Virus record (IMG/VR): IMGVR_UViG_3300023181_000031
Coordinates: 1 to 62,097 of that record
Direction: 5' to 3' (one strand)
DNA: 62,097 bases
Source of the DNA: a virus
Within the stretch, counting starts at the first letter, position 1. Each line of letters begins with the position of its first letter. Under the pieces are notes generated by a model, which saw nothing but the letters and a program-made list of their open reading frames with translations, had not been told where the DNA came from and did not search any database. The position numbers were made by a program, and so were the translations under genes. This document shows, piece after piece, positions 1 through 62,097 of this stretch.

Positions 1-145
1 AAATTATCTTGATGATAATTAAAAGCTTGACCATCAATATTTACAATCGCAAAATTATGAAAAACATCACTTTCAAATCTTGATATAATTCCTACTTGAT
101 TATATTCTGGACAACCTTTATTACTAACCCTAACTTTATCGCCTA
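1..145. repeat. Terminal direct repeat, left copy (assembly overlap)
   Basis: This block is repeated at 61954-62097. The only difference is one base in a run near 125 (two A's here, one at about 62079). The two ends overlap inside one open reading frame, so this is the overlap of a circular or circularly permuted assembly, not a true long terminal repeat. The unique genome is about 61,953 bp. Confidence 0.93.
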
Positions 146-1103
146 CTTTAAGCTTATCATCAGCTTTTTTAAACTCTGTTTTTTGATCTTGATTCTCTAC
201 AAAATCAATACTTGCTTGACTTGCTCCAAATAAATTTTTATCGTTAATTTCTATATCTTTTATAGGTATTAAAACTGGTTCTGATTCAGACGGCAACTGA
301 ATATAAATATTATTATGTGAGCTACCATCTCTTAAACCATTATCTATTAAAACTATACCAGTCATATTATGATATTTAGATTCAGGATTATTTATTTTAA
401 CTAAATCATTAGGTTTATAAACATACATAAGTGTTTGTTTTTCTTCTTTAATTAATTCTAAATGATATTTATGAAATGAAGTCTCGTTAAAATCATCAAA
501 ACTAACAATAAAATTTTTGTCTGTTGTTCCAATTCCCTTAATAATACCTATTTTATTAACATCAGTTAAATATAAGGTTTTTACTCTAACTTTATCACCT
601 ATTTTAAATTCTTGATTAGTATTTTTTTTAGACTCTTGTTTAACTTTTTCTTTAACTAACTCTAATTGATTTAGATTTAGTTCATCAGTACCAACATTAA
701 AGCTAACACGTGCACAAAATTGCTCTTCTTTAGTCCAACTACTTGTAAAAGTAAAAAATTCTTTAATAATTCCAACCTGATTATATCTATTTAAATAATC
801 TTTGGTTACTCTTACTTTATCGCCTATTTTAAAACCATCAAAATTGATATCTAGTTTAGGTAATTCAGAATCTTGCTTAACTTCTTCTTTATCCTTACTA
901 ACTCTTGTTAAAGTTCTTACGCCATTAGCTAACAAAATAGTACTTATATCTCTAGCTTTAAACTCTTTACCGTTATGCCTTTTAAAACCTCTAACATTTA
1001 AAGAATCAGCCGTATTACATTGATTAAATCCAGCTTCTTTATACTCTAAAACTAAATCAATAATCTCTTGCGGTTCTTTACACTCTTTTATTTTAGCTTC
1101 CAT
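1..1103 (-). CDS. KOW-repeat/Rha-type antirepressor, N-terminal part (continues at the right end)
   Basis: This is the first 367 codons of a 766-residue protein whose remainder lies at 61953 down to 60756. The ATG at 1103 follows GGAGAAG and overlaps the end of the upstream XRE gene by 11 bases. Residues 1-66 resemble a small DNA-binding segment with a pattern like the Recombinase domain (ADSLNVRGF...RDISTIL). Repeated SH3/KOW-like beta modules follow, each opening with a G-D-K-V-R-V type strand, at about 91-150, 166-218, 227-285 and 317-371. The frame has no internal stop and reads off the window edge. It is probably a regulatory protein, with its Rha and C-terminal domains in the other part. 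Domain names are inferred by eye. Confidence 0.85.
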   Translation of the reverse strand, partial: MEAKIKECKEPQEIIDLVLEYKEAGFNQCNTADSLNVRGFKRHNGKEFKARDISTILLANGVRTLTRVSKDKEEVKQDSELPKLDINFDGFKIGDKVRVTKDYLNRYNQVGIIKEFFTFTSSWTKEEQFCARVSFNVGTDELNLNQLELVKEKVKQESKKNTNQEFKIGDKVRVKTLYLTDVNKIGIIKGIGTTDKNFIVSFDDFNETSFHKYHLELIKEEKQTLMYVYKPNDLVKINNPESKYHNMTGIVLIDNGLRDGSSHNNIYIQLPSESEPVLIPIKDIEINDKNLFGASQASIDFVENQDQKTEFKKADDKLKVGDKVRVSNKGCPEYNQVGIISRFESDVFHNFAIVNIDGQAFNYHQDN

Positions 1104-1317
1104 AATCTTCTCCAATATATAAAAATTGTCCTACTTCTATTTTAAAAAACTCACATATTTTTAATAAAGTATCGTAGTGAATACCTTTTAATTTATTTGC
1201 TTTTATACCTGATAAAGTTCTGTTATCTATAGCAATTACTTTGCTTAAAGTTTTACTATTATATCTTTCCTTTTTCATTAACTCAGCAAGCTTGTTTTTT
1301 ATTATTCTGTCTGTCAT
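1093..1317 (-). CDS. XRE/Cro-type transcriptional regulator, 74 aa
   Basis: This is a small helix-turn-helix protein of the Cro/CI type. The helix pair around LSKVIAIDNRTLSGIKANK and the following TLLKICEFFKIEVGQFL are characteristic. It is the first gene of a leftward operon that continues through the antirepressor at 1103 and across the circular junction. Its AGGAGA ribosome site sits just upstream. The promoter 1353-1381 is embedded in repeated operator half-sites, so autoregulation is likely. It could be the lysogenic repressor or the Cro-like partner; the sequence does not say which. Confidence 0.85.
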   Translation of the reverse strand: MTDRIIKNKLAELMKKERYNSKTLSKVIAIDNRTLSGIKANKLKGIHYDTLLKICEFFKIEVGQFLYIGEDYGS

Positions 1318-1341
1318 ATTCTCCTAGACTCCAATAATTTA

Positions 1342-1390
1342 ACAGTAATTACATTATATAGTAAATTTTAATTACTGTCTATAGTAATTT
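1342..1390 (-). promoter_or_regulatory. Leftward promoter with repeated operator half-sites
   Basis: Read on the minus strand, TAGACA (1376-1381) and TATAAT (1353-1358) are separated by exactly 17 bases. The inverted pair ACAGTAATTA (1342-1351) and TAATTACTGT (1370-1379), plus related TAGTAA sites at about 1359 and 1382, overlap the -35 and -10 boxes. This is the expected layout for binding by the XRE protein encoded just downstream. Confidence 0.72.
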
Positions 1391-1401
1391 AAGATAATAA
1401 A

Positions 1402-1433
1402 TTAGACGAGTTTAGACGGTTAAACTCGTCTAA
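1402..1433 (-). terminator. Hairpin terminator after the replication operon
   Basis: There is a perfect 13-bp stem (1402-1414 with 1421-1433) and a 6-base loop. On the minus strand it is followed by a T-rich stretch. The methyltransferase stop codon lies inside the stem, so it terminates the leftward replication operon just before the next promoter. Confidence 0.65.
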
Positions 1434-2077
1434 AAATAATAGTTAATTTCTGGTTGTTCTTGAAATAAATTTAACTGTGAAACAAACTTATCTATCCTGT
1501 TTTTACCTTCTAAAAAATAATGTTGATCTAATTCGCAGCCTGTTAAATCAAAACCTAATTCTATACAGGCTTGTACAATAGACATTGAACCTAAATGAGT
1601 ATCAAGAATTTTATCACCTTGTTTAGCATACTTTTCTAATAACCAACGATACAGGGCAGTTGGTTTTTGTGTGGGGTGTATTCTATATTTATCTTGTGGA
1701 GCATATTCAAATAATTTTGATATAGTAGATAATTCATTATTAATCCAAGCATATTCACACATAGACATTGTAAATGTATCAGAAATAGTTTTTTTCTTAT
1801 AAATTACAAATCCACAATTATTAGGTAATAAATCATTAAAATTATTAGCACCCCAAATAATCTGATTTTTACTTACTCTAAATAATTCTTCAAAATAACT
1901 TTTATTAGGTTTATTTCCAAAATCTTTCATACTCCCATTATTTCGCATATCTTTTGTTGGTTGGTTATCTTTTAAATCTCGATAAGGCGGATCAACTATC
2001 GCTAAATCAAAATATTTATCAGGGTAATCTTTCATCAATAACATATTATCTTTGTTATATAAATCTATCTTAGTCAT
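1430..2077 (-). CDS. DNA adenine methyltransferase (beta-class order)
   Basis: This 215-aa S-adenosylmethionine-dependent DNA methyltransferase has the catalytic motif DPPY at about residues 29-32. HPTQKP and the cofactor-binding motif GDKILDTHLGS follow in the C-terminal half. The catalytic motif preceding the cofactor motif is the beta-class order. DPPY points to N6-adenine (or N4-cytosine) methylation of phage DNA, probably protecting it against host restriction or marking replication. It is the last gene of the leftward replication operon and overlaps the upstream gene by 4 bases. No restriction enzyme partner is visible nearby, so it is likely an orphan. The target sequence cannot be read from the gene. 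Confidence 0.9.
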   Translation of the reverse strand: MTKIDLYNKDNMLLMKDYPDKYFDLAIVDPPYRDLKDNQPTKDMRNNGSMKDFGNKPNKSYFEELFRVSKNQIIWGANNFNDLLPNNCGFVIYKKKTISDTFTMSMCEYAWINNELSTISKLFEYAPQDKYRIHPTQKPTALYRWLLEKYAKQGDKILDTHLGSMSIVQACIELGFDLTGCELDQHYFLEGKNRIDKFVSQLNLFQEQPEINYYF

Positions 2078-2424
2078 TTTTTACCTTTATTTTTATCTAA
2101 TAAAATTTGATTGTTTTTAATATTAATAAAATCCTGAATATCAATATCGTTATCACTTAATACTCTTATTCTAGGCTCTATTAAATAATCAGGAGTATTA
2201 TTATTTACGCTTAAAATATCACTTATAACCTGATTGCAACTATCTTGATTAGTAAGAAGCTCATTAAAAATATACTCTAATCTTTCTAATGCTTCAGGGT
2301 CATTTTTACACTTTTCAATTTTATTAGAATATTTCTCTATTAAACCTATATCAACAAATCTTTTCTCACTAGCTAATTTTCTAAGCAAAGTATCTATATC
2401 ATCTTCAAAATATTCGTTATACAT
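2074..2424 (-). CDS. Hypothetical protein in replication operon, 116 aa
   Basis: I chose the ATG at 2424, with GGAG ten bases upstream, one base after the helicase stop. A longer frame would need a TTG at 2448 inside the helicase gene. The protein is acidic and helical (YNEYFEDDIDTLLRKLASEK), with no family recognised. Its place directly after the DnaB-type helicase suggests a replication accessory role such as a loader, but no P-loop is seen. Confidence 0.7.
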   Translation of the reverse strand: MYNEYFEDDIDTLLRKLASEKRFVDIGLIEKYSNKIEKCKNDPEALERLEYIFNELLTNQDSCNQVISDILSVNNNTPDYLIEPRIRVLSDNDIDIQDFINIKNNQILLDKNKGKK

Positions 2425-2425
2425 A

Positions 2426-3757
2426 TTAATATTTCTCCAAGCTTGCAAATTTTGTTAACGAACCATCAAAGAATAATTCTATTTCTCCCGTTGAGCCTTC
2501 ACGATTTTTTACTATTATAACGTCCGCTGTTTTTGTTCGAGTTCCTGGGTTGTAATACTCCTCTCTATAAAGCATTATTATGGCATCGGCAGCGGCTTCA
2601 ATTTCTGATGAATGTATTAAATCACTCATAATAGGTTTTTTACTTTGTCTTTGCTCAACTGCTCTACTTAATTGACTTAATGCTATTATTGGCACTTCTA
2701 ACTCTAAAGCAATATTTTTTAATTCTCTAGCAATTTGTGATACTTCATTTTCACGGTTAAAACCTTTACCTTTTAAAAGTTGTAAATAATCAACAACAAC
2801 AACACCTATTTTTTGCCCTTTAGTTTTTAATTTACGTAACTTATTTTTAATATCCTGCGGACTAACAGCACCTTTATCATCAATAAAAATAGGAGCTTTT
2901 TTGAGTTTAATAAATATTTCTTTTAGTTTATCTTTTTCTGTTGAGCTTACATTCCCATATTTAAAATCATTATAACTTTTACCAAACTCAGACGTGATAA
3001 TTCTATCGGCTATTTTACCTTTTAACATTTCTAAACTAAATATTGGAGTAGCTAAATTTTGATTTAATGCAATATATGTTGCTAAATTTACAGCGTAACT
3101 ACTTTTCCCGATTGCAGGTCTAGCCGCTAGTATATATAAACCTCCTGGCTGTATTTCTAATAAAGTATCTACATGCTCAAAGCCTGTATTTATTTTCTTA
3201 GATTTTTGCTCTTCGGTAATACCTCTATTATCTATATATCCCATATATTCAAGTTCTTTTTCTTCAAAAGTTTGTTTCATATGTTCTAAGTCATTAGTAT
3301 ATTTATCTTGAGATATTGCATATAATCCGCTTTCAGCTACTTCTAATAAATCATCTGTTTTTGTTGTTGGATCAAAAGCCATTTCTATAAGTTCATAAGA
3401 AAATGTTATTAAATCTCTTTTAACTTCTAAGTTCTTAAGTATCTCTAAATGTTTGGTAAACATACCGTGAACAATACTTTCAGTTGCGGTTAATACATAA
3501 CTGTAACCGCCTACATCTTCTAAATCATTATTTTCTTTTAACTTTTCGCATAAAGTTATAATATCAATTTGTACATTCTCAGAATTAAGATTGCTTAAGG
3601 CTTTAAAAATTTTAGCGTGATGAGTAATATAAAAACTTTTCTCATTTAATTTACTCAACATTTCATCTAAACAATTTTTACTTGTAAAACCTGCACTTAA
3701 AACAGACGTTTCCGCTTGTATATTATGCGGTGGTATAGAATCTAGTATCTTACTCAT
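2426..3757 (-). CDS. dnaB: Replicative DNA helicase, DnaB family
   Basis: This 443-aa hexameric 5'-3' replicative helicase has the usual DnaB length. The N-terminal domain begins IPPHNIQAETSVLSA, the typical DnaB opening. The RecA-like core has Walker A at about 212-221 (ARPAIGKSS), Walker B VVVVDYLQLL, then SQLSRAVEQR and HSSEIEAAADAIIMLYRE, corresponding to the DNA-binding loop and arginine-finger region. It starts directly at the stop of the initiator gene (TAAATG), as expected for co-translated partners. It would unwind the phage origin once loaded at the iterons in the neighbouring gene. Confidence 0.97.
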   Translation of the reverse strand: MSKILDSIPPHNIQAETSVLSAGFTSKNCLDEMLSKLNEKSFYITHHAKIFKALSNLNSENVQIDIITLCEKLKENNDLEDVGGYSYVLTATESIVHGMFTKHLEILKNLEVKRDLITFSYELIEMAFDPTTKTDDLLEVAESGLYAISQDKYTNDLEHMKQTFEEKELEYMGYIDNRGITEEQKSKKINTGFEHVDTLLEIQPGGLYILAARPAIGKSSYAVNLATYIALNQNLATPIFSLEMLKGKIADRIITSEFGKSYNDFKYGNVSSTEKDKLKEIFIKLKKAPIFIDDKGAVSPQDIKNKLRKLKTKGQKIGVVVVDYLQLLKGKGFNRENEVSQIARELKNIALELEVPIIALSQLSRAVEQRQSKKPIMSDLIHSSEIEAAADAIIMLYREEYYNPGTRTKTADVIIVKNREGSTGEIELFFDGSLTKFASLEKY

Positions 3758-4858
3758 TTAAACACCCTTATTGATTATTTTTGATATGGTTTTGCTTATA
3801 GAATTAATGTTTATATCTTTGTTATTTGCTTTAACTTCTAAGATCATATCTATTAATTCTTTAAAAGAAATAATTTCAAATGTTTTTAAGAACTTTGTTT
3901 GTATTTCATCAAAAAAACTACTATATGTTTCATCAAGTTCGGGCCTAGTTTCTTTTGAAATTGATCTGTAATAATCTAAATTACTTAGTTGAACTAATAC
4001 AGGATTAACTATATTCTCTTTAAGTTGTTCTAGGTTACTACCCATTGAACAACGCCAAATACTCATAACAGGTCTGTGTTTATTTAAAAATTCTTTCATA
4101 GACAAAGAAAATAAATGTTTTTTGTATTCGTCAGGCATATCCTGATTATTTTTTATAGCATTAACTAAATAACCTGCGTTGCGTTCACTAGTTTCTCTAT
4201 ATGGGTAATAAATTAATTGTTTAGAAATAATGTCACTAGAGTAATTAAAAACTAAATCTTTAGCAACACTTTCAAATATCTTTAATTCTGTAAGTTGTTT
4301 AATTAAGCTTGTTTTTTCTTCAGATAGAAAATTAACTATTTTTTCTTTAGGTGATTCAAAATTTTCTTTTATATTATCTTTATTATTATTTGTTTTATTT
4401 AAATTAGTTTTATTTATTTCTTTATATTTATATCGGTCTGATTCAACAGGGTTGCTTTCAATACTATTGCTTTCAATACCCTTGCTTGCAATACCCTTGC
4501 TTGCAATGGGGTTGCTTTCAATACCATTGAAAAGGGGGGATTGATCATCAAAAGGATAAGTAGTATAAGTCCATAAATACTTACCATCTACGCTTATTCT
4601 CTCACGTGATAACAACTTTAAGTTTTCAAGTTCTTTTACTCCCTTACTAACTGCTTTTTCTGTCAGGTTACATTTAAGCATTAAACTTTTAATATTCTCG
4701 TTATATTTAACATCGTTTGTTTTGATATTTAAGTATATTAATTTTGCGTTAGCTGTTATTTTAGGGTATCTGATAAATTTTAGATACCAAGTTTGATCCT
4801 CACTTTTATGATTAGTCACGTTTCCTCTATAATTGTTTTGTTTTTGAATTGCCGACAT
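3758..4858 (-). CDS. Replication initiator protein, lambda O-like layout
   Basis: This 366-aa protein has an N-terminal winged-helix segment (about residues 20-100; LKCNLTEKAVSKGVKELENL). A low-complexity pentapeptide tract at about 110-140, built on the pattern GIESN/GIASK, is followed by an Asn/Lys-rich tract and a helical C-terminus. The pentapeptide tract is the translation of five 15-bp iterons at 4454-4528. This is the lambda O arrangement: the initiator binds repeats inside its own gene and recruits the helicase encoded next. The GTTTAAATGAG junction couples it to the helicase gene. The family is assigned from layout and helix-turn-helix character, not from a full-length match. Confidence 0.8.
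   Translation of the reverse strand: MSAIQKQNNYRGNVTNHKSEDQTWYLKFIRYPKITANAKLIYLNIKTNDVKYNENIKSLMLKCNLTEKAVSKGVKELENLKLLSRERISVDGKYLWTYTTYPFDDQSPLFNGIESNPIASKGIASKGIESNSIESNPVESDRYKYKEINKTNLNKTNNNKDNIKENFESPKEKIVNFLSEEKTSLIKQLTELKIFESVAKDLVFNYSSDIISKQLIYYPYRETSERNAGYLVNAIKNNQDMPDEYKKHLFSLSMKEFLNKHRPVMSIWRCSMGSNLEQLKENIVNPVLVQLSNLDYYRSISKETRPELDETYSSFFDEIQTKFLKTFEIISFKELIDMILEVKANNKDININSISKTISKIINKGV
4454..4528. repeat. Five 15-bp iterons, predicted replication origin
   Basis: Five head-to-tail 15-bp units lie at 4454, 4469, 4484, 4499 and 4514, of the form GCTTTCAATACCCTT with changes such as GCTTGCAATGGGGTT. A weaker sixth unit is at 4439. An extremely AT-rich stretch (about 4340-4440) lies beside them and would serve as the unwinding element. 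Iterons inside the initiator gene plus an AT-rich flank match lambdoid origins. Confidence 0.8.
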
Positions 4859-4889
4859 TAAAAAATATCTCCTTTAATATTGTTTTTTA

Positions 4890-4957
4890 GGAGAATTTAA
4901 GCTAAACTAAGAATGTTACATAAATATATTTGGTCTTAGCGTTTGTTTAAATTCTCC
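4890..4957. other. Long imperfect hairpin upstream of the initiator gene
   Basis: GGAGAATTTAA (4890-4900) pairs perfectly with TTAAATTCTCC (4947-4957). Pairing continues inward with AAAC/GTTT and TAAGA/TCTTA around small bulges, leaving a loop of about 21 bases. It lies in the non-coding gap 4862-4982 between the small ribbon-helix-helix gene and the initiator. It could control initiator translation or act as a single-strand replication structure. No T-run follows, so it is not a normal terminator. Confidence 0.6.
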
Positions 4958-4982
4958 AATAGTTTAGATAGGCTCTAAGGCT

Positions 4983-5135
4983 CTATCTTTTATCAAAATA
5001 ATCATTCACTATATCTCTAAGTATTTCAGAAATATGAACACCTAGCCTTGTAGCTTCATTTGTTAAATCTTTTATATTCTTTTCTGAATATGTATAAGTT
5101 TTTTTTACCTTTTTATTAGTTTCTACTCTTATCAT
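4983..5135 (-). CDS. Ribbon-helix-helix-like small protein, 50 aa
   Basis: It begins MIRVETNKKVKKTYTY and continues EKNIKDLTNEATRLGVHIS, EILRDIVNDYF. A basic strand followed by two helices is the Arc/CopG pattern. A ribosome site (AGGAG) precedes the ATG at 5135. It sits just ahead of the initiator gene and may repress it. A possible functional relative is the RHH protein at 23631-23783. Confidence 0.68.
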   Translation of the reverse strand: MIRVETNKKVKKTYTYSEKNIKDLTNEATRLGVHISEILRDIVNDYFDKR

Positions 5136-5207
5136 TTTTTTTATACTCCTGTATTGCTATTATACCACCTTAAATATTATATGTAAATTATTTAAGTTTT
5201 TTCAAAT

Positions 5208-5366
5208 TTATCCCTTTATTAAAATTAAATCATCGGTTGAGCATTTAATATGCTGAGTGCTAAACGGGTAATTAGCTATTAAACATTGGTTATTGGCTTT
5301 CTTTTTAAGTCTTATATAGAATTTACCTTTTAAAGTTTTATGCTTTACTAAATCGCTTATATTCAT
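5208..5366 (-). CDS. Hypothetical protein, 52 aa
   Basis: It is a small basic beta-rich protein (KHKTLKGKFYIRLKKKANNQ). Its ATG overlaps the upstream stop as TAATG, showing translational coupling. It was not recognised and might be a minimal SH3-like fold. Confidence 0.6.
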   Translation of the reverse strand: MNISDLVKHKTLKGKFYIRLKKKANNQCLIANYPFSTQHIKCSTDDLILIKG

Positions 5367-5536
5367 TATTCTTCAGCTCCTAACTCTTCTAATAATTCGT
5401 TTATAAGTTTGTTTTCATAATAACCTTTTTCATCATAAGAATTATATGTTTTAAAGCTAGAATCTAAAAGAATGTTTTTTAGTGCTTGAATGTCTGATCC
5501 TGTTAGTTCAAGTTTTAAACTGTAATTTATTTCCAT
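5366..5536 (-). CDS. Hypothetical protein, 56 aa
   Basis: It is an acidic helical small protein (MEINYSLKLELTGSDIQALK ... ELLEELGAEE) with a GGAGTAAAAAATAATG start context. It is coupled to the next gene by a one-base overlap. No family was recognised. Confidence 0.6.
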   Translation of the reverse strand: MEINYSLKLELTGSDIQALKNILLDSSFKTYNSYDEKGYYENKLINELLEELGAEE

Positions 5537-5542
5537 TATTTT

Positions 5543-5839
5543 TTACTCCTCAAAGCCTGAAAATTGATTGAATAAATTTAAACAATCCGAGCATGTTATA
5601 TCTTTTTTGGTATAGTTACTTTTTACATCTATTAAATCAAGCCATGTTAAGGTTTCATCTTCTATTGCCAAAGCTCTTACCTCACCACATAATGAAATAT
5701 TCCCTATTGAGTTTATATCGTCATTATCTTCTAAAGGCTCATCAGGAATAAAGACATGTATATCTGTTACACCATAAATCTCATTGTTATTTTCATCTAT
5801 TTCACAGGTATCTAACTCTGTAATATAAAAATCTTGCAT
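5543..5839 (-). CDS. Hypothetical acidic protein, 98 aa
   Basis: It is strongly acidic, starting MQDFYITELDTCEIDENNNE, and has a C-terminal DITCSDCLNLFN with one CxxC pair. It lies tightly packed in the leftward early operon. Acidic early phage proteins are often DNA mimics or inhibitors, but nothing here proves that. Confidence 0.6.
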   Translation of the reverse strand: MQDFYITELDTCEIDENNNEIYGVTDIHVFIPDEPLEDNDDINSIGNISLCGEVRALAIEDETLTWLDLIDVKSNYTKKDITCSDCLNLFNQFSGFEE

Positions 5840-6001
5840 TTATTTTTTATCCTCTATTTCATATAATATTTTATCCATTAGGTCACGCTCAGGCTCATCG
5901 CCAAAATGTACAGCTACTTTATTAAATATGTTGATTAAAAGTTTTTGATCTCTTGAGGATAAAACAAGCATTATAGGTTGAAAAGTTTGTTTAGTTTCCA
6001 T
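5840..6001 (-). CDS. Hypothetical protein, 53 aa
   Basis: It starts METKQTFQPIMLVLSSRDQK with helices after that. A GGAGTAATAA site precedes the ATG. No family was recognised. It ends directly at the next start. Confidence 0.58.
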   Translation of the reverse strand: METKQTFQPIMLVLSSRDQKLLINIFNKVAVHFGDEPERDLMDKILYEIEDKK

Positions 6002-6011
6002 TTATTACTCC

Positions 6012-6134
6012 TTAAAGTTGATTAGTTAAAATAGGTGTTTCACTTGGTGAAGGTAAAGGGAACGGTTTGTTATCCTGACACGGGTTAAACTGTGATAGTA
6101 AGATTATTAAACCGATTGTTAGTATTGTTTTCAT
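6012..6134 (-). CDS. Small secreted or membrane peptide, 40 aa
   Basis: A basic start, a hydrophobic stretch (residues 4-15) and a Cys at 19 are followed by a proline-rich tail (PFPLPSPSETP). The shape recalls an Rz1-type lipoprotein, but the residues before Cys (FNP) are not a good lipobox and the gene sits in an early operon. Function is therefore unassigned. Confidence 0.5.
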   Translation of the reverse strand: MKTILTIGLIILLSQFNPCQDNKPFPLPSPSETPILTNQL

Positions 6135-6518
6135 TTAATTAACTCCTGATAATAATTTGTTGTATTTAGGTTTCACTTTTTCAAAAGAGTCTTTTAATTC
6201 TTGAAGTTTGAATAAATTATTTTTTAAGTGATGTTTATTATTTTGTAATAAATTTCTAAAATTGATTCTATCATCAAGTGAATTACTTTCTTTAATTAAT
6301 TTAGTAAGTTTATTTACTTCATTTTGATAGAAATTAACTAAGTTAGTTAAATAATCGGTTTGTTGATCCCACCAGATTAAAGAATTTTCAGCGTAAAGTT
6401 TTTTAATTAAGTTTAAGTCTTTATCAGATAAGCTTTCAAATTTGATTGAGATAAACTCTAATAATATTTTAGCTGTGATAACTAAATCTAATTCTTTTAG
6501 TTGTTCTTTGGTTTTCAT
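6135..6518 (-). CDS. Hypothetical coiled-coil protein, 127 aa
   Basis: It is an all-helical protein rich in Leu/Asn/Lys heptads (e.g. NLVNFYQNEVNKLTKLIKES). It starts at ATG 6518 after AAAGGAAATAAA. It overlaps no neighbour and is not recognised. Confidence 0.65.
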   Translation of the reverse strand: MKTKEQLKELDLVITAKILLEFISIKFESLSDKDLNLIKKLYAENSLIWWDQQTDYLTNLVNFYQNEVNKLTKLIKESNSLDDRINFRNLLQNNKHHLKNNLFKLQELKDSFEKVKPKYNKLLSGVN

Positions 6519-6519
6519 T

Positions 6520-6765
6520 TTATTTCCTTTTAACTCCTATTGCTTTGTCACTTTCTTCAATTTGTTTATTTATACTTAGTTTTTCTAAATAATGATTTAA
6601 TTTATCGTTTGGAAATTCCGCTATATAAATTAAAAGTGTTTTCTTTTTACCTACAGATAAATTTACTAAGTCTTTATTATTGTTTAAGTCTTCTACATCT
6701 TCATAGTCTAAAATTATTTTATGTTCTTTGCCTTCAACGCCTTCAATATTTTTGATTATTTCCAT
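6520..6765 (-). CDS. Hypothetical protein, 81 aa
   Basis: Start chosen at ATG 6765, preceded by GGAGTAAAAAATAGA. A longer frame would need TTG at 6813 inside the neighbour. The protein starts MEIIKNIEGVEGKEHKIILD and has mixed alpha/beta character. It was not recognised. Confidence 0.6.
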   Translation of the reverse strand: MEIIKNIEGVEGKEHKIILDYEDVEDLNNNKDLVNLSVGKKKTLLIYIAEFPNDKLNHYLEKLSINKQIEESDKAIGVKRK

Positions 6766-6766
6766 T

Positions 6767-7021
6767 CTATTTTTTACTCCAAACGTCACATACACGACTT
6801 TGTGACACTTCAAATTTTAATTTATAATGTTGAGTGCAAAGATAGATTTTATTATTGTATTTATCTTTGTCAGATTGCACTGATTTACATGTTAAACAAT
6901 GTTTGTTTTGTTCTGTACTAGGTTTATACTCATAATGAGATTTAAAAGCGTTTACAGTGCAATTTAAACTTAACGGCTTTTTGTTAGTTGGTATATCTCC
7001 AAAAATATTTATTTGACACAT
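6767..7021 (-). CDS. Cys/His-rich putative zinc-binding protein, 84 aa
   Basis: It contains HCLTC followed by LCTQH about 20 residues later, plus further cysteines near both ends, which suggests one or two zinc sites. It overlaps the upstream gene's end by 13 bases. Function unknown. Confidence 0.62.
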   Translation of the reverse strand: MCQINIFGDIPTNKKPLSLNCTVNAFKSHYEYKPSTEQNKHCLTCKSVQSDKDKYNNKIYLCTQHYKLKFEVSQSRVCDVWSKK

Positions 7022-7188
7022 ATTTTTAGCTCATCAGTATTAAAATATCTAAGTACTTGTTTTTTATCTAATAAAACCCTTATTTTTGGTTCTCCGTCTG
7101 TATAAACTTCTTTTATAATACCTGTAGAGTTAAAATGTATACACTCAGGATTAATAATTTTAACCTTTTTGTTTAGTTTAAATTCCAT
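7009..7188 (-). CDS. Small SH3/KOW-like protein, 59 aa
   Basis: MEFKLNKKVKIINPECIHFN, then STGIIKEVY and a run of beta strands, matches the pattern of the repeated modules in the 766-aa antirepressor and of the proteins at 23459-23638 and 23776-23955. It starts 11 bases inside the regulator gene, so it is co-translated with it. Confidence 0.65.
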   Translation of the reverse strand: MEFKLNKKVKIINPECIHFNSTGIIKEVYTDGEPKIRVLLDKKQVLRYFNTDELKICVK

Positions 7189-7390
7189 CTTTTTCTCCTT
7201 TATATTTTAATAAATCTCCTGGTTGACACTTAAGAGCCTTGCATAATTTGTTAAGAGTTGGTAGTGTGACGCCTTTCACGTTTCTTGATACATCAGATAA
7301 AAAGTTAGCTGATAGTTTTGTTTCTAGTGCTAAATCACTAAGTCTCATTTTTCTTTTTTGCAATACTTTAAGTAAAGTTATTTCGATCAA
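7178..7390 (-). CDS. XRE-family repressor/Cro-like regulator, 70 aa, TTG start
   Basis: This helix-turn-helix protein has LSDLALETKLSANFLSDVSR as helices 1-3, then TLPTLNKLCKALKCQPGDLL, the standard XRE ending. No ATG exists upstream of helix 1. The TTG at 7390 has AGAGG nine bases upstream and preserves the full fold, so TTG is the chosen start. It heads the leftward replication operon and faces the divergent early operon across a 150-bp control region full of palindromes. It is therefore likely the Cro/CI-type switch protein for both. Confidence 0.85.
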   Translation of the reverse strand: MIEITLLKVLQKRKMRLSDLALETKLSANFLSDVSRNVKGVTLPTLNKLCKALKCQPGDLLKYKGEKDGI

Positions 7391-7419
7391 TTTTTAAACC
7401 TCTAAAAATATAATAATAT

Positions 7420-7475
7420 TAGTGTAACACTATAAGAGATAAAATACAACTCATAGAGATTGTAAAAATATCTCT
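7420..7475. promoter_or_regulatory. Operator cluster and leftward promoter
   Basis: The leftward promoter reads TTGTAT (7444-7449), 17-base spacer, TACACT (7421-7426). The 13-bp palindrome TAGTGTAACACTA (7420-7432) covers its -10. AGAGAT half-sites occur at 7435 and 7455, and inverted (ATCTCT) at 7470, forming a 6-9-6 dyad. This resembles a lambda-like divergent operator. Confidence 0.68.
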
Positions 7476-7483
7476 TGAAGTAG

Positions 7484-7512
7484 TTGACTTTTAAATGTGA
7501 TTAATATATACT
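7484..7512 (+). promoter_or_regulatory. Rightward early promoter
   Basis: TTGACT (7484-7489) and TATACT (7507-7512) are spaced by exactly 17 bases, giving a start near 7520. That is downstream of an ATG at 7497, which supports the start at 7548 for the first gene. The operator half-sites end just upstream. Confidence 0.8.
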
Positions 7513-7547
7513 TGGTTTTAACGATTGAAATTAAAGGTAAAAACAAA

Positions 7548-7781
7548 ATGACAAAATTTGCTGATGAAAAAGTTTTAAAACAAGAATTAAAAACACAACT
7601 TCCTAAATTAACTATAAAGGTTACTAGAAATAAAGAAGCGGTAATAGGAATAAAAACCGAAGGTATAGGAGCAGGTAAGTTATTAACAAAGTATGTTTGT
7701 AAGAAATTAGGTTATGAGATTGTTAAACCTGAATATTTAACAGATAAACAAAAACAAAATTATGATTGTTTTATATTTTAA
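7548..7781 (+). CDS. Hypothetical early protein, 77 aa
   Basis: This is the first gene of the rightward early operon. ATG 7548 follows AAAGGTAAAAACAAA. The protein is basic (QELKTQLPKLTIKVTRNKEA), with a C-terminal KYVCKKLGYEIVKPEYLTDK. It was not recognised. First-in-operon phage genes are often host takeover or antiterminator proteins, which is only inference here. Confidence 0.7.
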   Translation: MTKFADEKVLKQELKTQLPKLTIKVTRNKEAVIGIKTEGIGAGKLLTKYVCKKLGYEIVKPEYLTDKQKQNYDCFIF

Positions 7782-7794
7782 GAGGTAAAAACAA

Positions 7795-8412
7795 ATGACA
7801 TTTAGAAGCGTAACAAGTGATTTAGAAAAGACTTATCAAGAAAAGTTTAAAGGTTTAGATAATAAAGGTTTAGTAGCTGATTTTAGAGCTGAGAAAAAGA
7901 AAAAAAATGAATTTAAAACACTTGCAGAGTTTAAAGCTGAAAGTTTAGTTCCTTTTCATATCTATAGAAAAGAATTTAATAGAAGAGGGATAGATTACTT
8001 AGAAGTGTTGCATAATCCTGAGTTTGTGCCTGCTGATAGTGTTACAGAAATTACTTACGCTGAGTATGCAAAACAGTTTTTAAATATAACTATAACAGAA
8101 GATCAAGCCATGTTTTTATGGAGTTTAGCCACTGATGACTTAGATATAGTTTATCAAGGTTGTAAGACTGGTACTAGATCAGTTTATATAGTTAATTACA
8201 TAGAAAGTTTATGTGATGATAAAGGTATAGAGTTTCCAGAAAAAAGACATTTTAATAACAGTGAATATAACAGGTTTTTTGATAATATTCTTGATCCTGA
8301 AAGTAATATTTATAATGCTTCTGTTCATATGGAAGTGTTAAATAAAATAGTTACTAAGTGTTTTGATAAGTTCGTAGAATTTTATGATGAAAATAGAAAT
8401 GGAGATATTTAA
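7795..8412 (+). CDS. Hypothetical protein, 205 aa
   Basis: A mostly helical protein beginning MTFRSVTSDLEKTYQEKFKG. It has a charged N-terminal region and a conserved-looking core around FLWSLATDDLDIVYQGCKTG. AGAGGTAAAAACAA precedes the ATG. No known family was recognised. Confidence 0.72.
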   Translation: MTFRSVTSDLEKTYQEKFKGLDNKGLVADFRAEKKKKNEFKTLAEFKAESLVPFHIYRKEFNRRGIDYLEVLHNPEFVPADSVTEITYAEYAKQFLNITITEDQAMFLWSLATDDLDIVYQGCKTGTRSVYIVNYIESLCDDKGIEFPEKRHFNNSEYNRFFDNILDPESNIYNASVHMEVLNKIVTKCFDKFVEFYDENRNGDI

Positions 8413-8413
8413 A

Positions 8414-8593
8414 ATGTCAATTAAAAATAATATGGATCAAATTAATAAATTAGTGTCTGAAATAACTAGTTTAACCGTTCACAATATGCCTGTAATTCCT
8501 TGTTTAAAAGTTCAGGATTTATTATTACAAATTTGTAATTTAACTGGTAGAACTGAAAATATTGCTGAAAGTTTAACGGAGGTAAAAAAATGA
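8414..8593 (+). CDS. Hypothetical protein, 59 aa
   Basis: Start chosen at ATG 8414 after GGAGATATTTAAA. An upstream in-frame ATG lies inside the preceding gene. It is helical (NKLVSEITSLTVHN). Its stop overlaps the next start as ATGA. Confidence 0.62.
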   Translation: MSIKNNMDQINKLVSEITSLTVHNMPVIPCLKVQDLLLQICNLTGRTENIAESLTEVKK

Positions 8594-8709
8594 TTAGAGG
8601 TTTAATTGTTTTAACAGATAATAGCCCGTTTTTACCTGTTGGTATAGCTTTAGTTTGTGCGGTTTTATTATGGTTCTTTTTAAGTGAAGATGAGGTGATT
8701 AATGGATAG
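8590..8709 (+). CDS. Single-span membrane microprotein, 39 aa
   Basis: One hydrophobic helix (PVGIALVCAVLLWFFL, residues 16-31) is followed by an acidic tail. It is coupled on both sides by overlaps (ATGA before, ATG 8702 inside its end). Function unknown. Confidence 0.6.
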   Translation: MIRGLIVLTDNSPFLPVGIALVCAVLLWFFLSEDEVING

Positions 8710-9055
8710 ATTAGGGTATCAAAAAATACTTATGCCTATAGTGGCTGAGGTGATTAACAAAGAGATATTGTTAGGTGAACAAAACCAATACAATGACAAT
8801 TCGGGTTATGTAATCCGAGATAATGAAAGTAAAACGGGATTACTTTATAGCTTTGTTTATTTATATGAGGGTTGGCCTGAAGATTCACCGAGAAATATTT
8901 TTTATGAAATAGAGTTTTTATTTACAGGTGAAATAAATCTTTTGTTAGAAAGTAGTTTTCATAGTTATGAACTATCAAGTTTTTTTCAAAAGTTTAAAAA
9001 AGAAGTGCGAAATTTATATATTCCAGAGATGGAAAAATTAAAAGGTAAGGTTTAA
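8702..9055 (+). CDS. Hypothetical protein, 117 aa
   Basis: Mixed alpha/beta, starting MDRLGYQKILMPIVAEVINK, with aromatic-rich beta strands in the middle (GLLYSFVYLYEGW). It is translationally coupled to the upstream membrane microprotein. Not recognised. Confidence 0.68.
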   Translation: MDRLGYQKILMPIVAEVINKEILLGEQNQYNDNSGYVIRDNESKTGLLYSFVYLYEGWPEDSPRNIFYEIEFLFTGEINLLLESSFHSYELSSFFQKFKKEVRNLYIPEMEKLKGKV

Positions 9056-9193
9056 ATGAGTTCAGTAATTTGCAAAATATGCGAGATTAATTTACAGCTA
9101 AAAAGAAAAAGAATAACTATAGATAATTTTGAAATTCTTATTGTAATTCTTTATTGTGCCAAGTGTGAAAGTGTTATTGATATAGATTATTAA
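9056..9193 (+). CDS. Zinc-ribbon microprotein, 45 aa
   Basis: Two CxxC knuckles (CKIC near the start, CAKC near the end) flank a basic and hydrophobic core. The terminal DIDY resembles VDVDY of the next gene, so the two are probably tandem paralogs. Function unknown; nucleic-acid or protein binding is plausible. Confidence 0.62.
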   Translation: MSSVICKICEINLQLKRKRITIDNFEILIVILYCAKCESVIDIDY

Positions 9194-9207
9194 AAGGTAA
9201 GATTAAA

Positions 9208-9348
9208 ATGACAGAATTTTGTAAGTATTGTAATTCTATAATTCAAAGAAAAAAAGTGTTAGTAGATTTAGGTTTGTTTGAAGCTCCTATTATGATTTAT
9301 TTTTGTAATAAGTGTGAAAATATTAGTAGTGTTGATGTGGATTATTAA
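9208..9348 (+). CDS. Zinc-ribbon microprotein, 46 aa (paralog of the previous gene)
   Basis: CKYC and CNKC pairs have the same spacing style and the same C-terminal DY ending as the 9056 gene. Its own AAAGGTAAG ribosome site is present. Confidence 0.62.
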   Translation: MTEFCKYCNSIIQRKKVLVDLGLFEAPIMIYFCNKCENISSVDVDY

Positions 9349-9359
9349 GGAGTAAAAAA

Positions 9360-9497
9360 ATGAATAATTGCCCACAGTGCGGAATATTATTAAGTACAGA
9401 AAATAAGCATTTTGAAATAGGTGAAAGCTGGACTATAGAAATATTAGTTAGTTTTTGTGAGCCTTGTTATTATATTGATCCAGTAGAGGTGGTTTAA
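9360..9497 (+). CDS. Zinc-ribbon microprotein, 45 aa
   Basis: CPQCG at the start and CEPC near the end, with GGAGTAAAAAA before the ATG. It is the third of a run of CxxC-x(n)-CxxC microproteins in this operon. Confidence 0.62.
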   Translation: MNNCPQCGILLSTENKHFEIGESWTIEILVSFCEPCYYIDPVEVV

Positions 9498-9499
9498 GA

Positions 9500-9613
9500 A
9501 TGAAAGTAAGACAAGTTTTAGAAAGTAATCAAATAGAAGCTTTAATGTGGGTTAGTTTGTTTATAACTGGTTTTTATACTGTGTGCATAGTTGTATGGAA
9601 TGTAGGAGGTTAA
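9500..9613 (+). CDS. Single-span membrane microprotein, 37 aa
   Basis: A short polar head is followed by one hydrophobic helix (ALMWVSLFITGFYTVCIVV). It is tightly packed between zinc-ribbon genes. Unknown function. Confidence 0.55.
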   Translation: MKVRQVLESNQIEALMWVSLFITGFYTVCIVVWNVGG

Positions 9614-9614
9614 G

Positions 9615-9743
9615 ATGAGCAAAGTTAAATATAGATATTGTGATAGATGTAATGTAGTTTGTAATGTAGTTATTAATGGTTTTTGCTTAACTTGTGCTTA
9701 TGCTATAAAGCATTTTAAACCTAGTCAGGGGGTTAACAAATGA
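9615..9743 (+). CDS. Zinc-ribbon microprotein, 42 aa
   Basis: CDRC, a following Cys, and CLTC give a probable zinc site. The start lies one base after the previous stop, with GGAGG upstream. Its stop overlaps the next start (ATGA). Confidence 0.6.
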   Translation: MSKVKYRYCDRCNVVCNVVINGFCLTCAYAIKHFKPSQGVNK

Positions 9744-10030
9744 CTTTTACAAAAGGATTTTATAAGATAGAGCTTCAAGTTTTAAATGAAAGATTTACAG
9801 TTTTAGAAAATACAAATAAGGTTTTATATAAAAGAATTGAGGTATTAGAAGAGCGTTTACTTTTACGTGATAAGTTTGTTGAAAAAATGCAAGATGATTT
9901 AACTAATAAAGAAAATGAAATAAATAAACTTGTAGATGATCTGGAACAAGCTAACAATGAGATAGAGAATTTAAAAAACTATCAGGAATATTATAAAGAA
10001 ACAATTAAAGATTTAAAGGGAGAGATTTAA
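9740..10030 (+). CDS. Coiled-coil protein, 96 aa
   Basis: It is almost entirely heptad-patterned (LENTNKVLYKRIEVLEERLL, then further Leu/Ile heptads). It sits directly before the Rad52-like gene and could be its partner. No specific family was recognised. Confidence 0.68.
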   Translation: MTFTKGFYKIELQVLNERFTVLENTNKVLYKRIEVLEERLLLRDKFVEKMQDDLTNKENEINKLVDDLEQANNEIENLKNYQEYYKETIKDLKGEI

Positions 10031-10032
10031 AA

Positions 10033-10698
10033 ATGACAAGTAAAATTATAACACCTGAAATATTAGCGGAATTAAAGCAAGAGTTACCTTATAAATGGCG
10101 TGTGCAATCTTTTAGTGCTTATAAACCCGAAGCGACTTGTGTTGCTTATGTAGACGCTAGACAAGTAATGGATTTACTTGACGAAGTGGTAGGGGTTGAA
10201 AATTGGCAAAGCGATTATAAAGAAATTAAAGACAATATGTATGCAGGTATAGGAATAAAAATAAATGACGAATGGGTTTGGAAATGGGATTGCGGAACTG
10301 AATCAAACACTGAGAAAGAAAAAGGAGAGTCAAGCGATTCATTTAAGCGTGCTGCTGTAAAATGGGGTGTAGCTAGATTTTTATATACTCTCGGAATGCA
10401 AAAAGTAAAAGCTAGTTGTACTAAAGAAAAAGATACTAAGGCTAATGCTTTATATCCTACTGATGATCAAAATAATAGAATATGGGATTTAAGTAAGCAT
10501 ATTAATAATATAAATAAGAATAAAAAAAAGAAAGTTCCTAGCGTATTAAAATCTGTATTGAAACAAGTTAATGATTGCAAAAACCTTGATGATTTAAGAA
10601 TTATTAGACAAGATAACCAGGATTTAGAAACCACAAATAAAGAGTATAAAAACGCCTTACTAGCAAAATTTAATATATTAAAAGATCAAGAGGTTTAA
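10033..10698 (+). CDS. Rad52/22-like single-strand annealing protein
   Basis: This 221-aa homologous-recombination protein anneals complementary single strands. The N-terminal annealing domain is recognisable from YVDARQVMDLLDEVVG, NWQSDYKEI and SSDSFKRAAVKWGVARFLY, typical of phage Rad52/Sak-type proteins. A Lys-rich linker and short helical tail follow from about residue 155. It would support recombination-dependent replication together with the PD-(D/E)XK nuclease encoded at 58197-59000. Confidence 0.92.
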   Translation: MTSKIITPEILAELKQELPYKWRVQSFSAYKPEATCVAYVDARQVMDLLDEVVGVENWQSDYKEIKDNMYAGIGIKINDEWVWKWDCGTESNTEKEKGESSDSFKRAAVKWGVARFLYTLGMQKVKASCTKEKDTKANALYPTDDQNNRIWDLSKHINNINKNKKKKVPSVLKSVLKQVNDCKNLDDLRIIRQDNQDLETTNKEYKNALLAKFNILKDQEV

Positions 10699-10699
10699 A

Positions 10700-10963
10700 A
10701 TTGGTAGAACTGAAATATACGAAAAAGTTAGAGAGTACAGAGCTTTAATTTTTAATGAGATTAAAGATAAAAAACAGATAACAATGCCTGAACTAAGATT
10801 GTTATTACCAGAGTTAACAGAATTATCTGATACGTCACTAAGTAGATATTTTTATGATGTAATGAATCATTACCCTTTAGAGATATCAGATACTTATTCG
10901 CCTAGAGGTGGAAAGAAAATATATTATTTAAATTATTATGGAGTGAAAGATGAAAACATTTAA
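10700..10963 (+). CDS. Winged-helix-like protein with probable ATT start, 87 aa
   Basis: The frame is open from 10682 to 10963 and its end overlaps the next gene. No ATG, GTG or TTG occurs in frame before codon 28 (ATG 10783). AGAGG sits six bases before ATT at 10700, exactly where the start should be. The protein has a helical core and a basic wing-like end (YSPRGGKKIYYLNYYG). A one-base sequence error near the start is the alternative, and so is initiation at 10783. Confidence 0.55.
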   Translation: MGRTEIYEKVREYRALIFNEIKDKKQITMPELRLLLPELTELSDTSLSRYFYDVMNHYPLEISDTYSPRGGKKIYYLNYYGVKDENI

Positions 10964-11069
10964 ATGTTCAAATTGCAGGAATAGCTCACTTATTTTAGAT
11001 ATAGGTATTTGTTTATCTTGTTATATGCTTGTTAAGCCAGAGGTAAAAAATGAAAGCGGGAAAATATAA
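10950..11069 (+). CDS. Cys-rich microprotein, 39 aa
   Basis: CSNC and CLSC form a compact zinc ribbon. GGAGTGAAAG precedes the ATG. It overlaps both neighbours, which shows coupling. Confidence 0.6.
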   Translation: MKTFKCSNCRNSSLILDIGICLSCYMLVKPEVKNESGKI

Positions 11070-11229
11070 TATTAATTGTCAATGTAAATGTTTAGAATGT
11101 GAATCTGATCTTATAAAGAAAAATTATTATACGCAGGGATATTGTAACAGTTGCGGTGAATGGAAGTTAACTGACGAAATAGACGATTGTGATTATTGTA
11201 TGGAAGTTAGAAAAAAGGATATAAATTAA
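11050..11229 (+). CDS. Cys-rich zinc-binding microprotein, 59 aa
   Basis: Ten-plus residues are zinc ligand candidates: CQCKCLEC, then CNSCG and CDYC. That suggests two zinc sites. It ends one base before the dUTPase ATG region. Confidence 0.62.
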   Translation: MKAGKYNINCQCKCLECESDLIKKNYYTQGYCNSCGEWKLTDEIDDCDYCMEVRKKDIN

Positions 11230-11230
11230 A

Positions 11231-11674
11231 ATGAAAATACAAGAGATGTTATATATAAAAAAACTACATGAAGATGCAAAAATACCAAGTTATGCACATG
11301 ATAAGGATTCAGGAATGGATTTATATGCTATAGAAGATAATCTTATTTATCCTAATGAGTGCAAAGCTATTAAAACAGGTTTAAGCATAGAATTATCCGA
11401 AGGAGTAGAAGCCCAAATAAGACCTAAAAGCGGCATAGCTTTAAATCACTCAGTGACAGTTTTAAATACTCCTGGCACTGTTGATGAAAGCTATAGAGGT
11501 GAAATAATAGTTTTATTAATTAATCATGGTTGTGATACATATTTTATTGAAAAAGGTAAGAAAATAGCACAAATGGTTATTTGTCCAGTTATTAGAGTAG
11601 ATATAAAAGAGTTAAAAGATTTATCTGATACTAGTAGGGGTTTTGGTGGTTTTGGCTCAACTGGATTAAATTAA
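11231..11674 (+). CDS. dut: dUTP diphosphatase
   Basis: This trimeric dUTPase of normal length (147 aa) hydrolyses dUTP to dUMP, keeping uracil out of DNA and feeding thymidylate synthesis. Motif 1 is DSGMDLYA at about 26-33, motif 2 RPKSGIA, motif 3 with the catalytic Asp in GTVDESYRG, motif 4 in GKKIAQMV, and motif 5 RGFGGFGSTG at the C-terminus. All five are intact. It works with the ThyX and dCTP deaminase genes of the right-hand operon. Confidence 0.97.
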   Translation: MKIQEMLYIKKLHEDAKIPSYAHDKDSGMDLYAIEDNLIYPNECKAIKTGLSIELSEGVEAQIRPKSGIALNHSVTVLNTPGTVDESYRGEIIVLLINHGCDTYFIEKGKKIAQMVICPVIRVDIKELKDLSDTSRGFGGFGSTGLN

Positions 11675-11723
11675 ATAAAATTATAGTGAGCTAAACTTAA
11701 TTAGCTCTTAAGGATAAAATTAA

Positions 11724-12218
11724 ATGAATGTTTATATAGAATTAGATTTTGAAGAGCAAGAAAAAGAGCAATGTGCTTATATTAAAATGGATAAAGAAGA
11801 GGCTATTAAATTAAGAAAAGTTATTATTTTATGTAATATTTGTAGAGAGCCTGCAACAACTTTAGATAATCATTATCCTTGGCAAGATGAGTATAATACG
11901 TGCGATATTCACTTTGAATCAAATCCAGTTAAAAAAATTGCAGAAAAGAAAAAAAATGAATATGTACAAGCTTTAAAAGAAAAGAAAGAAAAGCATAAAG
12001 ATAATATTATTGCTGAAGCTAGAAAAATTAAAGAAGAGAATAATAAATTAACTCATAATGATATTTTTAAAATAGCTTATAAGTTTGATAATATGCCAGT
12101 AAAAACAACTTATGAGATTTTAGAAAATGTTAGTATTATTGCTAGTGGTACTTTTGAACGTGCAACCTGGAATGGTTTAAAAGTTAGACAAGTACAAAAA
12201 GAATTGGGGTTAATATAA
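11724..12218 (+). CDS. Hypothetical protein with zinc-finger-like segment, 164 aa
   Basis: The N-terminal third holds CNICREPA and CDIHFE, which could bind zinc. The rest is a charged helix (AEKKKNEYVQALKEKKEK) and a helical C-terminus. It ends in an ATG overlap with the next gene. Not recognised. Confidence 0.65.
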   Translation: MNVYIELDFEEQEKEQCAYIKMDKEEAIKLRKVIILCNICREPATTLDNHYPWQDEYNTCDIHFESNPVKKIAEKKKNEYVQALKEKKEKHKDNIIAEARKIKEENNKLTHNDIFKIAYKFDNMPVKTTYEILENVSIIASGTFERATWNGLKVRQVQKELGLI

Positions 12219-12535
12219 TGGATATATCTTATATAGTATTGGGGTTACTAATAGTTTATTTATTTTTGGAATTAAATTATTATAAGCATAAATTTAAAGA
12301 ATTAGATTCAAAAATAAATAAACTAAATTTTGATTGTTGTGTTTCTAAAGATAATGAAATTCAATATCTTAAATGTTCATTAGACAGTGAAAAAGAAAGA
12401 AATAATAAATATTTAAATATAATAAGAGAAAAAGATACTAATAATAATTTAATAGAAAAAAGAAATAATGAAAGTTTAGAGATTGATATTAATGTCATAC
12501 CTCAACCTTATGATTATAGAAATGGGGTTAATTAA
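12218..12535 (+). CDS. Membrane-anchored coiled-coil protein, 105 aa
   Basis: The N-terminal hydrophobic helix (YIVLGLLIVYLFLEL, residues 4-18) is followed by a coiled coil. Function unknown. An Rz-like inner-membrane spanin shape is possible, but the early location argues against it. Confidence 0.62.
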   Translation: MDISYIVLGLLIVYLFLELNYYKHKFKELDSKINKLNFDCCVSKDNEIQYLKCSLDSEKERNNKYLNIIREKDTNNNLIEKRNNESLEIDINVIPQPYDYRNGVN

Positions 12536-12694
12536 ATGGTTTATCAAATATCAGTAATAGTTATAATTGTTTTAATTTTGACCCTGATTTATTTAAGATT
12601 AAGTTCTAAAAATAAAAGACACAGTTTTAGTAATGATTTAGATTTTGATAGTATATTTGATAGTATATTTGATTGTTTTTCAGGTGATGACTAA
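12536..12694 (+). CDS. Membrane microprotein, 52 aa
   Basis: An N-terminal hydrophobic helix (VIVIIVLILTLIYL) and a tail with the repeated FDSIFDS/FDCF motif. It starts directly after the previous stop and overlaps the next start as TAATG. Confidence 0.58.
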   Translation: MVYQISVIVIIVLILTLIYLRLSSKNKRHSFSNDLDFDSIFDSIFDCFSGDD

Positions 12695-12867
12695 TGAATA
12701 AAAAGAAAGATAGTAAGACTATACAAAAGAATAAAGAACTAGTTAAAAGAGCGTTAAAAAATAATAATTCTAATGAAACTAGTAATATGAATTTGTATCA
12801 GGAAATTAATAAATTAACATTGAAGAAAAGCTATTTTAATGAGGTTAACAATAATGCCGCAAACTAA
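12694..12867 (+). CDS. Hypothetical Lys/Asn-rich protein, 57 aa
   Basis: Basic and low in complexity (KKKDSKTIQKNKELVKRAL). It overlaps the following gene by 14 bases. Supported only by its place in the operon and its tight coupling. Confidence 0.5.
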   Translation: MNKKKDSKTIQKNKELVKRALKNNNSNETSNMNLYQEINKLTLKKSYFNEVNNNAAN

Positions 12868-13231
12868 AGAGCAAAGGCAGATAAGTTATGAAAAGAATAA
12901 AGAAAAAATATTAGCCAGGAATCGAGAGTATAGAAGAAAAAATAAAGAAAAAATAGATGAGGCTAAGAAAAACAAAATTAAACCTATTTTAAGCGATGAA
13001 AAAAAAGAAAAAAGGAAAGCATATAAATTAGAGTGGGATAAGAAAAGAAAAGAAAAATTAAATGTAAAAGATAAAGTAAATACTAAAGAAAAAGTAAAAT
13101 TTATAGAACCTAAAAAGCCAGTTAAACAAAATACATTAGTTGTTTCTGATACTAATAGATTTATAGATAATTTAATAACAAGGCAAAAAAATAGAAATTT
13201 AACTTTGACTAAAAGTTATTATGTAAAATAA
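12854..13231 (+). CDS. Lys-rich protein with YxxNKEK repeats, 125 aa
   Basis: Start chosen at ATG 12854 after GAGGTTAACAATA. The N-terminus has repeats of the type YEKNKEKIL and YRRKNKEKI, as found at the front of some phage endonuclease-related proteins, but no HNH or GIY-YIG core follows. The next gene has the same repeats, so the pair is related. Confidence 0.62.
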   Translation: MPQTKEQRQISYEKNKEKILARNREYRRKNKEKIDEAKKNKIKPILSDEKKEKRKAYKLEWDKKRKEKLNVKDKVNTKEKVKFIEPKKPVKQNTLVVSDTNRFIDNLITRQKNRNLTLTKSYYVK

Positions 13232-13244
13232 AAGGTTTAATATT

Positions 13245-14042
13245 ATGGAAGGCACTAAAGAGTATACTAAACAGTATTACATTGATAATAAAGAAATATT
13301 TAAAGCTAGGAATAAGCAGTATTATATTGATAATAAAGAAAGATTATCTATTAGGAACAAAAAGTATTATGCAAAAAATAAAGAGACTTTAAAATTAAAA
13401 GAAAATTATAAAAAAAGTGTTACTCCTGAAGATAAAAAAAATAAATCTATTTTAAAAATAAATGCTAAAAAGAATAAAAAAGCTAAAATACTTAAGCCAA
13501 TAAATAAACTTATAAATAATAAAGAAGCGGTTAAAGATGTTATAGACCTTTTAACTTATAATTTAACGGCTAATACAAATGATCTTATAAAACTTTTTAA
13601 TGTAAATAAAAGCAAATTAAGTAAACTTACTAATAGTTTTGAGTTTAAGAAAAGAATATTAGTTGCTGAAGTATATAGTCTAACTAGTTCAGGAAAAAGA
13701 AAAATCTATTATTTAAGTTCAAGGTCTAAGGAAGTTTTTAAAGAATTTAAATTAGTAGAGTCTAAAGATAAGATTTTAAGTGAATTAAAAGAAAAGTTAT
13801 CTGAGTTTTTATTAAAGGTTGATTTAATAGATTTTGATGTAATACTACAAAAATTTTCTATGTATTTTACTCAAAATATTAAAACTGTTCTTAAGGAGTT
13901 AGATTTTAAGTTTAAGGTTCTGAGAGGAAAAAACAAATTTAAAAAAATTGTGATTATACGTAAATCAATTAAATTAGATAATTTACTTTTAATGTATTTT
14001 ATTTCTAAAGATAAAATTAATTTAAGTAAGGTGATATACTAA
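13245..14042 (+). CDS. Repeat-bearing winged-helix-like protein, 265 aa
   Basis: The N-terminus has three repeats of the form QYYIDNKEx, NKxYYxxNKE. The central part looks like a winged helix (ANTNDLIKLFNVNKSKLSKL, then a basic wing with GKRKIYYLSSR), and a second one may follow at the C-terminus. It is the last gene of the early operon. DNA binding is likely. No close family was recognised. Confidence 0.68.
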   Translation: MEGTKEYTKQYYIDNKEIFKARNKQYYIDNKERLSIRNKKYYAKNKETLKLKENYKKSVTPEDKKNKSILKINAKKNKKAKILKPINKLINNKEAVKDVIDLLTYNLTANTNDLIKLFNVNKSKLSKLTNSFEFKKRILVAEVYSLTSSGKRKIYYLSSRSKEVFKEFKLVESKDKILSELKEKLSEFLLKVDLIDFDVILQKFSMYFTQNIKTVLKELDFKFKVLRGKNKFKKIVIIRKSIKLDNLLLMYFISKDKINLSKVIY

Positions 14043-14085
14043 GATCACAAATATTTTATTTATTAATTATGTTTGTCAGTTTTTT

Positions 14086-14114
14086 AGCTATTGATTATGT
14101 CAGTAGCTTTTTTT
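14086..14114 (+). terminator. Terminator of the early operon
   Basis: AGCTATTGA pairs with TCAGTAGCT (9 bp, one G-T pair) around a 5-base loop and is followed by seven T's. It closes the early operon and isolates the downstream tRNA unit. Confidence 0.82.
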
Positions 14115-14145
14115 ATTGGAATATGATATATTTATTTGAAAGGTT

Positions 14146-14186
14146 TATCAAATGGATTTGATAGGCTTTTTGTTTGTTGCTATAGT
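14146..14186 (+). promoter_or_regulatory. Hairpin and predicted promoter of the tRNA-Acb2 unit
   Basis: TTGATA (14158-14163) and TATAGT (14181-14186) are spaced by 17 bases, with TGC just before the -10 (extended -10). The -35 is the right arm of an inverted repeat TATCAAAT/ATTTGATA (14146-14163) that is followed by a T-run, so this could instead be a second terminator. The -10 overlaps the acceptor stem of the tRNA-like element. Confidence 0.5.
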
Positions 14187-14246
14187 TTAACTAAGAAAAT
14201 ACGTGGAGGAGTTCACGAGAATTAAGGTGTAAATCCTTATGGCAAC
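14176..14246 (+). other. tRNA-like cloverleaf, degenerate
   Basis: GTTGCTA (14176-14182) pairs over 7 bp with TGGCAAC (14240-14246). TAAGG/CCTTA forms a T-type arm with a 7-base loop at 14223-14239. CGTG/CACG makes an anticodon-like arm with an 8-base loop and no U33, and the D-arm (GTTT/AAAT) is weak. It lies 4 bases before the tRNA-Arg. It may be a decayed tRNA or a structured RNA; decoding function is doubtful. Confidence 0.45.
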
Positions 14247-14250
14247 TTTT

Positions 14251-14323
14251 GCCCTTTTAACTCAGTGAATAGAGTACCTGGCTACGAACTAGGGAGTCGT
14301 AAGTTTGATTCTTACAAAGGGTA
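14251..14323 (+). tRNA. tRNA-Arg (anticodon ACG)
   Basis: A full cloverleaf is visible. The acceptor is GCCCTTT/AAAGGGT (first pair G-T). The D-stem is ACTC/GAGT with the classic loop. The anticodon stem is CCTGG/CTAGG around loop CTACGAA (anticodon ACG), and the T-arm is GTAAG/CTTAC with loop TTTGATT. CCA is not encoded. It would read CGT, and via inosine CGC/CGA, codons. The short frame that appears to start inside it at 14265 is an artefact. Confidence 0.88.
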
Positions 14324-14348
14324 TTTATATATTTTAAGAGGTATAAAA

Positions 14349-14534
14349 ATGGCTAGTCCTATAATTAAGTTTTTTGAGTATGAACATCTACCGCAACATT
14401 TACAAGAAATATCAAAGCCTATAGGTGATTTAGCTAGAGATATGGATTTAATACTTCCTGATAGTGCGGAAAAATCAGCAGGTTTAAGAAAGTTATTAGA
14501 AGCTAAAGATTGTTTAGTTAGAGCTAAACTATAA
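14349..14534 (+). CDS. acb2: Acb2/Tad1-type anti-CBASS cyclic-nucleotide sponge
   Basis: This 61-aa protein matches the Acb2/Tad1 hairpin family (DUF7681) as I know it: FEYEHLPQHLQEISKP, a second helix DLARDMDLILPDSAE, and the closing LRKLLEAKDCLVRA. Family members form hexamers that bind cyclic di- and trinucleotides made by CBASS (and related) defences, blocking effector activation in the cytoplasm. Start chosen at ATG 14349 with AGAGG upstream; the earlier in-frame ATG lies in the tRNA. It forms its own unit with the tRNA, between two terminators. Assignment is from remembered family pattern. Confidence 0.8.
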   Translation: MASPIIKFFEYEHLPQHLQEISKPIGDLARDMDLILPDSAEKSAGLRKLLEAKDCLVRAKL

Positions 14535-14550
14535 AACTTATTTAGAAAAC

Positions 14551-14582
14551 AAAAAGCACTTAAATTAATTTAAGTGCTTTTT
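14551..14582. terminator. Bidirectional terminator
   Basis: AAAAAGCACTTAAATT/AATTTAAGTGCTTTTT is a perfect palindrome with A and T runs on either side. It sits between the convergent acb2 unit and the minus-strand operon, so it can stop transcription both ways. Confidence 0.88.
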
Positions 14583-14587
14583 TAATG

Positions 14588-14767
14588 CTATCTATATAAG
14601 CTATATACTGCATAATCCCCGAAAGGGTCATTATCTGTAGAGCGTTTTATTTTATCGCCTAAGATATGCAGTTCTCTAGCTTTTAACTCTTTTTCAGTTC
14701 CTATTTTTAAAGTTAGTGAACTTTGTTGCTTGATTTGTTTTTCAAGTGATTTTTTATAATTTACCAT
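14588..14767 (-). CDS. Hypothetical protein, 59 aa
   Basis: Basic N-terminus (MVNYKKSLEKQIKQQSSLTL) and an aromatic C-terminus (DPFGDYAVYSLYR). It is the last gene of the leftward operon and overlaps the upstream gene by 14 bases. Not recognised. Confidence 0.58.
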   Translation of the reverse strand: MVNYKKSLEKQIKQQSSLTLKIGTEKELKARELHILGDKIKRSTDNDPFGDYAVYSLYR

Positions 14768-15002
14768 GTTTATATTTTTTTATACTCCATTTAATTGTAT
14801 TGAGAATTTTATTTTTATCTATATCAGTGTTACCTGTTTCAGCTACATAAAAATCTATCATATAGATTAATACTTCTTTTGTGATGTAAACTTGATTGTT
14901 ATTTTCTATGTAATAGATATTAGATTTGTTTAGTTTAAGCTCTACTAGTGAGAATGTGCCATCATAATTATAAGCTTTTATATATCCTATGTGTTTAGAC
15001 AT
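14754..15002 (-). CDS. Hypothetical protein, 82 aa
   Basis: Beta-rich first half (GYIKAYNYDGTFSLVELKLN), helical second half with DIDKNKILNTIKWSI. It abuts the upstream stop. Not recognised. Confidence 0.6.
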   Translation of the reverse strand: MSKHIGYIKAYNYDGTFSLVELKLNKSNIYYIENNNQVYITKEVLIYMIDFYVAETGNTDIDKNKILNTIKWSIKKYKHGKL

Positions 15003-15185
15003 TTATTTTCTAGTATTTAAAGTTATAAATAATCTTATTTGATTTCTTTTATTTATTGCGGTTGAGATAAAGCTTGTTATTTTTTTAACTATTGAAAAAT
15101 TTAGTTTATCAGTTAATAAATTACTTAGCATATAGTAAATATAAGCATCTGACCTTATTTTTAATTTTTCATTGAGTTGATTCAT
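15003..15185 (-). CDS. Hypothetical protein, 60 aa
   Basis: Helical and basic (NEKLKIRSDAYIYYMLSNLL), ending in an amphipathic segment. AAGGAGAATAAA precedes the ATG. Unknown. Confidence 0.58.
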   Translation of the reverse strand: MNQLNEKLKIRSDAYIYYMLSNLLTDKLNFSIVKKITSFISTAINKRNQIRLFITLNTRK

Positions 15186-15198
15186 TATTTTATTCTCC

Positions 15199-15330
15199 TT
15201 AAAAATATCTTTGAATATAACTATCTTTTTGAGTAATTGTAATCACTCTGTACGTAAAGTTTATTGCGTACTTACCTATTTTTATTACTGTAGGTTTTTT
15301 AAATGTACCTGTTAGATTGATTTGAGTCAT
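15199..15330 (-). CDS. Hypothetical beta-rich protein, 43 aa
   Basis: MTQINLTGTFKKPTVIKIGK followed by alternating strands. Small, with an acceptable ribosome site downstream of the hairpin repeat at 15352-15398. Supported mainly by gene packing. Confidence 0.5.
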   Translation of the reverse strand: MTQINLTGTFKKPTVIKIGKYAINFTYRVITITQKDSYIQRYF

Positions 15331-15351
15331 GATTTTAACGTCTTGTCTGAC

Positions 15352-15398
15352 ATATTCTAAATACAAGATCTCGTGAGATCCTGACTTTTAAAATACTA
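15352..15398 (-). repeat. Intergenic RNA hairpin element, copy 1
   Basis: Read on the minus strand: conserved flank TAGTATTTTAA, an 8-bp stem CAGGATCT/AGATCTTG around CACG, conserved flank ATTTAGAATAT. It is identical over about 46 bases to copy 3 at 16590-16635 and has the same flanks as copy 2 at 15592-15636. Confidence 0.75.
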
Positions 15399-15569
15399 TT
15401 TTCTTAACGCTTGGTTTTTAATTTTTAAATCATTAGTTTCTATCATTTGTACAAGCTGGTTAACTGTAGGTTTATCTGTATTGATAAATAAAGCACTTGG
15501 AGCTAAACCCATTAAAATGATAATTGTTAGTGTCGCTGTTACTAATCCGATAAGTGTTAATCTGTTCAT
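15396..15569 (-). CDS. Membrane or secreted small protein, 57 aa
   Basis: An N-terminal hydrophobic helix (LIGLVTATLTIIILMGLAP, residues 6-24) is followed by a polar helix. Its stop codon is the first part of hairpin element 1. Unknown. Confidence 0.58.
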   Translation of the reverse strand: MNRLTLIGLVTATLTIIILMGLAPSALFINTDKPTVNQLVQMIETNDLKIKNQALRK

Positions 15570-15591
15570 TTTGTTTTTACCTTTTTTAAAA

Positions 15592-15636
15592 ATATCCTAA
15601 ATTCAAAGCCCCTTAAGGCTCTGAGTTAAAATACTA
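15592..15636 (-). repeat. Intergenic RNA hairpin element, copy 2 (variant stem)
   Basis: It has the same flanks as copies 1 and 3 (TAGTATTTTAA ... ATTTAGGATAT). The stem is CAGAGCC/GGCTTTG around TTAAGG. The stem sequence differs while pairing is kept, which is evidence for a conserved RNA structure. Confidence 0.7.
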
Positions 15637-15637
15637 T

Positions 15638-15829
15638 TTAAACAGTCCAGCCCATTGTAGCTATATGTTTTTTCTTACCGTTTTCATAAAAGTAGTACCC
15701 ACAAAAAACCATGCTCATCATTGCCTCTTCAACTGTCCAATTAGTTCCAAATTGCTCATTATGAACTCTTACCGCATTTTCTTTTCCTGTTTGTGATAAA
15801 GTTGTAAATTCTGTAAAAGTGTTGTCCAT
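15638..15829 (-). CDS. Hypothetical protein, 63 aa
   Basis: MDNTFTEFTTLSQTGKENAV, then aromatic and beta-prone (VFCGYYFYENGKKKHIATMG). It is the first gene after the operator-bearing promoter at 15878-15906, so it is likely controlled by that palindrome. Not recognised. Confidence 0.62.
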   Translation of the reverse strand: MDNTFTEFTTLSQTGKENAVRVHNEQFGTNWTVEEAMMSMVFCGYYFYENGKKKHIATMGWTV

Positions 15830-15877
15830 TTTGTTTTTTACCTTTTTTATAATTGGTTTGTTTCAACCGATAAATAT

Positions 15878-15906
15878 ATAATATCACATGTGATATTTAA
15901 TTGCAA
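15878..15906 (-). promoter_or_regulatory. Leftward promoter with 16-bp palindromic operator
   Basis: On the minus strand, TTGCAA (15901-15906), 17-base spacer, TATTAT (15878-15883). The spacer carries the palindrome ATATCACATGTGATAT (15881-15896). The same core occurs in the promoter at 16901-16929, defining a small regulon. Confidence 0.75.
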
Positions 15907-15925
15907 GTGTTTGAAAGAAAATATT

Positions 15926-16120
15926 TTAAATTTCTTTTTTCTTTCTACCAACTTTACTTCTAGGGATTAAAGCAGATTCATCAAATCCCTTAATTTTAGC
16001 TACTTTGTCAGGGTTAACCCATATTTCTACTTTGATTAACCCTGAGTCTTTAAAAGCTTGTCTAAGCTCTTTCATTGATTCTCTTTGAGTAGCCTTTTTT
16101 TGTTCATTAGTTTGTTTCAT
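15926..16120 (-). CDS. Small basic protein, putative DNA-binding, 64 aa
   Basis: The Lys-rich N-terminal helix (RESMKELRQAFKDSGL), a strand-like KVEIWVNPDKVAKIKGF and a basic tail (RSKVGRKKKEI) suggest a ribbon-helix-helix or similar DNA binder. It lies immediately upstream of one CACATGTG operator and is a candidate regulator for it; this is inference. Confidence 0.55.
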   Translation of the reverse strand: MKQTNEQKKATQRESMKELRQAFKDSGLIKVEIWVNPDKVAKIKGFDESALIPRSKVGRKKKEI

Positions 16121-16388
16121 TGTATTTTTTAAGCTCCTTTTGTTCTTCAGATGTTAATTCTCTATAAAATGCTACTACTTGACCCGTAACCGATTCATGA
16201 CGGCTTAAAATAGTGTTTCCTTTATTTTTTAAGCTTTCTTTAGCGGAATTAAGAACAGTGTCAGCATAATCTTGACCTCTACCTTTATATCTTTCATGTT
16301 TACAGTATTTATTTAAAAACTCCTCTACTGTTTTAATATCTGTTTGTTCAACTTTACGCCACATATCAAAGTATTTAAAATTAATCAT
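16107..16388 (-). CDS. Hypothetical protein, 93 aa
   Basis: The charged helical N-terminus is followed by KGRGQDYADTVLNSAKESL and NTILSRHESVTGQVVAFY. It overlaps the next gene by 14 bases. No family name can be given. Confidence 0.65.
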   Translation of the reverse strand: MINFKYFDMWRKVEQTDIKTVEEFLNKYCKHERYKGRGQDYADTVLNSAKESLKNKGNTILSRHESVTGQVVAFYRELTSEEQKELKKYNETN

Positions 16389-16399
16389 TGTTTAGCTCC

Positions 16400-16570
16400 T
16401 TAAACTATTTGATATTTGCCTGATTTATAATGAAAACCTGACACTATAGCTCCTCTTTTACCTTTTGCTTTAAATCTGCCTATGATATCTGGGTTAGAGT
16501 AAGATACTTCTTTATACTCTATGATTTCCATTTGTCTATTAACTCCAAAGGTTACTATTTTACCTACCAT
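16400..16570 (-). CDS. Hypothetical beta-rich protein, 56 aa
   Basis: MVGKIVTFGVNRQMEIIEYK, then basic and beta-rich (FKAKGKRGAIVSGFHYKSG). GGAGTTTTAAAA precedes the ATG, directly after hairpin element 3. Possibly another small barrel. Confidence 0.58.
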   Translation of the reverse strand: MVGKIVTFGVNRQMEIIEYKEVSYSNPDIIGRFKAKGKRGAIVSGFHYKSGKYQIV

Positions 16571-16589
16571 TTTTAAAACTCCTTATTTT

Positions 16590-16635
16590 ATATTCTAAAT
16601 ACAAGATCTCGTGAGATCCTGACTTTTAAAATACT
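16590..16635 (-). repeat. Intergenic RNA hairpin element, copy 3
   Basis: Identical over about 46 bases to copy 1 at 15352-15398. Like the others it begins at the end of a coding region and finishes before the next ribosome site, so it is an in-operon spacer structure. Confidence 0.75.
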
Positions 16636-16863
16636 TTATAACATCCAGTTTAAGATTGCTTTTATTTCATCTTTAGATAGATACATTTCTACTTCACCTT
16701 CTAAAGTATCTTTTCTTATTTTGAATATACCGTTATCAAGTTTTTCTATAACTCCACGATTTAAACATATTGCTTTATCGCCTGTTAATACTTTTTCACC
16801 TGATATTATTTCATCACCTAAAGTTACATTAGATAATATGTTTTTACTTGCTTGATGAATCAT
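16636..16863 (-). CDS. Small SH3/KOW-like protein, 75 aa
   Basis: It has GDEIISGEKVLTGDKAICLN then RGVIEKLDNGIFKIRKD, a strand-turn-strand pattern like other small barrels of this genome. The promoter 16901-16929 with the CACATGTG operator drives it. Confidence 0.6.
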   Translation of the reverse strand: MIHQASKNILSNVTLGDEIISGEKVLTGDKAICLNRGVIEKLDNGIFKIRKDTLEGEVEMYLSKDEIKAILNWML

Positions 16864-16900
16864 TTTTAAACTCGCTTTCTTTTTTAATGCTTATAAATAT

Positions 16901-16929
16901 AATATACATCACATGTGATATTAATGCAA
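16901..16929 (-). promoter_or_regulatory. Leftward promoter with CACATGTG operator, second copy
   Basis: TTGCAT (16924-16929), 17-base spacer, TATATT (16901-16906) on the minus strand. The palindrome ATCACATGTGAT (16908-16919) sits in the spacer at the same place as in the promoter at 15878-15906. Confidence 0.75.
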
Positions 16930-16973
16930 TAGGTAAATAAGAAAATAATTAAAACATTTTGAGATAAGAAAAA

Positions 16974-16997
16974 AGCTTAGTAAGAAATTACTAAGCT
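16974..16997 (-). terminator. Leftward terminator
   Basis: AGCTTAGTAA/TTACTAAGCT, a perfect 10-bp stem with a GAAA/TTTC loop, is followed on the minus strand by six T's. It ends the 17021-17458 transcript before the next promoter. Confidence 0.85.
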
Positions 16998-17020
16998 AAC
17001 AATTAAATAAAGGTATCAAG

Positions 17021-17458
17021 TTAATTTTTTAAGTGACTCTCAATAATTGCTATACGTCTATAGTCTTGCATATGTGTTGGGTCAAGAGCGTCTTGTTTAA
17101 TGTGTTTTTCTATATCTGATAATCCCTGATGTTCTTTAAGTCTGTATAACTCTCTTATTATTTCAATTTGTATAGTTGCTATTTCTTCTTTATTATCGGT
17201 ATGGTAATGATATTCTTTAGGGTCTAATACACGTTTGATATAAGTTAGTATAGGTAAGTACTTGCTAGAATCTTTCTTGTGTACATATAGGTTAATAGGT
17301 GACATTACTCCATAGATATTAAACATTATTTTCTCTATAAGATTATCTGTCACTATATCCCATCTTTCACTGTTATAAGGTGGTTTATATTCTCTTTTTA
17401 TCATAAGTTCGCTTAAAGGTATTTTTATATCAAGTGCTAATCTTGGAATATATGACAT
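17021..17458 (-). CDS. Hypothetical protein, 145 aa
   Basis: MSYIPRLALDIKIPLSELMI, then a helical body with YHYHTD and a C-terminal QDYRRIAIIESHLKN. It stands alone between terminators at 16974 and 17541. AAAAGGATAACTAAA precedes the ATG. Not recognised. Confidence 0.68.
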   Translation of the reverse strand: MSYIPRLALDIKIPLSELMIKREYKPPYNSERWDIVTDNLIEKIMFNIYGVMSPINLYVHKKDSSKYLPILTYIKRVLDPKEYHYHTDNKEEIATIQIEIIRELYRLKEHQGLSDIEKHIKQDALDPTHMQDYRRIAIIESHLKN

Positions 17459-17540
17459 TTTAGTTATCCTTTTAACATGTTTTTATTAATTCTATCATAT
17501 TGAGTAAATAGTTTATATTGAATGTTTGAGAAAAAAAAGA

Positions 17541-17573
17541 GCCTGTTATAAGTCAGCAGATAAGCGAACAGGC
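17541..17573 (-). terminator. Leftward terminator with long loop
   Basis: GCCTGTT/AACAGGC on the minus strand with a 19-base loop, then T-C-T8. It ends transcription from the zinc-ribbon gene at 17736-17915 and separates it from the 17458 gene. Confidence 0.78.
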
Positions 17574-17735
17574 ATGATTTCTGTTTACTAACTATTAAAA
17601 TGATATCACAAAGTTTACTCTAAAGAAATAGCAAATAATTAAGCAATAGACTATAATCAAATCAAGTAATAGTCAGTACTGACTACAATTTAATAAACTT
17701 TCAAAGTATACATAAAATATGTAAAGCTTTGATTC
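17574..17735. other. Non-coding stretch with 16-bp palindrome
   Basis: I see no good reading frame here. A perfect palindrome TAGTCAGTACTGACTA lies at 17670-17685, close to AT-rich promoter-like sequence (TATAAT at about 17652). It may be an operator or a small RNA region ending at the 17541-17573 terminator. Confidence 0.45.
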
Positions 17736-17915
17736 TCACTTGCTTTCAAGCTTTTTATAGTAGCAATTAGGGCATAACTCTAACTGAGTTTCTATTACTT
17801 TATCTTTGTTTCTACCAAGATTATTTGACTTAAGCCAAGCGGGTATGCCTTGCAGTATATTTACTTCCGCTTCAAGTAATGCTTTTTTACAGCCGTCACA
17901 TTTATAATATCTCAT
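17736..17915 (-). CDS. Zinc-ribbon protein, 59 aa
   Basis: CDGC near the start and CPNC near the end, with a helical middle. Start chosen at ATG 17915, six bases after GGAG; ATG 17918 and a TTG at 17927 are alternatives. It is transcribed divergently from the YopX-like gene. Confidence 0.65.
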   Translation of the reverse strand: MRYYKCDGCKKALLEAEVNILQGIPAWLKSNNLGRNKDKVIETQLELCPNCYYKKLESK

Positions 17916-17966
17916 CATTTGCTCCAAGTTATCTATATCTAAATGATATATTTTATATATATTTTT

Positions 17967-17974
17967 GATATAAT
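17967..17974 (+). promoter_or_regulatory. Extended -10 promoter for the YopX-like gene
   Basis: TGATATAAT (TG-N-TATAAT) lies at 17966-17974, 32 bases ahead of ATG 18006. No good -35 is present, which is normal for extended -10 promoters. Confidence 0.55.
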
Positions 17975-18005
17975 GATAGGATATTTTAAAAAAGGTAAGA
18001 TTAAA

Positions 18006-18446
18006 ATGATTGATAAATTTAAAGTATATTACAAGCTTACTGATGAGCAGTTAAAAGATCAAGACCCTGATTTTAAAACTAAGTATATTTACATAGGTAT
18101 TACTGAAGTTAAATTATTTAAAAGATCATTAGGTTTAGTAGTAGAGGCTGACGCTTGTCAGTTAGTTGATGATATTAATAATTTAATCTTTTGTAAGTTT
18201 ACTGGTAAGCAGGATATTAATGGATTAGATTTATTTGAAGGTGATAGAGTAGAGTTTTCAACCGAACCACCCGAATATATTATACAGTTAAATTCTTTCT
18301 TTTATGGTATGGCTAACGCTAAAGGTACTATTAACAGGCACTTTGATATTGAGGTTGATGAGATTTACAGGGACAAATTAGGTTTTACTTATCATAGTTT
18401 AACTAAGCCAAATTCTAAGTATATAGGTTCTATTTATGATTGCTAA
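18006..18446 (+). CDS. YopX-family protein
   Basis: This 146-aa protein has the YopX hallmark: FCKFTGKQDINGLDLFEGDR, corresponding to the usual FTGLKDKNGKEIYEGD pattern, with beta-barrel strands around it. YopX proteins are common in phages; their role is unknown. Start chosen at ATG 18006 after AAAGGTAAGATTAAA, because the upstream in-frame ATG lies before the promoter. Confidence 0.8.
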   Translation: MIDKFKVYYKLTDEQLKDQDPDFKTKYIYIGITEVKLFKRSLGLVVEADACQLVDDINNLIFCKFTGKQDINGLDLFEGDRVEFSTEPPEYIIQLNSFFYGMANAKGTINRHFDIEVDEIYRDKLGFTYHSLTKPNSKYIGSIYDC

Positions 18447-18870
18447 TCAAATGAAAACTATTAATAGAGTAAAGGCTCATTTTAAAGCGTATAAGGCTCA
18501 CTTTATTCAAACAGGTGTTTATATAGCTTTAAAGGTTTTACCCTATAAGATTGATGAATTAGAAGCAGTAAAGCGTATAACTATTGATGGTTTACTTGAT
18601 TTAAATACTATTGATACTAGTAAATGGTCTAGTTATTTTTATAATTGGATAGATGATATAGGTCGTGCCGTTGGTAATCAGATTAAGAAAACGGGTAAAC
18701 GCCCAAACAAAGTTATATTTACTTATGACGAATATTTACACTTGGCAGGCAATCAATTTACCTTAGAAAGGTGTCATAGTGTAGGGCTTATTGATTTAAA
18801 TACTACTTTAAAAATGATGCTTTCTAACTTTGGAATAAAAGAAATGATAGTTTTAGATGTTCAAATTTAA
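18436..18870 (+). CDS. Hypothetical protein, 144 aa
   Basis: It overlaps the YopX-like gene by 11 bases. It has a basic N-terminus (MKTINRVKAHFKAYKAHF) and a core containing KWSSYFYNWIDDIGRAVG. ATG 18451 is an alternative start. Not recognised. Confidence 0.65.
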   Translation: MIANQMKTINRVKAHFKAYKAHFIQTGVYIALKVLPYKIDELEAVKRITIDGLLDLNTIDTSKWSSYFYNWIDDIGRAVGNQIKKTGKRPNKVIFTYDEYLHLAGNQFTLERCHSVGLIDLNTTLKMMLSNFGIKEMIVLDVQI

Positions 18871-18939
18871 TGCTCTATGTTGATTTTTGATAAATAAAAT
18901 AATCTTTGATCTCTACCCCTATAAAAACGACACTTAAAA

Positions 18940-18972
18940 AAATAAAACCCTTTTATATCAAGGGTTTTATTT
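18940..18972. terminator. Bidirectional terminator
   Basis: AAATAAAACCCTT/AAGGGTTTTATTT stem with A-run before and T-run after, between convergent genes ending at 18870 and 19029. Confidence 0.88.
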
Positions 18973-19028
18973 TTTATTTATTTTAAATTAGTTTGTTTGA
19001 TTTTAATAAGTAGATTGTAAATATAGCA

Positions 19029-19493
19029 TTATAATTGATATTCATTAAATATTTTAAAAGCATTATCAAAGTTATCATAGTATTCAGTTTTATTAGAATC
19101 ATTATCAATAGTTACTCTCCACTTAGTAAAGTAAAATTGTAGCTCTTTTGATTTGTCGCAATCTTCATTCATTTGTTTAAGTATTAACTTATGTCTTGCT
19201 AAGTATTCTTTAGAGATTATATCAGTAGTAGGAACATTACCCATCATTTTATCTAGTTCATTTTGTGCCTGCTCTTTTGATTCATAAGCATATGAAGCTG
19301 TAAGTTTATCTTTCTGACTTCTTAAAGTAACTTCTATAGCAAAGCCTTTAAACCATTGACTTTCCATATAAACAGGTAAATCAAAGTCTTTATATAATTG
19401 ACCTGTTTCTTTATGCTTGTATGGAAATAACTCAAGATAAGCACATGAGATATCATCAGGGTTAATATATTGTCCGCTTGGAGTTTTAATCAT
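19029..19493 (-). CDS. Hypothetical protein, 154 aa
   Basis: MIKTPSGQYINPDDISCAYL, beta-rich in the middle and helical at the C-terminus (WRVTIDNDSNKTEYYDNF). It is the last gene of a leftward accessory operon starting at about 23955. Not recognised. Confidence 0.65.
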   Translation of the reverse strand: MIKTPSGQYINPDDISCAYLELFPYKHKETGQLYKDFDLPVYMESQWFKGFAIEVTLRSQKDKLTASYAYESKEQAQNELDKMMGNVPTTDIISKEYLARHKLILKQMNEDCDKSKELQFYFTKWRVTIDNDSNKTEYYDNFDNAFKIFNEYQL

Positions 19494-19505
19494 TTTGTTT
19501 TACCT

Positions 19506-19685
19506 TTAACTTATTACTATAATTTTATCAGGATTAAAACCACATTCTATTAAATCACTTTTAAATGTTTGATCGTTTATAAATGACTTATCAAATACAT
19601 ACGCACCATCTTCCCACATAGCTGTAATTAATTCTTTATCTTGATCTAAAGTTTTTAATATCTCGATTGCTTCACTTACTTTCAT
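19506..19685 (-). CDS. Hypothetical protein, 59 aa
   Basis: MKVSEAIEILKTLDQDKELI followed by AMWEDGAYVFDKS. The opening helix resembles small phage proteins that begin KVSEAIEAL..LPPD. Function unknown. Confidence 0.6.
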   Translation of the reverse strand: MKVSEAIEILKTLDQDKELITAMWEDGAYVFDKSFINDQTFKSDLIECGFNPDKIIVIS

Positions 19686-19688
19686 TTT

Positions 19689-19937
19689 TTAGTCCTTTAT
19701 ATCTTCAATAGGATTTTCAAAACTAATATTAGTTAAGTTTCCTTCTATAACTTTACCTGCAAACTCATCATTAAAGATACTTTCAGCACTTTCATGATAA
19801 TTAGTTTCGTCATAGTCGGACTGGTTTTGATTTTCCATTTGCTCTAATAATTCCTTAAAATAATTTAGATCACTTACTTTAATTAGATATAGATTACCTT
19901 CGTTATCGTATTGAAATGTTGATCTTTTGTTATTCAT
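19689..19937 (-). CDS. Hypothetical acidic protein, 82 aa
   Basis: MNNKRSTFQYDNEGNLYLIK, then strongly acidic (NQSDYDETNYHESAESIF). It overlaps the upstream gene by 4 bases. Unknown. Confidence 0.58.
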   Translation of the reverse strand: MNNKRSTFQYDNEGNLYLIKVSDLNYFKELLEQMENQNQSDYDETNYHESAESIFNDEFAGKVIEGNLTNISFENPIEDIKD

Positions 19938-20155
19938 TTGATTAGCCCCTCTAAGTGCTTACTTAAATCTATAATATGATAATTTTTTTGTGTGTATTCT
20001 TTTTTATGTTCAAAGTTTTGTTTATCTTTTGGTATATTCCATGTGTGTTTATGCCAAGCGTATACAGTGGCTACTAAAAAACCTTCACTTTTGTATAATT
20101 TATCGTTGAATATTTTTTTAGTTTTTTTGTTAATTGCTATCCAAGTTTTAGTCAT
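19934..20155 (-). CDS. Hypothetical protein, 73 aa
   Basis: MTKTWIAINKKTKKIFNDKL with beta strands and the motif TVYAWHKHTWNIP. It directly abuts the upstream gene. Unknown. Confidence 0.58.
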   Translation of the reverse strand: MTKTWIAINKKTKKIFNDKLYKSEGFLVATVYAWHKHTWNIPKDKQNFEHKKEYTQKNYHIIDLSKHLEGLIK

Positions 20156-20353
20156 TTAAATTGATTCCAAAGCTAGTAATAATATCTCAGCTATAGTAAA
20201 ATATCTTAAAGTTTTTTGATCCTGAATAATAAATGTCATTTCTTCATTAAGGAAACCATGAATTAACCCACATACTTGATGTAATTCTTTATTAGTTAAT
20301 ATAAACATTGTTGCCTGATAACAGTTTTTAATTTCTACTCTGAAAGTTTGCAT
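20156..20353 (-). CDS. Hypothetical protein, 65 aa
   Basis: MQTFRVEIKNCYQATMFILT, then helical (LHQVCGLIHGFLNEEMTF). It overlaps the neighbouring stop by one base. Unknown. Confidence 0.58.
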   Translation of the reverse strand: MQTFRVEIKNCYQATMFILTNKELHQVCGLIHGFLNEEMTFIIQDQKTLRYFTIAEILLLALESI

Positions 20354-21003
20354 TAAATATTACCCTCGATAAACTTTGTATATTCTTGATAAAAATCTAA
20401 AGCTTCTTTCTTACGCTTTAAGGTATTAGTAAGCTCTTTTCTAAAATACTTTATATCTTTTTTATTTTGTTCTATTTCTTTTTCAATATATAGCTCGTAA
20501 GTTTCAGGAAACGAATTATAATACTTACTATAAAACTCGTTATTATATGAAAAGCCGTAAGACTCCTGTAAAAACTTTAAAGATGATTCTAACCCAGGTT
20601 TTATAATATCACTAGGATTTTTAGATAATAAAGTTTGTACTTTTTCAATAGATTTAGATAGATTTTCTTTTTCTTTATAAAATTTAGTTCTTTCTGAAAT
20701 TAAAGTTTTATTATTTTCTTCCATTGCTAAAAGATATTTATTTAGATAATTTAATTTTAAATGAGTTGCATATTTTATCTCAGTTAAAAACTTTTGACTT
20801 TCTGTTATTTTATTTTTGTAATAATTAAGTGATTTTTTATAGCTAGTATGAATATAGTTTAATATCTTTTCTTTAGTTATTTTTTCATCGTTATCAAAGT
20901 TAGCACCATATAATAACCCTAAGCATTGAGGTACTTGAGTTAGTAACCAATCTTTTAAATCATAATCAGACTGGATTAATTTATCTACTATAAAACTTGT
21001 CAT
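20353..21003 (-). CDS. Coiled-coil protein, 216 aa
   Basis: After a short globular N-terminus (DYDLKDWLLTQVPQCLGLLY) the protein is mostly long charged helices. No enzymatic motif seen. Function unknown. Confidence 0.68.
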   Translation of the reverse strand: MTSFIVDKLIQSDYDLKDWLLTQVPQCLGLLYGANFDNDEKITKEKILNYIHTSYKKSLNYYKNKITESQKFLTEIKYATHLKLNYLNKYLLAMEENNKTLISERTKFYKEKENLSKSIEKVQTLLSKNPSDIIKPGLESSLKFLQESYGFSYNNEFYSKYYNSFPETYELYIEKEIEQNKKDIKYFRKELTNTLKRKKEALDFYQEYTKFIEGNI

Positions 21004-21007
21004 TTTT

Positions 21008-21343
21008 TTAATCCTTATAATGTTTTGTATGTAATTGATAAATCATATATTTAGTATCGTTTAAAGTGTCACTAATTTTATTCAAGTCATGGTTTGATTC
21101 TTTTACAATTCTTTGAATCTCAGATATAGAGCTTTTGATATCGTAAATATCATGTATTGGTACATCTTTATATTTATCATTTTCTTTTAATTTACTTTCT
21201 AAGCTTAGATTTTTTTGTATAAAGTTGCTTAATTCATCTTTTAACTCTTGATTCTTTTGTTTTAAATGATATGTTTTATAAGAGTTAAAATAGTTAGATA
21301 TTATAAAGCCTAGTACTATCATTAAAATATAGATTATGTCCAT
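21008..21343 (-). CDS. Membrane-anchored coiled-coil protein, 111 aa
   Basis: An N-terminal hydrophobic helix (MDIIYILMIVLGFIISNYF) is followed by a long coiled coil. Shape is like an inner-membrane spanin, but it is far from the lysis cassette and in an early-type operon. Confidence 0.65.
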   Translation of the reverse strand: MDIIYILMIVLGFIISNYFNSYKTYHLKQKNQELKDELSNFIQKNLSLESKLKENDKYKDVPIHDIYDIKSSISEIQRIVKESNHDLNKISDTLNDTKYMIYQLHTKHYKD

Positions 21344-22000
21344 TTATAGTAACTCTCCCATTTGTTTAACAATAGATTCAAACTCTTTAAAGTCTTTTAT
21401 AAACCCTTCTGATATCCCAAACGCATGGAATTTATTATTTAAATTAGCTATTTGACTGTGTAAGGTGTTGATGTTTTCCTCGGTGAAATCTAATTTTTGA
21501 AAGAATCCTGGATTATTTTCTACTAAGTCTTTTGATAAAGCTCCACTAGTACTAGATATATTTTTATATAAGTCATGTTTTTTATATTGTTGAATAATAG
21601 TATCTTTTGGAAAGTTTTCTAGTAAGTTAGTTATTACTTTGTATCTCATTGGTTTTCCCTTTTTTATTAATGTACATTCTTTTAGATTTCTTTTTCTGCC
21701 ATCATCAAATTTAATAACATAATCTATGTCACCGTTTTCATAAATATGTTCCACTGAATCGATCTTGTTAGTGAAAATATTATTTTTATGTTTATAGTGA
21801 TAATCATTAGGGTTAAATAACTTAAATTCAGATAAGGGTAAGGCACATCTATTAAAACAATCCTTAATATCTTGAACATTAATAGTATTATCCCATTTGC
21901 TAATTGATGTTACTTTTAATAAAATATTATATAAACTAGTTCCTTTTGATTTTTTTTCATTTAAAATAACTAAATCATTTACTTTTATTTCTTCAAGCAT
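21344..22000 (-). CDS. Two-part protein: KOW-like N-terminus, shared C-terminal module, 218 aa
   Basis: The first part has strand patterns EIKVNDLVILNEK and DIDYVIKFDDGRKRNLKECT, like the small barrels of this phage. The C-terminal half (from about residue 117) matches the 115-aa protein at 25728-26075 (MRYKVITNLLENF vs KYKVLTDLIKDL; VENNPGFFQKLDF vs IENSPEFFKLIEF). A fusion of two modules is therefore likely. Confidence 0.68.
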   Translation of the reverse strand: MLEEIKVNDLVILNEKKSKGTSLYNILLKVTSISKWDNTINVQDIKDCFNRCALPLSEFKLFNPNDYHYKHKNNIFTNKIDSVEHIYENGDIDYVIKFDDGRKRNLKECTLIKKGKPMRYKVITNLLENFPKDTIIQQYKKHDLYKNISSTSGALSKDLVENNPGFFQKLDFTEENINTLHSQIANLNNKFHAFGISEGFIKDFKEFESIVKQMGELL

Positions 22001-22003
22001 TTT

Positions 22004-22078
22004 TTAATCCTTTAACATGTAAGCAGCACTTAATATAAAAACTATTATGATTAAGCCTTGCCAATCTAATTCAGACAT
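22004..22078 (-). CDS. Membrane microprotein, 24 aa
   Basis: MSELDWQGLIIIVFILSAAY, then MLKD. One hydrophobic span with GAGGTTTAA before the ATG. Tiny, but well placed in a gap between coding genes. Confidence 0.5.
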   Translation of the reverse strand: MSELDWQGLIIIVFILSAAYMLKD

Positions 22079-22324
22079 TTAAACCTCTTCTACGTGTACA
22101 ATTAATTGATTTTTATATGTGTAATTAGAAGAGGCTACTGTTATTGCTTCATAAGCTAGAATTTTATATCTTGTAAGTTTTTTATCAGCATTGTAATTAA
22201 TTATTGATCCAACAGGTAAAATAAAATCTATTGGATTACCTTTTTTATAGTGCTTTTTTGCGTATTCAGTTAACTGATTTATTTCTTTGCCGTTACATGC
22301 TAATAGTATTTGAGCGTTATACAT
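22079..22324 (-). CDS. Hypothetical protein, 81 aa
   Basis: MYNAQILLACNGKEINQLTE, then beta-rich GSIINYNADKKLTRYKI. Possible small barrel in the second half. It directly abuts the upstream gene. Confidence 0.6.
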   Translation of the reverse strand: MYNAQILLACNGKEINQLTEYAKKHYKKGNPIDFILPVGSIINYNADKKLTRYKILAYEAITVASSNYTYKNQLIVHVEEV

Positions 22325-22693
22325 TTAAATTATTTCCCTTTTAAATTTTAAATCTCTTTTTTCTTTTCGATTCTTTGGTGCGTATGGCAATTCTAAAATA
22401 GTACGACCATCATTTTCGTGGTCAATAGATTTTATAATATAGTTAACTTTTTTGTTTTCAGTGAGAAGTGATACTATTTCACCTACTTGATATTTATAAC
22501 TTTGATCGCCTAAATATAAAACATTATCAGGTTCTTTAATTTTTAGCAGTTCATAAGAATTATTTATGTTATCTACTTTTATTTCATAGTCTCCTAGGAA
22601 TAATCTTTCATATTTTTTATTCTCTTTTTTAATATAATTTTCTCTCATAGTTTTTAAAGTTTTTTGAGATAAACTACTAGGCATTTCAAACAT
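22325..22693 (-). CDS. Hypothetical protein with KOW-like segment, 122 aa
   Basis: Basic helical N-terminus, then YKYQVGEIVSLLTENKKVNY and IIKSIDHENDGRTILELPY, the strand pattern of the recurrent small-barrel family here. Unknown role. Confidence 0.62.
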   Translation of the reverse strand: MFEMPSSLSQKTLKTMRENYIKKENKKYERLFLGDYEIKVDNINNSYELLKIKEPDNVLYLGDQSYKYQVGEIVSLLTENKKVNYIIKSIDHENDGRTILELPYAPKNRKEKRDLKFKREII

Positions 22694-22695
22694 TG

Positions 22696-22968
22696 TTATT
22701 CTCCAACTATGCTAATATTTAAATCAACTCTTATTTTTACTTTCCATTCATCGCCTAATTCTTTTTCAAACGGTGTATTTTCGTGATAACAAACTAAAGT
22801 TAAATCATTGTAAGCGTTTAGATGAGTAATAGAAGTAAAATCATCTATGTAATATTTAAATGGTTCTTTACATGTAGGGCAATAACTTGTTATTAAAGCA
22901 TTTGTTTTAAAATTTGATTTAATTTTAATAAATTCATCTTTATTGTAATGAAGTTTACTTGGTATCAT
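22696..22968 (-). CDS. Hypothetical protein with CxxC, 90 aa
   Basis: It contains SYCPTCKEPFKYYIDDF, one zinc-knuckle-like pair, and a beta-rich C-terminus (EWKVKIRVDLNISIV). Not recognised. Confidence 0.6.
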   Translation of the reverse strand: MIPSKLHYNKDEFIKIKSNFKTNALITSYCPTCKEPFKYYIDDFTSITHLNAYNDLTLVCYHENTPFEKELGDEWKVKIRVDLNISIVGE

Positions 22969-22972
22969 TTAG

Positions 22973-23080
22973 TTACGCTTTCCTAATATAGTTAATACCG
23001 ATTAATATTGCAGCTACACAAAATATTAAAGTGGTTATTATTATAATTGCTGTCCATAGTACTAGTATTAATTCAATCAT
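22973..23080 (-). CDS. Membrane microprotein, 35 aa
   Basis: Almost entirely hydrophobic (LILVLWTAIIIITTLIFCVA), with a basic end NYIRKA. Fills the gap between two genes exactly. Confidence 0.55.
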   Translation of the reverse strand: MIELILVLWTAIIIITTLIFCVAAILIGINYIRKA

Positions 23081-23335
23081 TTAATAATCTACTTTTGCGT
23101 TAATTTTTTTTGGAAATTTCCATTTATCTTGAATTGTCCAAGATGCTTTTAAAAAACTAGGAAGTGTTGTTATATAAGTATTTTTATGATTTTGAGTTCT
23201 TTTAGTTACAAAATAAAACCTATCTCTATGTAAAGTTTTTGCAAAATGTTGAGCCTTTTTAGTTGTGTTAAATAATTTTACTTTAATTTCATTATTATCA
23301 ATATAATGTACAAATATTGTTGTTTTTAATTTCAT
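23081..23335 (-). CDS. Hypothetical basic protein, 84 aa
   Basis: Alternating strands and a basic helix (TTKKAQHFAKTLHRDRFYFV), ending WKFPKKINAKVDY. It overlaps its neighbour by one base. Unknown. Confidence 0.6.
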   Translation of the reverse strand: MKLKTTIFVHYIDNNEIKVKLFNTTKKAQHFAKTLHRDRFYFVTKRTQNHKNTYITTLPSFLKASWTIQDKWKFPKKINAKVDY

Positions 23336-23466
23336 TATTTACCTTCTTTCAAATGCTTATATTTATCTAATATTTTATTTTGTTCATCTACTAATTCTTT
23401 GCAAGTAAGTTTTATCTTTTCAGTTACTTTTTTAGCTTTTAGCTCTAGTATTTCTATCTCAGTCAT
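23335..23466 (-). CDS. Short coiled-coil protein, 43 aa
   Basis: MTEIEILELKAKKVTEKIKL and a continuing charged helix. It overlaps the upstream gene by 8 bases. Supported by coupling. Confidence 0.52.
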   Translation of the reverse strand: MTEIEILELKAKKVTEKIKLTCKELVDEQNKILDKYKHLKEGK

Positions 23467-23638
23467 TTTTTACCTCTAATTCATCAGGAAAAAACCATTT
23501 TGTTTCTTTACCAATAATAGCTAAAATATAATCATCACTAATGTGAGTAATAGTTCCTGTTAACCCTAAATAAACATTTATATAACCTTTTCTTGTATTA
23601 ACTATTTTAACTGTATCATTTACTTTAAATTCATACAT
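23459..23638 (-). CDS. Small SH3/KOW-like protein, 59 aa
   Basis: MYEFKVNDTVKIVNTRKGYI, then LGLTGTITHISDDYIL and KWFFPDELEV. It is clearly paralogous to the next-but-one gene (23776-23955), with the same length and matching positions (GYIN.YLGLTG, KWF.P.ELE). Likely a nucleic-acid or protein-binding barrel. Confidence 0.7.
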   Translation of the reverse strand: MYEFKVNDTVKIVNTRKGYINVYLGLTGTITHISDDYILAIIGKETKWFFPDELEVKND

Positions 23639-23783
23639 TAGTTTTGTTCTCCTCTAAAGAATCTCTCATAGTTTCAAGTATCTGAGCTGTTACCGTTCGA
23701 CTTTCTATATCTGCTTTATCTTTAATCTTTTGATATAGCTCTATAGGAATTTTTAAAAGAATTGCGTATTTATCTTTACTCAT
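23631..23783 (-). CDS. Arc/RHH-like small DNA-binding protein, 50 aa
   Basis: YAILLKIPIELYQKIKDKAD, then ESRTVTAQILETMRDSLEE: strand-helix-helix as in Arc/CopG proteins. It lies between the two paralogous barrel genes and overlaps both. Candidate local repressor for the divergent promoters at 23982-24015. Confidence 0.68.
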   Translation of the reverse strand: MSKDKYAILLKIPIELYQKIKDKADIESRTVTAQILETMRDSLEENKTNV

Positions 23784-23955
23784 TGATTAACTCCAATTCA
23801 TTAGGTAAAAACCATTTTTCATCATTTCTAAAACTTAGTAAAATACTACTATCATTCATTTCTATAATTTCACCTGTTAAACCTAAATAAGAATTTATAT
23901 AGCCAGGTTCTGTATAAACAACTTTAACAGTATCGCCTATTTTAAATTTATCCAT
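23776..23955 (-). CDS. Small SH3/KOW-like protein, 59 aa (paralog)
   Basis: MDKFKIGDTVKVVYTEPGYI, LGLTGEIIEMNDSSIL, KWFLPNELEL. First gene of the leftward accessory operon. Its GDTVKVV opening is the same as the repeats in the 766-aa antirepressor. Confidence 0.7.
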   Translation of the reverse strand: MDKFKIGDTVKVVYTEPGYINSYLGLTGEIIEMNDSSILLSFRNDEKWFLPNELELINE

Positions 23956-23981
23956 TGATTACCTCTTAATAGAATATATAC

Positions 23982-24015
23982 ATTATATATTAAAAGTATA
24001 TACTTATGCTATAAT
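23982..24015. promoter_or_regulatory. Divergent promoters around a 12-bp palindrome
   Basis: Rightward extended -10 TGCTATAAT (24007-24015) and a leftward TATAAT (23982-23987 on the minus strand) flank the perfect palindrome AAGTATATACTT (23994-24005). This is a likely shared operator for both accessory operons. Confidence 0.6.
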
Positions 24016-24039
24016 AGATTTTATTTTATTGAGGTTTTT

Positions 24040-24246
24040 ATGTTAGAAACTTTATTTGTAATTAGCATAGTATTTGTAATTTATTCCTTAGTTAATATTT
24101 TTACAAAGTATAAAAGTCAAGTTAATGCTTTAGATTGTTTTATATTTTCAATATGTTGTGTTTTTGCTTTAACTTCTTGGCATAGTTTAGAAATAAAAGA
24201 GTTGAAACAAAGAGTTATTATTTTAGAATCAAAACAGGTTAAATAA
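24040..24246 (+). CDS. Membrane protein, 68 aa
   Basis: Two hydrophobic segments (LFVISIVFVIYSLVNIF and FIFSICCVFALTSW) and a C-terminal charged helix. First gene of the rightward accessory operon; its stop overlaps the next start. Confidence 0.62.
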   Translation: MLETLFVISIVFVIYSLVNIFTKYKSQVNALDCFIFSICCVFALTSWHSLEIKELKQRVIILESKQVK

Positions 24247-24578
24247 TGAAAACAGAATTTATTTTTAGAAGTAAAATAAGTGATAACTTTGAGTTAGAAA
24301 AAATAATAGGTAGTGAGAAACTAAAAGAAGTTATGTACTTAGATTTAAAAGATAGATTAGATTATATGCACGTTACTGAAACTTGTTTTAAAAAGATTAT
24401 TTATAATCAAAGTGAGTATTATCAAATAGAAGGTATTTTATTATCTGAGAATGTAGAAAAATACAAAGAATCTGTAAGAGAGAGTAAAGAGTTTTATGCT
24501 AAGTTAGAAGAAAAAGTTATTACTGTATCTATTATGAAGCCTGCCTCAATAAGTAAACCTGAAGATTACGGGTTTTAA
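24246..24578 (+). CDS. Hypothetical protein, 110 aa (tandem paralog A)
   Basis: It shares a pattern with the next gene: LTET/VTETCF, then YYQIEGILLSENVEKY (next gene: YFEIEGILLPENKEKY). This indicates tandem duplication. Function unknown. Confidence 0.65.
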   Translation: MKTEFIFRSKISDNFELEKIIGSEKLKEVMYLDLKDRLDYMHVTETCFKKIIYNQSEYYQIEGILLSENVEKYKESVRESKEFYAKLEEKVITVSIMKPASISKPEDYGF

Positions 24579-24580
24579 AT

Positions 24581-24898
24581 ATGGAAAGTACACATAAATT
24601 TAGATACATTGTAACTGATGCTGAAAAACGTATAGTAGGTTTAAATAAAATTGGTAAAAATGCTTATAAGTCCTTAAAAGATAAATTTGATAGTTTGTTT
24701 TTAACTGAAACTAATTTTATATTTGTTTCAGGTGCTTTTAATGATTACTTTGAGATAGAAGGTATATTACTTCCAGAGAATAAAGAAAAGTATTATCAAG
24801 AGATAAAACGTATTGATTTAGAAGATAAATTAGAACAAGAAAAACTTAAAAACTTAGTTATTAAAGATTGTGATTGTGGGTGTAATTGCTGTGAGTAA
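24581..24898 (+). CDS. Hypothetical protein, 105 aa (tandem paralog B)
   Basis: Paralog of the 24246 gene in its central part. It ends with a Cys cluster CDCGCNCCE that could bind metal and is absent from paralog A. Confidence 0.65.
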   Translation: MESTHKFRYIVTDAEKRIVGLNKIGKNAYKSLKDKFDSLFLTETNFIFVSGAFNDYFEIEGILLPENKEKYYQEIKRIDLEDKLEQEKLKNLVIKDCDCGCNCCE

Positions 24899-25175
24899 AA
24901 AAATAAGTAATCGTAGGCATCATATAAAAAGCTATTACAAAAATAAAAAGAATAATCTTAAGCCTGTTTTATTTACTTTAAAATTTAATGCACAAAGTTT
25001 TAAACATGATATAGGTGAAATTGTTAAGAATATTAAGTGGTTAGATAAGCAGATTCAACAAGCTATACAAGGAATTAAATTAAATATTAATCAAGTGGGT
25101 TCAAGTTATAGTCAAGATAAAGTAAAACAACAAATGATTATTAATAGTTTTAAAAGGAATAAAAATGATGAGTAA
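24891..25175 (+). CDS. Hypothetical basic protein, 94 aa, GTG start
   Basis: No ATG is available upstream. GTG 24891, overlapping the previous stop, gives MSKKISNRRHHIKSYYKNKK, a highly basic N-terminus. An earlier GTG at 24870 is possible. The helical C-terminus contains LNINQVGSSYSQDKVKQQ. Unknown. Confidence 0.52.
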   Translation: MSKKISNRRHHIKSYYKNKKNNLKPVLFTLKFNAQSFKHDIGEIVKNIKWLDKQIQQAIQGIKLNINQVGSSYSQDKVKQQMIINSFKRNKNDE

Positions 25176-25431
25176 ATTTATAGTTGAATACTATGACACT
25201 GAAAAATTAAGAAGAGGTATTGAGCCTGTAAAAAAGATAGAGACAGATAATTTAAGTATTACAGAAACCGAGGATAAAATAATAATTACTATTGATAATA
25301 CATCTTCTAAAAAGGCTAAGGCTTTAGCTAAGTTAACTTATGCGGATAAAGTAGCTTTAGGATTAATAACAGAACATGATAGTAGGGACGGTACTATGGG
25401 ATTAAATATTGATTATAGCAAAGGTAGATAA
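25165..25431 (+). CDS. Hypothetical protein, 88 aa
   Basis: Beta-rich start (MMSKFIVEYYDTEKLRRG) then helical. Overlaps the upstream gene by 11 bases. ATG 25168 is an equally good start. Unknown. Confidence 0.6.
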   Translation: MMSKFIVEYYDTEKLRRGIEPVKKIETDNLSITETEDKIIITIDNTSSKKAKALAKLTYADKVALGLITEHDSRDGTMGLNIDYSKGR

Positions 25432-25433
25432 AA

Positions 25434-25532
25434 ATGATTGATGTTTATATCCCAGTTAAATTACTGGCTTCGATATTATGTTTTTTAATTGTAATTGTTA
25501 GTGTTTATTATTTGAGAGGTAAAAAGATATGA
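25434..25532 (+). CDS. Membrane microprotein, 32 aa
   Basis: One span (LLASILCFLIVIVSVYYL) followed by RGKKI. Its stop overlaps the next start as ATGA. Confidence 0.55.
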   Translation: MIDVYIPVKLLASILCFLIVIVSVYYLRGKKI

Positions 25533-25735
25533 CTTTAAAAATAGCGTATTTTCTTAGATTTATAGCTTTAATATTAACTATATTAGCTATTTATAGTCAT
25601 AATTTAAATTATTTTATATTCGCTTGGTTAGTTTATACCGAGAGTAATTTTATGGCTATAGAAAGTAAGTTTGAAGCTATAGGTAAAGGTTTAGGTAAGT
25701 TTAGTAAGATTGCTAAGGAGTTTATGAATGAGTAA
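25529..25735 (+). CDS. Membrane protein, 68 aa
   Basis: Two hydrophobic segments (FLRFIALILTILAIY and LNYFIFAWLVY) then an amphipathic helix. Overlaps the next gene by 8 bases. Unknown. Confidence 0.6.
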   Translation: MTLKIAYFLRFIALILTILAIYSHNLNYFIFAWLVYTESNFMAIESKFEAIGKGLGKFSKIAKEFMNE

Positions 25736-26075
25736 AAAATATAAAGTACTTACTGATTTGATTAAAGATTTATCTTATCAAGATATACTAACTTTTGATG
25801 AAAAACAAAACGGTTATTCAATTTTAAAACGAATAGCTCCAAATGTAAAAGGTATGCAATCAATTTTATTTACTAAAGAAACTATAGAAAATTCACCTGA
25901 GTTTTTTAAATTAATTGAGTTTGATTTTAGTAAAAATGAAATAGATTCTAAATTATCTAACATAATAGCTATAAACTCTAATTATAATATCACTGGAAAT
26001 AAAAAGCTATTTATAGAATCTTTAGATGAACATATAAGATATTTGAAAGAACTTAGAGAGAAATTAAATGATTAA
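25728..26075 (+). CDS. Hypothetical protein, 115 aa, paralog of the 21344-22000 C-terminal module
   Basis: YKVLTDLIKDLSYQDIL and IENSPEFFKLIEFDFS match the C-terminal half of the 218-aa protein at 21344-22000 on the other strand. Function unknown. The shared module links the two divergent operons. Confidence 0.66.
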   Translation: MSKKYKVLTDLIKDLSYQDILTFDEKQNGYSILKRIAPNVKGMQSILFTKETIENSPEFFKLIEFDFSKNEIDSKLSNIIAINSNYNITGNKKLFIESLDEHIRYLKELREKLND

Positions 26076-26334
26076 ATTTTTAAATAAATACGGCTCTGAA
26101 ATTATTCTTATCTTATCATTAACAGGAGTTGTTACAAGTGCGGTTATAGTTGCAGGTTTTATGCCAAGAAATAAAGATTACGCTTTTAGAACTACTACAA
26201 AAACAATTATGGTCCAAGGTTGTGAATATTTAGTAAATGAGTATTGCAACGATGTTAGATGCTATATAGATAATGATATTCAAGATATGAAATTAAAAGT
26301 TAATGGTAATTGTGGAAAGTTAAAAGGTAAATAA
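26068..26334 (+). CDS. Membrane or secreted Cys-containing protein, 88 aa
   Basis: An N-terminal span (IILILSLTGVVTSAVIVAGF) is followed by an outside domain with four cysteines (GCEY, YCNDVRC, NCG), which could form disulfides. It may be periplasmic. Unknown role. Confidence 0.6.
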   Translation: MIKFLNKYGSEIILILSLTGVVTSAVIVAGFMPRNKDYAFRTTTKTIMVQGCEYLVNEYCNDVRCYIDNDIQDMKLKVNGNCGKLKGK

Positions 26335-26337
26335 TAT

Positions 26338-26538
26338 ATGTTTGAAGAGTTTGAAATATGTGATAATCCAATAACAGAAACTAAAGAGCAACTTTTATTA
26401 ATCATAGCTGATTTAAACGATGAAATAGACGATTTAAAACATCAATTAAAACTTGCAACAGATAAAGATTATCGTTTAGACTGGATTAATAACGAATGGT
26501 TGCCACGAAACGGATTAAAAAATGTCAAAAATACCTAA
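26338..26538 (+). CDS. Short coiled-coil protein, 66 aa
   Basis: KEQLLLIIADLNDEIDDLKH is an acidic coiled coil. It overlaps the next gene by 17 bases. Unknown. Confidence 0.58.
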   Translation: MFEEFEICDNPITETKEQLLLIIADLNDEIDDLKHQLKLATDKDYRLDWINNEWLPRNGLKNVKNT

Positions 26539-26881
26539 ATTTCAAGTATCGCAAAAAGTATATTTAAAAACTGATATAATTGCGGCAAGTTATAAATTAA
26601 ATATTAACGCAGAAGGTATAATTCAAGGTGTTTCCACAAATGCTGTAAAAGTATTATATAGCGTTTTATTTACTGATAGCGATTTAGTATTACTTATAAA
26701 TGAATGTTATTTAAATAATGAAAAGATTGAAATAGCTACTGAGACTATTGATGTAAAAGTTGAGAATTTAATATCTGTAATAACTAGGCAAGAATCTAAA
26801 ATAAAAGGTCTACAAGCACAATTAAAAAACTATGAGGATATATTAAATCAAATAGCTAAATTATCTAACCCGTGGAGTTAA
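26522..26881 (+). CDS. KOW-like plus coiled-coil protein, 119 aa
   Basis: The N-terminal barrel-like part (FQVSQKVYLKTDIIAASYKL, EGIIQGVS) resembles the other small barrels. The C-terminal half is a helix (VITRQESKIKGLQAQLKNYE). Unknown role. Confidence 0.62.
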   Translation: MSKIPKFQVSQKVYLKTDIIAASYKLNINAEGIIQGVSTNAVKVLYSVLFTDSDLVLLINECYLNNEKIEIATETIDVKVENLISVITRQESKIKGLQAQLKNYEDILNQIAKLSNPWS

Positions 26882-26885
26882 AGAA

Positions 26886-27386
26886 ATGAATCAAGGTGAT
26901 TATATAGAAATTAAAAAAGAAATAACCGAGAGTGAATTATATTATTTTAGAGGTGATAAAGATTTACTTATTAGAGCTACTTATCAAGAGATTACTAACG
27001 AGATTATAAAAGAATTAACTAAGTATATTGTTTTAGAGCATAGAAGTGAGCCTGATACTTGTAGTTTATATTTTAAAGGTAAATTTGATCTTAATTATAA
27101 ATTTACTGAGCAAGAAAATACTATTAAACAATTAGAATTTGATTTAGATACTTTAGAAGAAAGAAATACACAATTAACTCAGGCTGTGGATGTTTTACAT
27201 GCGGAGTGTGGAACTTATGTGGAAATTATCGAAAGTTTACAAGATAATGAGAAAACATTATTCAGTCTTATTGATATTAAAAATAGTGAATTAAAAGATT
27301 ATAGTAGTTTAATTATAAAATTAAGTTATGGAAGTCTTTTTATATTATTTTTAGGGTTAATTATATTTTTTATTTTAAATAGTTAG
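26886..27386 (+). CDS. Tail-anchored coiled-coil protein, 166 aa
   Basis: A globular N-terminus and central heptads (ENTIKQLEFDLDTLEERN) are followed by a C-terminal hydrophobic helix (LSYGSLFILFLGLIIFFIL), which should anchor it in the membrane. Unknown role. Confidence 0.65.
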   Translation: MNQGDYIEIKKEITESELYYFRGDKDLLIRATYQEITNEIIKELTKYIVLEHRSEPDTCSLYFKGKFDLNYKFTEQENTIKQLEFDLDTLEERNTQLTQAVDVLHAECGTYVEIIESLQDNEKTLFSLIDIKNSELKDYSSLIIKLSYGSLFILFLGLIIFFILNS

Positions 27387-27395
27387 GTTTATAAA

Positions 27396-27497
27396 ATGTT
27401 TGATTTTAATATTACAAAAGGGTTTATTTTATTAGTTATTTTATCCTTATTTGGTATTTATAAACTAATAGAAATTATAAGAGATTTAATAATATGA
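27396..27497 (+). CDS. Membrane microprotein, 33 aa
   Basis: MFDFNITKGFILLVILSLFG, then YKLIEIIRDLII. Single span, ATGA overlap with the next gene. Confidence 0.55.
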   Translation: MFDFNITKGFILLVILSLFGIYKLIEIIRDLII

Positions 27498-27796
27498 ATG
27501 AAGAAGATAAAAACAAGCTTGCTTCTCAAATAGAGATAAGACGTATTCAATTAATTCAAGATTGGATATTAGAGCAATTAAACATTACTAAAGAAAGATT
27601 CACAGAGTCTTATCGTAAACTTAGAAACATAGAAATTAATTCAGAACATGTAAACGCTAACTTATCAATTTATAAGCTAATGAAAGATAATAAACAAAAA
27701 GGTTTGACTATGTTTTTATTTCAAAATATAATAGTTAAAGATGGAAAACATAAAGTAGAGTTAAGAAGTCAGTATATTGACGAAAATAAAAAGTAA
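27494..27796 (+). CDS. Hypothetical helical protein, 100 aa
   Basis: Charged helices (IEIRRIQLIQDWILEQLN, KERFTESYRKLRN). AAGGTAAAA follows before the next gene. Not recognised. Confidence 0.6.
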   Translation: MNEEDKNKLASQIEIRRIQLIQDWILEQLNITKERFTESYRKLRNIEINSEHVNANLSIYKLMKDNKQKGLTMFLFQNIIVKDGKHKVELRSQYIDENKK

Positions 27797-27811
27797 AAGG
27801 TAAAAATTATA

Positions 27812-28507
27812 ATGCAAAAAGAAATAGAAACAGCAGTTAAGTGGTGGAGTCAATTTTTAGAAACTACAGCTAAGTTTGATAATGGTGATAATAGTCATAC
27901 AGGTTTTATAACTTCTGTTATGGCAAGTATGTTGAGTGAGAACGTAAAAACTACTACACAAGATAAAGAAAAATTTGAAAAAGCATTTACTCAGATTTTA
28001 GAAGAAAAATATAAAACTAATTGGGACGAAAATAATCCTATATTTGGGGCAATGTATAATTCTATAAGCGTAGATTATCACCCTTGTAAATATCTTTGTG
28101 ACGCTGTTTCTTTAGCAGGTTTAGACTATGATATTAATAATAAATTCCCTTATAAAACTAATATGCGTGTACGCCCTGGCTTTGTTTCTGTTAGTTATGG
28201 TTACGGTGCAAAACAAGAGGTTTTATATACAGATAATAGAATAACTACTTTTAATATTCAACCTACTGAAAATCAAATAAATAAATATAAAGAAGAATTA
28301 AAAGATGAAAATGTTTTTTCTATAAAAATAAATGATTTTGAAAAATATAAATATTCTAATAGTAATTACTTATCTTATAGTTTTAATGATTGGGACGATA
28401 CAAAAAATTATGTTTATGTATCATGCTTAAGTAAAGATGCTGAAATAATTCTAAAATTAATTAATGAAAACATTGAATACATTGAATTAACAGAAACAAA
28501 GGAATAA
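27812..28507 (+). CDS. Hypothetical protein, 231 aa
   Basis: The N-terminal half contains VKWWSQFLETTAKFDNGD and CKYLCDAVSLAGL, and the middle has MRVRPGFVSVSYGYGAKQEV. Some phages carry similar proteins of unknown role. No motif allows a function call. Confidence 0.65.
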   Translation: MQKEIETAVKWWSQFLETTAKFDNGDNSHTGFITSVMASMLSENVKTTTQDKEKFEKAFTQILEEKYKTNWDENNPIFGAMYNSISVDYHPCKYLCDAVSLAGLDYDINNKFPYKTNMRVRPGFVSVSYGYGAKQEVLYTDNRITTFNIQPTENQINKYKEELKDENVFSIKINDFEKYKYSNSNYLSYSFNDWDDTKNYVYVSCLSKDAEIILKLINENIEYIELTETKE

Positions 28508-28514
28508 TCTATAT

Positions 28515-29318
28515 ATGAACTATGAAACAATAAAAAAACTCTATATAGATTCTCCAATATTCTCTAACGATGATAAATTTCTTAAGGTTTTAAAAAATAT
28601 TAATTCGGATAATTTAGATATCATTAAATCAAATGAATATTGTCAGGTATATTTTTATGATAACGATGCGTCAAAACCTTTTGCACTCGCAACCTATGTT
28701 GACGGTGTTATGATGGCTAAAAATTTTATAATTACTAAAAATAATTTAGCCATAGGAGTAAGAGAAACTAAAGAGATTATAGATATTAGTAATAAATATG
28801 ATTTAGTTATTCAAAGAGCATTAAATGATTATTTTGGAAAAGATAAAAGCATTCATGAACTAGGTAAATCGGCTTTTAGAAGGCGTGAAAACTTTGTTAT
28901 TGATTTAAATAGAGTTACAGACGGCTTAAAAGCAAAGAAAATATCTAAATTAAAAGCTTATCAACTAAATATTTGTAATGTAAATCAAGAAATACCTAGT
29001 TTTTTACTATCAAGAGTTGAGAATAAAGAAAAATTTACTAGATTAGTTATAGAATTTGATGTGTTAAATAGAGCATTAAATACTTTAGATATTCAATATT
29101 ATAGCGTTTTAGCTGTGTGGTTTTTTCCTGAAAGACCATCTAAAAATAATACTATTCAATTAGCTGCATCAAGATTAAAAAACAGTCAAATTTCAGCTAA
29201 GAGACAAACATCAAGGCGTAATAAAGAAACAGCTTTAAATGCTTTAATAGAGAATATTTCTTATACTCAATACTTAGATTTTATTAAAGCAGGCGAATTA
29301 TTATTAAAGCAATTTTAA
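28515..29318 (+). CDS. Hypothetical protein, 267 aa, just upstream of the late promoter
   Basis: Basic C-terminal half (SRLKNSQISAKRQTSRRNKE) and a mixed N-terminal half. Not recognised by sequence. Its place, last early gene directly before a promoter, leader hairpin and terminator that precede the late operon, is where lambda-like phages encode their late antiterminator Q. This functional idea is positional only. Confidence 0.65.
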   Translation: MNYETIKKLYIDSPIFSNDDKFLKVLKNINSDNLDIIKSNEYCQVYFYDNDASKPFALATYVDGVMMAKNFIITKNNLAIGVRETKEIIDISNKYDLVIQRALNDYFGKDKSIHELGKSAFRRRENFVIDLNRVTDGLKAKKISKLKAYQLNICNVNQEIPSFLLSRVENKEKFTRLVIEFDVLNRALNTLDIQYYSVLAVWFFPERPSKNNTIQLAASRLKNSQISAKRQTSRRNKETALNALIENISYTQYLDFIKAGELLLKQF

Positions 29319-29437
29319 AAAGTTTTAGAATTAAAGTAAACTATTGTAACAAAAAACAATGAAATTTATTTTCAGCTATTTAAGACTATATCTTAGTTAT
29401 AAGTTATAAAATGAATCAAAAATGAATTAAATACTTA
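29319..29437. other. AT-rich non-coding stretch before the late promoter
   Basis: No reading frame of value is visible here. The sequence is AT-rich with several short direct repeats of AATGAAT type. With 29438-29567 it makes up a 249-bp gap between the last early gene and the terminase. Confidence 0.5.
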
Positions 29438-29446
29438 TGTTATATT
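29438..29446 (+). promoter_or_regulatory. Predicted late promoter (extended -10)
   Basis: TGTTATATT is a TG-N-TATATT extended -10 without a convincing -35. Transcription would start near 29453, about 75 bases before an intrinsic terminator and 115 bases before the terminase gene. Confidence 0.5.
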
Positions 29447-29472
29447 AAAATGTATACAAAGTTTTTACATCA

Positions 29473-29506
29473 GGAGTAAGCTTTTATTTACCTTTTAGCT
29501 TACTCC
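29473..29506 (+). other. Leader RNA hairpin of the late operon
   Basis: GGAGTAAGCT pairs perfectly with AGCTTACTCC around a 14-base loop. It lies between the predicted late promoter and the leader terminator. It is not followed by a T-run, so it is a separate structural element. Confidence 0.65.
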
Positions 29507-29528
29507 AAACAAAATTAAATAATAAATC

Positions 29529-29553
29529 AAGACCTATAACGGGTCTTTTTTTT
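29529..29553 (+). terminator. Leader terminator before the terminase gene
   Basis: AAGACC/GGTCTT stem with a 7-base loop, then eight T's. It stops early read-through and any transcript from the predicted late promoter, unless an antiterminator acts. Confidence 0.8.
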
Positions 29554-29567
29554 AATGGATAAATAAA

Positions 29568-30272
29568 ATGGCTAGACCTAAGAGTAAAAAAGATAAAGAT
29601 AACGAGCCTGATCTAATAGAACAAGATGAAAAGTTAAAACTAGCACCCGTACACATGGCTATAGATGCTTATTATGGTAGAAACGAAGATAACACAGGTT
29701 CTTTAATTTTTAACGTTAGTGATGAAGATATTGATTTAGACTATCCCGAAGATGATCTCGAAGAGGAAAATTTAAACGAATATAAGCAAGTTGAGAAAGA
29801 ATCTAAAAAAGATGGCACAGAAGAAAAAATAAAAGCTCATCATAAAGTACCTACTCATAGAGAATTTGTAAAAGCGTTTTTTAAACATCGTGGAATTAAA
29901 TTAAATATAGCTAATGAATTAAATATAACTAGACGTGCTTTAGATCGTAGATTAAATAGAAGTAAAACATTAAGAGAAGCTTTAAAAGATGCAATAGCAA
30001 ACGGTGTTGACGGGGCACAAAGTAAGTTAGTTGAACTTATGGACGGTGTAGTTATCCAAGACTATGATTTTAGAGGCAAGCCTATTGTATATAAAACTGT
30101 TCCTTGTACTAAATCAATTCAATTTTATTTACGTAAACAAGGTAAAGAATTAGGTTATGGAGACGAAGTTAAAGAAGAAGCTAAAAAACCTCTTGATAAT
30201 GGCTCTATAGATAATTTAGTCGATGCTATTAATCGAAGTACTGAAAAAATGAATAAAGAAGATAATGCTTAG
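29568..30272 (+). CDS. terS: Terminase small subunit
   Basis: This 234-aa protein has an acidic N-terminal region and then a helix-turn-helix (GIKLNIANELNITRRALDRR, about residues 110-130) that would recognise the phage packaging site. The C-terminal part contains RGKPIVYKTVPCTKSIQFYL and KQGKELGYG, typical of phage small terminases. It overlaps the large subunit gene by 8 bases. First gene of the late operon. Confidence 0.85.
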   Translation: MARPKSKKDKDNEPDLIEQDEKLKLAPVHMAIDAYYGRNEDNTGSLIFNVSDEDIDLDYPEDDLEEENLNEYKQVEKESKKDGTEEKIKAHHKVPTHREFVKAFFKHRGIKLNIANELNITRRALDRRLNRSKTLREALKDAIANGVDGAQSKLVELMDGVVIQDYDFRGKPIVYKTVPCTKSIQFYLRKQGKELGYGDEVKEEAKKPLDNGSIDNLVDAINRSTEKMNKEDNA

Positions 30273-31536
30273 TACCGAAGATAATATAATTAATGCTAAG
30301 TTTCAATTTGGTGAGTTTTCAAGAAAAGCATTATTATCATTAAGTTTAAGTACAGCTCGTTATAATATCTGGGAAGGCTCAGTATCAAGCGGTAAAACTA
30401 TAACCTCTATAGTTAGATGGATTTCATACATAAAGACAGCCCCAAGAGGTCGTCTTTTAATGGTAGGTAAAACAGAACGTACATTAAAAAGAAACGTACT
30501 AGATGATTTACAGGCTATAGTTGGCACTGATAACTATAAGAAAAAAGGTGATGGCGAAATAATTGTTTATGGTCGCGTAATTGATCTTGTTGGAGCTAAT
30601 GATGAAAGGGCACAAGATAAAATAAGGGGTGGTACTTATGCGGGTGCTTATTGCGATGAGATTACCTTATACCCTGAAAGTTTTTTTCAAATGTTAATTA
30701 CTCGTTTAAGGGTGTTAGGCTCTCAATTATTTGGAACTACTAACCCCGATAGTCCTTATCATTGGTTAAAAGAAAATTATTTAAATAATACTAAATTAGA
30801 TTTAAAAATATTTTCCTTTACTATGGATGATAACCCGAATTTAGATCCTAGTTATGTCGAAGCTATGAAAAAAGCATTTACAGGACTTTGGTATAAAAGA
30901 TTTATTCTTGGCTTGTGGGTTATGGCTGCGGGCGTTATTTATGATGTATTTAAAGATGATATACATAAACTAGATTCTATACCTAGTACTTTTGATAGTT
31001 ATTATGTGGGTATGGATTACGGCACTAATAACCCGTGTGTATTCTTACTTTTTGGTAAGCTAAATAATAAGTATTACTTGATTAAAGAGTTTTATCACGA
31101 AGGTAGAAAAGAAGGACAAAAGACTGATTCTTATTATGCTACTAAATTAAAAGAATTTGTTAAGGGTTATAAAATTACTAAGTTTTTCCTTGATCCTAGT
31201 GCATCAAGTTTTAAAACTGAGTTAAAAGAGCAAGGTATTTATACAACTGATGCGGAAAACTCTGTTATTGATGGAATAAGAAAAACATCATCTATTATTG
31301 ATAACAATAGATTATTTATACATACAACTTGTAAACATACCTTAAAAGAATTTTCATCTTATATATGGGATGAAAAAGCAGGTAAAAAAGGCGTTGATAA
31401 GCCTATTAAAGCTAATGACCATGCGTTAGACGCATTACGTTACGTACTTTATAGTTTAGAATCAAGCCCGCCACCTAACGTAGAAGTAATAGAAACTTAC
31501 GGAGATAGAAAAAATTATGATAGTGAATTTGATTAA
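30265..31536 (+). CDS. terL: Terminase large subunit
   Basis: This 423-aa packaging motor has an ATPase and a nuclease domain. Walker A is at about residues 34-41 (GSVSSGKT) and Walker B is AYCDEITLY with the catalytic Glu; the coupling motif GTTNPD follows. The RNase H-like nuclease domain begins YVGMDYGTNNPCVFLL (first acidic residue) and ends with ANDHALDALRY, supplying metal ligands. The type resembles the PBSX/Terminase_3-6 group. Circular permutation of the assembly fits headful packaging. Confidence 0.96.
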   Translation: MLSTEDNIINAKFQFGEFSRKALLSLSLSTARYNIWEGSVSSGKTITSIVRWISYIKTAPRGRLLMVGKTERTLKRNVLDDLQAIVGTDNYKKKGDGEIIVYGRVIDLVGANDERAQDKIRGGTYAGAYCDEITLYPESFFQMLITRLRVLGSQLFGTTNPDSPYHWLKENYLNNTKLDLKIFSFTMDDNPNLDPSYVEAMKKAFTGLWYKRFILGLWVMAAGVIYDVFKDDIHKLDSIPSTFDSYYVGMDYGTNNPCVFLLFGKLNNKYYLIKEFYHEGRKEGQKTDSYYATKLKEFVKGYKITKFFLDPSASSFKTELKEQGIYTTDAENSVIDGIRKTSSIIDNNRLFIHTTCKHTLKEFSSYIWDEKAGKKGVDKPIKANDHALDALRYVLYSLESSPPPNVEVIETYGDRKNYDSEFD

Positions 31537-32912
31537 TGAGTAATTTAAGTTACTCAACAGGTCTATTTAATACAACTTTGGTTAATCCTTTATTTAACCA
31601 AGATAAATTAAAAGAGATAGAAAGAGTAATTAAGAAAGATCCAACTATTGAAGTAGGTCAATCTGTAAATACAATTAATACTACTCAAATACTTGATTTA
31701 GGTGAAGATGATTATTATGGATTCGGTAGAAATAAAATCCTTAATGATAAGGGTATCGCTAAAATTGAAAAGTATGTCGAAAAAGACGCTCAGGTTATAG
31801 CATGTAGAGAGCTTTTACTAGGCTCAGTAGTTCAATTAGTACTTAGTATACATGTATCTACCAAATGTCCTGAAAAACAAGAATTAGCGGACGAATTAGC
31901 CGACTTTTTTAATTATGTTTTTGATAGTATGCAAGGTACTATTGAGGACGAACTAAGACAATTAGTAGGTGATATTTACGGATACGGTTTATCTGAATTT
32001 AAATGGAAATATTCAGATGATTTAAGATTTGAAAATAAATTAATTATTGATGCTTTAAAAAATAAGAAACAAGGCTTATATCAATTTGATTGCGATAGCT
32101 TTGGAAATATATTAAGTATAAGTAATTTATGGAATCCAAGCCAACCTTTACCCGTTAGTAAGTTTTGTTATTCTACTTGGAAGAAAAAATATAGTAATCC
32201 TTACGGTTGCGGATTAGCGGAGACACTTTATTTTTTATGTTTTGCTAAACGTGAATTATTGAAAGGTAAACTTAAACGTTCAGACAAAGAGACTAGACCT
32301 ACTGTAGTTATTTCTATGCCTTCTACCCCTGATAATGCTTTAATTAAAGCAGCTAATAAATTTTTACAGGATATAGAACATAGTACAGGCGGTACACTTC
32401 CAGACCCTTTAAAAGCTGAGTTATTAGATAGATTTTCAAATAGTAATACTTCTAATGATTTAGATATACTTAAATTTCTAAACGAAGAAATATCAAAATG
32501 TATTCTTGGTAATTCATCAGAAGCTAATAATTCAGAGGGTGGAAGTTACGCAAGATCAAAAGTATCATCACAAGTTACTAAAGTAAATATTATGTACTTA
32601 ATTAAGCACTTAGAGGATATTGTTAAAGAACAAATTATAAAGCCAATGGCACGTTATAACTTTGATCCTAACATATACACAAGTGACTTATACCCTACTG
32701 CTAAATTTGGAGAAGTAGAAGAAGAAAGTAAAGATAGTCTAGTAGATAGATTGGTTAGTCTTGCAAATGCTAATTTTATAAATGCGACAGATAAAAACGT
32801 CCGTGAGTATGTAAGAAAAATTGATGATATTCCTGAGCCTGAAATTATAGCAAATCCTAATGATGATATTTCAAGTGACGAAACTATTGCTTTTGTAAAT
32901 AAAAATAAATAG
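31536..32912 (+). CDS. Portal protein, Mu gp29-like (DUF935) type
   Basis: This 458-aa protein is the expected size for the head vertex dodecamer that passes DNA and joins the tail. The segment DELRQLVGDIYGYGLSEFKW and the C-terminal YARSKVSSQVTKVNIMYLIK region resemble Mu-type portals. It directly follows the large terminase (shared ATG/stop overlap), the normal place for a portal gene. Confidence 0.85.
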   Translation: MSNLSYSTGLFNTTLVNPLFNQDKLKEIERVIKKDPTIEVGQSVNTINTTQILDLGEDDYYGFGRNKILNDKGIAKIEKYVEKDAQVIACRELLLGSVVQLVLSIHVSTKCPEKQELADELADFFNYVFDSMQGTIEDELRQLVGDIYGYGLSEFKWKYSDDLRFENKLIIDALKNKKQGLYQFDCDSFGNILSISNLWNPSQPLPVSKFCYSTWKKKYSNPYGCGLAETLYFLCFAKRELLKGKLKRSDKETRPTVVISMPSTPDNALIKAANKFLQDIEHSTGGTLPDPLKAELLDRFSNSNTSNDLDILKFLNEEISKCILGNSSEANNSEGGSYARSKVSSQVTKVNIMYLIKHLEDIVKEQIIKPMARYNFDPNIYTSDLYPTAKFGEVEEESKDSLVDRLVSLANANFINATDKNVREYVRKIDDIPEPEIIANPNDDISSDETIAFVNKNK

Positions 32913-32924
32913 GTGAAAATATAA

Positions 32925-33137
32925 ATGAATATAAAAACTTGTGATTTACCATTTTACAATATGATGAAAGATTTAGGTATTAATGATAATGACTTTAGTT
33001 ATATTGAAGATGAAGATGGTAGTACTATAGCGGTACATCAAAACATATTAGAAAAATTACCATTAGATAATTTAGAGCCTGAAAAACAACAAAAAGTTAT
33101 GACAATGCTAGCCGCTTGTAATATATATGAAAATTAG
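32925..33137 (+). CDS. Hypothetical head-region protein, 70 aa
   Basis: Acidic, MNIKTCDLPFYNMMKDLGIN. It sits between portal and protease. Unknown; possibly a small head accessory protein. Confidence 0.6.
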   Translation: MNIKTCDLPFYNMMKDLGINDNDFSYIEDEDGSTIAVHQNILEKLPLDNLEPEKQQKVMTMLAACNIYEN

Positions 33138-33146
33138 GTTTAAATA

Positions 33147-34520
33147 ATGTCTGATTTAGTAATTGATTTTCCAAACGTAGAAATATTTAGTACTGGTACT
33201 TTTAACGGTAAAGTTACTACATTAGAAGACTTACAAGACGCTGTAAAAGCTTATAACGAACTTGGTTATATGCCTGACATTAAAATAACTCATGAAGATA
33301 CTAAGGCTGATAGAGATAAACGCTATGACATATTTAAAAAATTTCCGTTTATATTAGGTAAAGTAGCAAACTTAAGACTTGTAGCTAATAAATTAATAGG
33401 TGATTACGTTAATGTTTTAGAACCTGTTAAAAAAATGATTCAAGATAAATTATTAATTACACACTCAGCCGAATATTACAGAAATATAAAAGCAGATAAT
33501 GCAAACAAATCATATAAGGCTTTATTCTCAGCGGTTGCATTACTTCCCGTTGGTGAGATACCCGCATTATTTGAAGTATTTAAACCTTACATGTACGGAT
33601 TAGAAAAAAGCTCTATAGAAAATTTTGAATCTTTGCATATAGACGATTTTGAACATGGAAAGAAATTAATTTATGTAATCTCAGAGGAGATCAACACAAT
33701 GACAGAAGAGGAATATAAAAAGGCAATGATGAAGTACTCTGAGATGGGTATGTCTATTATGTCTTTTGCTAAATTTTCCGCTTTAAGTGAAGCGGCACAA
33801 AAAGAATATATGGATAAAATGAAAGAGGAGTCAGACGAAACTATGAGTAAAAATACTGTTCAAGTTGAACCAAAACAAGAGCCTATAAATACTGCAAACA
33901 TTATAGATGAAAATAAACGTCTTAATGCTGAAGTTGAACAATATAAGCTAGAATTTGCAAAATCCAAAGAGGCTGAAATTGAAGCAAGATTTAAACAAAA
34001 AGAAGATGCTTTAAATGCTAAGTTAAAAGAACAAGAAGATGAACAAAAAGCATTAAAATTTAGATTAGATCAATTAGCTTTAGATAAAAATGAAGCTGAG
34101 GACAAAGACTTTATTTCTAATTTAATTAGAAGTGCAAAATTATCACCTGGAAAAGAATCATTTGCATTAGCTAAAATGAAAGAATTTAGAAAAGCTGATA
34201 TAGAAACACCTGTTAAACTTAAATTTTCAGTAGGTGATACTATTCAAGAATTTAGCGTAACTGATGCTGTAAAAGACTTTATGAATAATATATTAATTGA
34301 AAATAAAGCTTATCTTACAGATGAGTTAGCACCTGATAATGAAGGTTTAACCAAACAACAAAAAGAAAAGTATTCAGTAGATGCAGACCCTAAAAGCGTT
34401 ATGTATCAATTACAGGCTGAAAAATACGCAAAAGAAAACAATATAGATATTTCAACTACTGAAGGTTTAACCGAGTGTTTAACAGCGGTTGGAGCGTATG
34501 ACGCTTTAATGAAATTATAA
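33147..34520 (+). CDS. Prohead protease with fused scaffold (Mu gpI-like)
   Basis: This 457-aa protein has an N-terminal maturation protease domain of the Mu type: FPNVEIFSTGTFNGKVTTLE, then KITHEDTKADRDKRY, FILGKVANLRLV and HSAEYYRNIK. From about residue 185 it continues as a long charged coiled coil, the internal scaffold, ending in a short globular tail (VMYQLQAEKYAKENNIDIS). The protease would cleave scaffold and capsid during maturation. An in-frame internal start with its own strong ribosome site lies at 33699. Confidence 0.88.
   Translation: MSDLVIDFPNVEIFSTGTFNGKVTTLEDLQDAVKAYNELGYMPDIKITHEDTKADRDKRYDIFKKFPFILGKVANLRLVANKLIGDYVNVLEPVKKMIQDKLLITHSAEYYRNIKADNANKSYKALFSAVALLPVGEIPALFEVFKPYMYGLEKSSIENFESLHIDDFEHGKKLIYVISEEINTMTEEEYKKAMMKYSEMGMSIMSFAKFSALSEAAQKEYMDKMKEESDETMSKNTVQVEPKQEPINTANIIDENKRLNAEVEQYKLEFAKSKEAEIEARFKQKEDALNAKLKEQEDEQKALKFRLDQLALDKNEAEDKDFISNLIRSAKLSPGKESFALAKMKEFRKADIETPVKLKFSVGDTIQEFSVTDAVKDFMNNILIENKAYLTDELAPDNEGLTKQQKEKYSVDADPKSVMYQLQAEKYAKENNIDISTTEGLTECLTAVGAYDALMKL
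33699..34520 (+). CDS. Nested scaffold protein from internal in-frame start
   Basis: AGAGGAG ten bases before the ATG at 33699 is one of the best ribosome sites in this gene. The ATG is in frame with the protease (codon 185) and begins MTEEEYKKAMMKYSEM, exactly where protease turns into coiled coil. This copies lambda C/Nu3 and Mu I/Z, where the scaffold is also made separately. The product would be 273 aa. Confidence 0.7.
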   Translation: MTEEEYKKAMMKYSEMGMSIMSFAKFSALSEAAQKEYMDKMKEESDETMSKNTVQVEPKQEPINTANIIDENKRLNAEVEQYKLEFAKSKEAEIEARFKQKEDALNAKLKEQEDEQKALKFRLDQLALDKNEAEDKDFISNLIRSAKLSPGKESFALAKMKEFRKADIETPVKLKFSVGDTIQEFSVTDAVKDFMNNILIENKAYLTDELAPDNEGLTKQQKEKYSVDADPKSVMYQLQAEKYAKENNIDISTTEGLTECLTAVGAYDALMKL

Positions 34521-34537
34521 AAATATCATTCATTTCT

Positions 34538-34563
34538 AACTAGCTTAATAGGCTAGTTTTTTT
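34538..34563 (+). terminator. Terminator or processing hairpin before the capsid genes
   Basis: AACTAGC/GCTAGTT stem with 7-base loop and seven T's. No strong promoter follows, so it must be partial, read through by an antiterminated polymerase, or used to protect the 3' end. Confidence 0.75.
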
Positions 34564-34592
34564 ATGTCTATTTTCTAGGAGGAAATAAAACA

Positions 34593-35015
34593 ATGGCAGT
34601 TACAAGAGGAACAGAAAGACCAATCTCTTATAGTTCAGGTTCGGCTACTTTAAAAGCTGAGATCCCAGTAATGGAAGGTACAGCAATAAATGAACATAAA
34701 ACAGTTATAGCACCATTAGCACAAACATCTAAAATTTCAGGTGTAACAATGACTGACGCTGTTTATTTAGGTCAAGGCGTAGATGTTATGTCTACACCAG
34801 GAGCTAGAGTAAAACTACAAATAGCAACAGGTCAAGTAGGTACAAAAGATTTATATGCAATATTAGACGCTACAGAGTTTGCACTAGGTAGAGTTAAGGC
34901 GGCTACTCTTGCACAAGCGGTAACAGCAACAGCAACCGTTATTGGCAAGTTTACAGAATCAGGCGTAGCACTTGATTTTGTAGAAGTTGAATTAATGCTA
35001 CAAGCTACAGTTTAA
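34593..35015 (+). CDS. Capsid decoration (head stabilisation) protein
   Basis: A 140-aa Ala/Thr-rich beta protein (ATGQVGTKDLYAILDATEFA), preceded by a very strong AGGAGG site. Its place between scaffold and major capsid is that of lambda gpD-like proteins. Family assigned from position and composition. Confidence 0.72.
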   Translation: MAVTRGTERPISYSSGSATLKAEIPVMEGTAINEHKTVIAPLAQTSKISGVTMTDAVYLGQGVDVMSTPGARVKLQIATGQVGTKDLYAILDATEFALGRVKAATLAQAVTATATVIGKFTESGVALDFVEVELMLQATV

Positions 35016-35038
35016 TAACATAAAGGAGATATAGACAA

Positions 35039-36007
35039 ATGGCAAATTTTGCAAATATAAATGTTAATGTTCCTATTACACAGATACAGCTAAAGCGTGT
35101 TTTAGACCATGAAACTTTTATTGTAGATAAAATATTTAAACCTGTTCCTACTGTAAGTGATACAGGTACTTATACAAAATGGGATAATTCACACCTTAGA
35201 ATTGAAGATTCAAAGTTAGGGCCTCACGGTATAGCTAATATTGTTAAATCAAACGTTAGTATTACAGGTAATTTTAATGTTGAAGATTATGCACTTAAAG
35301 AGTTTCTTTCTGATAAAGAATTAACAATGGCTTATCCTACTATTAGACCACAATTAATTAATAATGCTGCTAGTGGTGTTGTTGATAGACTTTGGATTCA
35401 AAAAGAGAAAAAAGCGGCTGATATGCTTTTTAATACTAGTACTTTTGCGGGTAGTACAGAGGCGTTAGGCTCAGGAACTCAGTTCGATGATCCATCAAAT
35501 ACAAGTATATTTGAGCAAATTGGAGACGCTGCACAAACTGTTAAAAATAAATCAGGTAAAAGAGCAAATACAATTATTATGGGTAGTGCTATATGGGCTA
35601 AATTAAGAAATAGACAAGAGTTTCTAGCTAGACTTAAAACAACCGCTGATGCTAAATTCACTACACAAGCATTTCAAAACTTACTTAATTATGATAATTT
35701 AGCTATTAATCAGGTTCTTGTAGGTGATGAACAATACAACGCTGCTAAAGAAGGTCAAGTGGATAACTTTGTAGATTTATGGGGTAATTATTTCTTAGTT
35801 TGTTATATTGAACCAGGTCAAAACTCTACAGCTAACGTTTCACTTGCTAAGAACTTTACAAGAGGCGGACAAGAAACCGTACAAATGAGAGTATTTAAGA
35901 AAGACCCTGAAGAAACAGGTAACTGGTATCGTGCAAATACTGCTTATGATTTAAGAGTTATCATGAGTGCCGCAGGTTATTTATTCTCTAATGTTATTTC
36001 TACATAA
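35039..36007 (+). CDS. Major capsid protein
   Basis: This 322-aa HK97-fold-type coat protein follows the decoration gene and an AAAGGAGATATAGACAA site. Features typical of such capsids are DRLWIQKEKKAADMLF, a KSGKRANTIIMGSAIWAKLR segment, and the C-terminal LWGNYFLVCYIEPGQ. Codon use is more regular than in neighbours, as expected for a highly made protein. Confidence 0.9.
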   Translation: MANFANINVNVPITQIQLKRVLDHETFIVDKIFKPVPTVSDTGTYTKWDNSHLRIEDSKLGPHGIANIVKSNVSITGNFNVEDYALKEFLSDKELTMAYPTIRPQLINNAASGVVDRLWIQKEKKAADMLFNTSTFAGSTEALGSGTQFDDPSNTSIFEQIGDAAQTVKNKSGKRANTIIMGSAIWAKLRNRQEFLARLKTTADAKFTTQAFQNLLNYDNLAINQVLVGDEQYNAAKEGQVDNFVDLWGNYFLVCYIEPGQNSTANVSLAKNFTRGGQETVQMRVFKKDPEETGNWYRANTAYDLRVIMSAAGYLFSNVIST

Positions 36008-36021
36008 GGAAGGTTTAAAAA

Positions 36022-36435
36022 ATGGAAAATAATCAAGAACTAAAAAAAGAAAAAATGAGAACTGTTTATCTTTTAGAAGGTCAAAAAATAAGTAAAAAAG
36101 AAGATGGTCAACTTGTTAGAACTGTAGGCCCTAAAGAAATACAAGTTAATGAGTCAGACTATAACTTATATGTTAATGATTTAAAAATAGCTATTGATAC
36201 TAAAGATAAAGATAGCGAAAATTTAATCAATGAAACAGGTTTAAGTTTAATTGAAGTAAATAATATTAAAGATGAGAATATTATGCTTCAAGAAAAAGTT
36301 AAAGAGCTAGAAGTTTTATTATCAGAAGCAAACGCTAAAAACTTAGAATCTGAGAAAATTAAATCAGATAAAAAAAGTAATAAAAATGTAGCGTCTGAAA
36401 TTAAAACCGATTTAGACGTTAAGGATAACGCTTAA
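36022..36435 (+). CDS. Hypothetical head-tail region protein, 137 aa
   Basis: Beta-like N-terminus (RTVYLLEGQKISKKEDG, VGPKEIQVNESDYNLY), then a coiled coil and Lys-rich tail. Similar proteins follow the capsid gene in Mu-like head modules. Role unknown. Confidence 0.62.
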   Translation: MENNQELKKEKMRTVYLLEGQKISKKEDGQLVRTVGPKEIQVNESDYNLYVNDLKIAIDTKDKDSENLINETGLSLIEVNNIKDENIMLQEKVKELEVLLSEANAKNLESEKIKSDKKSNKNVASEIKTDLDVKDNA

Positions 36436-36437
36436 TT

Positions 36438-37184
36438 ATGTTTTGCTCAGTAATGGAAGTTAAATCACTTTGTAAATTGATTGAAAACGGATCATTTAAC
36501 GATGATTATGTTCAACGTTATATTAATCAAGCAGAAGCATGGGCTTATGGAAAAATAGAAGATAAGTATATTTGTCCGCCTATACCTAATGTTTTACCTA
36601 CTGGTTTAATTTCTATTACTGCAAATACTAAAGAACAAAACGACGCTAAAAATCCACAAATAATTACAGGTGTTGATACTTTGTTTAAAACACAAAAGGT
36701 AAGACCTGAACAACATATATATATCTATGATTCTAATGAAGTAGCTATTATTAAATCTGTAGATAGTGAAACACAACTAACTGTTTATTTCTTTCAAAAT
36801 AAAATAAAATCCTCTAATGTTAACATTGTAAATAATCCAATTAAAACAAGTGTTACTAATTCGGAATTTTATATTTTAAATGAAAAGTTATGTACAGCTA
36901 TTAGTTATATGGCTGCTAAAAATTTAATTATGGTAGATTTTTCAGACACAGCATATAAACAAGATACTTACCCATTCTATAAACAATATAAGCAATTCGC
37001 TAAAGAAATACTAGACGATTTAGAAAATGGACGTTTCTATGATTCTTCTTTAGCTCCTCAAAATGGTTTAAATACACCCGCTAGAGTAGTAACCACTGTT
37101 AAAAACTCTGATTATTATAATAGTAAGTATTTTAGTTATGAATTAGATGATTGCGGTTATAGAGATAGAAGGTTTTTTGAATGA
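36438..37184 (+). CDS. Head-tail connector/adaptor protein, gp36/DUF1320-like
   Basis: 248 aa. The N- and C-terminal parts form a helical adaptor (YVQRYINQAEAWAYGKIEDK ... LCTAISYMAAKNLIMVDF) split by an inserted beta domain (about residues 50-130). It lies immediately after the head genes, as adaptor proteins do. Confidence 0.7.
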   Translation: MFCSVMEVKSLCKLIENGSFNDDYVQRYINQAEAWAYGKIEDKYICPPIPNVLPTGLISITANTKEQNDAKNPQIITGVDTLFKTQKVRPEQHIYIYDSNEVAIIKSVDSETQLTVYFFQNKIKSSNVNIVNNPIKTSVTNSEFYILNEKLCTAISYMAAKNLIMVDFSDTAYKQDTYPFYKQYKQFAKEILDDLENGRFYDSSLAPQNGLNTPARVVTTVKNSDYYNSKYFSYELDDCGYRDRRFFE

Positions 37185-37687
37185 TTAATGTATCTATAAC
37201 TATTGAGGATCAAAACGTTAGAGCTATATTTAATAAAGTATTAGCTAAACTAAACGATTCACCTAAGTTATTAGAAAAAAACGCTAGAATGATAATATTA
37301 GGCTCAATACGAGAAAATATTAAAAGTCAAAGCAATATAGTTCCTTCTAATGATGGTACTAAATTTAAGATTCTAAGTGAAAGATATAAAAATTCTAAAG
37401 CTTTTAAAAATAGACCTCGTAACTCTCAAAATCCATTAGACACACAGAATTTTATTGATTCTTTTTATGTCGCTCCTATGAGTTCTGTACAGTCTCAACA
37501 ATCAGGTTTAGCGGTAACAAGTAGACACCCTGGGGCTTTTACACATACAAAAGGATTAACAGTAAATATATTCGGTAAAACTCAGTATAAATTTCCTGAA
37601 CGTAACGGAATATGGCTTTCAGAGCGTGCCCAACAATTAATAGCTAACAATATTCAAATGGAGCTAATTAATGCCACAAAATCCTAA
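37181..37687 (+). CDS. Tail completion protein, Mu gpG/HK97 gp10-like
   Basis: 168 aa with helices followed by SRHPGAFTHTKGLTVNIFGK and the ending LSERAQQLIANNI. This fits the virion-morphogenesis group that links connector to tail. Overlaps neighbours on both sides. Confidence 0.68.
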   Translation: MINVSITIEDQNVRAIFNKVLAKLNDSPKLLEKNARMIILGSIRENIKSQSNIVPSNDGTKFKILSERYKNSKAFKNRPRNSQNPLDTQNFIDSFYVAPMSSVQSQQSGLAVTSRHPGAFTHTKGLTVNIFGKTQYKFPERNGIWLSERAQQLIANNIQMELINATKS

Positions 37688-38201
37688 CCGAGATTATGAA
37701 TATTTAATTAGAGATGCAATGGCTCAGATTTTATACAATGACGTATATTTTCAAGAGATATTCAAAAACTATGAATTGTCTGAACAAACAGGACAAACAA
37801 TTTTTAATATTTATAAATCTAGTTTATTAGAAAACACTATTGCGTCTTACCCTGCCTTAGCTGTTTATTTTGAGAATGAAGCTACTTATCAAAGAAACAA
37901 TATTTTAAACTATGTTAAGCCTGTTATTTTAGTTGATGTAGCTTATCAATCATCACATCAAGAATACGGAGAAAGAGACGCTAAGGAGCAATCTTTTTTT
38001 ATATGTAGGGATATTACAGCTACATTATTATGCGAAAGTAATTTATATCAAACAGTAAATAATATTCCTATTCAAATTAGTGATTTAAAATTACTTAAGA
38101 TAGAGCCTTTAGCAAGTTTTAATGATGGTGGTAACTGGACTTTTATCACTACAATAATTTTTGAAATTAATACCCCTGAACTAAAAGCACCACGTTTTTA
38201 A
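37671..38201 (+). CDS. Tail terminator-like protein
   Basis: 176 aa, alpha/beta, with RDAMAQILYNDVYFQEI at the start and central strands (PVILVDVAYQS). Position before the tail tube gene and size suit a tail terminator/minor tail protein. Confidence 0.62.
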   Translation: MPQNPNRDYEYLIRDAMAQILYNDVYFQEIFKNYELSEQTGQTIFNIYKSSLLENTIASYPALAVYFENEATYQRNNILNYVKPVILVDVAYQSSHQEYGERDAKEQSFFICRDITATLLCESNLYQTVNNIPIQISDLKLLKIEPLASFNDGGNWTFITTIIFEINTPELKAPRF

Positions 38202-38223
38202 ATTCACACAATAAATTTATTTT

Positions 38224-38243
38224 AACCTTCTAATAAGAGGGTT
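38224..38243 (+). terminator. Hairpin before the tail tube gene
   Basis: AACCTTCT/AGAGGGTT, 8 bp with one G-T pair and an AATA loop, followed by a weak T-rich tract. Possibly a partial terminator or mRNA stabiliser. Confidence 0.5.
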
Positions 38244-38268
38244 TATTTAACCATAGGAGGTTAAACAC

Positions 38269-39126
38269 ATGGCTGATACAACTTTAGTAAGTTATTCATG
38301 TAATCCACTAGCCGAACAACTAGGCAATTTAGGTATAAATATAGGTGTCGGGGGTACTGTTTTAGAGTATGCACCTAGAGACAATGTAAATATTACCTAT
38401 AATGGTACTCTAGGATGGAGACCCGTTGGAATGTCAGAAACAGCAATTAACTTTGTTTTCGCTGCTGAGTATGCAAATTTACAAACTGGTATGGTTGCTA
38501 AAACACAAGATGTTAAACAAACATCTATTGATTTAACTGTTGATGTTTCTATTATGGCTGCTACTCAAGAAGGTAAAAGAATGGCTCTTGGTTATGCTAA
38601 ACAAGTAGTTATATTACCTACAACACCTGTAAGCACAACTGTTGACGGTGATGTAGTATTACCTAATGATAACGGATTCTATGAAGTAGGTTTAACCGCT
38701 GTAACTGGACTTAACCCAGGTGATACAGTTGGAATAGTTACAGGTGATGCAACTTATGGAACTGAAGAAGAATTCGCAGATATTTTATCTATTGACACAG
38801 TTTTAAAAGTAATAAGATTAAAAACACCTATATTTCAATTACCTGCTGACGGTGCCGCTGTTAGAAAAGTTAAAGAAATTAGATTGTTTGTTGAAGCTTG
38901 TTCAGATATGCCTGATAGACAATTTAGAATTGTTAAATATAACAGATCAAATAGAAAACCAGTTGTTGAGCATGCTCAAGATATGGTTATTAGTGGTTTT
39001 AGTGGTGTAACTAACGCTAACGATGCCGCTACTACTTACGGTTTTCAATTACGTGGTAAAGCTAATTTCGATATTGCTACTAATACTTATAGCCTATCAA
39101 GCTATAACGAGTTAAAAGCCGCTTAA
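38269..39126 (+). CDS. Major tail tube protein
   Basis: 285 aa, beta-rich, with a strong AGGAGG site. It is flanked by hairpins, and followed by the frameshifted chaperone pair and tape measure, the canonical order for tube, chaperones, tape measure. It contains KQTSIDLTVDVSIMAATQEG and a Gly/Asp-rich inserted domain at about 130-190. No tail sheath gene is present, so the tail is non-contractile. Confidence 0.85.
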   Translation: MADTTLVSYSCNPLAEQLGNLGINIGVGGTVLEYAPRDNVNITYNGTLGWRPVGMSETAINFVFAAEYANLQTGMVAKTQDVKQTSIDLTVDVSIMAATQEGKRMALGYAKQVVILPTTPVSTTVDGDVVLPNDNGFYEVGLTAVTGLNPGDTVGIVTGDATYGTEEEFADILSIDTVLKVIRLKTPIFQLPADGAAVRKVKEIRLFVEACSDMPDRQFRIVKYNRSNRKPVVEHAQDMVISGFSGVTNANDAATTYGFQLRGKANFDIATNTYSLSSYNELKAA

Positions 39127-39165
39127 ATTTTTCTTCCAAAATCAAACATGTTTAAACCATATAGG

Positions 39166-39183
39166 GCAGTAACCTTTTACTGT
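39166..39183 (+). terminator. Hairpin after the tail tube gene
   Basis: CAGTAA/TTACTG with CCTT loop and an outer G-T pair, followed by T-rich sequence. Weak terminator or 3' processing element. Confidence 0.45.
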
Positions 39184-39220
39184 CTTATATTTTTATTATA
39201 AATAAAGGAATATATATTAA

Positions 39221-39859
39221 ATGACAAAGTATGAAAATGGTTATTTAGAGCCAGACGATTTAAAAACAATTTATCTTAACGGTAACAAAGCTACTCTAAT
39301 AAAAATAAGTGATTTTGCTGATAGATTAGCCGATGAATTTAATGTTAGCGTAGATCAAATCAAAGAATTTTTTCTTAATCAAAAAACTGAAACATTTGAA
39401 GAAAAGAATTATAAATCTATTGCTAGTACTTGGAATCAAGCGGGTAAAGAAGCTCAAGAAGAGTACAAAGAAGCTAATCCTGATTTAGATTATGATAGAG
39501 TTCAATCTTTAGCTGATAGCTTAGAAACTAAATCCAAAGAAAGTATAGAAAAAACTTTTGAGGTAGTTAATAAAGTTAAATCTCTTTTAAAATCAGAAAT
39601 AACAAACAATAATAACAAAGGATTTTTTAATGATTTAATTGATATTTTAGATTGTGCTACTAACAAACATATTACTAAAGAGATCTTAGAAAATACAAGT
39701 ATAAGCATTTTATTAGAAATGTTATTTAATATAATACTTCAAACACAAAATGAGACATCAAGAAATTTTTTAATAAACAGAGGGGTGAAGTACGTTTATA
39801 CGCTAGTTTCCCCTATATTGAACTCTACACTAACAGGGTTAAAGAATATTATGAGATAG
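39221..39859 (+). CDS. Tail assembly chaperone (short form)
   Basis: 212 aa, helical, between tube and tape measure genes. A slippery TTTTTTA at 39766-39772 near its end allows a -1 shift into an overlapping open frame. This form equals lambda gpG in role: it binds the tape measure during tail assembly. Confidence 0.85.
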   Translation: MTKYENGYLEPDDLKTIYLNGNKATLIKISDFADRLADEFNVSVDQIKEFFLNQKTETFEEKNYKSIASTWNQAGKEAQEEYKEANPDLDYDRVQSLADSLETKSKESIEKTFEVVNKVKSLLKSEITNNNNKGFFNDLIDILDCATNKHITKEILENTSISILLEMLFNIILQTQNETSRNFLINRGVKYVYTLVSPILNSTLTGLKNIMR

Positions 39860-40260
39860 TTTTAAATGATTTTAACAAAAGTGATTTTGATATATTTGAC
39901 CGTAAAACTTTAAATGATATTGAAACACTTTTAAGACATAATTACTTTTCACAATTTTGGATTGAAAAACAAACTATAGCTACATTAATAGAAAAATGGT
40001 TAGTTATTCAACAAGATAAATTTATAGAAAATGCTACAGAATGGTTTACACGTACGCTATTTGATATAGATTCTAAATCTAAAGAAAAATCAAGTACTAA
40101 ATTAAAAGACGAAAAAACACAAGCGGCTATTGATTTATCAAGATCAGTAATAGAAAAAAAATATTTTCGTATAAAAAAAGACGGTCTTGATAAAGACGGA
40201 AATATACAATATGAAGGTGTGAACCTTCTACAATTTAAACGATTAAGAGGTATAGAATGA
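39221..40260 (+). CDS. Tail assembly chaperone, -1 frameshift fusion (G-T like)
   Basis: At T-TTT-TTA (39766-39772, in phase with the zero frame) ribosomes can slip -1. The new frame is open from 39754 to the TGA at 40258-40260, giving 184 + 162 = 346 aa. The added part (NKQRGEVRLYASFPYIELYT ... LLQFKRLRGIE) has no start codon of its own close to its beginning. This is the lambda gpGT arrangement, and it explains an otherwise uncovered 400-bp stretch. Confidence 0.85.
39766..39772 (+). other. Programmed -1 frameshift site TTTTTTA
   Basis: The heptamer U UUU UUA follows the X XXY YYZ rule in the correct reading phase, at the 3' end of a tail chaperone gene with an overlapping -1 frame. Confidence 0.85.
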
Positions 40261-40748
40261 TAGAGAAATATCAACCAAAACAAATTTTATTATCACTAGG
40301 CTTAAGCGATCATGGAACTAGTACTATATTAAAAGATAAAGATTTTAAATATATTACAAGTACTAAAGATAAATTAGACAAAGATAAAGTAAATGTAATT
40401 ATGTTTAGAAAAAATAGGGCTGAAGGTTTTGATTATCCTGATAGTTTTGAAACATCTGTAAATATGATTAATTCTTTCGATAATTTAAAAGGTCTTTATC
40501 AACCACAAATGGAAAAATTAAAAGAAAGTTCAGATATGGACAATAAAGTTATTACAAATGAAAATAGTAATATAGGTATTGCCCTTATTTATTCAAAATC
40601 AGCACCTAAAAAAGAAGATGATAAAAAAGAAAAATCAGAACTAGTTAAAAATGATCCGCCGCCTTCAACAACTATTATAAGTAAAGATGAAAAATTATCT
40701 GAAATTGTAAATACAACCGAAGACGCTAAAACTAAAAAAACTAAGTAA
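40257..40748 (+). CDS. Hypothetical tail-region protein, 163 aa
   Basis: MIEKYQPKQILLSLGLSDHG, then a Lys/Glu-rich and Pro-containing C-terminus. Its ATG overlaps the fusion stop as ATGA. It could be a minor tail protein. Not recognised. Confidence 0.62.
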   Translation: MIEKYQPKQILLSLGLSDHGTSTILKDKDFKYITSTKDKLDKDKVNVIMFRKNRAEGFDYPDSFETSVNMINSFDNLKGLYQPQMEKLKESSDMDNKVITNENSNIGIALIYSKSAPKKEDDKKEKSELVKNDPPPSTTIISKDEKLSEIVNTTEDAKTKKTK

Positions 40749-40755
40749 CTTTCTT

Positions 40756-40797
40756 AATGCTCTTTAGATACGGTCGAAAAGAGCATTTATATTTTTT
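40756..40797 (+). terminator. Hairpin with T-run before the tape measure gene
   Basis: AATGCTCTTT/AAAGAGCATT, 10 bp, 12-base loop, then TATATTTTTTT. It may reduce read-through into the tape measure gene, whose product is needed in few copies. Confidence 0.68.
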
Positions 40798-40812
40798 TCT
40801 AATGGGTGACTA

Positions 40813-43800
40813 ATGGCTTTAAATGATATTCTATTAAAAATACTACTCGATAACGCAGACGCTTTAAAAAAGATTAAGCAAACTATTACAAGTTTTGATG
40901 ATCTAGCAAAGTCTATAAATGGTTTTAATGCTACTACTAAGTCAATGACTAAAGACATGGACGCTTTAGGCGTTAGTATTGGTAAGATTGAAAACAATAA
41001 TAAAAATCTAAGTAAAACTTTTAACGATAATGCTACTAATATAGAGAAACAAGATAATAGCACTAAAACATATCAAAAAACTATTACAAATACTACAGAA
41101 GCTATTCACACCTTAGAAACTAATATAAAAGGTCAGATAGCTAGTATTAACAGTAATACAACAGCTATTAAGGGTAATATACAAGCTTTACAAACTGAAA
41201 ACTCTTTTATCAATAGTAATAACACAGCTATCAAAGGAAATATAGCCGCTTATAACTCACAAACAACCGCTATAAATGGTGATATAAAAGCACTTCATAC
41301 TTTAGATACTTCTATACAAGGTAATATTAGTAATTTAAATTCTAATAAAACCGCTATACAGGGTAACATCGGAGCATTACACACGCTCGAAACAGCTATC
41401 AAAACTGAAAAAGTAGTAATAGAGGGAGCTGTACAAGCTTTAAACGCTGAAAATGTTGTTATTAATAACGTAACAAATAATATTATACGTAACTCAACCG
41501 TTGTAAGAGAACAAACAAACGTTTATCAAGGTTTTCAGAATGTTATATGGGAAGTTCAAACAGCTTTTAACGCTTTAGGTAAAGTAATTAATCAACTTAT
41601 TGATTCACCATTTATCGAGTGGGGGCGTCAGGTTGAGGTTAATTTTAGAAACATGAATAGTATTGGCTTAGAAACTGAGGAACAATTTAAACAAACTAAG
41701 CAAGCAGTATATGACCTGGCAAATAAAGAAGGATTAGCAAATCTAAACGATTTATCCGATGGTTTACGTGAGATATATTCAAGTGGCTATGAAGGAAAGC
41801 AAGCACTAGAATTACTAGAAGCCGCTAATCAAGGTGCAGGGGCAGGTTTAGCACAAACAGCCGAGCAATTACATGCTACAATTAGTATTCTCCATTCTTA
41901 CGGATTGGCGACGTCTGAGGCGGCACGAGTTAACAATATTCTCGTTAAAACTGTACAAGACGGTGTCGTTACATTACCTGAGTTATCAAGATATATAGGT
42001 CAAGCTGTGACCTTAGCACCTGCATTTAAAAAAGCAAATGGGGAAACAGCGGTATCACTTGATCAGGTTGCGGCTGCAATAGTTGGAATAACTAGACAAG
42101 GTTTGAACATATCAGAGACCACAGTAGCAATAAATCAATTATTTAAAACATTCTTAGACCCTGCTAAAGAAGCTAAAGAGTTAGCCGATAGTTTAAATAT
42201 TGATCTATCAAGTAAGGCTTTTAGTGAGCGTAATTTTGCGGAAGTAATACAAGATGTATTAGCAAAAACTAATGGGCCAGATCAAGACGACCTTTTAGGT
42301 AAATTGTTCGGAAATATTAGAGCATTAAAGGGTTTATTTAAATTAGCTCGTGATGACGCACAATTTTTTAAACAAGAAATCGACGTAATAATGTCAGATT
42401 ATGACAAGCAAAATAACGCTCAAAAAGGTGCTTTAGCTGAACAAAGAAAAACATACGATCAACATTTAAAAGCTTTAACTTTACGTTGGGAAGTTGCAGC
42501 ACAAAATTTATTTGATATAGCGAAATTTCTTGCCGCTCCATTTATTGCTATAGTAGATACTTTAATACAAACTTTTAATTTACTTCCTGGATGGTTTAAA
42601 ACTCTTGTAGCGGGTTTTGTTGTAATAACTTTTAATGCGGGTGTTTTAGCCGCTGCATTTGTAACACTTAAATTATCTGCTATGGCGGCTATGAAAGCTT
42701 TACTAATTGTAGGTGTAGAAGCGGAAATATTAGCAAAAGGGTTATATCTACTTAGAACGGCTGCTATAGCCGCTTGGAGTTATTTAGTAATTCCCGCTGC
42801 TGTTTTTGTAGGATTAAATTTATTTAATGAATGGTTAAAAAGTGTAGATACACCATTATCAAGAGCTATATCAAAAGTTATGGATTATGTAGACGCAATA
42901 AATTTACTTAAACAAGCTGCTGAAAGTTTATCTACTGAAAGTGCTGTAATTGAAAACTCTAAAAATTATAATAAATCTATTGACGAAGCAAATAAAAAAG
43001 TAGCGGAATTACTTAAATTAGAAGAAGAAAGATTTGCAGTAGGAAAAAGGTTAACCTCTTTAGAAAAATATGAACTTGCTAGAGCTTCACTTGTTCTTGA
43101 TCCTGTAGGAAATAAAAACTTTGCTCAGGAATATGCTAAAGATTATTTAGCAGAAATTAAAGCCGCTAAAGATAAAGAAAAAGCTATAAAAGAAGTAACT
43201 ATCAGAGGTATAAATGAACGTAAACAATTATCTGAAGACGCATCAAAAACTATAGGACAATTAGAAGATAAATATTTCAAAAGAACATTAGATAAACACG
43301 ACTATAATATTAATAAAGCAAAAGTAGATAGAGACGCTGAATTAAAACAAATACAAAATGCTTACGATCAACAAATTGACTTAGTAGATAAAAATGGTAA
43401 TAAGTATAAACTTACTGAAGAAAAATACAGAGATATAATCTCACGTATTAATGCCTCTTATGATGAAAAAGACAAAACATTACTTAAAGCAAAAAATGAT
43501 TATATTACCGCTGAAAATGAAAAGGCTTTAAGAAAACAAGAAGCAGCTAGAAAGAAATATATTGATAATGTAAATATTAAATTTGATCCTAATGTTTTAC
43601 AAGCTAAAACTAATATAAATGAAATAGAATCAGATACACAACATTCAGATCAAGAAAAACAAAAATCATTAATAGCTCAATATAAATATTTACAGGATTT
43701 ATACAACCTCAAAAAAACATTCTTTACTAAAGATGGTGAAGAGTATAAAAAAGCTCAATTACAAGCTAGTGAATATACTGAAAAAATAGCTAAAGTACAA

Positions 43801-46800
43801 TATCAAGCAACCGTACAAGGTTATCAAGATAGATTAGAAAAAGCTAAGGAATTTACTCAGGATCAAACCGAGTTAGAAAATATTTCTATTGAAGACAAAG
43901 CAAAGAAAATAAAGTTAGCTCTTAACTCTGAAAAGATTATTTATACTCAAATGTCTAAAGATTTAAAACTATCTTTTAATGAAAGACAAGCCGCTAATAA
44001 AAATATTCTTGCTATAGATAAGCAATTAAATAAAAATAAAATAGATTTACAAAAACAATCATTAGATGAACAAATCAACGAAGAAAAAAGAGCTAATAGT
44101 GCATTAGAAACAGAAACTAACAACCGCATTAAAAATGATGAGATAAGAGAAAAAGAAGCCAATGATTTAAGAATTAATGTAGCTAATTTACATCTTAAAG
44201 AATTAAATGCACTCTTAAGAAAAGCTGAAAAAGAAAATAACATTAGTGTTATAAAATCATTAAAAGATGAAATTACAACTACTAAAAATGCTAAGAGTGA
44301 ATTAATAACAAACTATAAACAAATAGCTGAAGAAAGACGTAAAATCGAAGTAGAACAAAGCCAACAGTCTATACAACAACTTATAGCTAATGATGATAAA
44401 TTGTATCAACGTAAATTACAATTTATACAAGATAATGTACAACAAAACGAAATAGCTTACCAACAACAATTAACAACCGATTCAGATTACTATAATAAAC
44501 AACTAGCTTTTATTGATGCCGAAATCGAAGCTGAAAAACAAAAACAATCTTTAATTTATTTTGATAAAGATTATTTTGATAATTTAGAAGCTAGTAGAAG
44601 ACGTATTGCTTTATTAAATGAAGCTAGAATTAATAAAGAATTTGAAGCTGAAAAGAAACTATATCAAAATAAATTAGATTTTATTAACGGTATAGGTCAA
44701 GCATTACAACAATCTAATAATGCAACTGTACAAAGTTTCGGAAATTTAGCTAATAGTGTGGGTAATGCTTTTAGTAGTGTACCTGGAATATTAACAGATA
44801 TCACAAAGGCTATGAGTGGCGATTTTTCAGGCGTAATAGTTAGAGTATTAAATGAAACTGTAAGAATAACAAATAGTTTAGGTAGTGCATGGGATAACTT
44901 TAATAAAGGTGCTGCTAAAGGTAAAGAAGGTATGCAAGATATCTTAAAAGCTTCTAATGATCTATTAAGAGCTGTGCCTTTTGTGGGTGATATGCTAGCT
45001 GATTTTTTCAAAACGGCAACAAATATATTAGGATTAACAAAATCAGATAAAGAAATAGAAGATAATAATAAACTTATTAATTCTACTTATGAACTAGCAA
45101 AGGTTAAATTACAAACCGCTGATAAAACATCTAAAGGAGAGATAGAGCTTGAAAATTTAGCTTATGATAACGCTATACATAATCTTAACCAAGAAAAATT
45201 AAACGCTCAGGATTACGCTAATAAAAAAGAAATTATAGAGATACAACATCAAGAAAAACTAAGCGAAATAAGACAAAAAGCAAGTGAGAAAGATCTCGAA
45301 ATAACACAAGCACTTATGACTAGTCAATTAAAATTAAATGATAGTTATAGAAATAAATTATTAAATAATACTTTAAGCGGAATAACTAAACTTATAAACC
45401 TTACTAATCAATTAGCTAGAGGAGAAATTACACAAGATCAATTTAATAAATTAGCACAAACTAATCAAAACGAAGTTAACTCAAATGATGATAGTATACG
45501 TTTAAGCGAAGTTGCAAAACAAATATCATTAGACGCTAAAGTAGCTAAATCATATATAGAAACACGTGAAGACTCTGAACAAAAAAGTATAGATCTAGCT
45601 AATAATGCTTTTAATGAGCGTAAAGCTATTTTAGATGCTGAGTTAAAATATGGAAAAATTCAACAGGCTGAATATGATAGAGAATTAATAATAGCTCAAA
45701 ATAATCGTTTAGTTGCTATGAAATCTAACGCAAAAACTGCTAATAAAGATATTGTAGAAGCTAACGAAAAAAATTATAAATCTGAGTTATCTATTATTGA
45801 TAAATTTTACGGTGAAAAAAGACGTAAACTTGAACAAGACGTACAAAAAGAAATAGATATAATTCAAGATAAAAACAATAAACTTAGACAATTAGACGAA
45901 GATAGACAAACAACATTAGAACAAAAACAAACTAGATTAACCGCTTTTAATAATGCTTTAGCTGATCCAAATAATCAACGTACAGCAGATTTTTATAGAG
46001 CTAATCCCGAGGATTTTGAGAATGGCTTTAATGGAAATACAGCAGCTAGACAAAACCTAGAAGCTGGATTTAATGCGGGTACTGTAGATTTTGATTCGTA
46101 TATGCGTCAACGTGCCTCACTTGGTTTAAAACAATATCAATATTATACAGAACAAGCTAAAAAAATACTTGATCCTAAAGAACGTCAAGAAGCTTTAAAC
46201 AAGGCTATCGCAGGTCAAGAAGAATTTTACAATTTTGTATTTGATAAAGATAAAGAAAAAATAGAACTAGAAGCCCGTCAAGCTGAAAAACGTAAGCAAG
46301 AAAAGCAAAAAGAATTAGACGCTATATTAATTCTTGAGAAGCAGGCTATATCTAAGTTAGACGCCGCTTATAAAAATTCTGCGGGCTTGTATAAGGACGT
46401 TTTTGTGCAAGCTACTCAATCTTGGGTGGATTTTGCTCAGGCTGCAATTAATGATATTGATTTATCTAACTTGATTAAAAAAGCTACGAATGATATAGCA
46501 CAAACTACACAAGGTGTTACAGGTAGTAATAATATTAGTAATCCTCAACCACAAGCGGGATATAACAGCGGTACAGGTACGGTAAATATTCCGATACCAC
46601 TTCCAGGCGGTGGATTTGTAAATATTCCAATACCTGTACACGCTCCAACTAATCAAAATATAGGCTCTACAACTGCTAACAGTACTAATAACTTAGGCTC
46701 TAATTCTAATTTATCTATAGATGAACAAATCAGACGTTTAACTATTGATGACGCAAATATAGAACGTGCTAAGCGTGGTATGCCTTTATTAAAATATCAT

Positions 46801-47097
46801 GGTGGTGGTGATACCCCTACAAGTGGCGGTGAGTTTTTTGCATTAATGAAACCAAAAGAAACAGTATTTAATGAAACTCAACGAAATGAAGTACACAGTG
46901 GAATATTAAACCTAGTTAGAGAAGCAAACGCAAGACCTTCTAATAATTACAATAATAGCTCTAAAAATATAACTGTTGTTTTTAATCCTGTATTACATAA
47001 TGTTGATCTCGCTAATAGTCCAATGCTTCAAGCTACTATGAAAAATGAATTTAATGTGTTTAAAAATGATTTACAAAATACTATTTTAGGTAGGTAA
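40813..47097 (+). CDS. Tail tape measure protein
   Basis: 2094 aa, the largest gene. The N-terminal coiled coil contains a ladder of about 20-residue repeats (TAIKGNIQAL, TAIKGNIAAY, TAINGDIKAL, TAIQGNIGAL) at residues ~100-220. The core at ~260-560 (NKEGLANLNDLSDGLREIYS, ETAVSLDQVAAAIVGITRQG) matches the TP901-type tape measure family. Hydrophobic segments at ~585-670 come next, then very long charged helices, and a Gly/Pro-rich C-terminus with a metal-like KYHGGGDTP. At about 0.15 nm per residue it predicts a tail near 300 nm. Confidence 0.95.
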   Translation: MALNDILLKILLDNADALKKIKQTITSFDDLAKSINGFNATTKSMTKDMDALGVSIGKIENNNKNLSKTFNDNATNIEKQDNSTKTYQKTITNTTEAIHTLETNIKGQIASINSNTTAIKGNIQALQTENSFINSNNTAIKGNIAAYNSQTTAINGDIKALHTLDTSIQGNISNLNSNKTAIQGNIGALHTLETAIKTEKVVIEGAVQALNAENVVINNVTNNIIRNSTVVREQTNVYQGFQNVIWEVQTAFNALGKVINQLIDSPFIEWGRQVEVNFRNMNSIGLETEEQFKQTKQAVYDLANKEGLANLNDLSDGLREIYSSGYEGKQALELLEAANQGAGAGLAQTAEQLHATISILHSYGLATSEAARVNNILVKTVQDGVVTLPELSRYIGQAVTLAPAFKKANGETAVSLDQVAAAIVGITRQGLNISETTVAINQLFKTFLDPAKEAKELADSLNIDLSSKAFSERNFAEVIQDVLAKTNGPDQDDLLGKLFGNIRALKGLFKLARDDAQFFKQEIDVIMSDYDKQNNAQKGALAEQRKTYDQHLKALTLRWEVAAQNLFDIAKFLAAPFIAIVDTLIQTFNLLPGWFKTLVAGFVVITFNAGVLAAAFVTLKLSAMAAMKALLIVGVEAEILAKGLYLLRTAAIAAWSYLVIPAAVFVGLNLFNEWLKSVDTPLSRAISKVMDYVDAINLLKQAAESLSTESAVIENSKNYNKSIDEANKKVAELLKLEEERFAVGKRLTSLEKYELARASLVLDPVGNKNFAQEYAKDYLAEIKAAKDKEKAIKEVTIRGINERKQLSEDASKTIGQLEDKYFKRTLDKHDYNINKAKVDRDAELKQIQNAYDQQIDLVDKNGNKYKLTEEKYRDIISRINASYDEKDKTLLKAKNDYITAENEKALRKQEAARKKYIDNVNIKFDPNVLQAKTNINEIESDTQHSDQEKQKSLIAQYKYLQDLYNLKKTFFTKDGEEYKKAQLQASEYTEKIAKVQYQATVQGYQDRLEKAKEFTQDQTELENISIEDKAKKIKLALNSEKIIYTQMSKDLKLSFNERQAANKNILAIDKQLNKNKIDLQKQSLDEQINEEKRANSALETETNNRIKNDEIREKEANDLRINVANLHLKELNALLRKAEKENNISVIKSLKDEITTTKNAKSELITNYKQIAEERRKIEVEQSQQSIQQLIANDDKLYQRKLQFIQDNVQQNEIAYQQQLTTDSDYYNKQLAFIDAEIEAEKQKQSLIYFDKDYFDNLEASRRRIALLNEARINKEFEAEKKLYQNKLDFINGIGQALQQSNNATVQSFGNLANSVGNAFSSVPGILTDITKAMSGDFSGVIVRVLNETVRITNSLGSAWDNFNKGAAKGKEGMQDILKASNDLLRAVPFVGDMLADFFKTATNILGLTKSDKEIEDNNKLINSTYELAKVKLQTADKTSKGEIELENLAYDNAIHNLNQEKLNAQDYANKKEIIEIQHQEKLSEIRQKASEKDLEITQALMTSQLKLNDSYRNKLLNNTLSGITKLINLTNQLARGEITQDQFNKLAQTNQNEVNSNDDSIRLSEVAKQISLDAKVAKSYIETREDSEQKSIDLANNAFNERKAILDAELKYGKIQQAEYDRELIIAQNNRLVAMKSNAKTANKDIVEANEKNYKSELSIIDKFYGEKRRKLEQDVQKEIDIIQDKNNKLRQLDEDRQTTLEQKQTRLTAFNNALADPNNQRTADFYRANPEDFENGFNGNTAARQNLEAGFNAGTVDFDSYMRQRASLGLKQYQYYTEQAKKILDPKERQEALNKAIAGQEEFYNFVFDKDKEKIELEARQAEKRKQEKQKELDAILILEKQAISKLDAAYKNSAGLYKDVFVQATQSWVDFAQAAINDIDLSNLIKKATNDIAQTTQGVTGSNNISNPQPQAGYNSGTGTVNIPIPLPGGGFVNIPIPVHAPTNQNIGSTTANSTNNLGSNSNLSIDEQIRRLTIDDANIERAKRGMPLLKYHGGGDTPTSGGEFFALMKPKETVFNETQRNEVHSGILNLVREANARPSNNYNNSSKNITVVFNPVLHNVDLANSPMLQATMKNEFNVFKNDLQNTILGR

Positions 47098-47099
47098 TT

Positions 47100-47783
47100 A
47101 TGATAAATAAACAACCTATCTTACTTAAAAAATATAATGCTATTAAATGGATTGATATATCTAATTATATAGATCATAATCAATTACCTGGAAGTAGTGA
47201 CCCTGAAAATAATAGTCTGTATCAATTCTCACTTGGTTTTATTGACCCACAAGACGACAACGGAAATTATATAACTATTGAAAACGGTGACGATATTGCT
47301 ATATTAACAAGTGATAGTACACAAATACTTGATAATTTAAAATTAGGTTGCGTTACTACGAAAACAATTCCGCCCCCTGTTTTAGATTGTTCAAGCGGTA
47401 TAAATAGATTAAAACTTAGTTATTCATTAACAATAACTCAACGTGATTGGTCATTTTATCCACTTCAATTATCTAATAAGGTATTTGATGATAATTCAAA
47501 TTTTCAATATCTTTTAACAATACTAACCTATATTTTTAGCTCTAACTTTGTAAGAGATGATCTAGGCGGGGTAATGGCTAACGGTACAATAATAGATAAG
47601 TTTGTCTTATTAGGTGAAAATATTGAAATGCAAGTTCCCGAGATAGAAGGAATATCAAGAGAGATATTAACAGAAATACTTAATCAAATTGGTTACGCTT
47701 GGGGTGTTCAATCTTTTAGTGAACCTAACGCAGAAACAACAATAAAAACATTCTATCAGGTGGTAATATGGCAACAGGATTAA
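47100..47783 (+). CDS. Tail tip/distal tail protein, 227 aa
   Basis: Beta-rich (LPGSSDPENNSLYQFSLGF, RDWSFYPLQLSNKVFDDN), following the tape measure. Its end overlaps the next gene by 16 bases. Likely part of the tail tip complex; exact family not recognised. Confidence 0.68.
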   Translation: MINKQPILLKKYNAIKWIDISNYIDHNQLPGSSDPENNSLYQFSLGFIDPQDDNGNYITIENGDDIAILTSDSTQILDNLKLGCVTTKTIPPPVLDCSSGINRLKLSYSLTITQRDWSFYPLQLSNKVFDDNSNFQYLLTILTYIFSSNFVRDDLGGVMANGTIIDKFVLLGENIEMQVPEIEGISREILTEILNQIGYAWGVQSFSEPNAETTIKTFYQVVIWQQD

Positions 47784-50122
47784 CAGAACTTACTAACGAT
47801 TGGTCATGTGGAGTATTAACAACTCATGTTGTTAACGGTGCTTTATATAATGCAGACTATCAGTTAAATATAAATCAACCTGAGTATTTTACAGGCGATA
47901 AATCTATAAGTGTAACTAGTGAAAGCTCTACACTTAGAAATTACTTAGTACTATTAGCGTTATTACTTAGTCAAAATAATCAACTAACAATACAAACATA
48001 TCCAACCACAGGAAATGATACATATAATATTGGAAAAAGTGCCGACATATTATATTGTGCTAGATATATAGATTCATTTTTAACTAATGTTATAAATACT
48101 AGTACCGCTAGTTTGCCGCAAGATGTAAGTGAAAAAGTAGGTAAATATGATATAAGGTTTACTGTAAATAATTTAGGCGGTAAATTAATTTGTAGAATTA
48201 CAAGTAATAGTATTCAATATATTAGACAATTTTCTATAAGTGACACAACTATAATTTTATTAGATCCTGAAACAGGTTTAACTAGTCCGATTGCTACATT
48301 ATCCAAGAATGACCGATGGGAATTACTTAATTCATTCGATGTGCTTGAAGAGAACCTTGAAAGTACTGTCGGATATCCAGTGCAAGGATATGTAATTAAA
48401 CATATAGAGCCAAATGGAGAGAGTTTTATTAAGTTTGGACAATACGATAAACCCAGTAAATTAATAGGCGAAAAAGTAGTTATAACATATAAAGGTTTAT
48501 TAGATTTTAAACAACAATTCCCTTACGAGCAATCAATGCTTAGATATGGAACTTATATAAGAAAAGAAGAGTTAAACTTTCCTGTTACACAAGAAACTAT
48601 TAATTATATCGAAGCTACTTTAAAGAAATTTACAGAGCCTATGGTAACTATTAACCTAGAAACTTATAGACCTAATAAACCTAAAAAAGGGTGGAAAATT
48701 AACGTAAATGTACCAGGTATAGCAATAGGTCAATTTACTATTACAGGAGTAAGTGAAACTTATATACACCCTAACGGGCAATTAAATAATGTACCTTTTC
48801 GACTTTGGAAAGTAACACTAGCTAATTATGTGGATAATTTACAAACACTATTAGCAGGTTTAAAACGTAAAAATGATTTAAACAAAGCTAAGTTAGCTGA
48901 TAATATTATTTATAAATCTGTTATGAATTTTCAAACTTTACTTAATTTTGTTGATGATCCTGCAATTATTGATAATGGTTTAATAGCTCCTCAAAATCTT
49001 AGCTTTTCTAATTTAACAAATGATAGTTTTAATATTAATTTTGATATGGTAGACGGACAAAATTATAAAATAACTGTCTATTTAGACGGTAATTATAATA
49101 ATATTGCGCAAGGATTAAATTTTCAAGATGTTGTGAGTGGGCAATTAATTACATCACCTGATATTACAGATGGTACTAAGTTTTGGGTTCATATAGTAGC
49201 AATTAAAAACACTATTCAATCTATGTATACTGAATTAATAATTGAGAAACAAGTATTACAAGAAAGAATATTAGGTATAAGATATAATGCTCCTTTCTTT
49301 AGTACAGGCGAGGTTTTTAGTTGTAAACCTGACGGATCAGATTTTCAATTACATACTAGTAGCGGTACAGTTAAGCAAGGTGCTACGTATCTTAACAATG
49401 GTGATATCATTTTTAATGAAAATAATACTTTATACAGAATTACAAAAGCTAGTAATTATGCAACCAAAACAGAAGTTAAATATTTAAATGCTGGTGTATT
49501 AACATCATTACCTAGTGGTAGTCGTGCCCCTCATGCAAGTTATGAGAGCGAAAATATAATATCATATCAGTATGGGTTTGCCAATGGTTTTCAAATATTA
49601 AATGTAGATACAATGCAATTATTGTATACAATATCTGGCTCATATGATTTACCTAATTTTTCCTTAGATAATACTAAATTATCAATAATACATCAAAGTA
49701 GTGGTTCTTATCCAAGAATATTTACAAAAGATGGGGTTGGTTGGGAGAATGGATTATCTGCAACTGATTTACCTACATTAAGCGGCGGTGTATATATTGG
49801 TAGAAATATATTAGATCAAAATAATCAAAATCTTATTTATGAAAAATATGCTTTTGATGCTAATAGCTCTAATCAATTAGTTAAATTTAATATAGCTAAT
49901 TCCACTGAAACAATTAGTGTTAACACTGGCAATAATGGTATTCCAAAAAATAAACCTGATGGTAGTAAATTCGGTTTTGCTTCTTTACGCTCAGGCAGTA
50001 GTTATTATCAAATTTATTTAGCGGATTGGTCAGGCGATTACACCACAAATAATCAACAACCATTATTTAGCAGTGACACAGGATTTAATGACTTTATTTA
50101 TGATTGGAGATATATAACTTAA
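47768..50122 (+). CDS. Tail tip protein with FN3-like and beta-propeller-like C-terminus
   Basis: 784 aa. The N-terminal ~370 residues look like a baseplate hub protein. About 398-490 resembles a fibronectin-III domain (APQNLSFSNLTNDSFNINFD). The last ~280 residues have repeated strand blades of TolB type (SYQYGFANGFQILNVDTMQL, PNFSLDNTKLSIIHQSSG). Such a domain could bind host surface sugars or proteins. Confidence 0.72.
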   Translation: MATGLTELTNDWSCGVLTTHVVNGALYNADYQLNINQPEYFTGDKSISVTSESSTLRNYLVLLALLLSQNNQLTIQTYPTTGNDTYNIGKSADILYCARYIDSFLTNVINTSTASLPQDVSEKVGKYDIRFTVNNLGGKLICRITSNSIQYIRQFSISDTTIILLDPETGLTSPIATLSKNDRWELLNSFDVLEENLESTVGYPVQGYVIKHIEPNGESFIKFGQYDKPSKLIGEKVVITYKGLLDFKQQFPYEQSMLRYGTYIRKEELNFPVTQETINYIEATLKKFTEPMVTINLETYRPNKPKKGWKINVNVPGIAIGQFTITGVSETYIHPNGQLNNVPFRLWKVTLANYVDNLQTLLAGLKRKNDLNKAKLADNIIYKSVMNFQTLLNFVDDPAIIDNGLIAPQNLSFSNLTNDSFNINFDMVDGQNYKITVYLDGNYNNIAQGLNFQDVVSGQLITSPDITDGTKFWVHIVAIKNTIQSMYTELIIEKQVLQERILGIRYNAPFFSTGEVFSCKPDGSDFQLHTSSGTVKQGATYLNNGDIIFNENNTLYRITKASNYATKTEVKYLNAGVLTSLPSGSRAPHASYESENIISYQYGFANGFQILNVDTMQLLYTISGSYDLPNFSLDNTKLSIIHQSSGSYPRIFTKDGVGWENGLSATDLPTLSGGVYIGRNILDQNNQNLIYEKYAFDANSSNQLVKFNIANSTETISVNTGNNGIPKNKPDGSKFGFASLRSGSSYYQIYLADWSGDYTTNNQQPLFSSDTGFNDFIYDWRYIT

Positions 50123-50679
50123 TGATTACACCAAATTATGAACTATCAACACGATTATCTTTAGTAACTAATGATTATGGATATGTAGCATTTTCAACAA
50201 ATTTTGATAAACCTACAGGTCAAGAAATTTATAGTAATTTAAACCTTATAGGTAAAACCGCCTTATCAAAAACAATAACAGGTAATAATTTTAGTGCTGA
50301 TTATACTTTAAACGGCTCTACAGCTAATTGTCCTACTTCAACAGTAGCAAGTTATTCAAATACTCAAACTACTATAAAAGTATCTGATAGCGTAAATACT
50401 AAATTTAAAGTAAACGATAGGATACAAGTCGGAATAGAGCAAGATAACAAAATTATATCTATTGATTCTACAAATAATACTATTACATTAATGAATGCTC
50501 TTACAGGTGTTCCAACAGTAGGAACAATTATAAAAGTAAAAATATCTCAACGTATTGTGGTTAGAGGTGGAGATAGTACACTTTTAACAGGTACTATAGC
50601 GGGTATAGAAGAATTTATATTTTTTAAAACTTCAGCAATGACGGCAATTAAAGGAAGGGTAACAGGTCAGGATTTATGA
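50122..50679 (+). CDS. Tail protein, 185 aa
   Basis: Start chosen at ATG 50122 (TAATG overlap with the previous stop, GGAG upstream). A TTG at 50104 is less likely. Beta-rich with Thr/Ser/Asn repeats (NSTADYT-like, TNNTITLMNALTG). Probably a minor tail or adhesin protein. Confidence 0.62.
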   Translation: MITPNYELSTRLSLVTNDYGYVAFSTNFDKPTGQEIYSNLNLIGKTALSKTITGNNFSADYTLNGSTANCPTSTVASYSNTQTTIKVSDSVNTKFKVNDRIQVGIEQDNKIISIDSTNNTITLMNALTGVPTVGTIIKVKISQRIVVRGGDSTLLTGTIAGIEEFIFFKTSAMTAIKGRVTGQDL

Positions 50680-51140
50680 TAGGTCAACCAGGATTATTAG
50701 ATACTCAGCAAACGGAAGCTAGTAACCAATCTGAGCAAAATATGATAAATAATAATATTCAAAATGATTTATTTACTTTGCTTAAATTCGGAGTTGGTAG
50801 AGATGATTTAAAAACTTTATCAGGTCAAAAAATAACCGTTACTAATACTGTTATTGTAAAGAAAAAAGGAATGATAACCTATATTGGTGTTGTTTCTAGT
50901 TCTATTTCTATAAATGTTTTACTTCCTGAAGTGCAAGACATTAATATTTATGATTGTTTTATTATTAAAGATGAGAGTTTAAACGCATCTACATATAATA
51001 TTACTATTATAGCTAATGATAATGTAATTGACGGAGTTAATGCGGATCAAATTATTAATACTAATGGTGGTAAGTTATGGTTAATATGTACTGATATTGA
51101 TTATGATAATAATATTGCTTATTTCTCGGTGTTAAACTAA
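50676..51140 (+). CDS. Tail protein, 154 aa
   Basis: Beta-helical appearance (INVLLPEVQDINIYDCFIIK, VIDGVNADQIINTNGGKLWL) with regular short strands, as in fibre or tailspike accessory domains. ATGA overlap upstream. Confidence 0.6.
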   Translation: MIGQPGLLDTQQTEASNQSEQNMINNNIQNDLFTLLKFGVGRDDLKTLSGQKITVTNTVIVKKKGMITYIGVVSSSISINVLLPEVQDINIYDCFIIKDESLNASTYNITIIANDNVIDGVNADQIINTNGGKLWLICTDIDYDNNIAYFSVLN

Positions 51141-52444
51141 TGGATGAATTAAATAATATACCCGTTACTACACCGAAAACAAGGTTTTCATGGCCTTATC
51201 AACAAGCTTATAATAACCAAGTACGATTAAATGTAAATCAATTAAAAGATATTGCTGTAGCTACTCAATTAATGATTGATAATTTACAAACTCAAATTAC
51301 AAATGATAATAAACAAAGTGATTGGAATCAAACAGACAACACTAAAATAGATTATATTTTAAATAAACCCGCTTTTACTACTCCCGTTAATGCTGATTGG
51401 AACTCTACAACTGGTTTATCACAAATATTAAATAAACCTGTATTATTTGATGGAAACTATAACAGTTTAATTAATAAGCCAAATTTATTTAATGGAGACT
51501 ATAATAATCTAACAAACAAACCTACTTATTTTAACGGTGATTATAACAACCTTACTAATAAGCCTATTATACCTGCTACACAAATACAAAGTAACTGGAC
51601 TCAATCTGATAATACAAAGTTAGACTTTATAAAGAATAAACCCGTTTTATTTAGTGGCTCTTATACAGATTTAACAAACAAGCCTAGCTTTTTTGATGGA
51701 AATTATAATAACTTAACTAATAAACCTATATTGTTTGATGGTAATTATACTAGTTTAACTAATAAACCAACTATCCCAAATAATACAGCTCAAATAACAG
51801 AAACTACAAGCTTATATTTTACTCAAACAAGAGCAAGAGAAAGTATAACAGCTACTACACCGCTTAATTATAATTCTACAACAGGTGTTTTATCACTTCC
51901 TTTAACTAGCTTTGCACCGGCCTTATTATTTTCACAAACTGAGACAAAAACAGTTAGTGGAGTATTAACAGAAACTAGCTTACTAGGTAATGGTGTAGGA
52001 ACTAAAACACTTACAGCTAATAGCTTAATCCAAGGTAAAACTATCTTAATAAAAGGTAATGGCTTTTTAAGTACAGGGTTAATCAGTTTACCTAACATAA
52101 ATCTTAGATTAAAACTTGGGGGTACTTTATTAGTACAAACAGGTACAGTGCTAATAGTTGGTTTAGGTCAATCTAACGCAGGCTTTGATTTTGAAATATT
52201 ACTTACATGTCAATCTATTGATGTAAATAATAAAGCTGTAATTAGGTGTCAAGGTGTAGCCGGTTATAGTAGCGTAGCAGCACTTAATTTATCAAATCGT
52301 ATATCATACGGTATGACACAAACTACACCTGTTTTAATTGATCCATCAATAGCCCAAACATTTGATATTACTTTTCAATGGGGTTTAGTAACTCTTGGAA
52401 GTACTATTACAATTACAAATTTATATATTCAAACTTTAAACTAA
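51140..52444 (+). CDS. Tail fibre protein with NKP repeats
   Basis: 434 aa. A shaft at residues ~75-215 is built of about eight copies of the pattern F(D/N)GxYNNLTNKPx, common in phage fibres. The C-terminal ~200 residues form a Thr/Gly/Leu-rich beta domain that would be the receptor-binding tip. It is preceded by a short N-terminal tail-attachment part. Confidence 0.82.
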   Translation: MDELNNIPVTTPKTRFSWPYQQAYNNQVRLNVNQLKDIAVATQLMIDNLQTQITNDNKQSDWNQTDNTKIDYILNKPAFTTPVNADWNSTTGLSQILNKPVLFDGNYNSLINKPNLFNGDYNNLTNKPTYFNGDYNNLTNKPIIPATQIQSNWTQSDNTKLDFIKNKPVLFSGSYTDLTNKPSFFDGNYNNLTNKPILFDGNYTSLTNKPTIPNNTAQITETTSLYFTQTRARESITATTPLNYNSTTGVLSLPLTSFAPALLFSQTETKTVSGVLTETSLLGNGVGTKTLTANSLIQGKTILIKGNGFLSTGLISLPNINLRLKLGGTLLVQTGTVLIVGLGQSNAGFDFEILLTCQSIDVNNKAVIRCQGVAGYSSVAALNLSNRISYGMTQTTPVLIDPSIAQTFDITFQWGLVTLGSTITITNLYIQTLN

Positions 52445-52458
52445 AAGGAGTTTTTAAC

Positions 52459-52977
52459 ATGGCAACATTTCAAGAGATTACAGATAAAATTAATAACTTA
52501 GCAAATAAGTTTTATGTATTTTACCAATTAAATAATAATAATGCTTTAATTAAATCTATACTTACAGATTTTAAAAATATATTAATTAATTCTACTCCTG
52601 AAAAATCCTTTGTTTCTCTATATAATGTTAGTACAGAAGCATTAAGTGTATTAAGAGTTGATGATACTTTAATAGCAACTCAAAATGGTCAGTTTATTTT
52701 TAATGGTCAACCTGCTTATGCGGATAATTCAATATTATATCTTTTAAAAGATCAGCCTAAAGAATTTGAAACAGTAGTAAGTTTAAATAATGGTATTTAT
52801 AAATTAATTCAAACAGGGGATAATGAAACACCATTTATTTTAAAAGATATAAATAACGAATTTGCAAAACAAACTCTAGTTTTTGATACAAGTTCAAATA
52901 AACAATACGTTTACTCTAAAGATATATCTGATAATATCAATTATTACTCTATTTTTGAATTTATACCATCAATATAA
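52459..52977 (+). CDS. Hypothetical protein after the fibre gene, 172 aa
   Basis: Start chosen at ATG 52459 (AAAGGAGTTTTTAAC upstream); an earlier in-frame ATG lies in the fibre gene. Helical N-terminus, then beta-rich (VSLYNVSTEALSVLRVDDTL). Possibly a fibre chaperone or tip protein. Confidence 0.65.
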   Translation: MATFQEITDKINNLANKFYVFYQLNNNNALIKSILTDFKNILINSTPEKSFVSLYNVSTEALSVLRVDDTLIATQNGQFIFNGQPAYADNSILYLLKDQPKEFETVVSLNNGIYKLIQTGDNETPFILKDINNEFAKQTLVFDTSSNKQYVYSKDISDNINYYSIFEFIPSI

Positions 52978-53000
52978 AAATTATAAAGGAGTTTAAAAAA

Positions 53001-53510
53001 ATGGCAAATATTACAACAAATTTTCCAGATTATGAGTTAGCAGGTCAAGGCGAAAGATGGACTTTAATTCCAAAAGAGCATCAAAATAATTTAAAAATAC
53101 TAGCAAAGAATATTTTACAACCTGCTAGAGATGATATTAATAAAAATAATCCTAAAAACGATATAGCAATATTTATTACATCGGGTTACAGATCAAGAAA
53201 ACATAATGAAGCCGCTGACGGTGCTAGTAATAGCATGCACTTATATGGTAAAGCTGTAGATATATCATGCTCACAATTTACAGGTATAGAATTTTTTGAA
53301 TATATGCTAAAAAACTTTTCTAATCAAATAGGTGGAATTGGTTTATATGCAAATGAAAACCTAAAAGGAAAGTTTATACATATTGATATGCGACCTAAAC
53401 ATAATGGTAAAGCTATAGTTAGTTGGTATTTTGACGGTTCACGCTATAGATCACCTGGGCCAAAGATGCAAGCTATATTTAAAAAGCTTGGCTTAGCGTT
53501 TGTAGGTTAA
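53001..53510 (+). CDS. Endolysin, peptidase M15 family
   Basis: 169-aa L-alanoyl-D-glutamate or D,D-type peptidase. SGYRS at 61-65, H80 and D87 (SMHLYGKAVDI) and H127 (FIHIDM, with D129 nearby) give the full M15 zinc and catalytic set. No signal sequence is present, so release depends on the holin encoded next. Strong AAAGGAG site. Confidence 0.93.
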   Translation: MANITTNFPDYELAGQGERWTLIPKEHQNNLKILAKNILQPARDDINKNNPKNDIAIFITSGYRSRKHNEAADGASNSMHLYGKAVDISCSQFTGIEFFEYMLKNFSNQIGGIGLYANENLKGKFIHIDMRPKHNGKAIVSWYFDGSRYRSPGPKMQAIFKKLGLAFVG

Positions 53511-53512
53511 TT

Positions 53513-53797
53513 ATGAAAATACTTACAGATACTTTAAAAAATAACGGTAAATGGTCTAGTAAAAAACTTACTACTTTAACGTGCTTAGTTCTTTGCATAT
53601 TTATGGCTTTAGTTGATCTTTTTACTGTTTATAAACTAAATATCCAAGTTTTTGAGGCATTCCTTCTCTTAGGTGGCGGAACATCTATCTTGACATCAGC
53701 AACAAACATAGTTAATAAAAAACTAGACAATGATTTAACAAACATAGATAATAATACAAGTACTACTATTAAAGAAACTACAATACAAAAGGGATAA
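53513..53797 (+). CDS. Holin
   Basis: 94 aa with two hydrophobic spans (LTCLVLCIFMALVDLFTV at about 22-39, FEAFLLLGGGTSILTSA at about 47-63), a charged N-terminus and polar C-terminus. It lies two bases after the endolysin. Typical phage holin shape. Confidence 0.8.
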   Translation: MKILTDTLKNNGKWSSKKLTTLTCLVLCIFMALVDLFTVYKLNIQVFEAFLLLGGGTSILTSATNIVNKKLDNDLTNIDNNTSTTIKETTIQKG

Positions 53798-53798
53798 C

Positions 53799-54527
53799 AT
53801 GACCTCTATATTATCAGATAAAGCATTAATTATTGTCGAAGATGATAGTACTATCTCTTTACTTTTAGAAGAGATAGCAACTATCTTAAAAGTTAAAAGC
53901 TTTGAAACTCGTGCAACTGTTGACGAAGCCTTACTATTAATTAAAGACCCTAATTATATTTTTGATTTTATGATACTTGACATTCAACTACCAGGAAATA
54001 AAACAGGTGTAGATTTAGTGACTTATCTTTTTGATAATCATATTACTATGCCTATTTTAGTTTATTCAGCTAATCTAAAAGGCTATAAAAGTAAGTTCTT
54101 AAAATATACTTTATCCGATTTTCTTACAATTAAATTTCTTGAAAAACCTGCGAGTTATGTAGATTTAATTCAAAATATTAACGAAACTATTACTTTGCAT
54201 AATGCTTTAAGAGTTGAAACAGTAGAATTACCAAGATTGCAAAAGGAAATAACAGATTTAAAAATATTTTATGAACAAAAATTTAACGAACAAAAAAATC
54301 AGTATGAATTACAAATAACTGAAGTACAAGAAAAAGCTAATCAAGAAATTCAATTATTAAAAGATAAAGTAGCTAGTTTAGATGAAAACTTTATTCCTGT
54401 AATAAGAAAAATTATACTAGATGAAATTAAAAATAACAAAGGAAAAATCATTATAGGTTTAACGGGTGCTTTTGTTACTGCAACAGGATTTTACTTTGAA
54501 GTATTACAAAAATTCTTTGGTAAATAA
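53799..54527 (+). CDS. CheY-like receiver protein with coiled coil and C-terminal membrane anchor
   Basis: 242 aa. Residues 8-130 form a receiver domain: acidic pocket E14-D15-D16 (IIVEDDS), phospho-acceptor D61 (MILDIQLPG), S90 (LVYSA), K116-P117 (LEKPAS). All key residues are intact. Residues 145-195 are a coiled coil (FNEQKNQYELQITEVQEKAN). Residues ~216-236 (IIIGLTGAFVTATGFYFEVL) form a membrane helix. No DNA-binding or enzymatic output domain exists. Directly follows the holin by one base and ends the late operon. Possible roles: host-signal control of lysis, a spanin-like role, or sequestering a host kinase. All three are inference. Confidence 0.85.
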   Translation: MTSILSDKALIIVEDDSTISLLLEEIATILKVKSFETRATVDEALLLIKDPNYIFDFMILDIQLPGNKTGVDLVTYLFDNHITMPILVYSANLKGYKSKFLKYTLSDFLTIKFLEKPASYVDLIQNINETITLHNALRVETVELPRLQKEITDLKIFYEQKFNEQKNQYELQITEVQEKANQEIQLLKDKVASLDENFIPVIRKIILDEIKNNKGKIIIGLTGAFVTATGFYFEVLQKFFGK

Positions 54528-54528
54528 T

Positions 54529-54566
54529 AAAAAAGATTCTAGCTATTTCTAACTAGAATCTTTTTT
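54529..54566. terminator. Strong bidirectional terminator at the end of the late operon
   Basis: AAAAAAGATTCTAG/CTAGAATCTTTTTT, 14-bp stem with a 10-base loop. It ends both the rightward late operon and the leftward nucleotide-metabolism operon. Confidence 0.93.
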
Positions 54567-54613
54567 ACTATAAGCTATTGAAAACGGTGATTAAGTTATT
54601 ATTATAACATAAA

Positions 54614-54919
54614 TTAATTATCTTGTAAAATTATAGGTAATCTAAATGTATAACCATAACTAGATCCATGATCACAAGTTTCACAACCTGATTGGTCATG
54701 TTCATCTGTTTCAAAATCTTCAATATTAAAATATTTTCCTATACCTAAAATCATTTTAGAGCTAAAAGGTACTTTTTCATACTCATTATTAATATATACT
54801 TTAACTAAATTATTTTGATCTATAGATATTTCAATTTCAGGATCATAATAATGTGCGTCAAGTTCTCTCCAAAATGTTTTAAAAAATTCTGTTATTTGTT
54901 CTTTTGTAAATTTATTCAT
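54614..54919 (-). CDS. Hypothetical protein with CxxC, 101 aa
   Basis: Helical start (MNKFTKEQITEFFKTFWREL) and HDQSGCETCDHGSSYGYTF near the end. Last gene of the leftward operon; overlaps the upstream gene by 4 bases. Unknown. Confidence 0.62.
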   Translation of the reverse strand: MNKFTKEQITEFFKTFWRELDAHYYDPEIEISIDQNNLVKVYINNEYEKVPFSSKMILGIGKYFNIEDFETDEHDQSGCETCDHGSSYGYTFRLPIILQDN

Positions 54920-55413
54920 TGTAACCCTAACCTATAACCTTCTAATAATAATCTATAATTAATTAAATCTATCAAACTATCCGTAATTGACTCATTCTTA
55001 GGAACTTTCCCACTAGTTAACAACTCTTTTAACCTAGCAATCTTAACACCTATCAAAATATTTAAAGATATTTCAGGATTAACAGTTTCAACTATTCCCA
55101 TTTTAACAATATAATTTGCTGATGATTGAAAATTAGAATATCTATTATCTTTTTCAGAATAATCATGAGATTTAATATTTAATTTATTAATACACTCTTT
55201 CTTTAAGTCTTGACCTACATAATTAGAATAATAAAAAGTAAAACAACATATTAAAAAACCATCTAAACGCTTAATTTTTTCAATATTATTTAAAAAAACA
55301 TTTATATTAAATTCTGTTTGATTTATATTAGTTTCATATTTTTGAAAGTGTTTAGTTAAAAAATAAGCTGAATGTAGTTCTTTTTCTACAAACTCTATAA
55401 ATTTACTTGTCAT
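54916..55413 (-). CDS. MazG-like/DUF6378-type nucleotide-associated protein
   Basis: 165 aa. The C-terminal half, with KSHDYSEKDNRYSNFQSS, ILIGVKIARLKELLTSGKVP and NESITDSLIDLINYRLLLEG, matches a phage domain family I associate with all-alpha nucleotide pyrophosphohydrolases. The genes around it (ThyX, dCTP deaminase) support a nucleotide role. Family name is from memory. Confidence 0.58.
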   Translation of the reverse strand: MTSKFIEFVEKELHSAYFLTKHFQKYETNINQTEFNINVFLNNIEKIKRLDGFLICCFTFYYSNYVGQDLKKECINKLNIKSHDYSEKDNRYSNFQSSANYIVKMGIVETVNPEISLNILIGVKIARLKELLTSGKVPKNESITDSLIDLINYRLLLEGYRLGLQ

Positions 55414-55426
55414 TTTTTTTACCTTA

Positions 55427-55879
55427 TTATAATAATTTTATATTTTCTTCGCTAAATTTTTTATCTTCAATTTCTTGTTTATCTTTATATTTTTTATTTT
55501 TTTCTTGTATATTTTGAAAATATAAATAAATATAAGGGTAATTATCTGTAAATCTTTTTAAATCATCTTCAAAACTTGAGAATGTATGAATAACATTATA
55601 TTTAGTATAATAACCACCAAAACTACTTAAATGTTCACTAAAAATATTTTGTTCAATTAATTCATAATTTCTTAATAAATCATTTGGTACAAAATACCAT
55701 TTATTATTATGTTCAAATTGTAAAAAACTATCATATACGCTAAATTCTTTTATTCTTAAGAATCTATAATTAGTTTTAACTGTTTTATCAAAAATAAAAG
55801 AATTTACTTTTTTAGTACTTGGTCTAGTAATAGAAATTAAAAAAAATATTATACCTAAAATTATTAAACCTATTATCAT
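55427..55879 (-). CDS. Membrane-anchored hypothetical protein, 150 aa
   Basis: N-terminal span (MIIGLIILGIIFFLISI), then a beta-rich domain and charged C-terminal helix. Unknown. Confidence 0.62.
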   Translation of the reverse strand: MIIGLIILGIIFFLISITRPSTKKVNSFIFDKTVKTNYRFLRIKEFSVYDSFLQFEHNNKWYFVPNDLLRNYELIEQNIFSEHLSSFGGYYTKYNVIHTFSSFEDDLKRFTDNYPYIYLYFQNIQEKNKKYKDKQEIEDKKFSEENIKLL

Positions 55880-55887
55880 TTTATCAC

Positions 55888-56532
55888 CTATAAGTTAAAC
55901 GCTTTTAATGTATATTCAAAAGGATTACCGTCTATATTTTTTACTAAATCTAACATTGTCTGGCTGATTTCCCTGATTTCAGCTTGTGAATGGCTATCTA
56001 ATCTTAGTTTAAGAAAGTGGAAAAAACTTCTTATATTAGCTGTAGCATATAACTGAGTATTTAAAGATAATGGTAAGACTCCCCTAGCTTGTTCCTTACA
56101 TACTCCCGCTTGTAATAAATGATTATATGCCGTATAAGCATTATCTAAAGCACTTTCATAAATAAACTTTATTTCTTCTTGGTTTAACTTACCTTCTATA
56201 TCATTTTTACTTCCTTGTTTAATATCTTTATCCTGTAATCTAAACTTATCAGGAGTAAAAAAATCATCTTCAAACTCAACATAACGACCTGATATCTCAT
56301 TAAATGACCATGATCTATGACGCATTAACTGTCTAGCAATATAAATAGGTATCTCTAATCTAAACGTAAAACCGCAATGTTCTAAAGTGCTTACATGATT
56401 ATGTTTTACCAAGTAATTTATTAATTTTTCGTCTGATAAATCTAATACATTTTTATGCTTACCTAATGATACTCTGGCTGAATTAACCACCATAAGATCA
56501 TTACCCCAACTATTAACTAATTCTACTTTCAT
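55888..56532 (-). CDS. thyX: Flavin-dependent thymidylate synthase
   Basis: 214-aa ThyX makes dTMP from dUMP with flavin and methylenetetrahydrofolate. The signature RHRSWSFNEISGRY at 71-84 has all conserved residues (R71 H72 R73, S76, N78 E79, S81, R83). Start at ATG 56532 overlaps the homing-endonuclease stop by 4 bases. It works with dUTPase and dCTP deaminase. Confidence 0.96.
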   Translation of the reverse strand: MKVELVNSWGNDLMVVNSARVSLGKHKNVLDLSDEKLINYLVKHNHVSTLEHCGFTFRLEIPIYIARQLMRHRSWSFNEISGRYVEFEDDFFTPDKFRLQDKDIKQGSKNDIEGKLNQEEIKFIYESALDNAYTAYNHLLQAGVCKEQARGVLPLSLNTQLYATANIRSFFHFLKLRLDSHSQAEIREISQTMLDLVKNIDGNPFEYTLKAFNL

Positions 56533-57368
56533 AATATTATTAACTCATATCCTTTTTTATTTGTAATACCTTTTTTTATTTTATTTATTGTAGTTAAAGG
56601 AACTTTTGATATTTTAGATAATTCTTTTAAACTATCCGCTATATAAGATTCTCCTGTAATTTTATTAACTAAATTACATTTAATTCTATTATATGCAGGC
56701 TTGCCTATTTTTGATAACCCTAATTTAGCACATCTAGGGTCAGTTTCTTTATTTAAACCTTTATTCCATCTTGGCTTATCTAACATATTTTTCATACGTT
56801 CTTTTTTATGTTCTGCATCTTCTTTTTTCCCATACATACCGTTTTTAGCACCTAATTTAGAAATACTTAATTTCTTTTTAGTTTCATCAGTATGTTTATT
56901 TCCTCTAATTTGATTAGCTCTTTTTTCTATTACTTCTTTAGATTGTTTAACACCTTTCTTTTTTAAACTCATAATTTTTTTACTTTCTTCGGTATGTTTA
57001 TAACCTGTGGGTCTACCCGCTTTAATACAATTATTAAAACCATATTCTCTATTATAAGATTGTAAAATATCCATATAAAATTGTTCTCTAATTAAGAGAT
57101 TATCTTTATCTGTATATTCTAATACTTCAAATATAAAATTTTCTTTAGAATGTAAATTCCAAGCACTTTGTAAATGTGGATTTTTATGTTTGTTATTGTT
57201 TAATGTTCTTAAATGTACCTTAAATCTATTTTCTAAATTTGATGAAGAGCCAATATAATATTTATTATTAACTAAACAAGTTATTTTATAAATACCACTA
57301 AGATTCTTTAAATCCTGAAAACAATTAGTGGTATTTTCTATATCTTTAAATACATACGAAATAAACAT
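56529..57368 (-). CDS. GIY-YIG homing endonuclease with NUMOD3 motifs
   Basis: 279 aa. The catalytic domain opens SGIYKITCLVNNKYYIGSSS (GIY and YIG), with the conserved Arg in NLENRFKVHL. KHTEESKKIMSLKKKG-type NUMOD3 DNA-binding motifs and a C-terminal helix-turn-helix-like part follow. Start chosen at ATG 57368, since the longer frame begins at TTG. It is free-standing, placed directly against thyX. Confidence 0.93.
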   Translation of the reverse strand: MFISYVFKDIENTTNCFQDLKNLSGIYKITCLVNNKYYIGSSSNLENRFKVHLRTLNNNKHKNPHLQSAWNLHSKENFIFEVLEYTDKDNLLIREQFYMDILQSYNREYGFNNCIKAGRPTGYKHTEESKKIMSLKKKGVKQSKEVIEKRANQIRGNKHTDETKKKLSISKLGAKNGMYGKKEDAEHKKERMKNMLDKPRWNKGLNKETDPRCAKLGLSKIGKPAYNRIKCNLVNKITGESYIADSLKELSKISKVPLTTINKIKKGITNKKGYELIIL

Positions 57369-57390
57369 TTTCAAATTACCTTTTTACGTT

Positions 57391-57624
57391 TTAATACACC
57401 ATTAAGTATAACATAAAGATGTGAATATGAGTAGCTAAACCCTTTAATAATTCATTATAAGCACGTTTCTTTTTAGTTTTAATATACTCAAACATTGAAT
57501 CTATTCTATCGGGTATATGTTCAGGTATTTCTATTCCTAATTCTTCAAAAGTAGAACACCAAGCAGATAGACTATGTGTCTTATCTCCACCATAATAACC
57601 TAATAACACTACTGAATTATTCAT
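57391..57624 (-). CDS. Hypothetical protein with possibly altered C-terminus, 77 aa
   Basis: VVLLGYYGGDKTHSLSAW, then ELGIEIPEHIPDRIDSMFEY, looks like the start of a conserved protein (some ThyX-like proteins begin similarly; weak memory). The end (ATHIHIFMLYLMVY) is unlike the rest. A one-base change near 57440 would instead give an ending with YSYSHLYVILNGVLKRKK. Truncation or a sequence error is possible. Confidence 0.55.
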   Translation of the reverse strand: MNNSVVLLGYYGGDKTHSLSAWCSTFEELGIEIPEHIPDRIDSMFEYIKTKKKRAYNELLKGLATHIHIFMLYLMVY

Positions 57625-57923
57625 TAACTATTACCTTCTATTTCAATACTTAAAACATTATTATGAACTCCAACATTAGTTTTTACTTTTTTAGTATTTA
57701 AATCAGCTTCTTTTTCTAATGCTTCGTTAGCTAAATTCATTAAACCGATAACACCTAATAATAAATTTTGTTGATCGTAATCATCTTGTGTTAATAAATT
57801 TTCTCCACATTTTGGACAAGGTTTATTAATATAACTTTCGAGATTATTATTATCAATATCGCTATCTATATAATCGCAACTATCACACTTTAATTTAGTG
57901 TTTATTAAATCTATTTCATTCAT
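57624..57923 (-). CDS. Zinc-ribbon protein, 99 aa
   Basis: CDSC and CPKCGENL form a zinc ribbon in the first half; the second half has a helix (GVIGLMNLANEALEKEADLN). Unknown role. Confidence 0.65.
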   Translation of the reverse strand: MNEIDLINTKLKCDSCDYIDSDIDNNNLESYINKPCPKCGENLLTQDDYDQQNLLLGVIGLMNLANEALEKEADLNTKKVKTNVGVHNNVLSIEIEGNS

Positions 57924-57938
57924 TTTCTTTTTACCTTT

Positions 57939-58187
57939 TTATAATTTAATTTCTGATTTTTTTATTGATTTACACAAACTTATTATGTTAATACATTTTG
58001 GACATGATATCTTATTTTTTTTATCATCAATCTTTATTGAACCTTCTAAACCTAATGTTTCATCACCTGATAAGACATCACCACATAAAGTAGAATCTAA
58101 ATCATAAGTAACATGTATATAATTTTGTTCTTCTGGTTCATCTGAAAATTTAGAAAAATCCTCAAATAATATTTTTACCTTTTGCAT
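57939..58187 (-). CDS. Hypothetical protein, 82 aa
   Basis: Beta-rich first half, C-terminal CPKCINIISLCKS with one CxxC. AAAGGTAAAAAATG start context. Unknown. Confidence 0.6.
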   Translation of the reverse strand: MQKVKILFEDFSKFSDEPEEQNYIHVTYDLDSTLCGDVLSGDETLGLEGSIKIDDKKNKISCPKCINIISLCKSIKKSEIKL

Positions 58188-58196
58188 TTTTTACCT

Positions 58197-59000
58197 TTAT
58201 AATGGAAACAAATCCGTTTCCGCTTGTAATTGTCTTTTTCTAATTTCCAACATCATTAAAACTTCATTTTTTAAATACTTACATTTATGTAGTACTTCCT
58301 GATTATCTTTATCTAAATGAATTACATACAAATCAGTAACATCTAAACATGTGTTTTGCTCTAACATGTAAGCGTATAAGGATAATTGCACTTGATAATG
58401 ATTAAATTTACAATCGTCTAACTTATCAAGAGGGTATAACATTTTTTGATATTTATTTTCTTTTTTTAATTCTTCAGAAGTTTTATAATCAAAAGGTATA
58501 ATTTCATCATATCTAGTTAAAGTTAAATCAACCATTCCACTTAATTCAAACTCATCAAGATAAACTATCTTTTCAGGCTCTACATAACAAAATTTATAAT
58601 TTTCACTTTTTTCAAAATATCTTTTACCTTCAAAAATAAAAGGTTTACCTTCTAAAATATCATTCTCTTTTTGTTTATGGAACTTATTACCTTTTTCAAT
58701 AGATAACTTACTTTTTAAAGCCCATTTATCTAATATCTCTTGTTGTTTCTCTTTAACTTGTTGACAGTTTTCAGTAGTTAAAAACTTGCTTACTGGCTCG
58801 TTTTGATAACCTATTAACTTTCTAAACTGCTTAAATTTTTCTATCCCTAGAATCTCCTCAACTGCTTTAAACATTGAAAAATAATCACTATCAAACGGTT
58901 TAACAAATTGATTAATAAACTTAGTTACAGAAAGATATTTTTTATTATTTTTAGTATTTGTGTATGTGTGATATTTTTCATTAAATTCTATGTGTGTCAT
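58197..59000 (-). CDS. PD-(D/E)XK exonuclease (RecB/Cas4-like)
   Basis: 267 aa. Motifs: GNKFHKQKENDILEG, SGMVDLTL with the catalytic Asp, PFDYKTS with the D-x-K pair, then YQVQLSLYAYMLE. This is the RecB-like nuclease core. It can supply the 5'-3' exonuclease partner for the Rad52-like annealing protein of the early operon. No iron-sulphur cysteine cluster as in Cas4 is evident. Confidence 0.88.
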   Translation of the reverse strand: MTHIEFNEKYHTYTNTKNNKKYLSVTKFINQFVKPFDSDYFSMFKAVEEILGIEKFKQFRKLIGYQNEPVSKFLTTENCQQVKEKQQEILDKWALKSKLSIEKGNKFHKQKENDILEGKPFIFEGKRYFEKSENYKFCYVEPEKIVYLDEFELSGMVDLTLTRYDEIIPFDYKTSEELKKENKYQKMLYPLDKLDDCKFNHYQVQLSLYAYMLEQNTCLDVTDLYVIHLDKDNQEVLHKCKYLKNEVLMMLEIRKRQLQAETDLFPL

Positions 59001-59350
59001 TATCCTATACCTACTAAGAAACCAAATTTAACTATAGCATTACCGTAATAATTATTTATTCTATAAATCTCTTGAAAATAATTATGTTCAAATTTTATTT
59101 TACAGCTAGATATAAACTCTTGATTTATTTCTATATCATATTCTCCATTATTTTCATATTCTAATATCCCATAAGTACTAGAAATATTACTTAAGCTAGA
59201 TATATAAAAATATCTGTTATCATCAGGTGAACACATAGCACCATTAAATAGTCTTAATTTTTGATCTATGGTATCCGTATCAAATAATTCTAAATCTTTG
59301 CTTTCTATTTCTAAATAAGCACCGCAATAAACTTCTTTTTGAATTGACAT
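59000..59350 (-). CDS. Hypothetical protein, 116 aa
   Basis: Beta-rich (EVYCGAYLEIESKDLELFDT), next to the nuclease and dCTP deaminase genes and overlapping both by one base. Not recognised. Confidence 0.62.
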   Translation of the reverse strand: MSIQKEVYCGAYLEIESKDLELFDTDTIDQKLRLFNGAMCSPDDNRYFYISSLSNISSTYGILEYENNGEYDIEINQEFISSCKIKFEHNYFQEIYRINNYYGNAIVKFGFLVGIG

Positions 59351-59985
59351 TAAACTTTAGCTCCTGTAATACCTGATTGATTTTGATACTTACCTTTTCT
59401 ATCAGCGTAAGTAATACTAGGCTTTTCACCTTTAAAAAATAATACTTGTCCACAACCCTCATTAACATAAACTTTCATAAAATTGTCACTAGGGTTAGTT
59501 AATTCTAGTGTTATCTGTCCAAAAAAAGTCGGTTCAAAAGTTGTAGAATTTAAGTTAAGTGATATCCTCGCTAAAGTACTTTTACAAGTACATAAACACA
59601 TAATATTATCAGGTATATCAAAAGTTTCTATAGTATGACCTAAAGCGAAACTATGAGGCGGTAAAATAACATATTCACCTGTATCATCTTTATTAATTTC
59701 TAACTCATAAAAAATACTTTCATCAAAATTCTTAGGATCAAGGATAATATCAGGATTAGCAAATACTTTAACAGTCGGTGCGAGTCTGATATCATAACCA
59801 AACGAGGAAACACCATAACTTAGTATTTTTTCACCATGCTCATTAACATTAATACTTTCAGATACAAAAGGCGTTATCATACCTTTTTGACCTAATTCTA
59901 TTATCTGAATATCATTTAAAATACCTCTTTCTTTTAAAGCTTCAATTTTTAAATGTAAATATTGGGAATCATTTATTAATGTCAT
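59350..59985 (-). CDS. dcd: dCTP deaminase
   Basis: 211 aa, of the dUTPase-related fold. SSFGYDIRLAP, LPPHSFALGHTIE, CTCKSTLARISL and the catalytic Glu161 (FFGQITLELTN) are present. It converts dCTP to dUTP (or dUMP in bifunctional forms), which dUTPase and ThyX turn into dTMP. Confidence 0.92.
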   Translation of the reverse strand: MTLINDSQYLHLKIEALKERGILNDIQIIELGQKGMITPFVSESINVNEHGEKILSYGVSSFGYDIRLAPTVKVFANPDIILDPKNFDESIFYELEINKDDTGEYVILPPHSFALGHTIETFDIPDNIMCLCTCKSTLARISLNLNSTTFEPTFFGQITLELTNPSDNFMKVYVNEGCGQVLFFKGEKPSITYADRKGKYQNQSGITGAKV

Positions 59986-59986
59986 A

Positions 59987-60316
59987 TTATTTAATCTCGC
60001 TTATGATGGTATCTAATTTAGTTATTATTTCATCTGAACACTTTTCATATAAAGATAAATTTGTAAAATAATTTCTTACTTTTTTTCTTTTTAGTTGATT
60101 AGCCACAGTTTTAAAATCGTGTTCTTCAGCTATTTTAACAATATAATCTGACATAGGTTGATAAGGTTTAATTGATCCATTTGTATTAGAAAATTTTAAA
60201 TTTTTAACCTGTATAAATGTTTTACCTATTTTTGTAACATCATCAATATAATTATCACGATATCGGGAACTTATTAAAACCTTATCGCCTACTTTAATAT
60301 TTTTAAAATCAATCAT
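59987..60316 (-). CDS. KOW-like small barrel protein, 109 aa
   Basis: IKVGDKVLISSRYRDNYIDD at the N-terminus is the recurrent barrel opening of this genome, followed by a helical half. One base before the dcd start. Unknown. Confidence 0.65.
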   Translation of the reverse strand: MIDFKNIKVGDKVLISSRYRDNYIDDVTKIGKTFIQVKNLKFSNTNGSIKPYQPMSDYIVKIAEEHDFKTVANQLKRKKVRNYFTNLSLYEKCSDEIITKLDTIISEIK

Positions 60317-60479
60317 TATTTTTAATCTCTTCTATTTTAATATCATCATGGTTTATATCAAATTCATTTCTAATAACTTCATAAAGACTATCTTTAGTTA
60401 CATCTTTTAATTCTTCTATATTTAAATCTTGGTAATCTTCAACTGTTAGAATCAAACTTACTTTAAATTTATTTATCAT
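60309..60479 (-). CDS. Hypothetical protein, 56 aa
   Basis: MINKFKVSLILTVEDYQDLN, then acidic helix and strand (DDIKIEEIKNND). Overlaps the next gene by 8 bases, one base after the upstream stop. Confidence 0.58.
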   Translation of the reverse strand: MINKFKVSLILTVEDYQDLNIEELKDVTKDSLYEVIRNEFDINHDDIKIEEIKNND

Positions 60480-60480
60480 T

Positions 60481-60753
60481 TTAATTCATCTCTTCTATTA
60501 CTTCTATATTTTGACTAGGTTCAAACTGGTAACTTTCACCAACCTCTAAAATTGATCTTTTTGTTGTTTGTAAAACTGTCATAATAAAACAACAACGCTT
60601 AGAATCATAAGATATTTTAAATACATTTCCTTTTTTACCTACTATTGAATTACTCTTTATAGGTTTTCCATTAATATCATTAACACCTAAATTAATAGAA
60701 ATTTCATTATTAATTAAAATATTTTCTATTTCACTATCACAATATTTACGCAT
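60481..60753 (-). CDS. Hypothetical barrel-like protein, 90 aa (YopX-like pattern)
   Basis: NDINGKPIKSNSIVGKKGNV and FKISYDSKRCCFIMTVLQ recall the NGK..Y.GDIV and barrel strands of YopX proteins, but it is shorter. Uncertain. Confidence 0.58.
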   Translation of the reverse strand: MRKYCDSEIENILINNEISINLGVNDINGKPIKSNSIVGKKGNVFKISYDSKRCCFIMTVLQTTKRSILEVGESYQFEPSQNIEVIEEMN

Positions 60754-60755
60754 AA

Positions 60756-62097
60756 TTACACCTTAAAAATATCACTAACAATATCAAACACTTGATTTAA
60801 AATATCTAACTCGTGCATTATTTGCAATCTGCTTTTTTTAATACCCCTCATTTCATAATTACTTTTTCTAAGAGGAATATTAAAACCTAATCTATCGTAA
60901 ATCTCTTTATCTAATTTATACCAAGCTTCTTGATTTTCCTTATCTCCTGGATTATCAAACTTAGTAACAACATATTTACGAATAACAGCTAATATCTTTT
61001 TACTTAAAGGAGCTTCAATTGCTGTATTATTTGAGTACTCTACATCTTTTAAATTATCTAATAACTCTTTCTTTTCAACTTCCTGACGTTCTAAAGTATT
61101 TTCTACATTTTCTAATCTGCCATTAATTAAACTTAATTTAGCCTCTTGATCTTTTAAAGCTTGCAACTGACTAGTAAATAAATCAATCGCTGTTACTGGC
61201 TTAGTTTGTGCTAATTGCTCACTCATTTCTTCAAATTTATCAAGATATTTTTCTTTAAATTTAACAGCCTTTTCACCTGTAAAACTAAAAGCTAATAAAC
61301 TAAATCCTTTTTCTGTCATTTCAAACATACGGATTTGTTTATTTTGCTCACTGGTATAAAAGGACGGTGCAAAATTACGCTCTCTAAATTTTTCGGTACA
61401 TTCTAACAAATCTAAGGCACGTAATACAGATTTATGTTCCTTATTAAATACCATAGATACATAAAGAGTATTAGTAACTAACTTTCCATCTTTTTCATAA
61501 ACTATATTATTTTGATTAGGGGTAAATAAGTCTTGATCTACATTAACTAAACCGTTATCTATTTCTTTTAACTCATCTACTAATTCTAAATTACTAAGAT
61601 AAAACGTACCTACAGATTTACCATCATTAAAAATAACTTCTGTAATTTCTTTGTTTAAAAAATTAATTTTACCAATTTCATCAAAACAACTATTCTTTTT
61701 ATCAATTATTTTTACTTTACTTCCAATTTTAAACAACTCAGGATTATATTTTCTTAAACTTGTAAAAATAAACTCAGCAACAACATTAACATCTTTCATT
61801 TGAACAAAGTATCTACCATTAGATAAAACATCTTTAATAGTACCTACAGAGCCGTAAAAGTTTGTATATTCATTATCTATAACAACTAAATCACCAACTT
61901 TAAAACCTTTGTTTGTTTCAACTTCTTTAACGGGTTCTTGCTCTACTAACTCTAAATTATCTTGATGATAATTAAAAGCTTGACCATCAATATTTACAAT
62001 CGCAAAATTATGAAAAACATCACTTTCAAATCTTGATATAATTCCTACTTGATTATATTCTGGACAACCTTTATTACTACCCTAACTTTATCGCCTA
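60756..62097 (-). CDS. KOW-repeat/Rha-type antirepressor, C-terminal part (continues at the left end)
   Basis: The frame runs from the right end to 60756 and joins bases 1-1103 in phase: 1103 + 1198 = 2301 bases, 766 codons plus stop. It holds KOW-like repeats five and six (about 385-430 and 439-490). A Rha domain (SMVFNKEHKSVLRALDLLEC, MFEMTEKGFSLLAFSFTG) spans about 520-620, then a coiled coil. A C-terminal ORF6C-like domain (ILAVIRKYVVTKFDN, WYKLDKEIYDRLGF) ends it. Rha/ORF6C proteins act as antirepressors. In the duplicated end 62079 carries a one-base loss that would break the frame. Confidence 0.85.
61954..62097. repeat. Terminal direct repeat, right copy (assembly overlap)
   Basis: It repeats 1-145 with one base missing at about 62079. 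See the left copy. Confidence 0.93.

Follow-up and report, generated by a model that had tools for sequence, protein, structure and literature searches.

A phage receiver protein with a coiled coil and a probable membrane anchor, encoded at the end of a late operon, and its possible role in lysis

Genes at the end of the late operon

The window analysed here is the whole 62,097-nucleotide stretch of IMG/VR virus record IMGVR_UViG_3300023181_000031. Its structural and late genes (29568-54527) all lie on the + strand, and the genes beyond them on the - strand. Toward the end of the late region a tail fibre-like protein (51140..52444, +; phrog_9729, E=9.4e-15) is followed by an ORF without assigned function (52459-52977, +), an M15-type endolysin (53001..53510, +; Pfam Peptidase_M15_3, E=4.1e-13; phrog_894, E=1.1e-25), a 94-aa holin-like ORF with one strong transmembrane (TM) segment and one weak hydrophobic stretch (53513..53797, +) and, after a gap of one base, a gene for a 242-aa protein with an ATG start and a receiver domain (53799..54527, +), which is the second gene past the endolysin. 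Directly 3' of it a terminator-like hairpin followed by a T run (~54528..54567, +; -16 kcal/mol, z -4.64) separates the two strand blocks. The receiver gene is the last late gene, ahead of a strong terminator hairpin, and its placement at the very end of the late operon in the preliminary description of this DNA holds. The hairpin was not called by a simple terminator scan, probably because the loop limit of that scan was 8. That description also put the gene one base after a holin; the spacing is correct, and the holin identity derives from position and one clear TM segment only. The 94-aa ORF had no match in Pfam or PHROG and no tblastn relative in the phage collection, and the holin call is therefore positional. 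A single receiver was found in the window, and no HATPase_c match that would mark a kinase.

Other genes of the window are recorded here as observations in their own right. A 231-aa ORF (27812-28507, +) matches PF07742 (BTG; E=5.4e-12), a Pfam family of anti-proliferative proteins of animals that is unexpected in a phage. A 281-aa ORF (56529-57374, -), which by eye resembles a GIY-YIG-type homing endonuclease, adjoins the ThyX gene (55888-56532) and weakly matches a 131-aa ORF in contig L177, one of the receiver-bearing contigs described below. A pRha regulatory domain (60756-61799, -; PF09669, E=3.3e-23) may point to a temperate phage.

Architecture of the window protein

The 242-aa protein matches PF00072 (Response_reg) over aa 11-110 (E=4.6e-10; 40.1 bits against a curated cut-off of 30.2). 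It also matches phrog_5982 (E=4.5e-9) and phrog_731 (E=5.2e-7), neither of which has an assigned function. The receiver domain, delimited by this match, a residue check, the structural model and Foldseek, spans approximately aa 9-118 (53823..54152, +), and all phosphorylation residues are present (D15, D16, D61, S90 and K116-P117), in agreement with the active site first read from the DNA. Single-sequence AlphaFold gave a poor receiver, and a run with 12 viral-contig receiver sequences was used instead; this returned a (beta-alpha)5 domain with block pLDDT values of 93-98 over aa 11-90. Foldseek searches of the PDB with this model retrieved the receivers of CheY, PhoP, RssB and others at E ~1e-6. 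The structure prediction suggested in the preliminary description has yielded a confident receiver fold.

Pfam and NCBIfam scans detected no output domain, as had been proposed; a C-terminal DNA-binding domain of the PhoB/OmpR type is likewise absent from the protein in these scans, its C-terminal part consisting of a coil and a hydrophobic helix. The coiled coil (~aa 144-193; 54228..54377, +) is helical in both models, with a long helix over aa 144-193 in the 12-sequence model and a heptad score of 0.64 at aa 171, and this part of the originally proposed layout stands. The C-terminal membrane helix that was to follow it (~aa 215-233; 54441..54497, +) proved marginal: the segment has a KD value of 1.56 and an approximate insertion energy of +1.6, the scale and position weights being themselves approximate, and ranks as the second best C-tail among the 61 window proteins of at least 100 aa. 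The last 25 residues are poorly modelled, the C-terminal helix having a pLDDT of 40-55 in the 12-sequence run. Taken together, this segment is probably a membrane anchor, marginal by sequence and modelled at low confidence. The window protein combines a receiver and a coiled coil with a TM helix (TM-coil) in fused form, lacking an output domain and with its TM part marginal.

Receiver genes and TM-coil neighbours in other phages

Close relatives of the window protein were not recovered. Searches of GenBank phages by tblastn gave chance-level matches only (E ~0.6), and peptide patterns found no relative in IMG/VR. The IMG/VR records closest to the window in TerL (41-59% identity), 39 in all, contained no receiver; four of these were examined as possible kin of the window and rejected, sharing with it nothing beyond TerL and a scatter of weak matches. 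Scanning with an alignment that included bacterial receivers was dropped because that alignment was too divergent. An AT-rich receiver DNA pattern searched in IMG/VR led to three unrelated contigs (L104, L105 and L124), each with a stand-alone receiver and, in 3/3, an adjoining gene for a small coiled-coil protein bearing a C-terminal TM segment. In L105 a patatin-like phospholipase gene (7504-8295; PF01734, E=7.7e-11) ends where the receiver gene starts.

From these contigs a set of annotated Alteromonas phages was reached. The gene order is TM-coil, receiver and GH108 endolysin in R9Y1, and holin, TM-coil and receiver in R8W and H4/4. PT11-V22 and PT15-A5 have a weak-TM coil, receiver, Rz-like spanin and two-TM protein, to which A5 adds an endolysin. 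In PB15 a coil-TM protein of the phrog_937 hemolysin family (E=1.8e-16) precedes the receiver, an M15 endolysin of the same family as that of the window (phrog_894) and a holin (phrog_3427). PT11-V19 carries a TM-coil and a degenerate receiver without the phospho-Asp. A second DNA pattern, used as a test of TM-coil adjacency, gave contigs L152, L151, L177/L185 and the L149 group (L149, L160, L161 and L172). In L152 a TM-coil gene lies 8 bp upstream of the receiver; in L151, L177/L185 and the L149 group the receiver has no TM-coil neighbour. The L149 group comprises large AT-rich viral contigs whose stand-alone receiver is of another kind. In L177 (2302-6178) the stand-alone receiver lies ~850 bp from an ORF resembling T4 rIIA with a weak HATPase_c match. 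Among the phage records scanned there was one receiver each and no convincing histidine kinase.

L006, from the genome scan, was spurious. Also excluded, as bacterial DNA, were the matches in the records Acinetobacter 'phage' MD-2021a, Listeria LM, Kay, Efs and fecal MT83xxxx; those excluded records that were opened had response regulators beside histidine kinases or other chromosomal genes. More generally, phage-labelled CAKLQH/CAKLQF, OR84xxxx and MT83xxxx records appear to carry bacterial chromosome DNA, for example response regulator and kinase pairs.

A receiver directly beside, or fused to, a single-TM coiled coil was found in ~10/13 receiver lineages, the window being the fused version, and the carriers of the pair are unrelated sipho-, podo- and myophages. 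By strict criteria a TM-coil neighbour occurs in 5/11 receiver lineages compared with 1.85% of 1,079 genes (binomial P ~9e-7), and by relaxed criteria in 8/11 compared with 8.5% (P ~4e-7), the background being taken from our own gene calls on the genomes compared; among genes within eight of receivers the local background is 4% strict and 14% relaxed. These denominators leave the L149 group aside, and its inclusion gives 5/12 and 8/12, respectively. The partner in L124 was called too short and missed, making the count conservative there, and L152, found after the count, also has a TM-coil neighbour. The adjacency criterion was set after L104, L105 and L124 had been seen; it is tested more fairly by the lineages found afterwards, many of which are Alteromonas phages that exchange genes. 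Within these phages R8W and R9Y1, members of different families, have tail-fibre genes, the TM-coil (E=1.5e-7) and the receiver (47%) in common but not the holin or endolysin, and V22 and A5 have fibre, chaperone, TM-coil, receiver, spanin and two-TM genes in common. A search for a family uniting the TM-coil partners gave none, except within R9Y1/R8W and within V22/A5.

The absence of any homolog with the same layout, which the preliminary description named as telling against it, was not what was found, because the pair recurs as adjacent receiver and coiled-coil/TM genes in unrelated phages; in the window the two are fused. These sequence comparisons support a receiver plus TM-coil unit and its gene position.

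Lysis genes lie within four genes of the receiver in six lineages (the window, R9Y1, R8W, PB15, V22/A5 and L104), L152 being a weak case; none was recognised beside the receivers of V19, L105, L124, L177/L185 and the L149 group, L151 lying outside the scan. The window receiver is ~18-27% identical to other phage receivers, with all catalytic residues intact. Across 12 aligned phage receivers D15 and D61 do not vary and K116 hardly does; the phospho-acceptor Asp kept in 12/12 of these is lost in PT11-V19. The two comparisons with estimable dS gave receiver gene dN/dS values of ~0.08 and 0.16, dS being near saturation in R9Y1/L137, and the TM-coil gene gave 0.28 in R8W/H4/4. The receiver genes of the relatives are under purifying selection.

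A possible role in lysis

The window protein shares the receiver fold, the phosphorylation residues and the lack of an output domain with single-domain response regulators such as CheY, Spo0F and DivK (PF00072); it differs in being phage-encoded, in the coiled coil and probable membrane helix fused to it, in its place as the last gene of a lysis cassette and in the absence of a cognate kinase gene from the phage. The Alteromonas phages R8W, H4/4, PT11-V22, PT15-A5, R9Y1 and PB15 likewise encode a late-region receiver without a DNA-binding domain, adjoining a small TM-coil protein and often lysis genes too, although these phages have separate genes for receiver and TM-coil, which the window combines in one protein. 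XhlA-type hemolysins (phrog_937; PF10779) resemble the window protein in having a coiled coil and then a C-terminal TM segment beside lysis genes; the coil/TM part of the window protein (aa 140-242) matched neither profile. A PhoB-like regulator of the Yersinia entomophaga lysis cassette resembles this arrangement in associating a response-regulator-like protein with a lysis cassette, but is reported to control a cassette for exoprotein release, whereas the window protein is phage-encoded, without a DNA-binding domain and probably membrane-bound (PMC10101115).

Phage lysis timing is thought to depend on holins, antiholins and spanins. The preliminary description conjectured from the DNA that the protein may couple lysis to a host two-component signal, act as an antiholin or trap a host kinase. 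Our best reading, to which we assign a probability of roughly 40%, is that the window protein is the fused form of the recurrent receiver/TM-coil pair and regulates lysis proteins from the membrane, in response to phosphorylation by the host. On this view it would be a single-domain response regulator, encoded by the phage and made late, that its coiled coil and C-terminal helix hold at the inner membrane alongside the lysis proteins. D61 would receive phosphate from a histidine kinase of the host or from acetyl phosphate; the resulting change of state would alter the coiled-coil contacts, and the altered contacts might help or hinder holin, spanin or endolysin action, so that lysis would be tuned to the state of the host.

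This reading is favoured by the intact active site and confident fold, by the position of the gene as the last of the late operon and second past the endolysin, by the non-random TM-coil adjacency with lysis genes at most four genes away in six lineages, by the common possession of receiver and TM-coil, but not of holin or endolysin, in R8W and R9Y1, and by purifying selection in the relatives together with the lack of a convincing phage histidine kinase. It is weakened by the lineages with no recognised lysis gene beside the receiver (V19, L105, L124, L177/L185 and the L149 group) and those with no TM-coil neighbour (L151, L177/L185 and the L149 group), by the marginal membrane helix and positional holin of the window, by TM-coil partners that are mostly non-homologous to one another, by an adjacency criterion formed after three contigs had been seen with many later cases being Alteromonas phages, and by the fact that tail-fibre genes accompany the pair as well (R8W/R9Y1 and V22/A5).

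The last of these points bears on a role linked to tail fibres and host recognition, such as superinfection exclusion or receptor control, in which the lysis genes would be mere late-operon neighbours. The movement of receiver and TM-coil with fibre genes is consistent with it, as is the placement of the A5 CheY-like gene within a host-recognition module (PMC10579305); however, the window and PB15 receivers are surrounded by genes for an endolysin and a holin or holin-like protein, and in L105 and L124 no fibre gene adjoins the pair, and we regard such a role as improbable. Published annotations take the gene for an auxiliary one: that of R8W was called PhoB, with adaptation to low phosphate inferred (PMC8228385), and those of V22 and A5 were described as CheY-like class II auxiliary genes (PMC7289586, PMC10579305), in papers that treat the receiver as an auxiliary metabolic gene and discuss neither lysis nor a TM-coil partner. 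An action on host transcription or motility accords with the receiver fold, but the DNA-binding domain is absent from all these phage receivers, and the coiled-coil/TM fusion or partner and the late, lysis-side position also argue against it, leaving it little probability.

A sink for host kinases, by which the tethered receiver would drain phosphate from membrane-bound histidine kinases and silence an envelope-stress response during lysis, with the lysis proteins untouched, would likewise explain a receiver that has no output domain, a membrane tether near those kinases, no phage kinase and a gene adjoining those for envelope-damaging proteins. It would need neither a conserved coiled-coil partner nor a position by lysis genes, and no host kinase partner is known; we consider it unlikely. 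That the gene is a captured host receiver beside lysis genes with no role in the phage, or a chance architecture, draws on the lack of a close relative of the window protein and on the lost Asp of V19, and is hard to reconcile with catalytic residues all intact at ~18-27% identity to other phage receivers, purifying selection in relatives and non-random TM-coil adjacency. The chances of such a bystander appear slim.

Returning to a membrane-tethered regulator of lysis, its extension to a phospho-receiver module common to unrelated tailed phages, in which lysis timing is set by two-component signalling of the host or by the level of acetyl phosphate and of which the window protein would be a one-protein version, is more doubtful. 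Open-access papers yielded none linking phage receiver genes to lysis or to a membrane partner, an absence that speaks only weakly for novelty. The isolated Alteromonas phages R9Y1, R8W, V22, A5 and PB15, whose receiver gene now bears the label of an auxiliary metabolic gene (PhoB or CheY) or is listed as hypothetical, allow the idea to be tested directly. If it is true, the receiver-plus-membrane-coil unit would give two-component signals of the host a defined point of entry into lysis, and phages may let a host signal influence the timing or manner of cell bursting.
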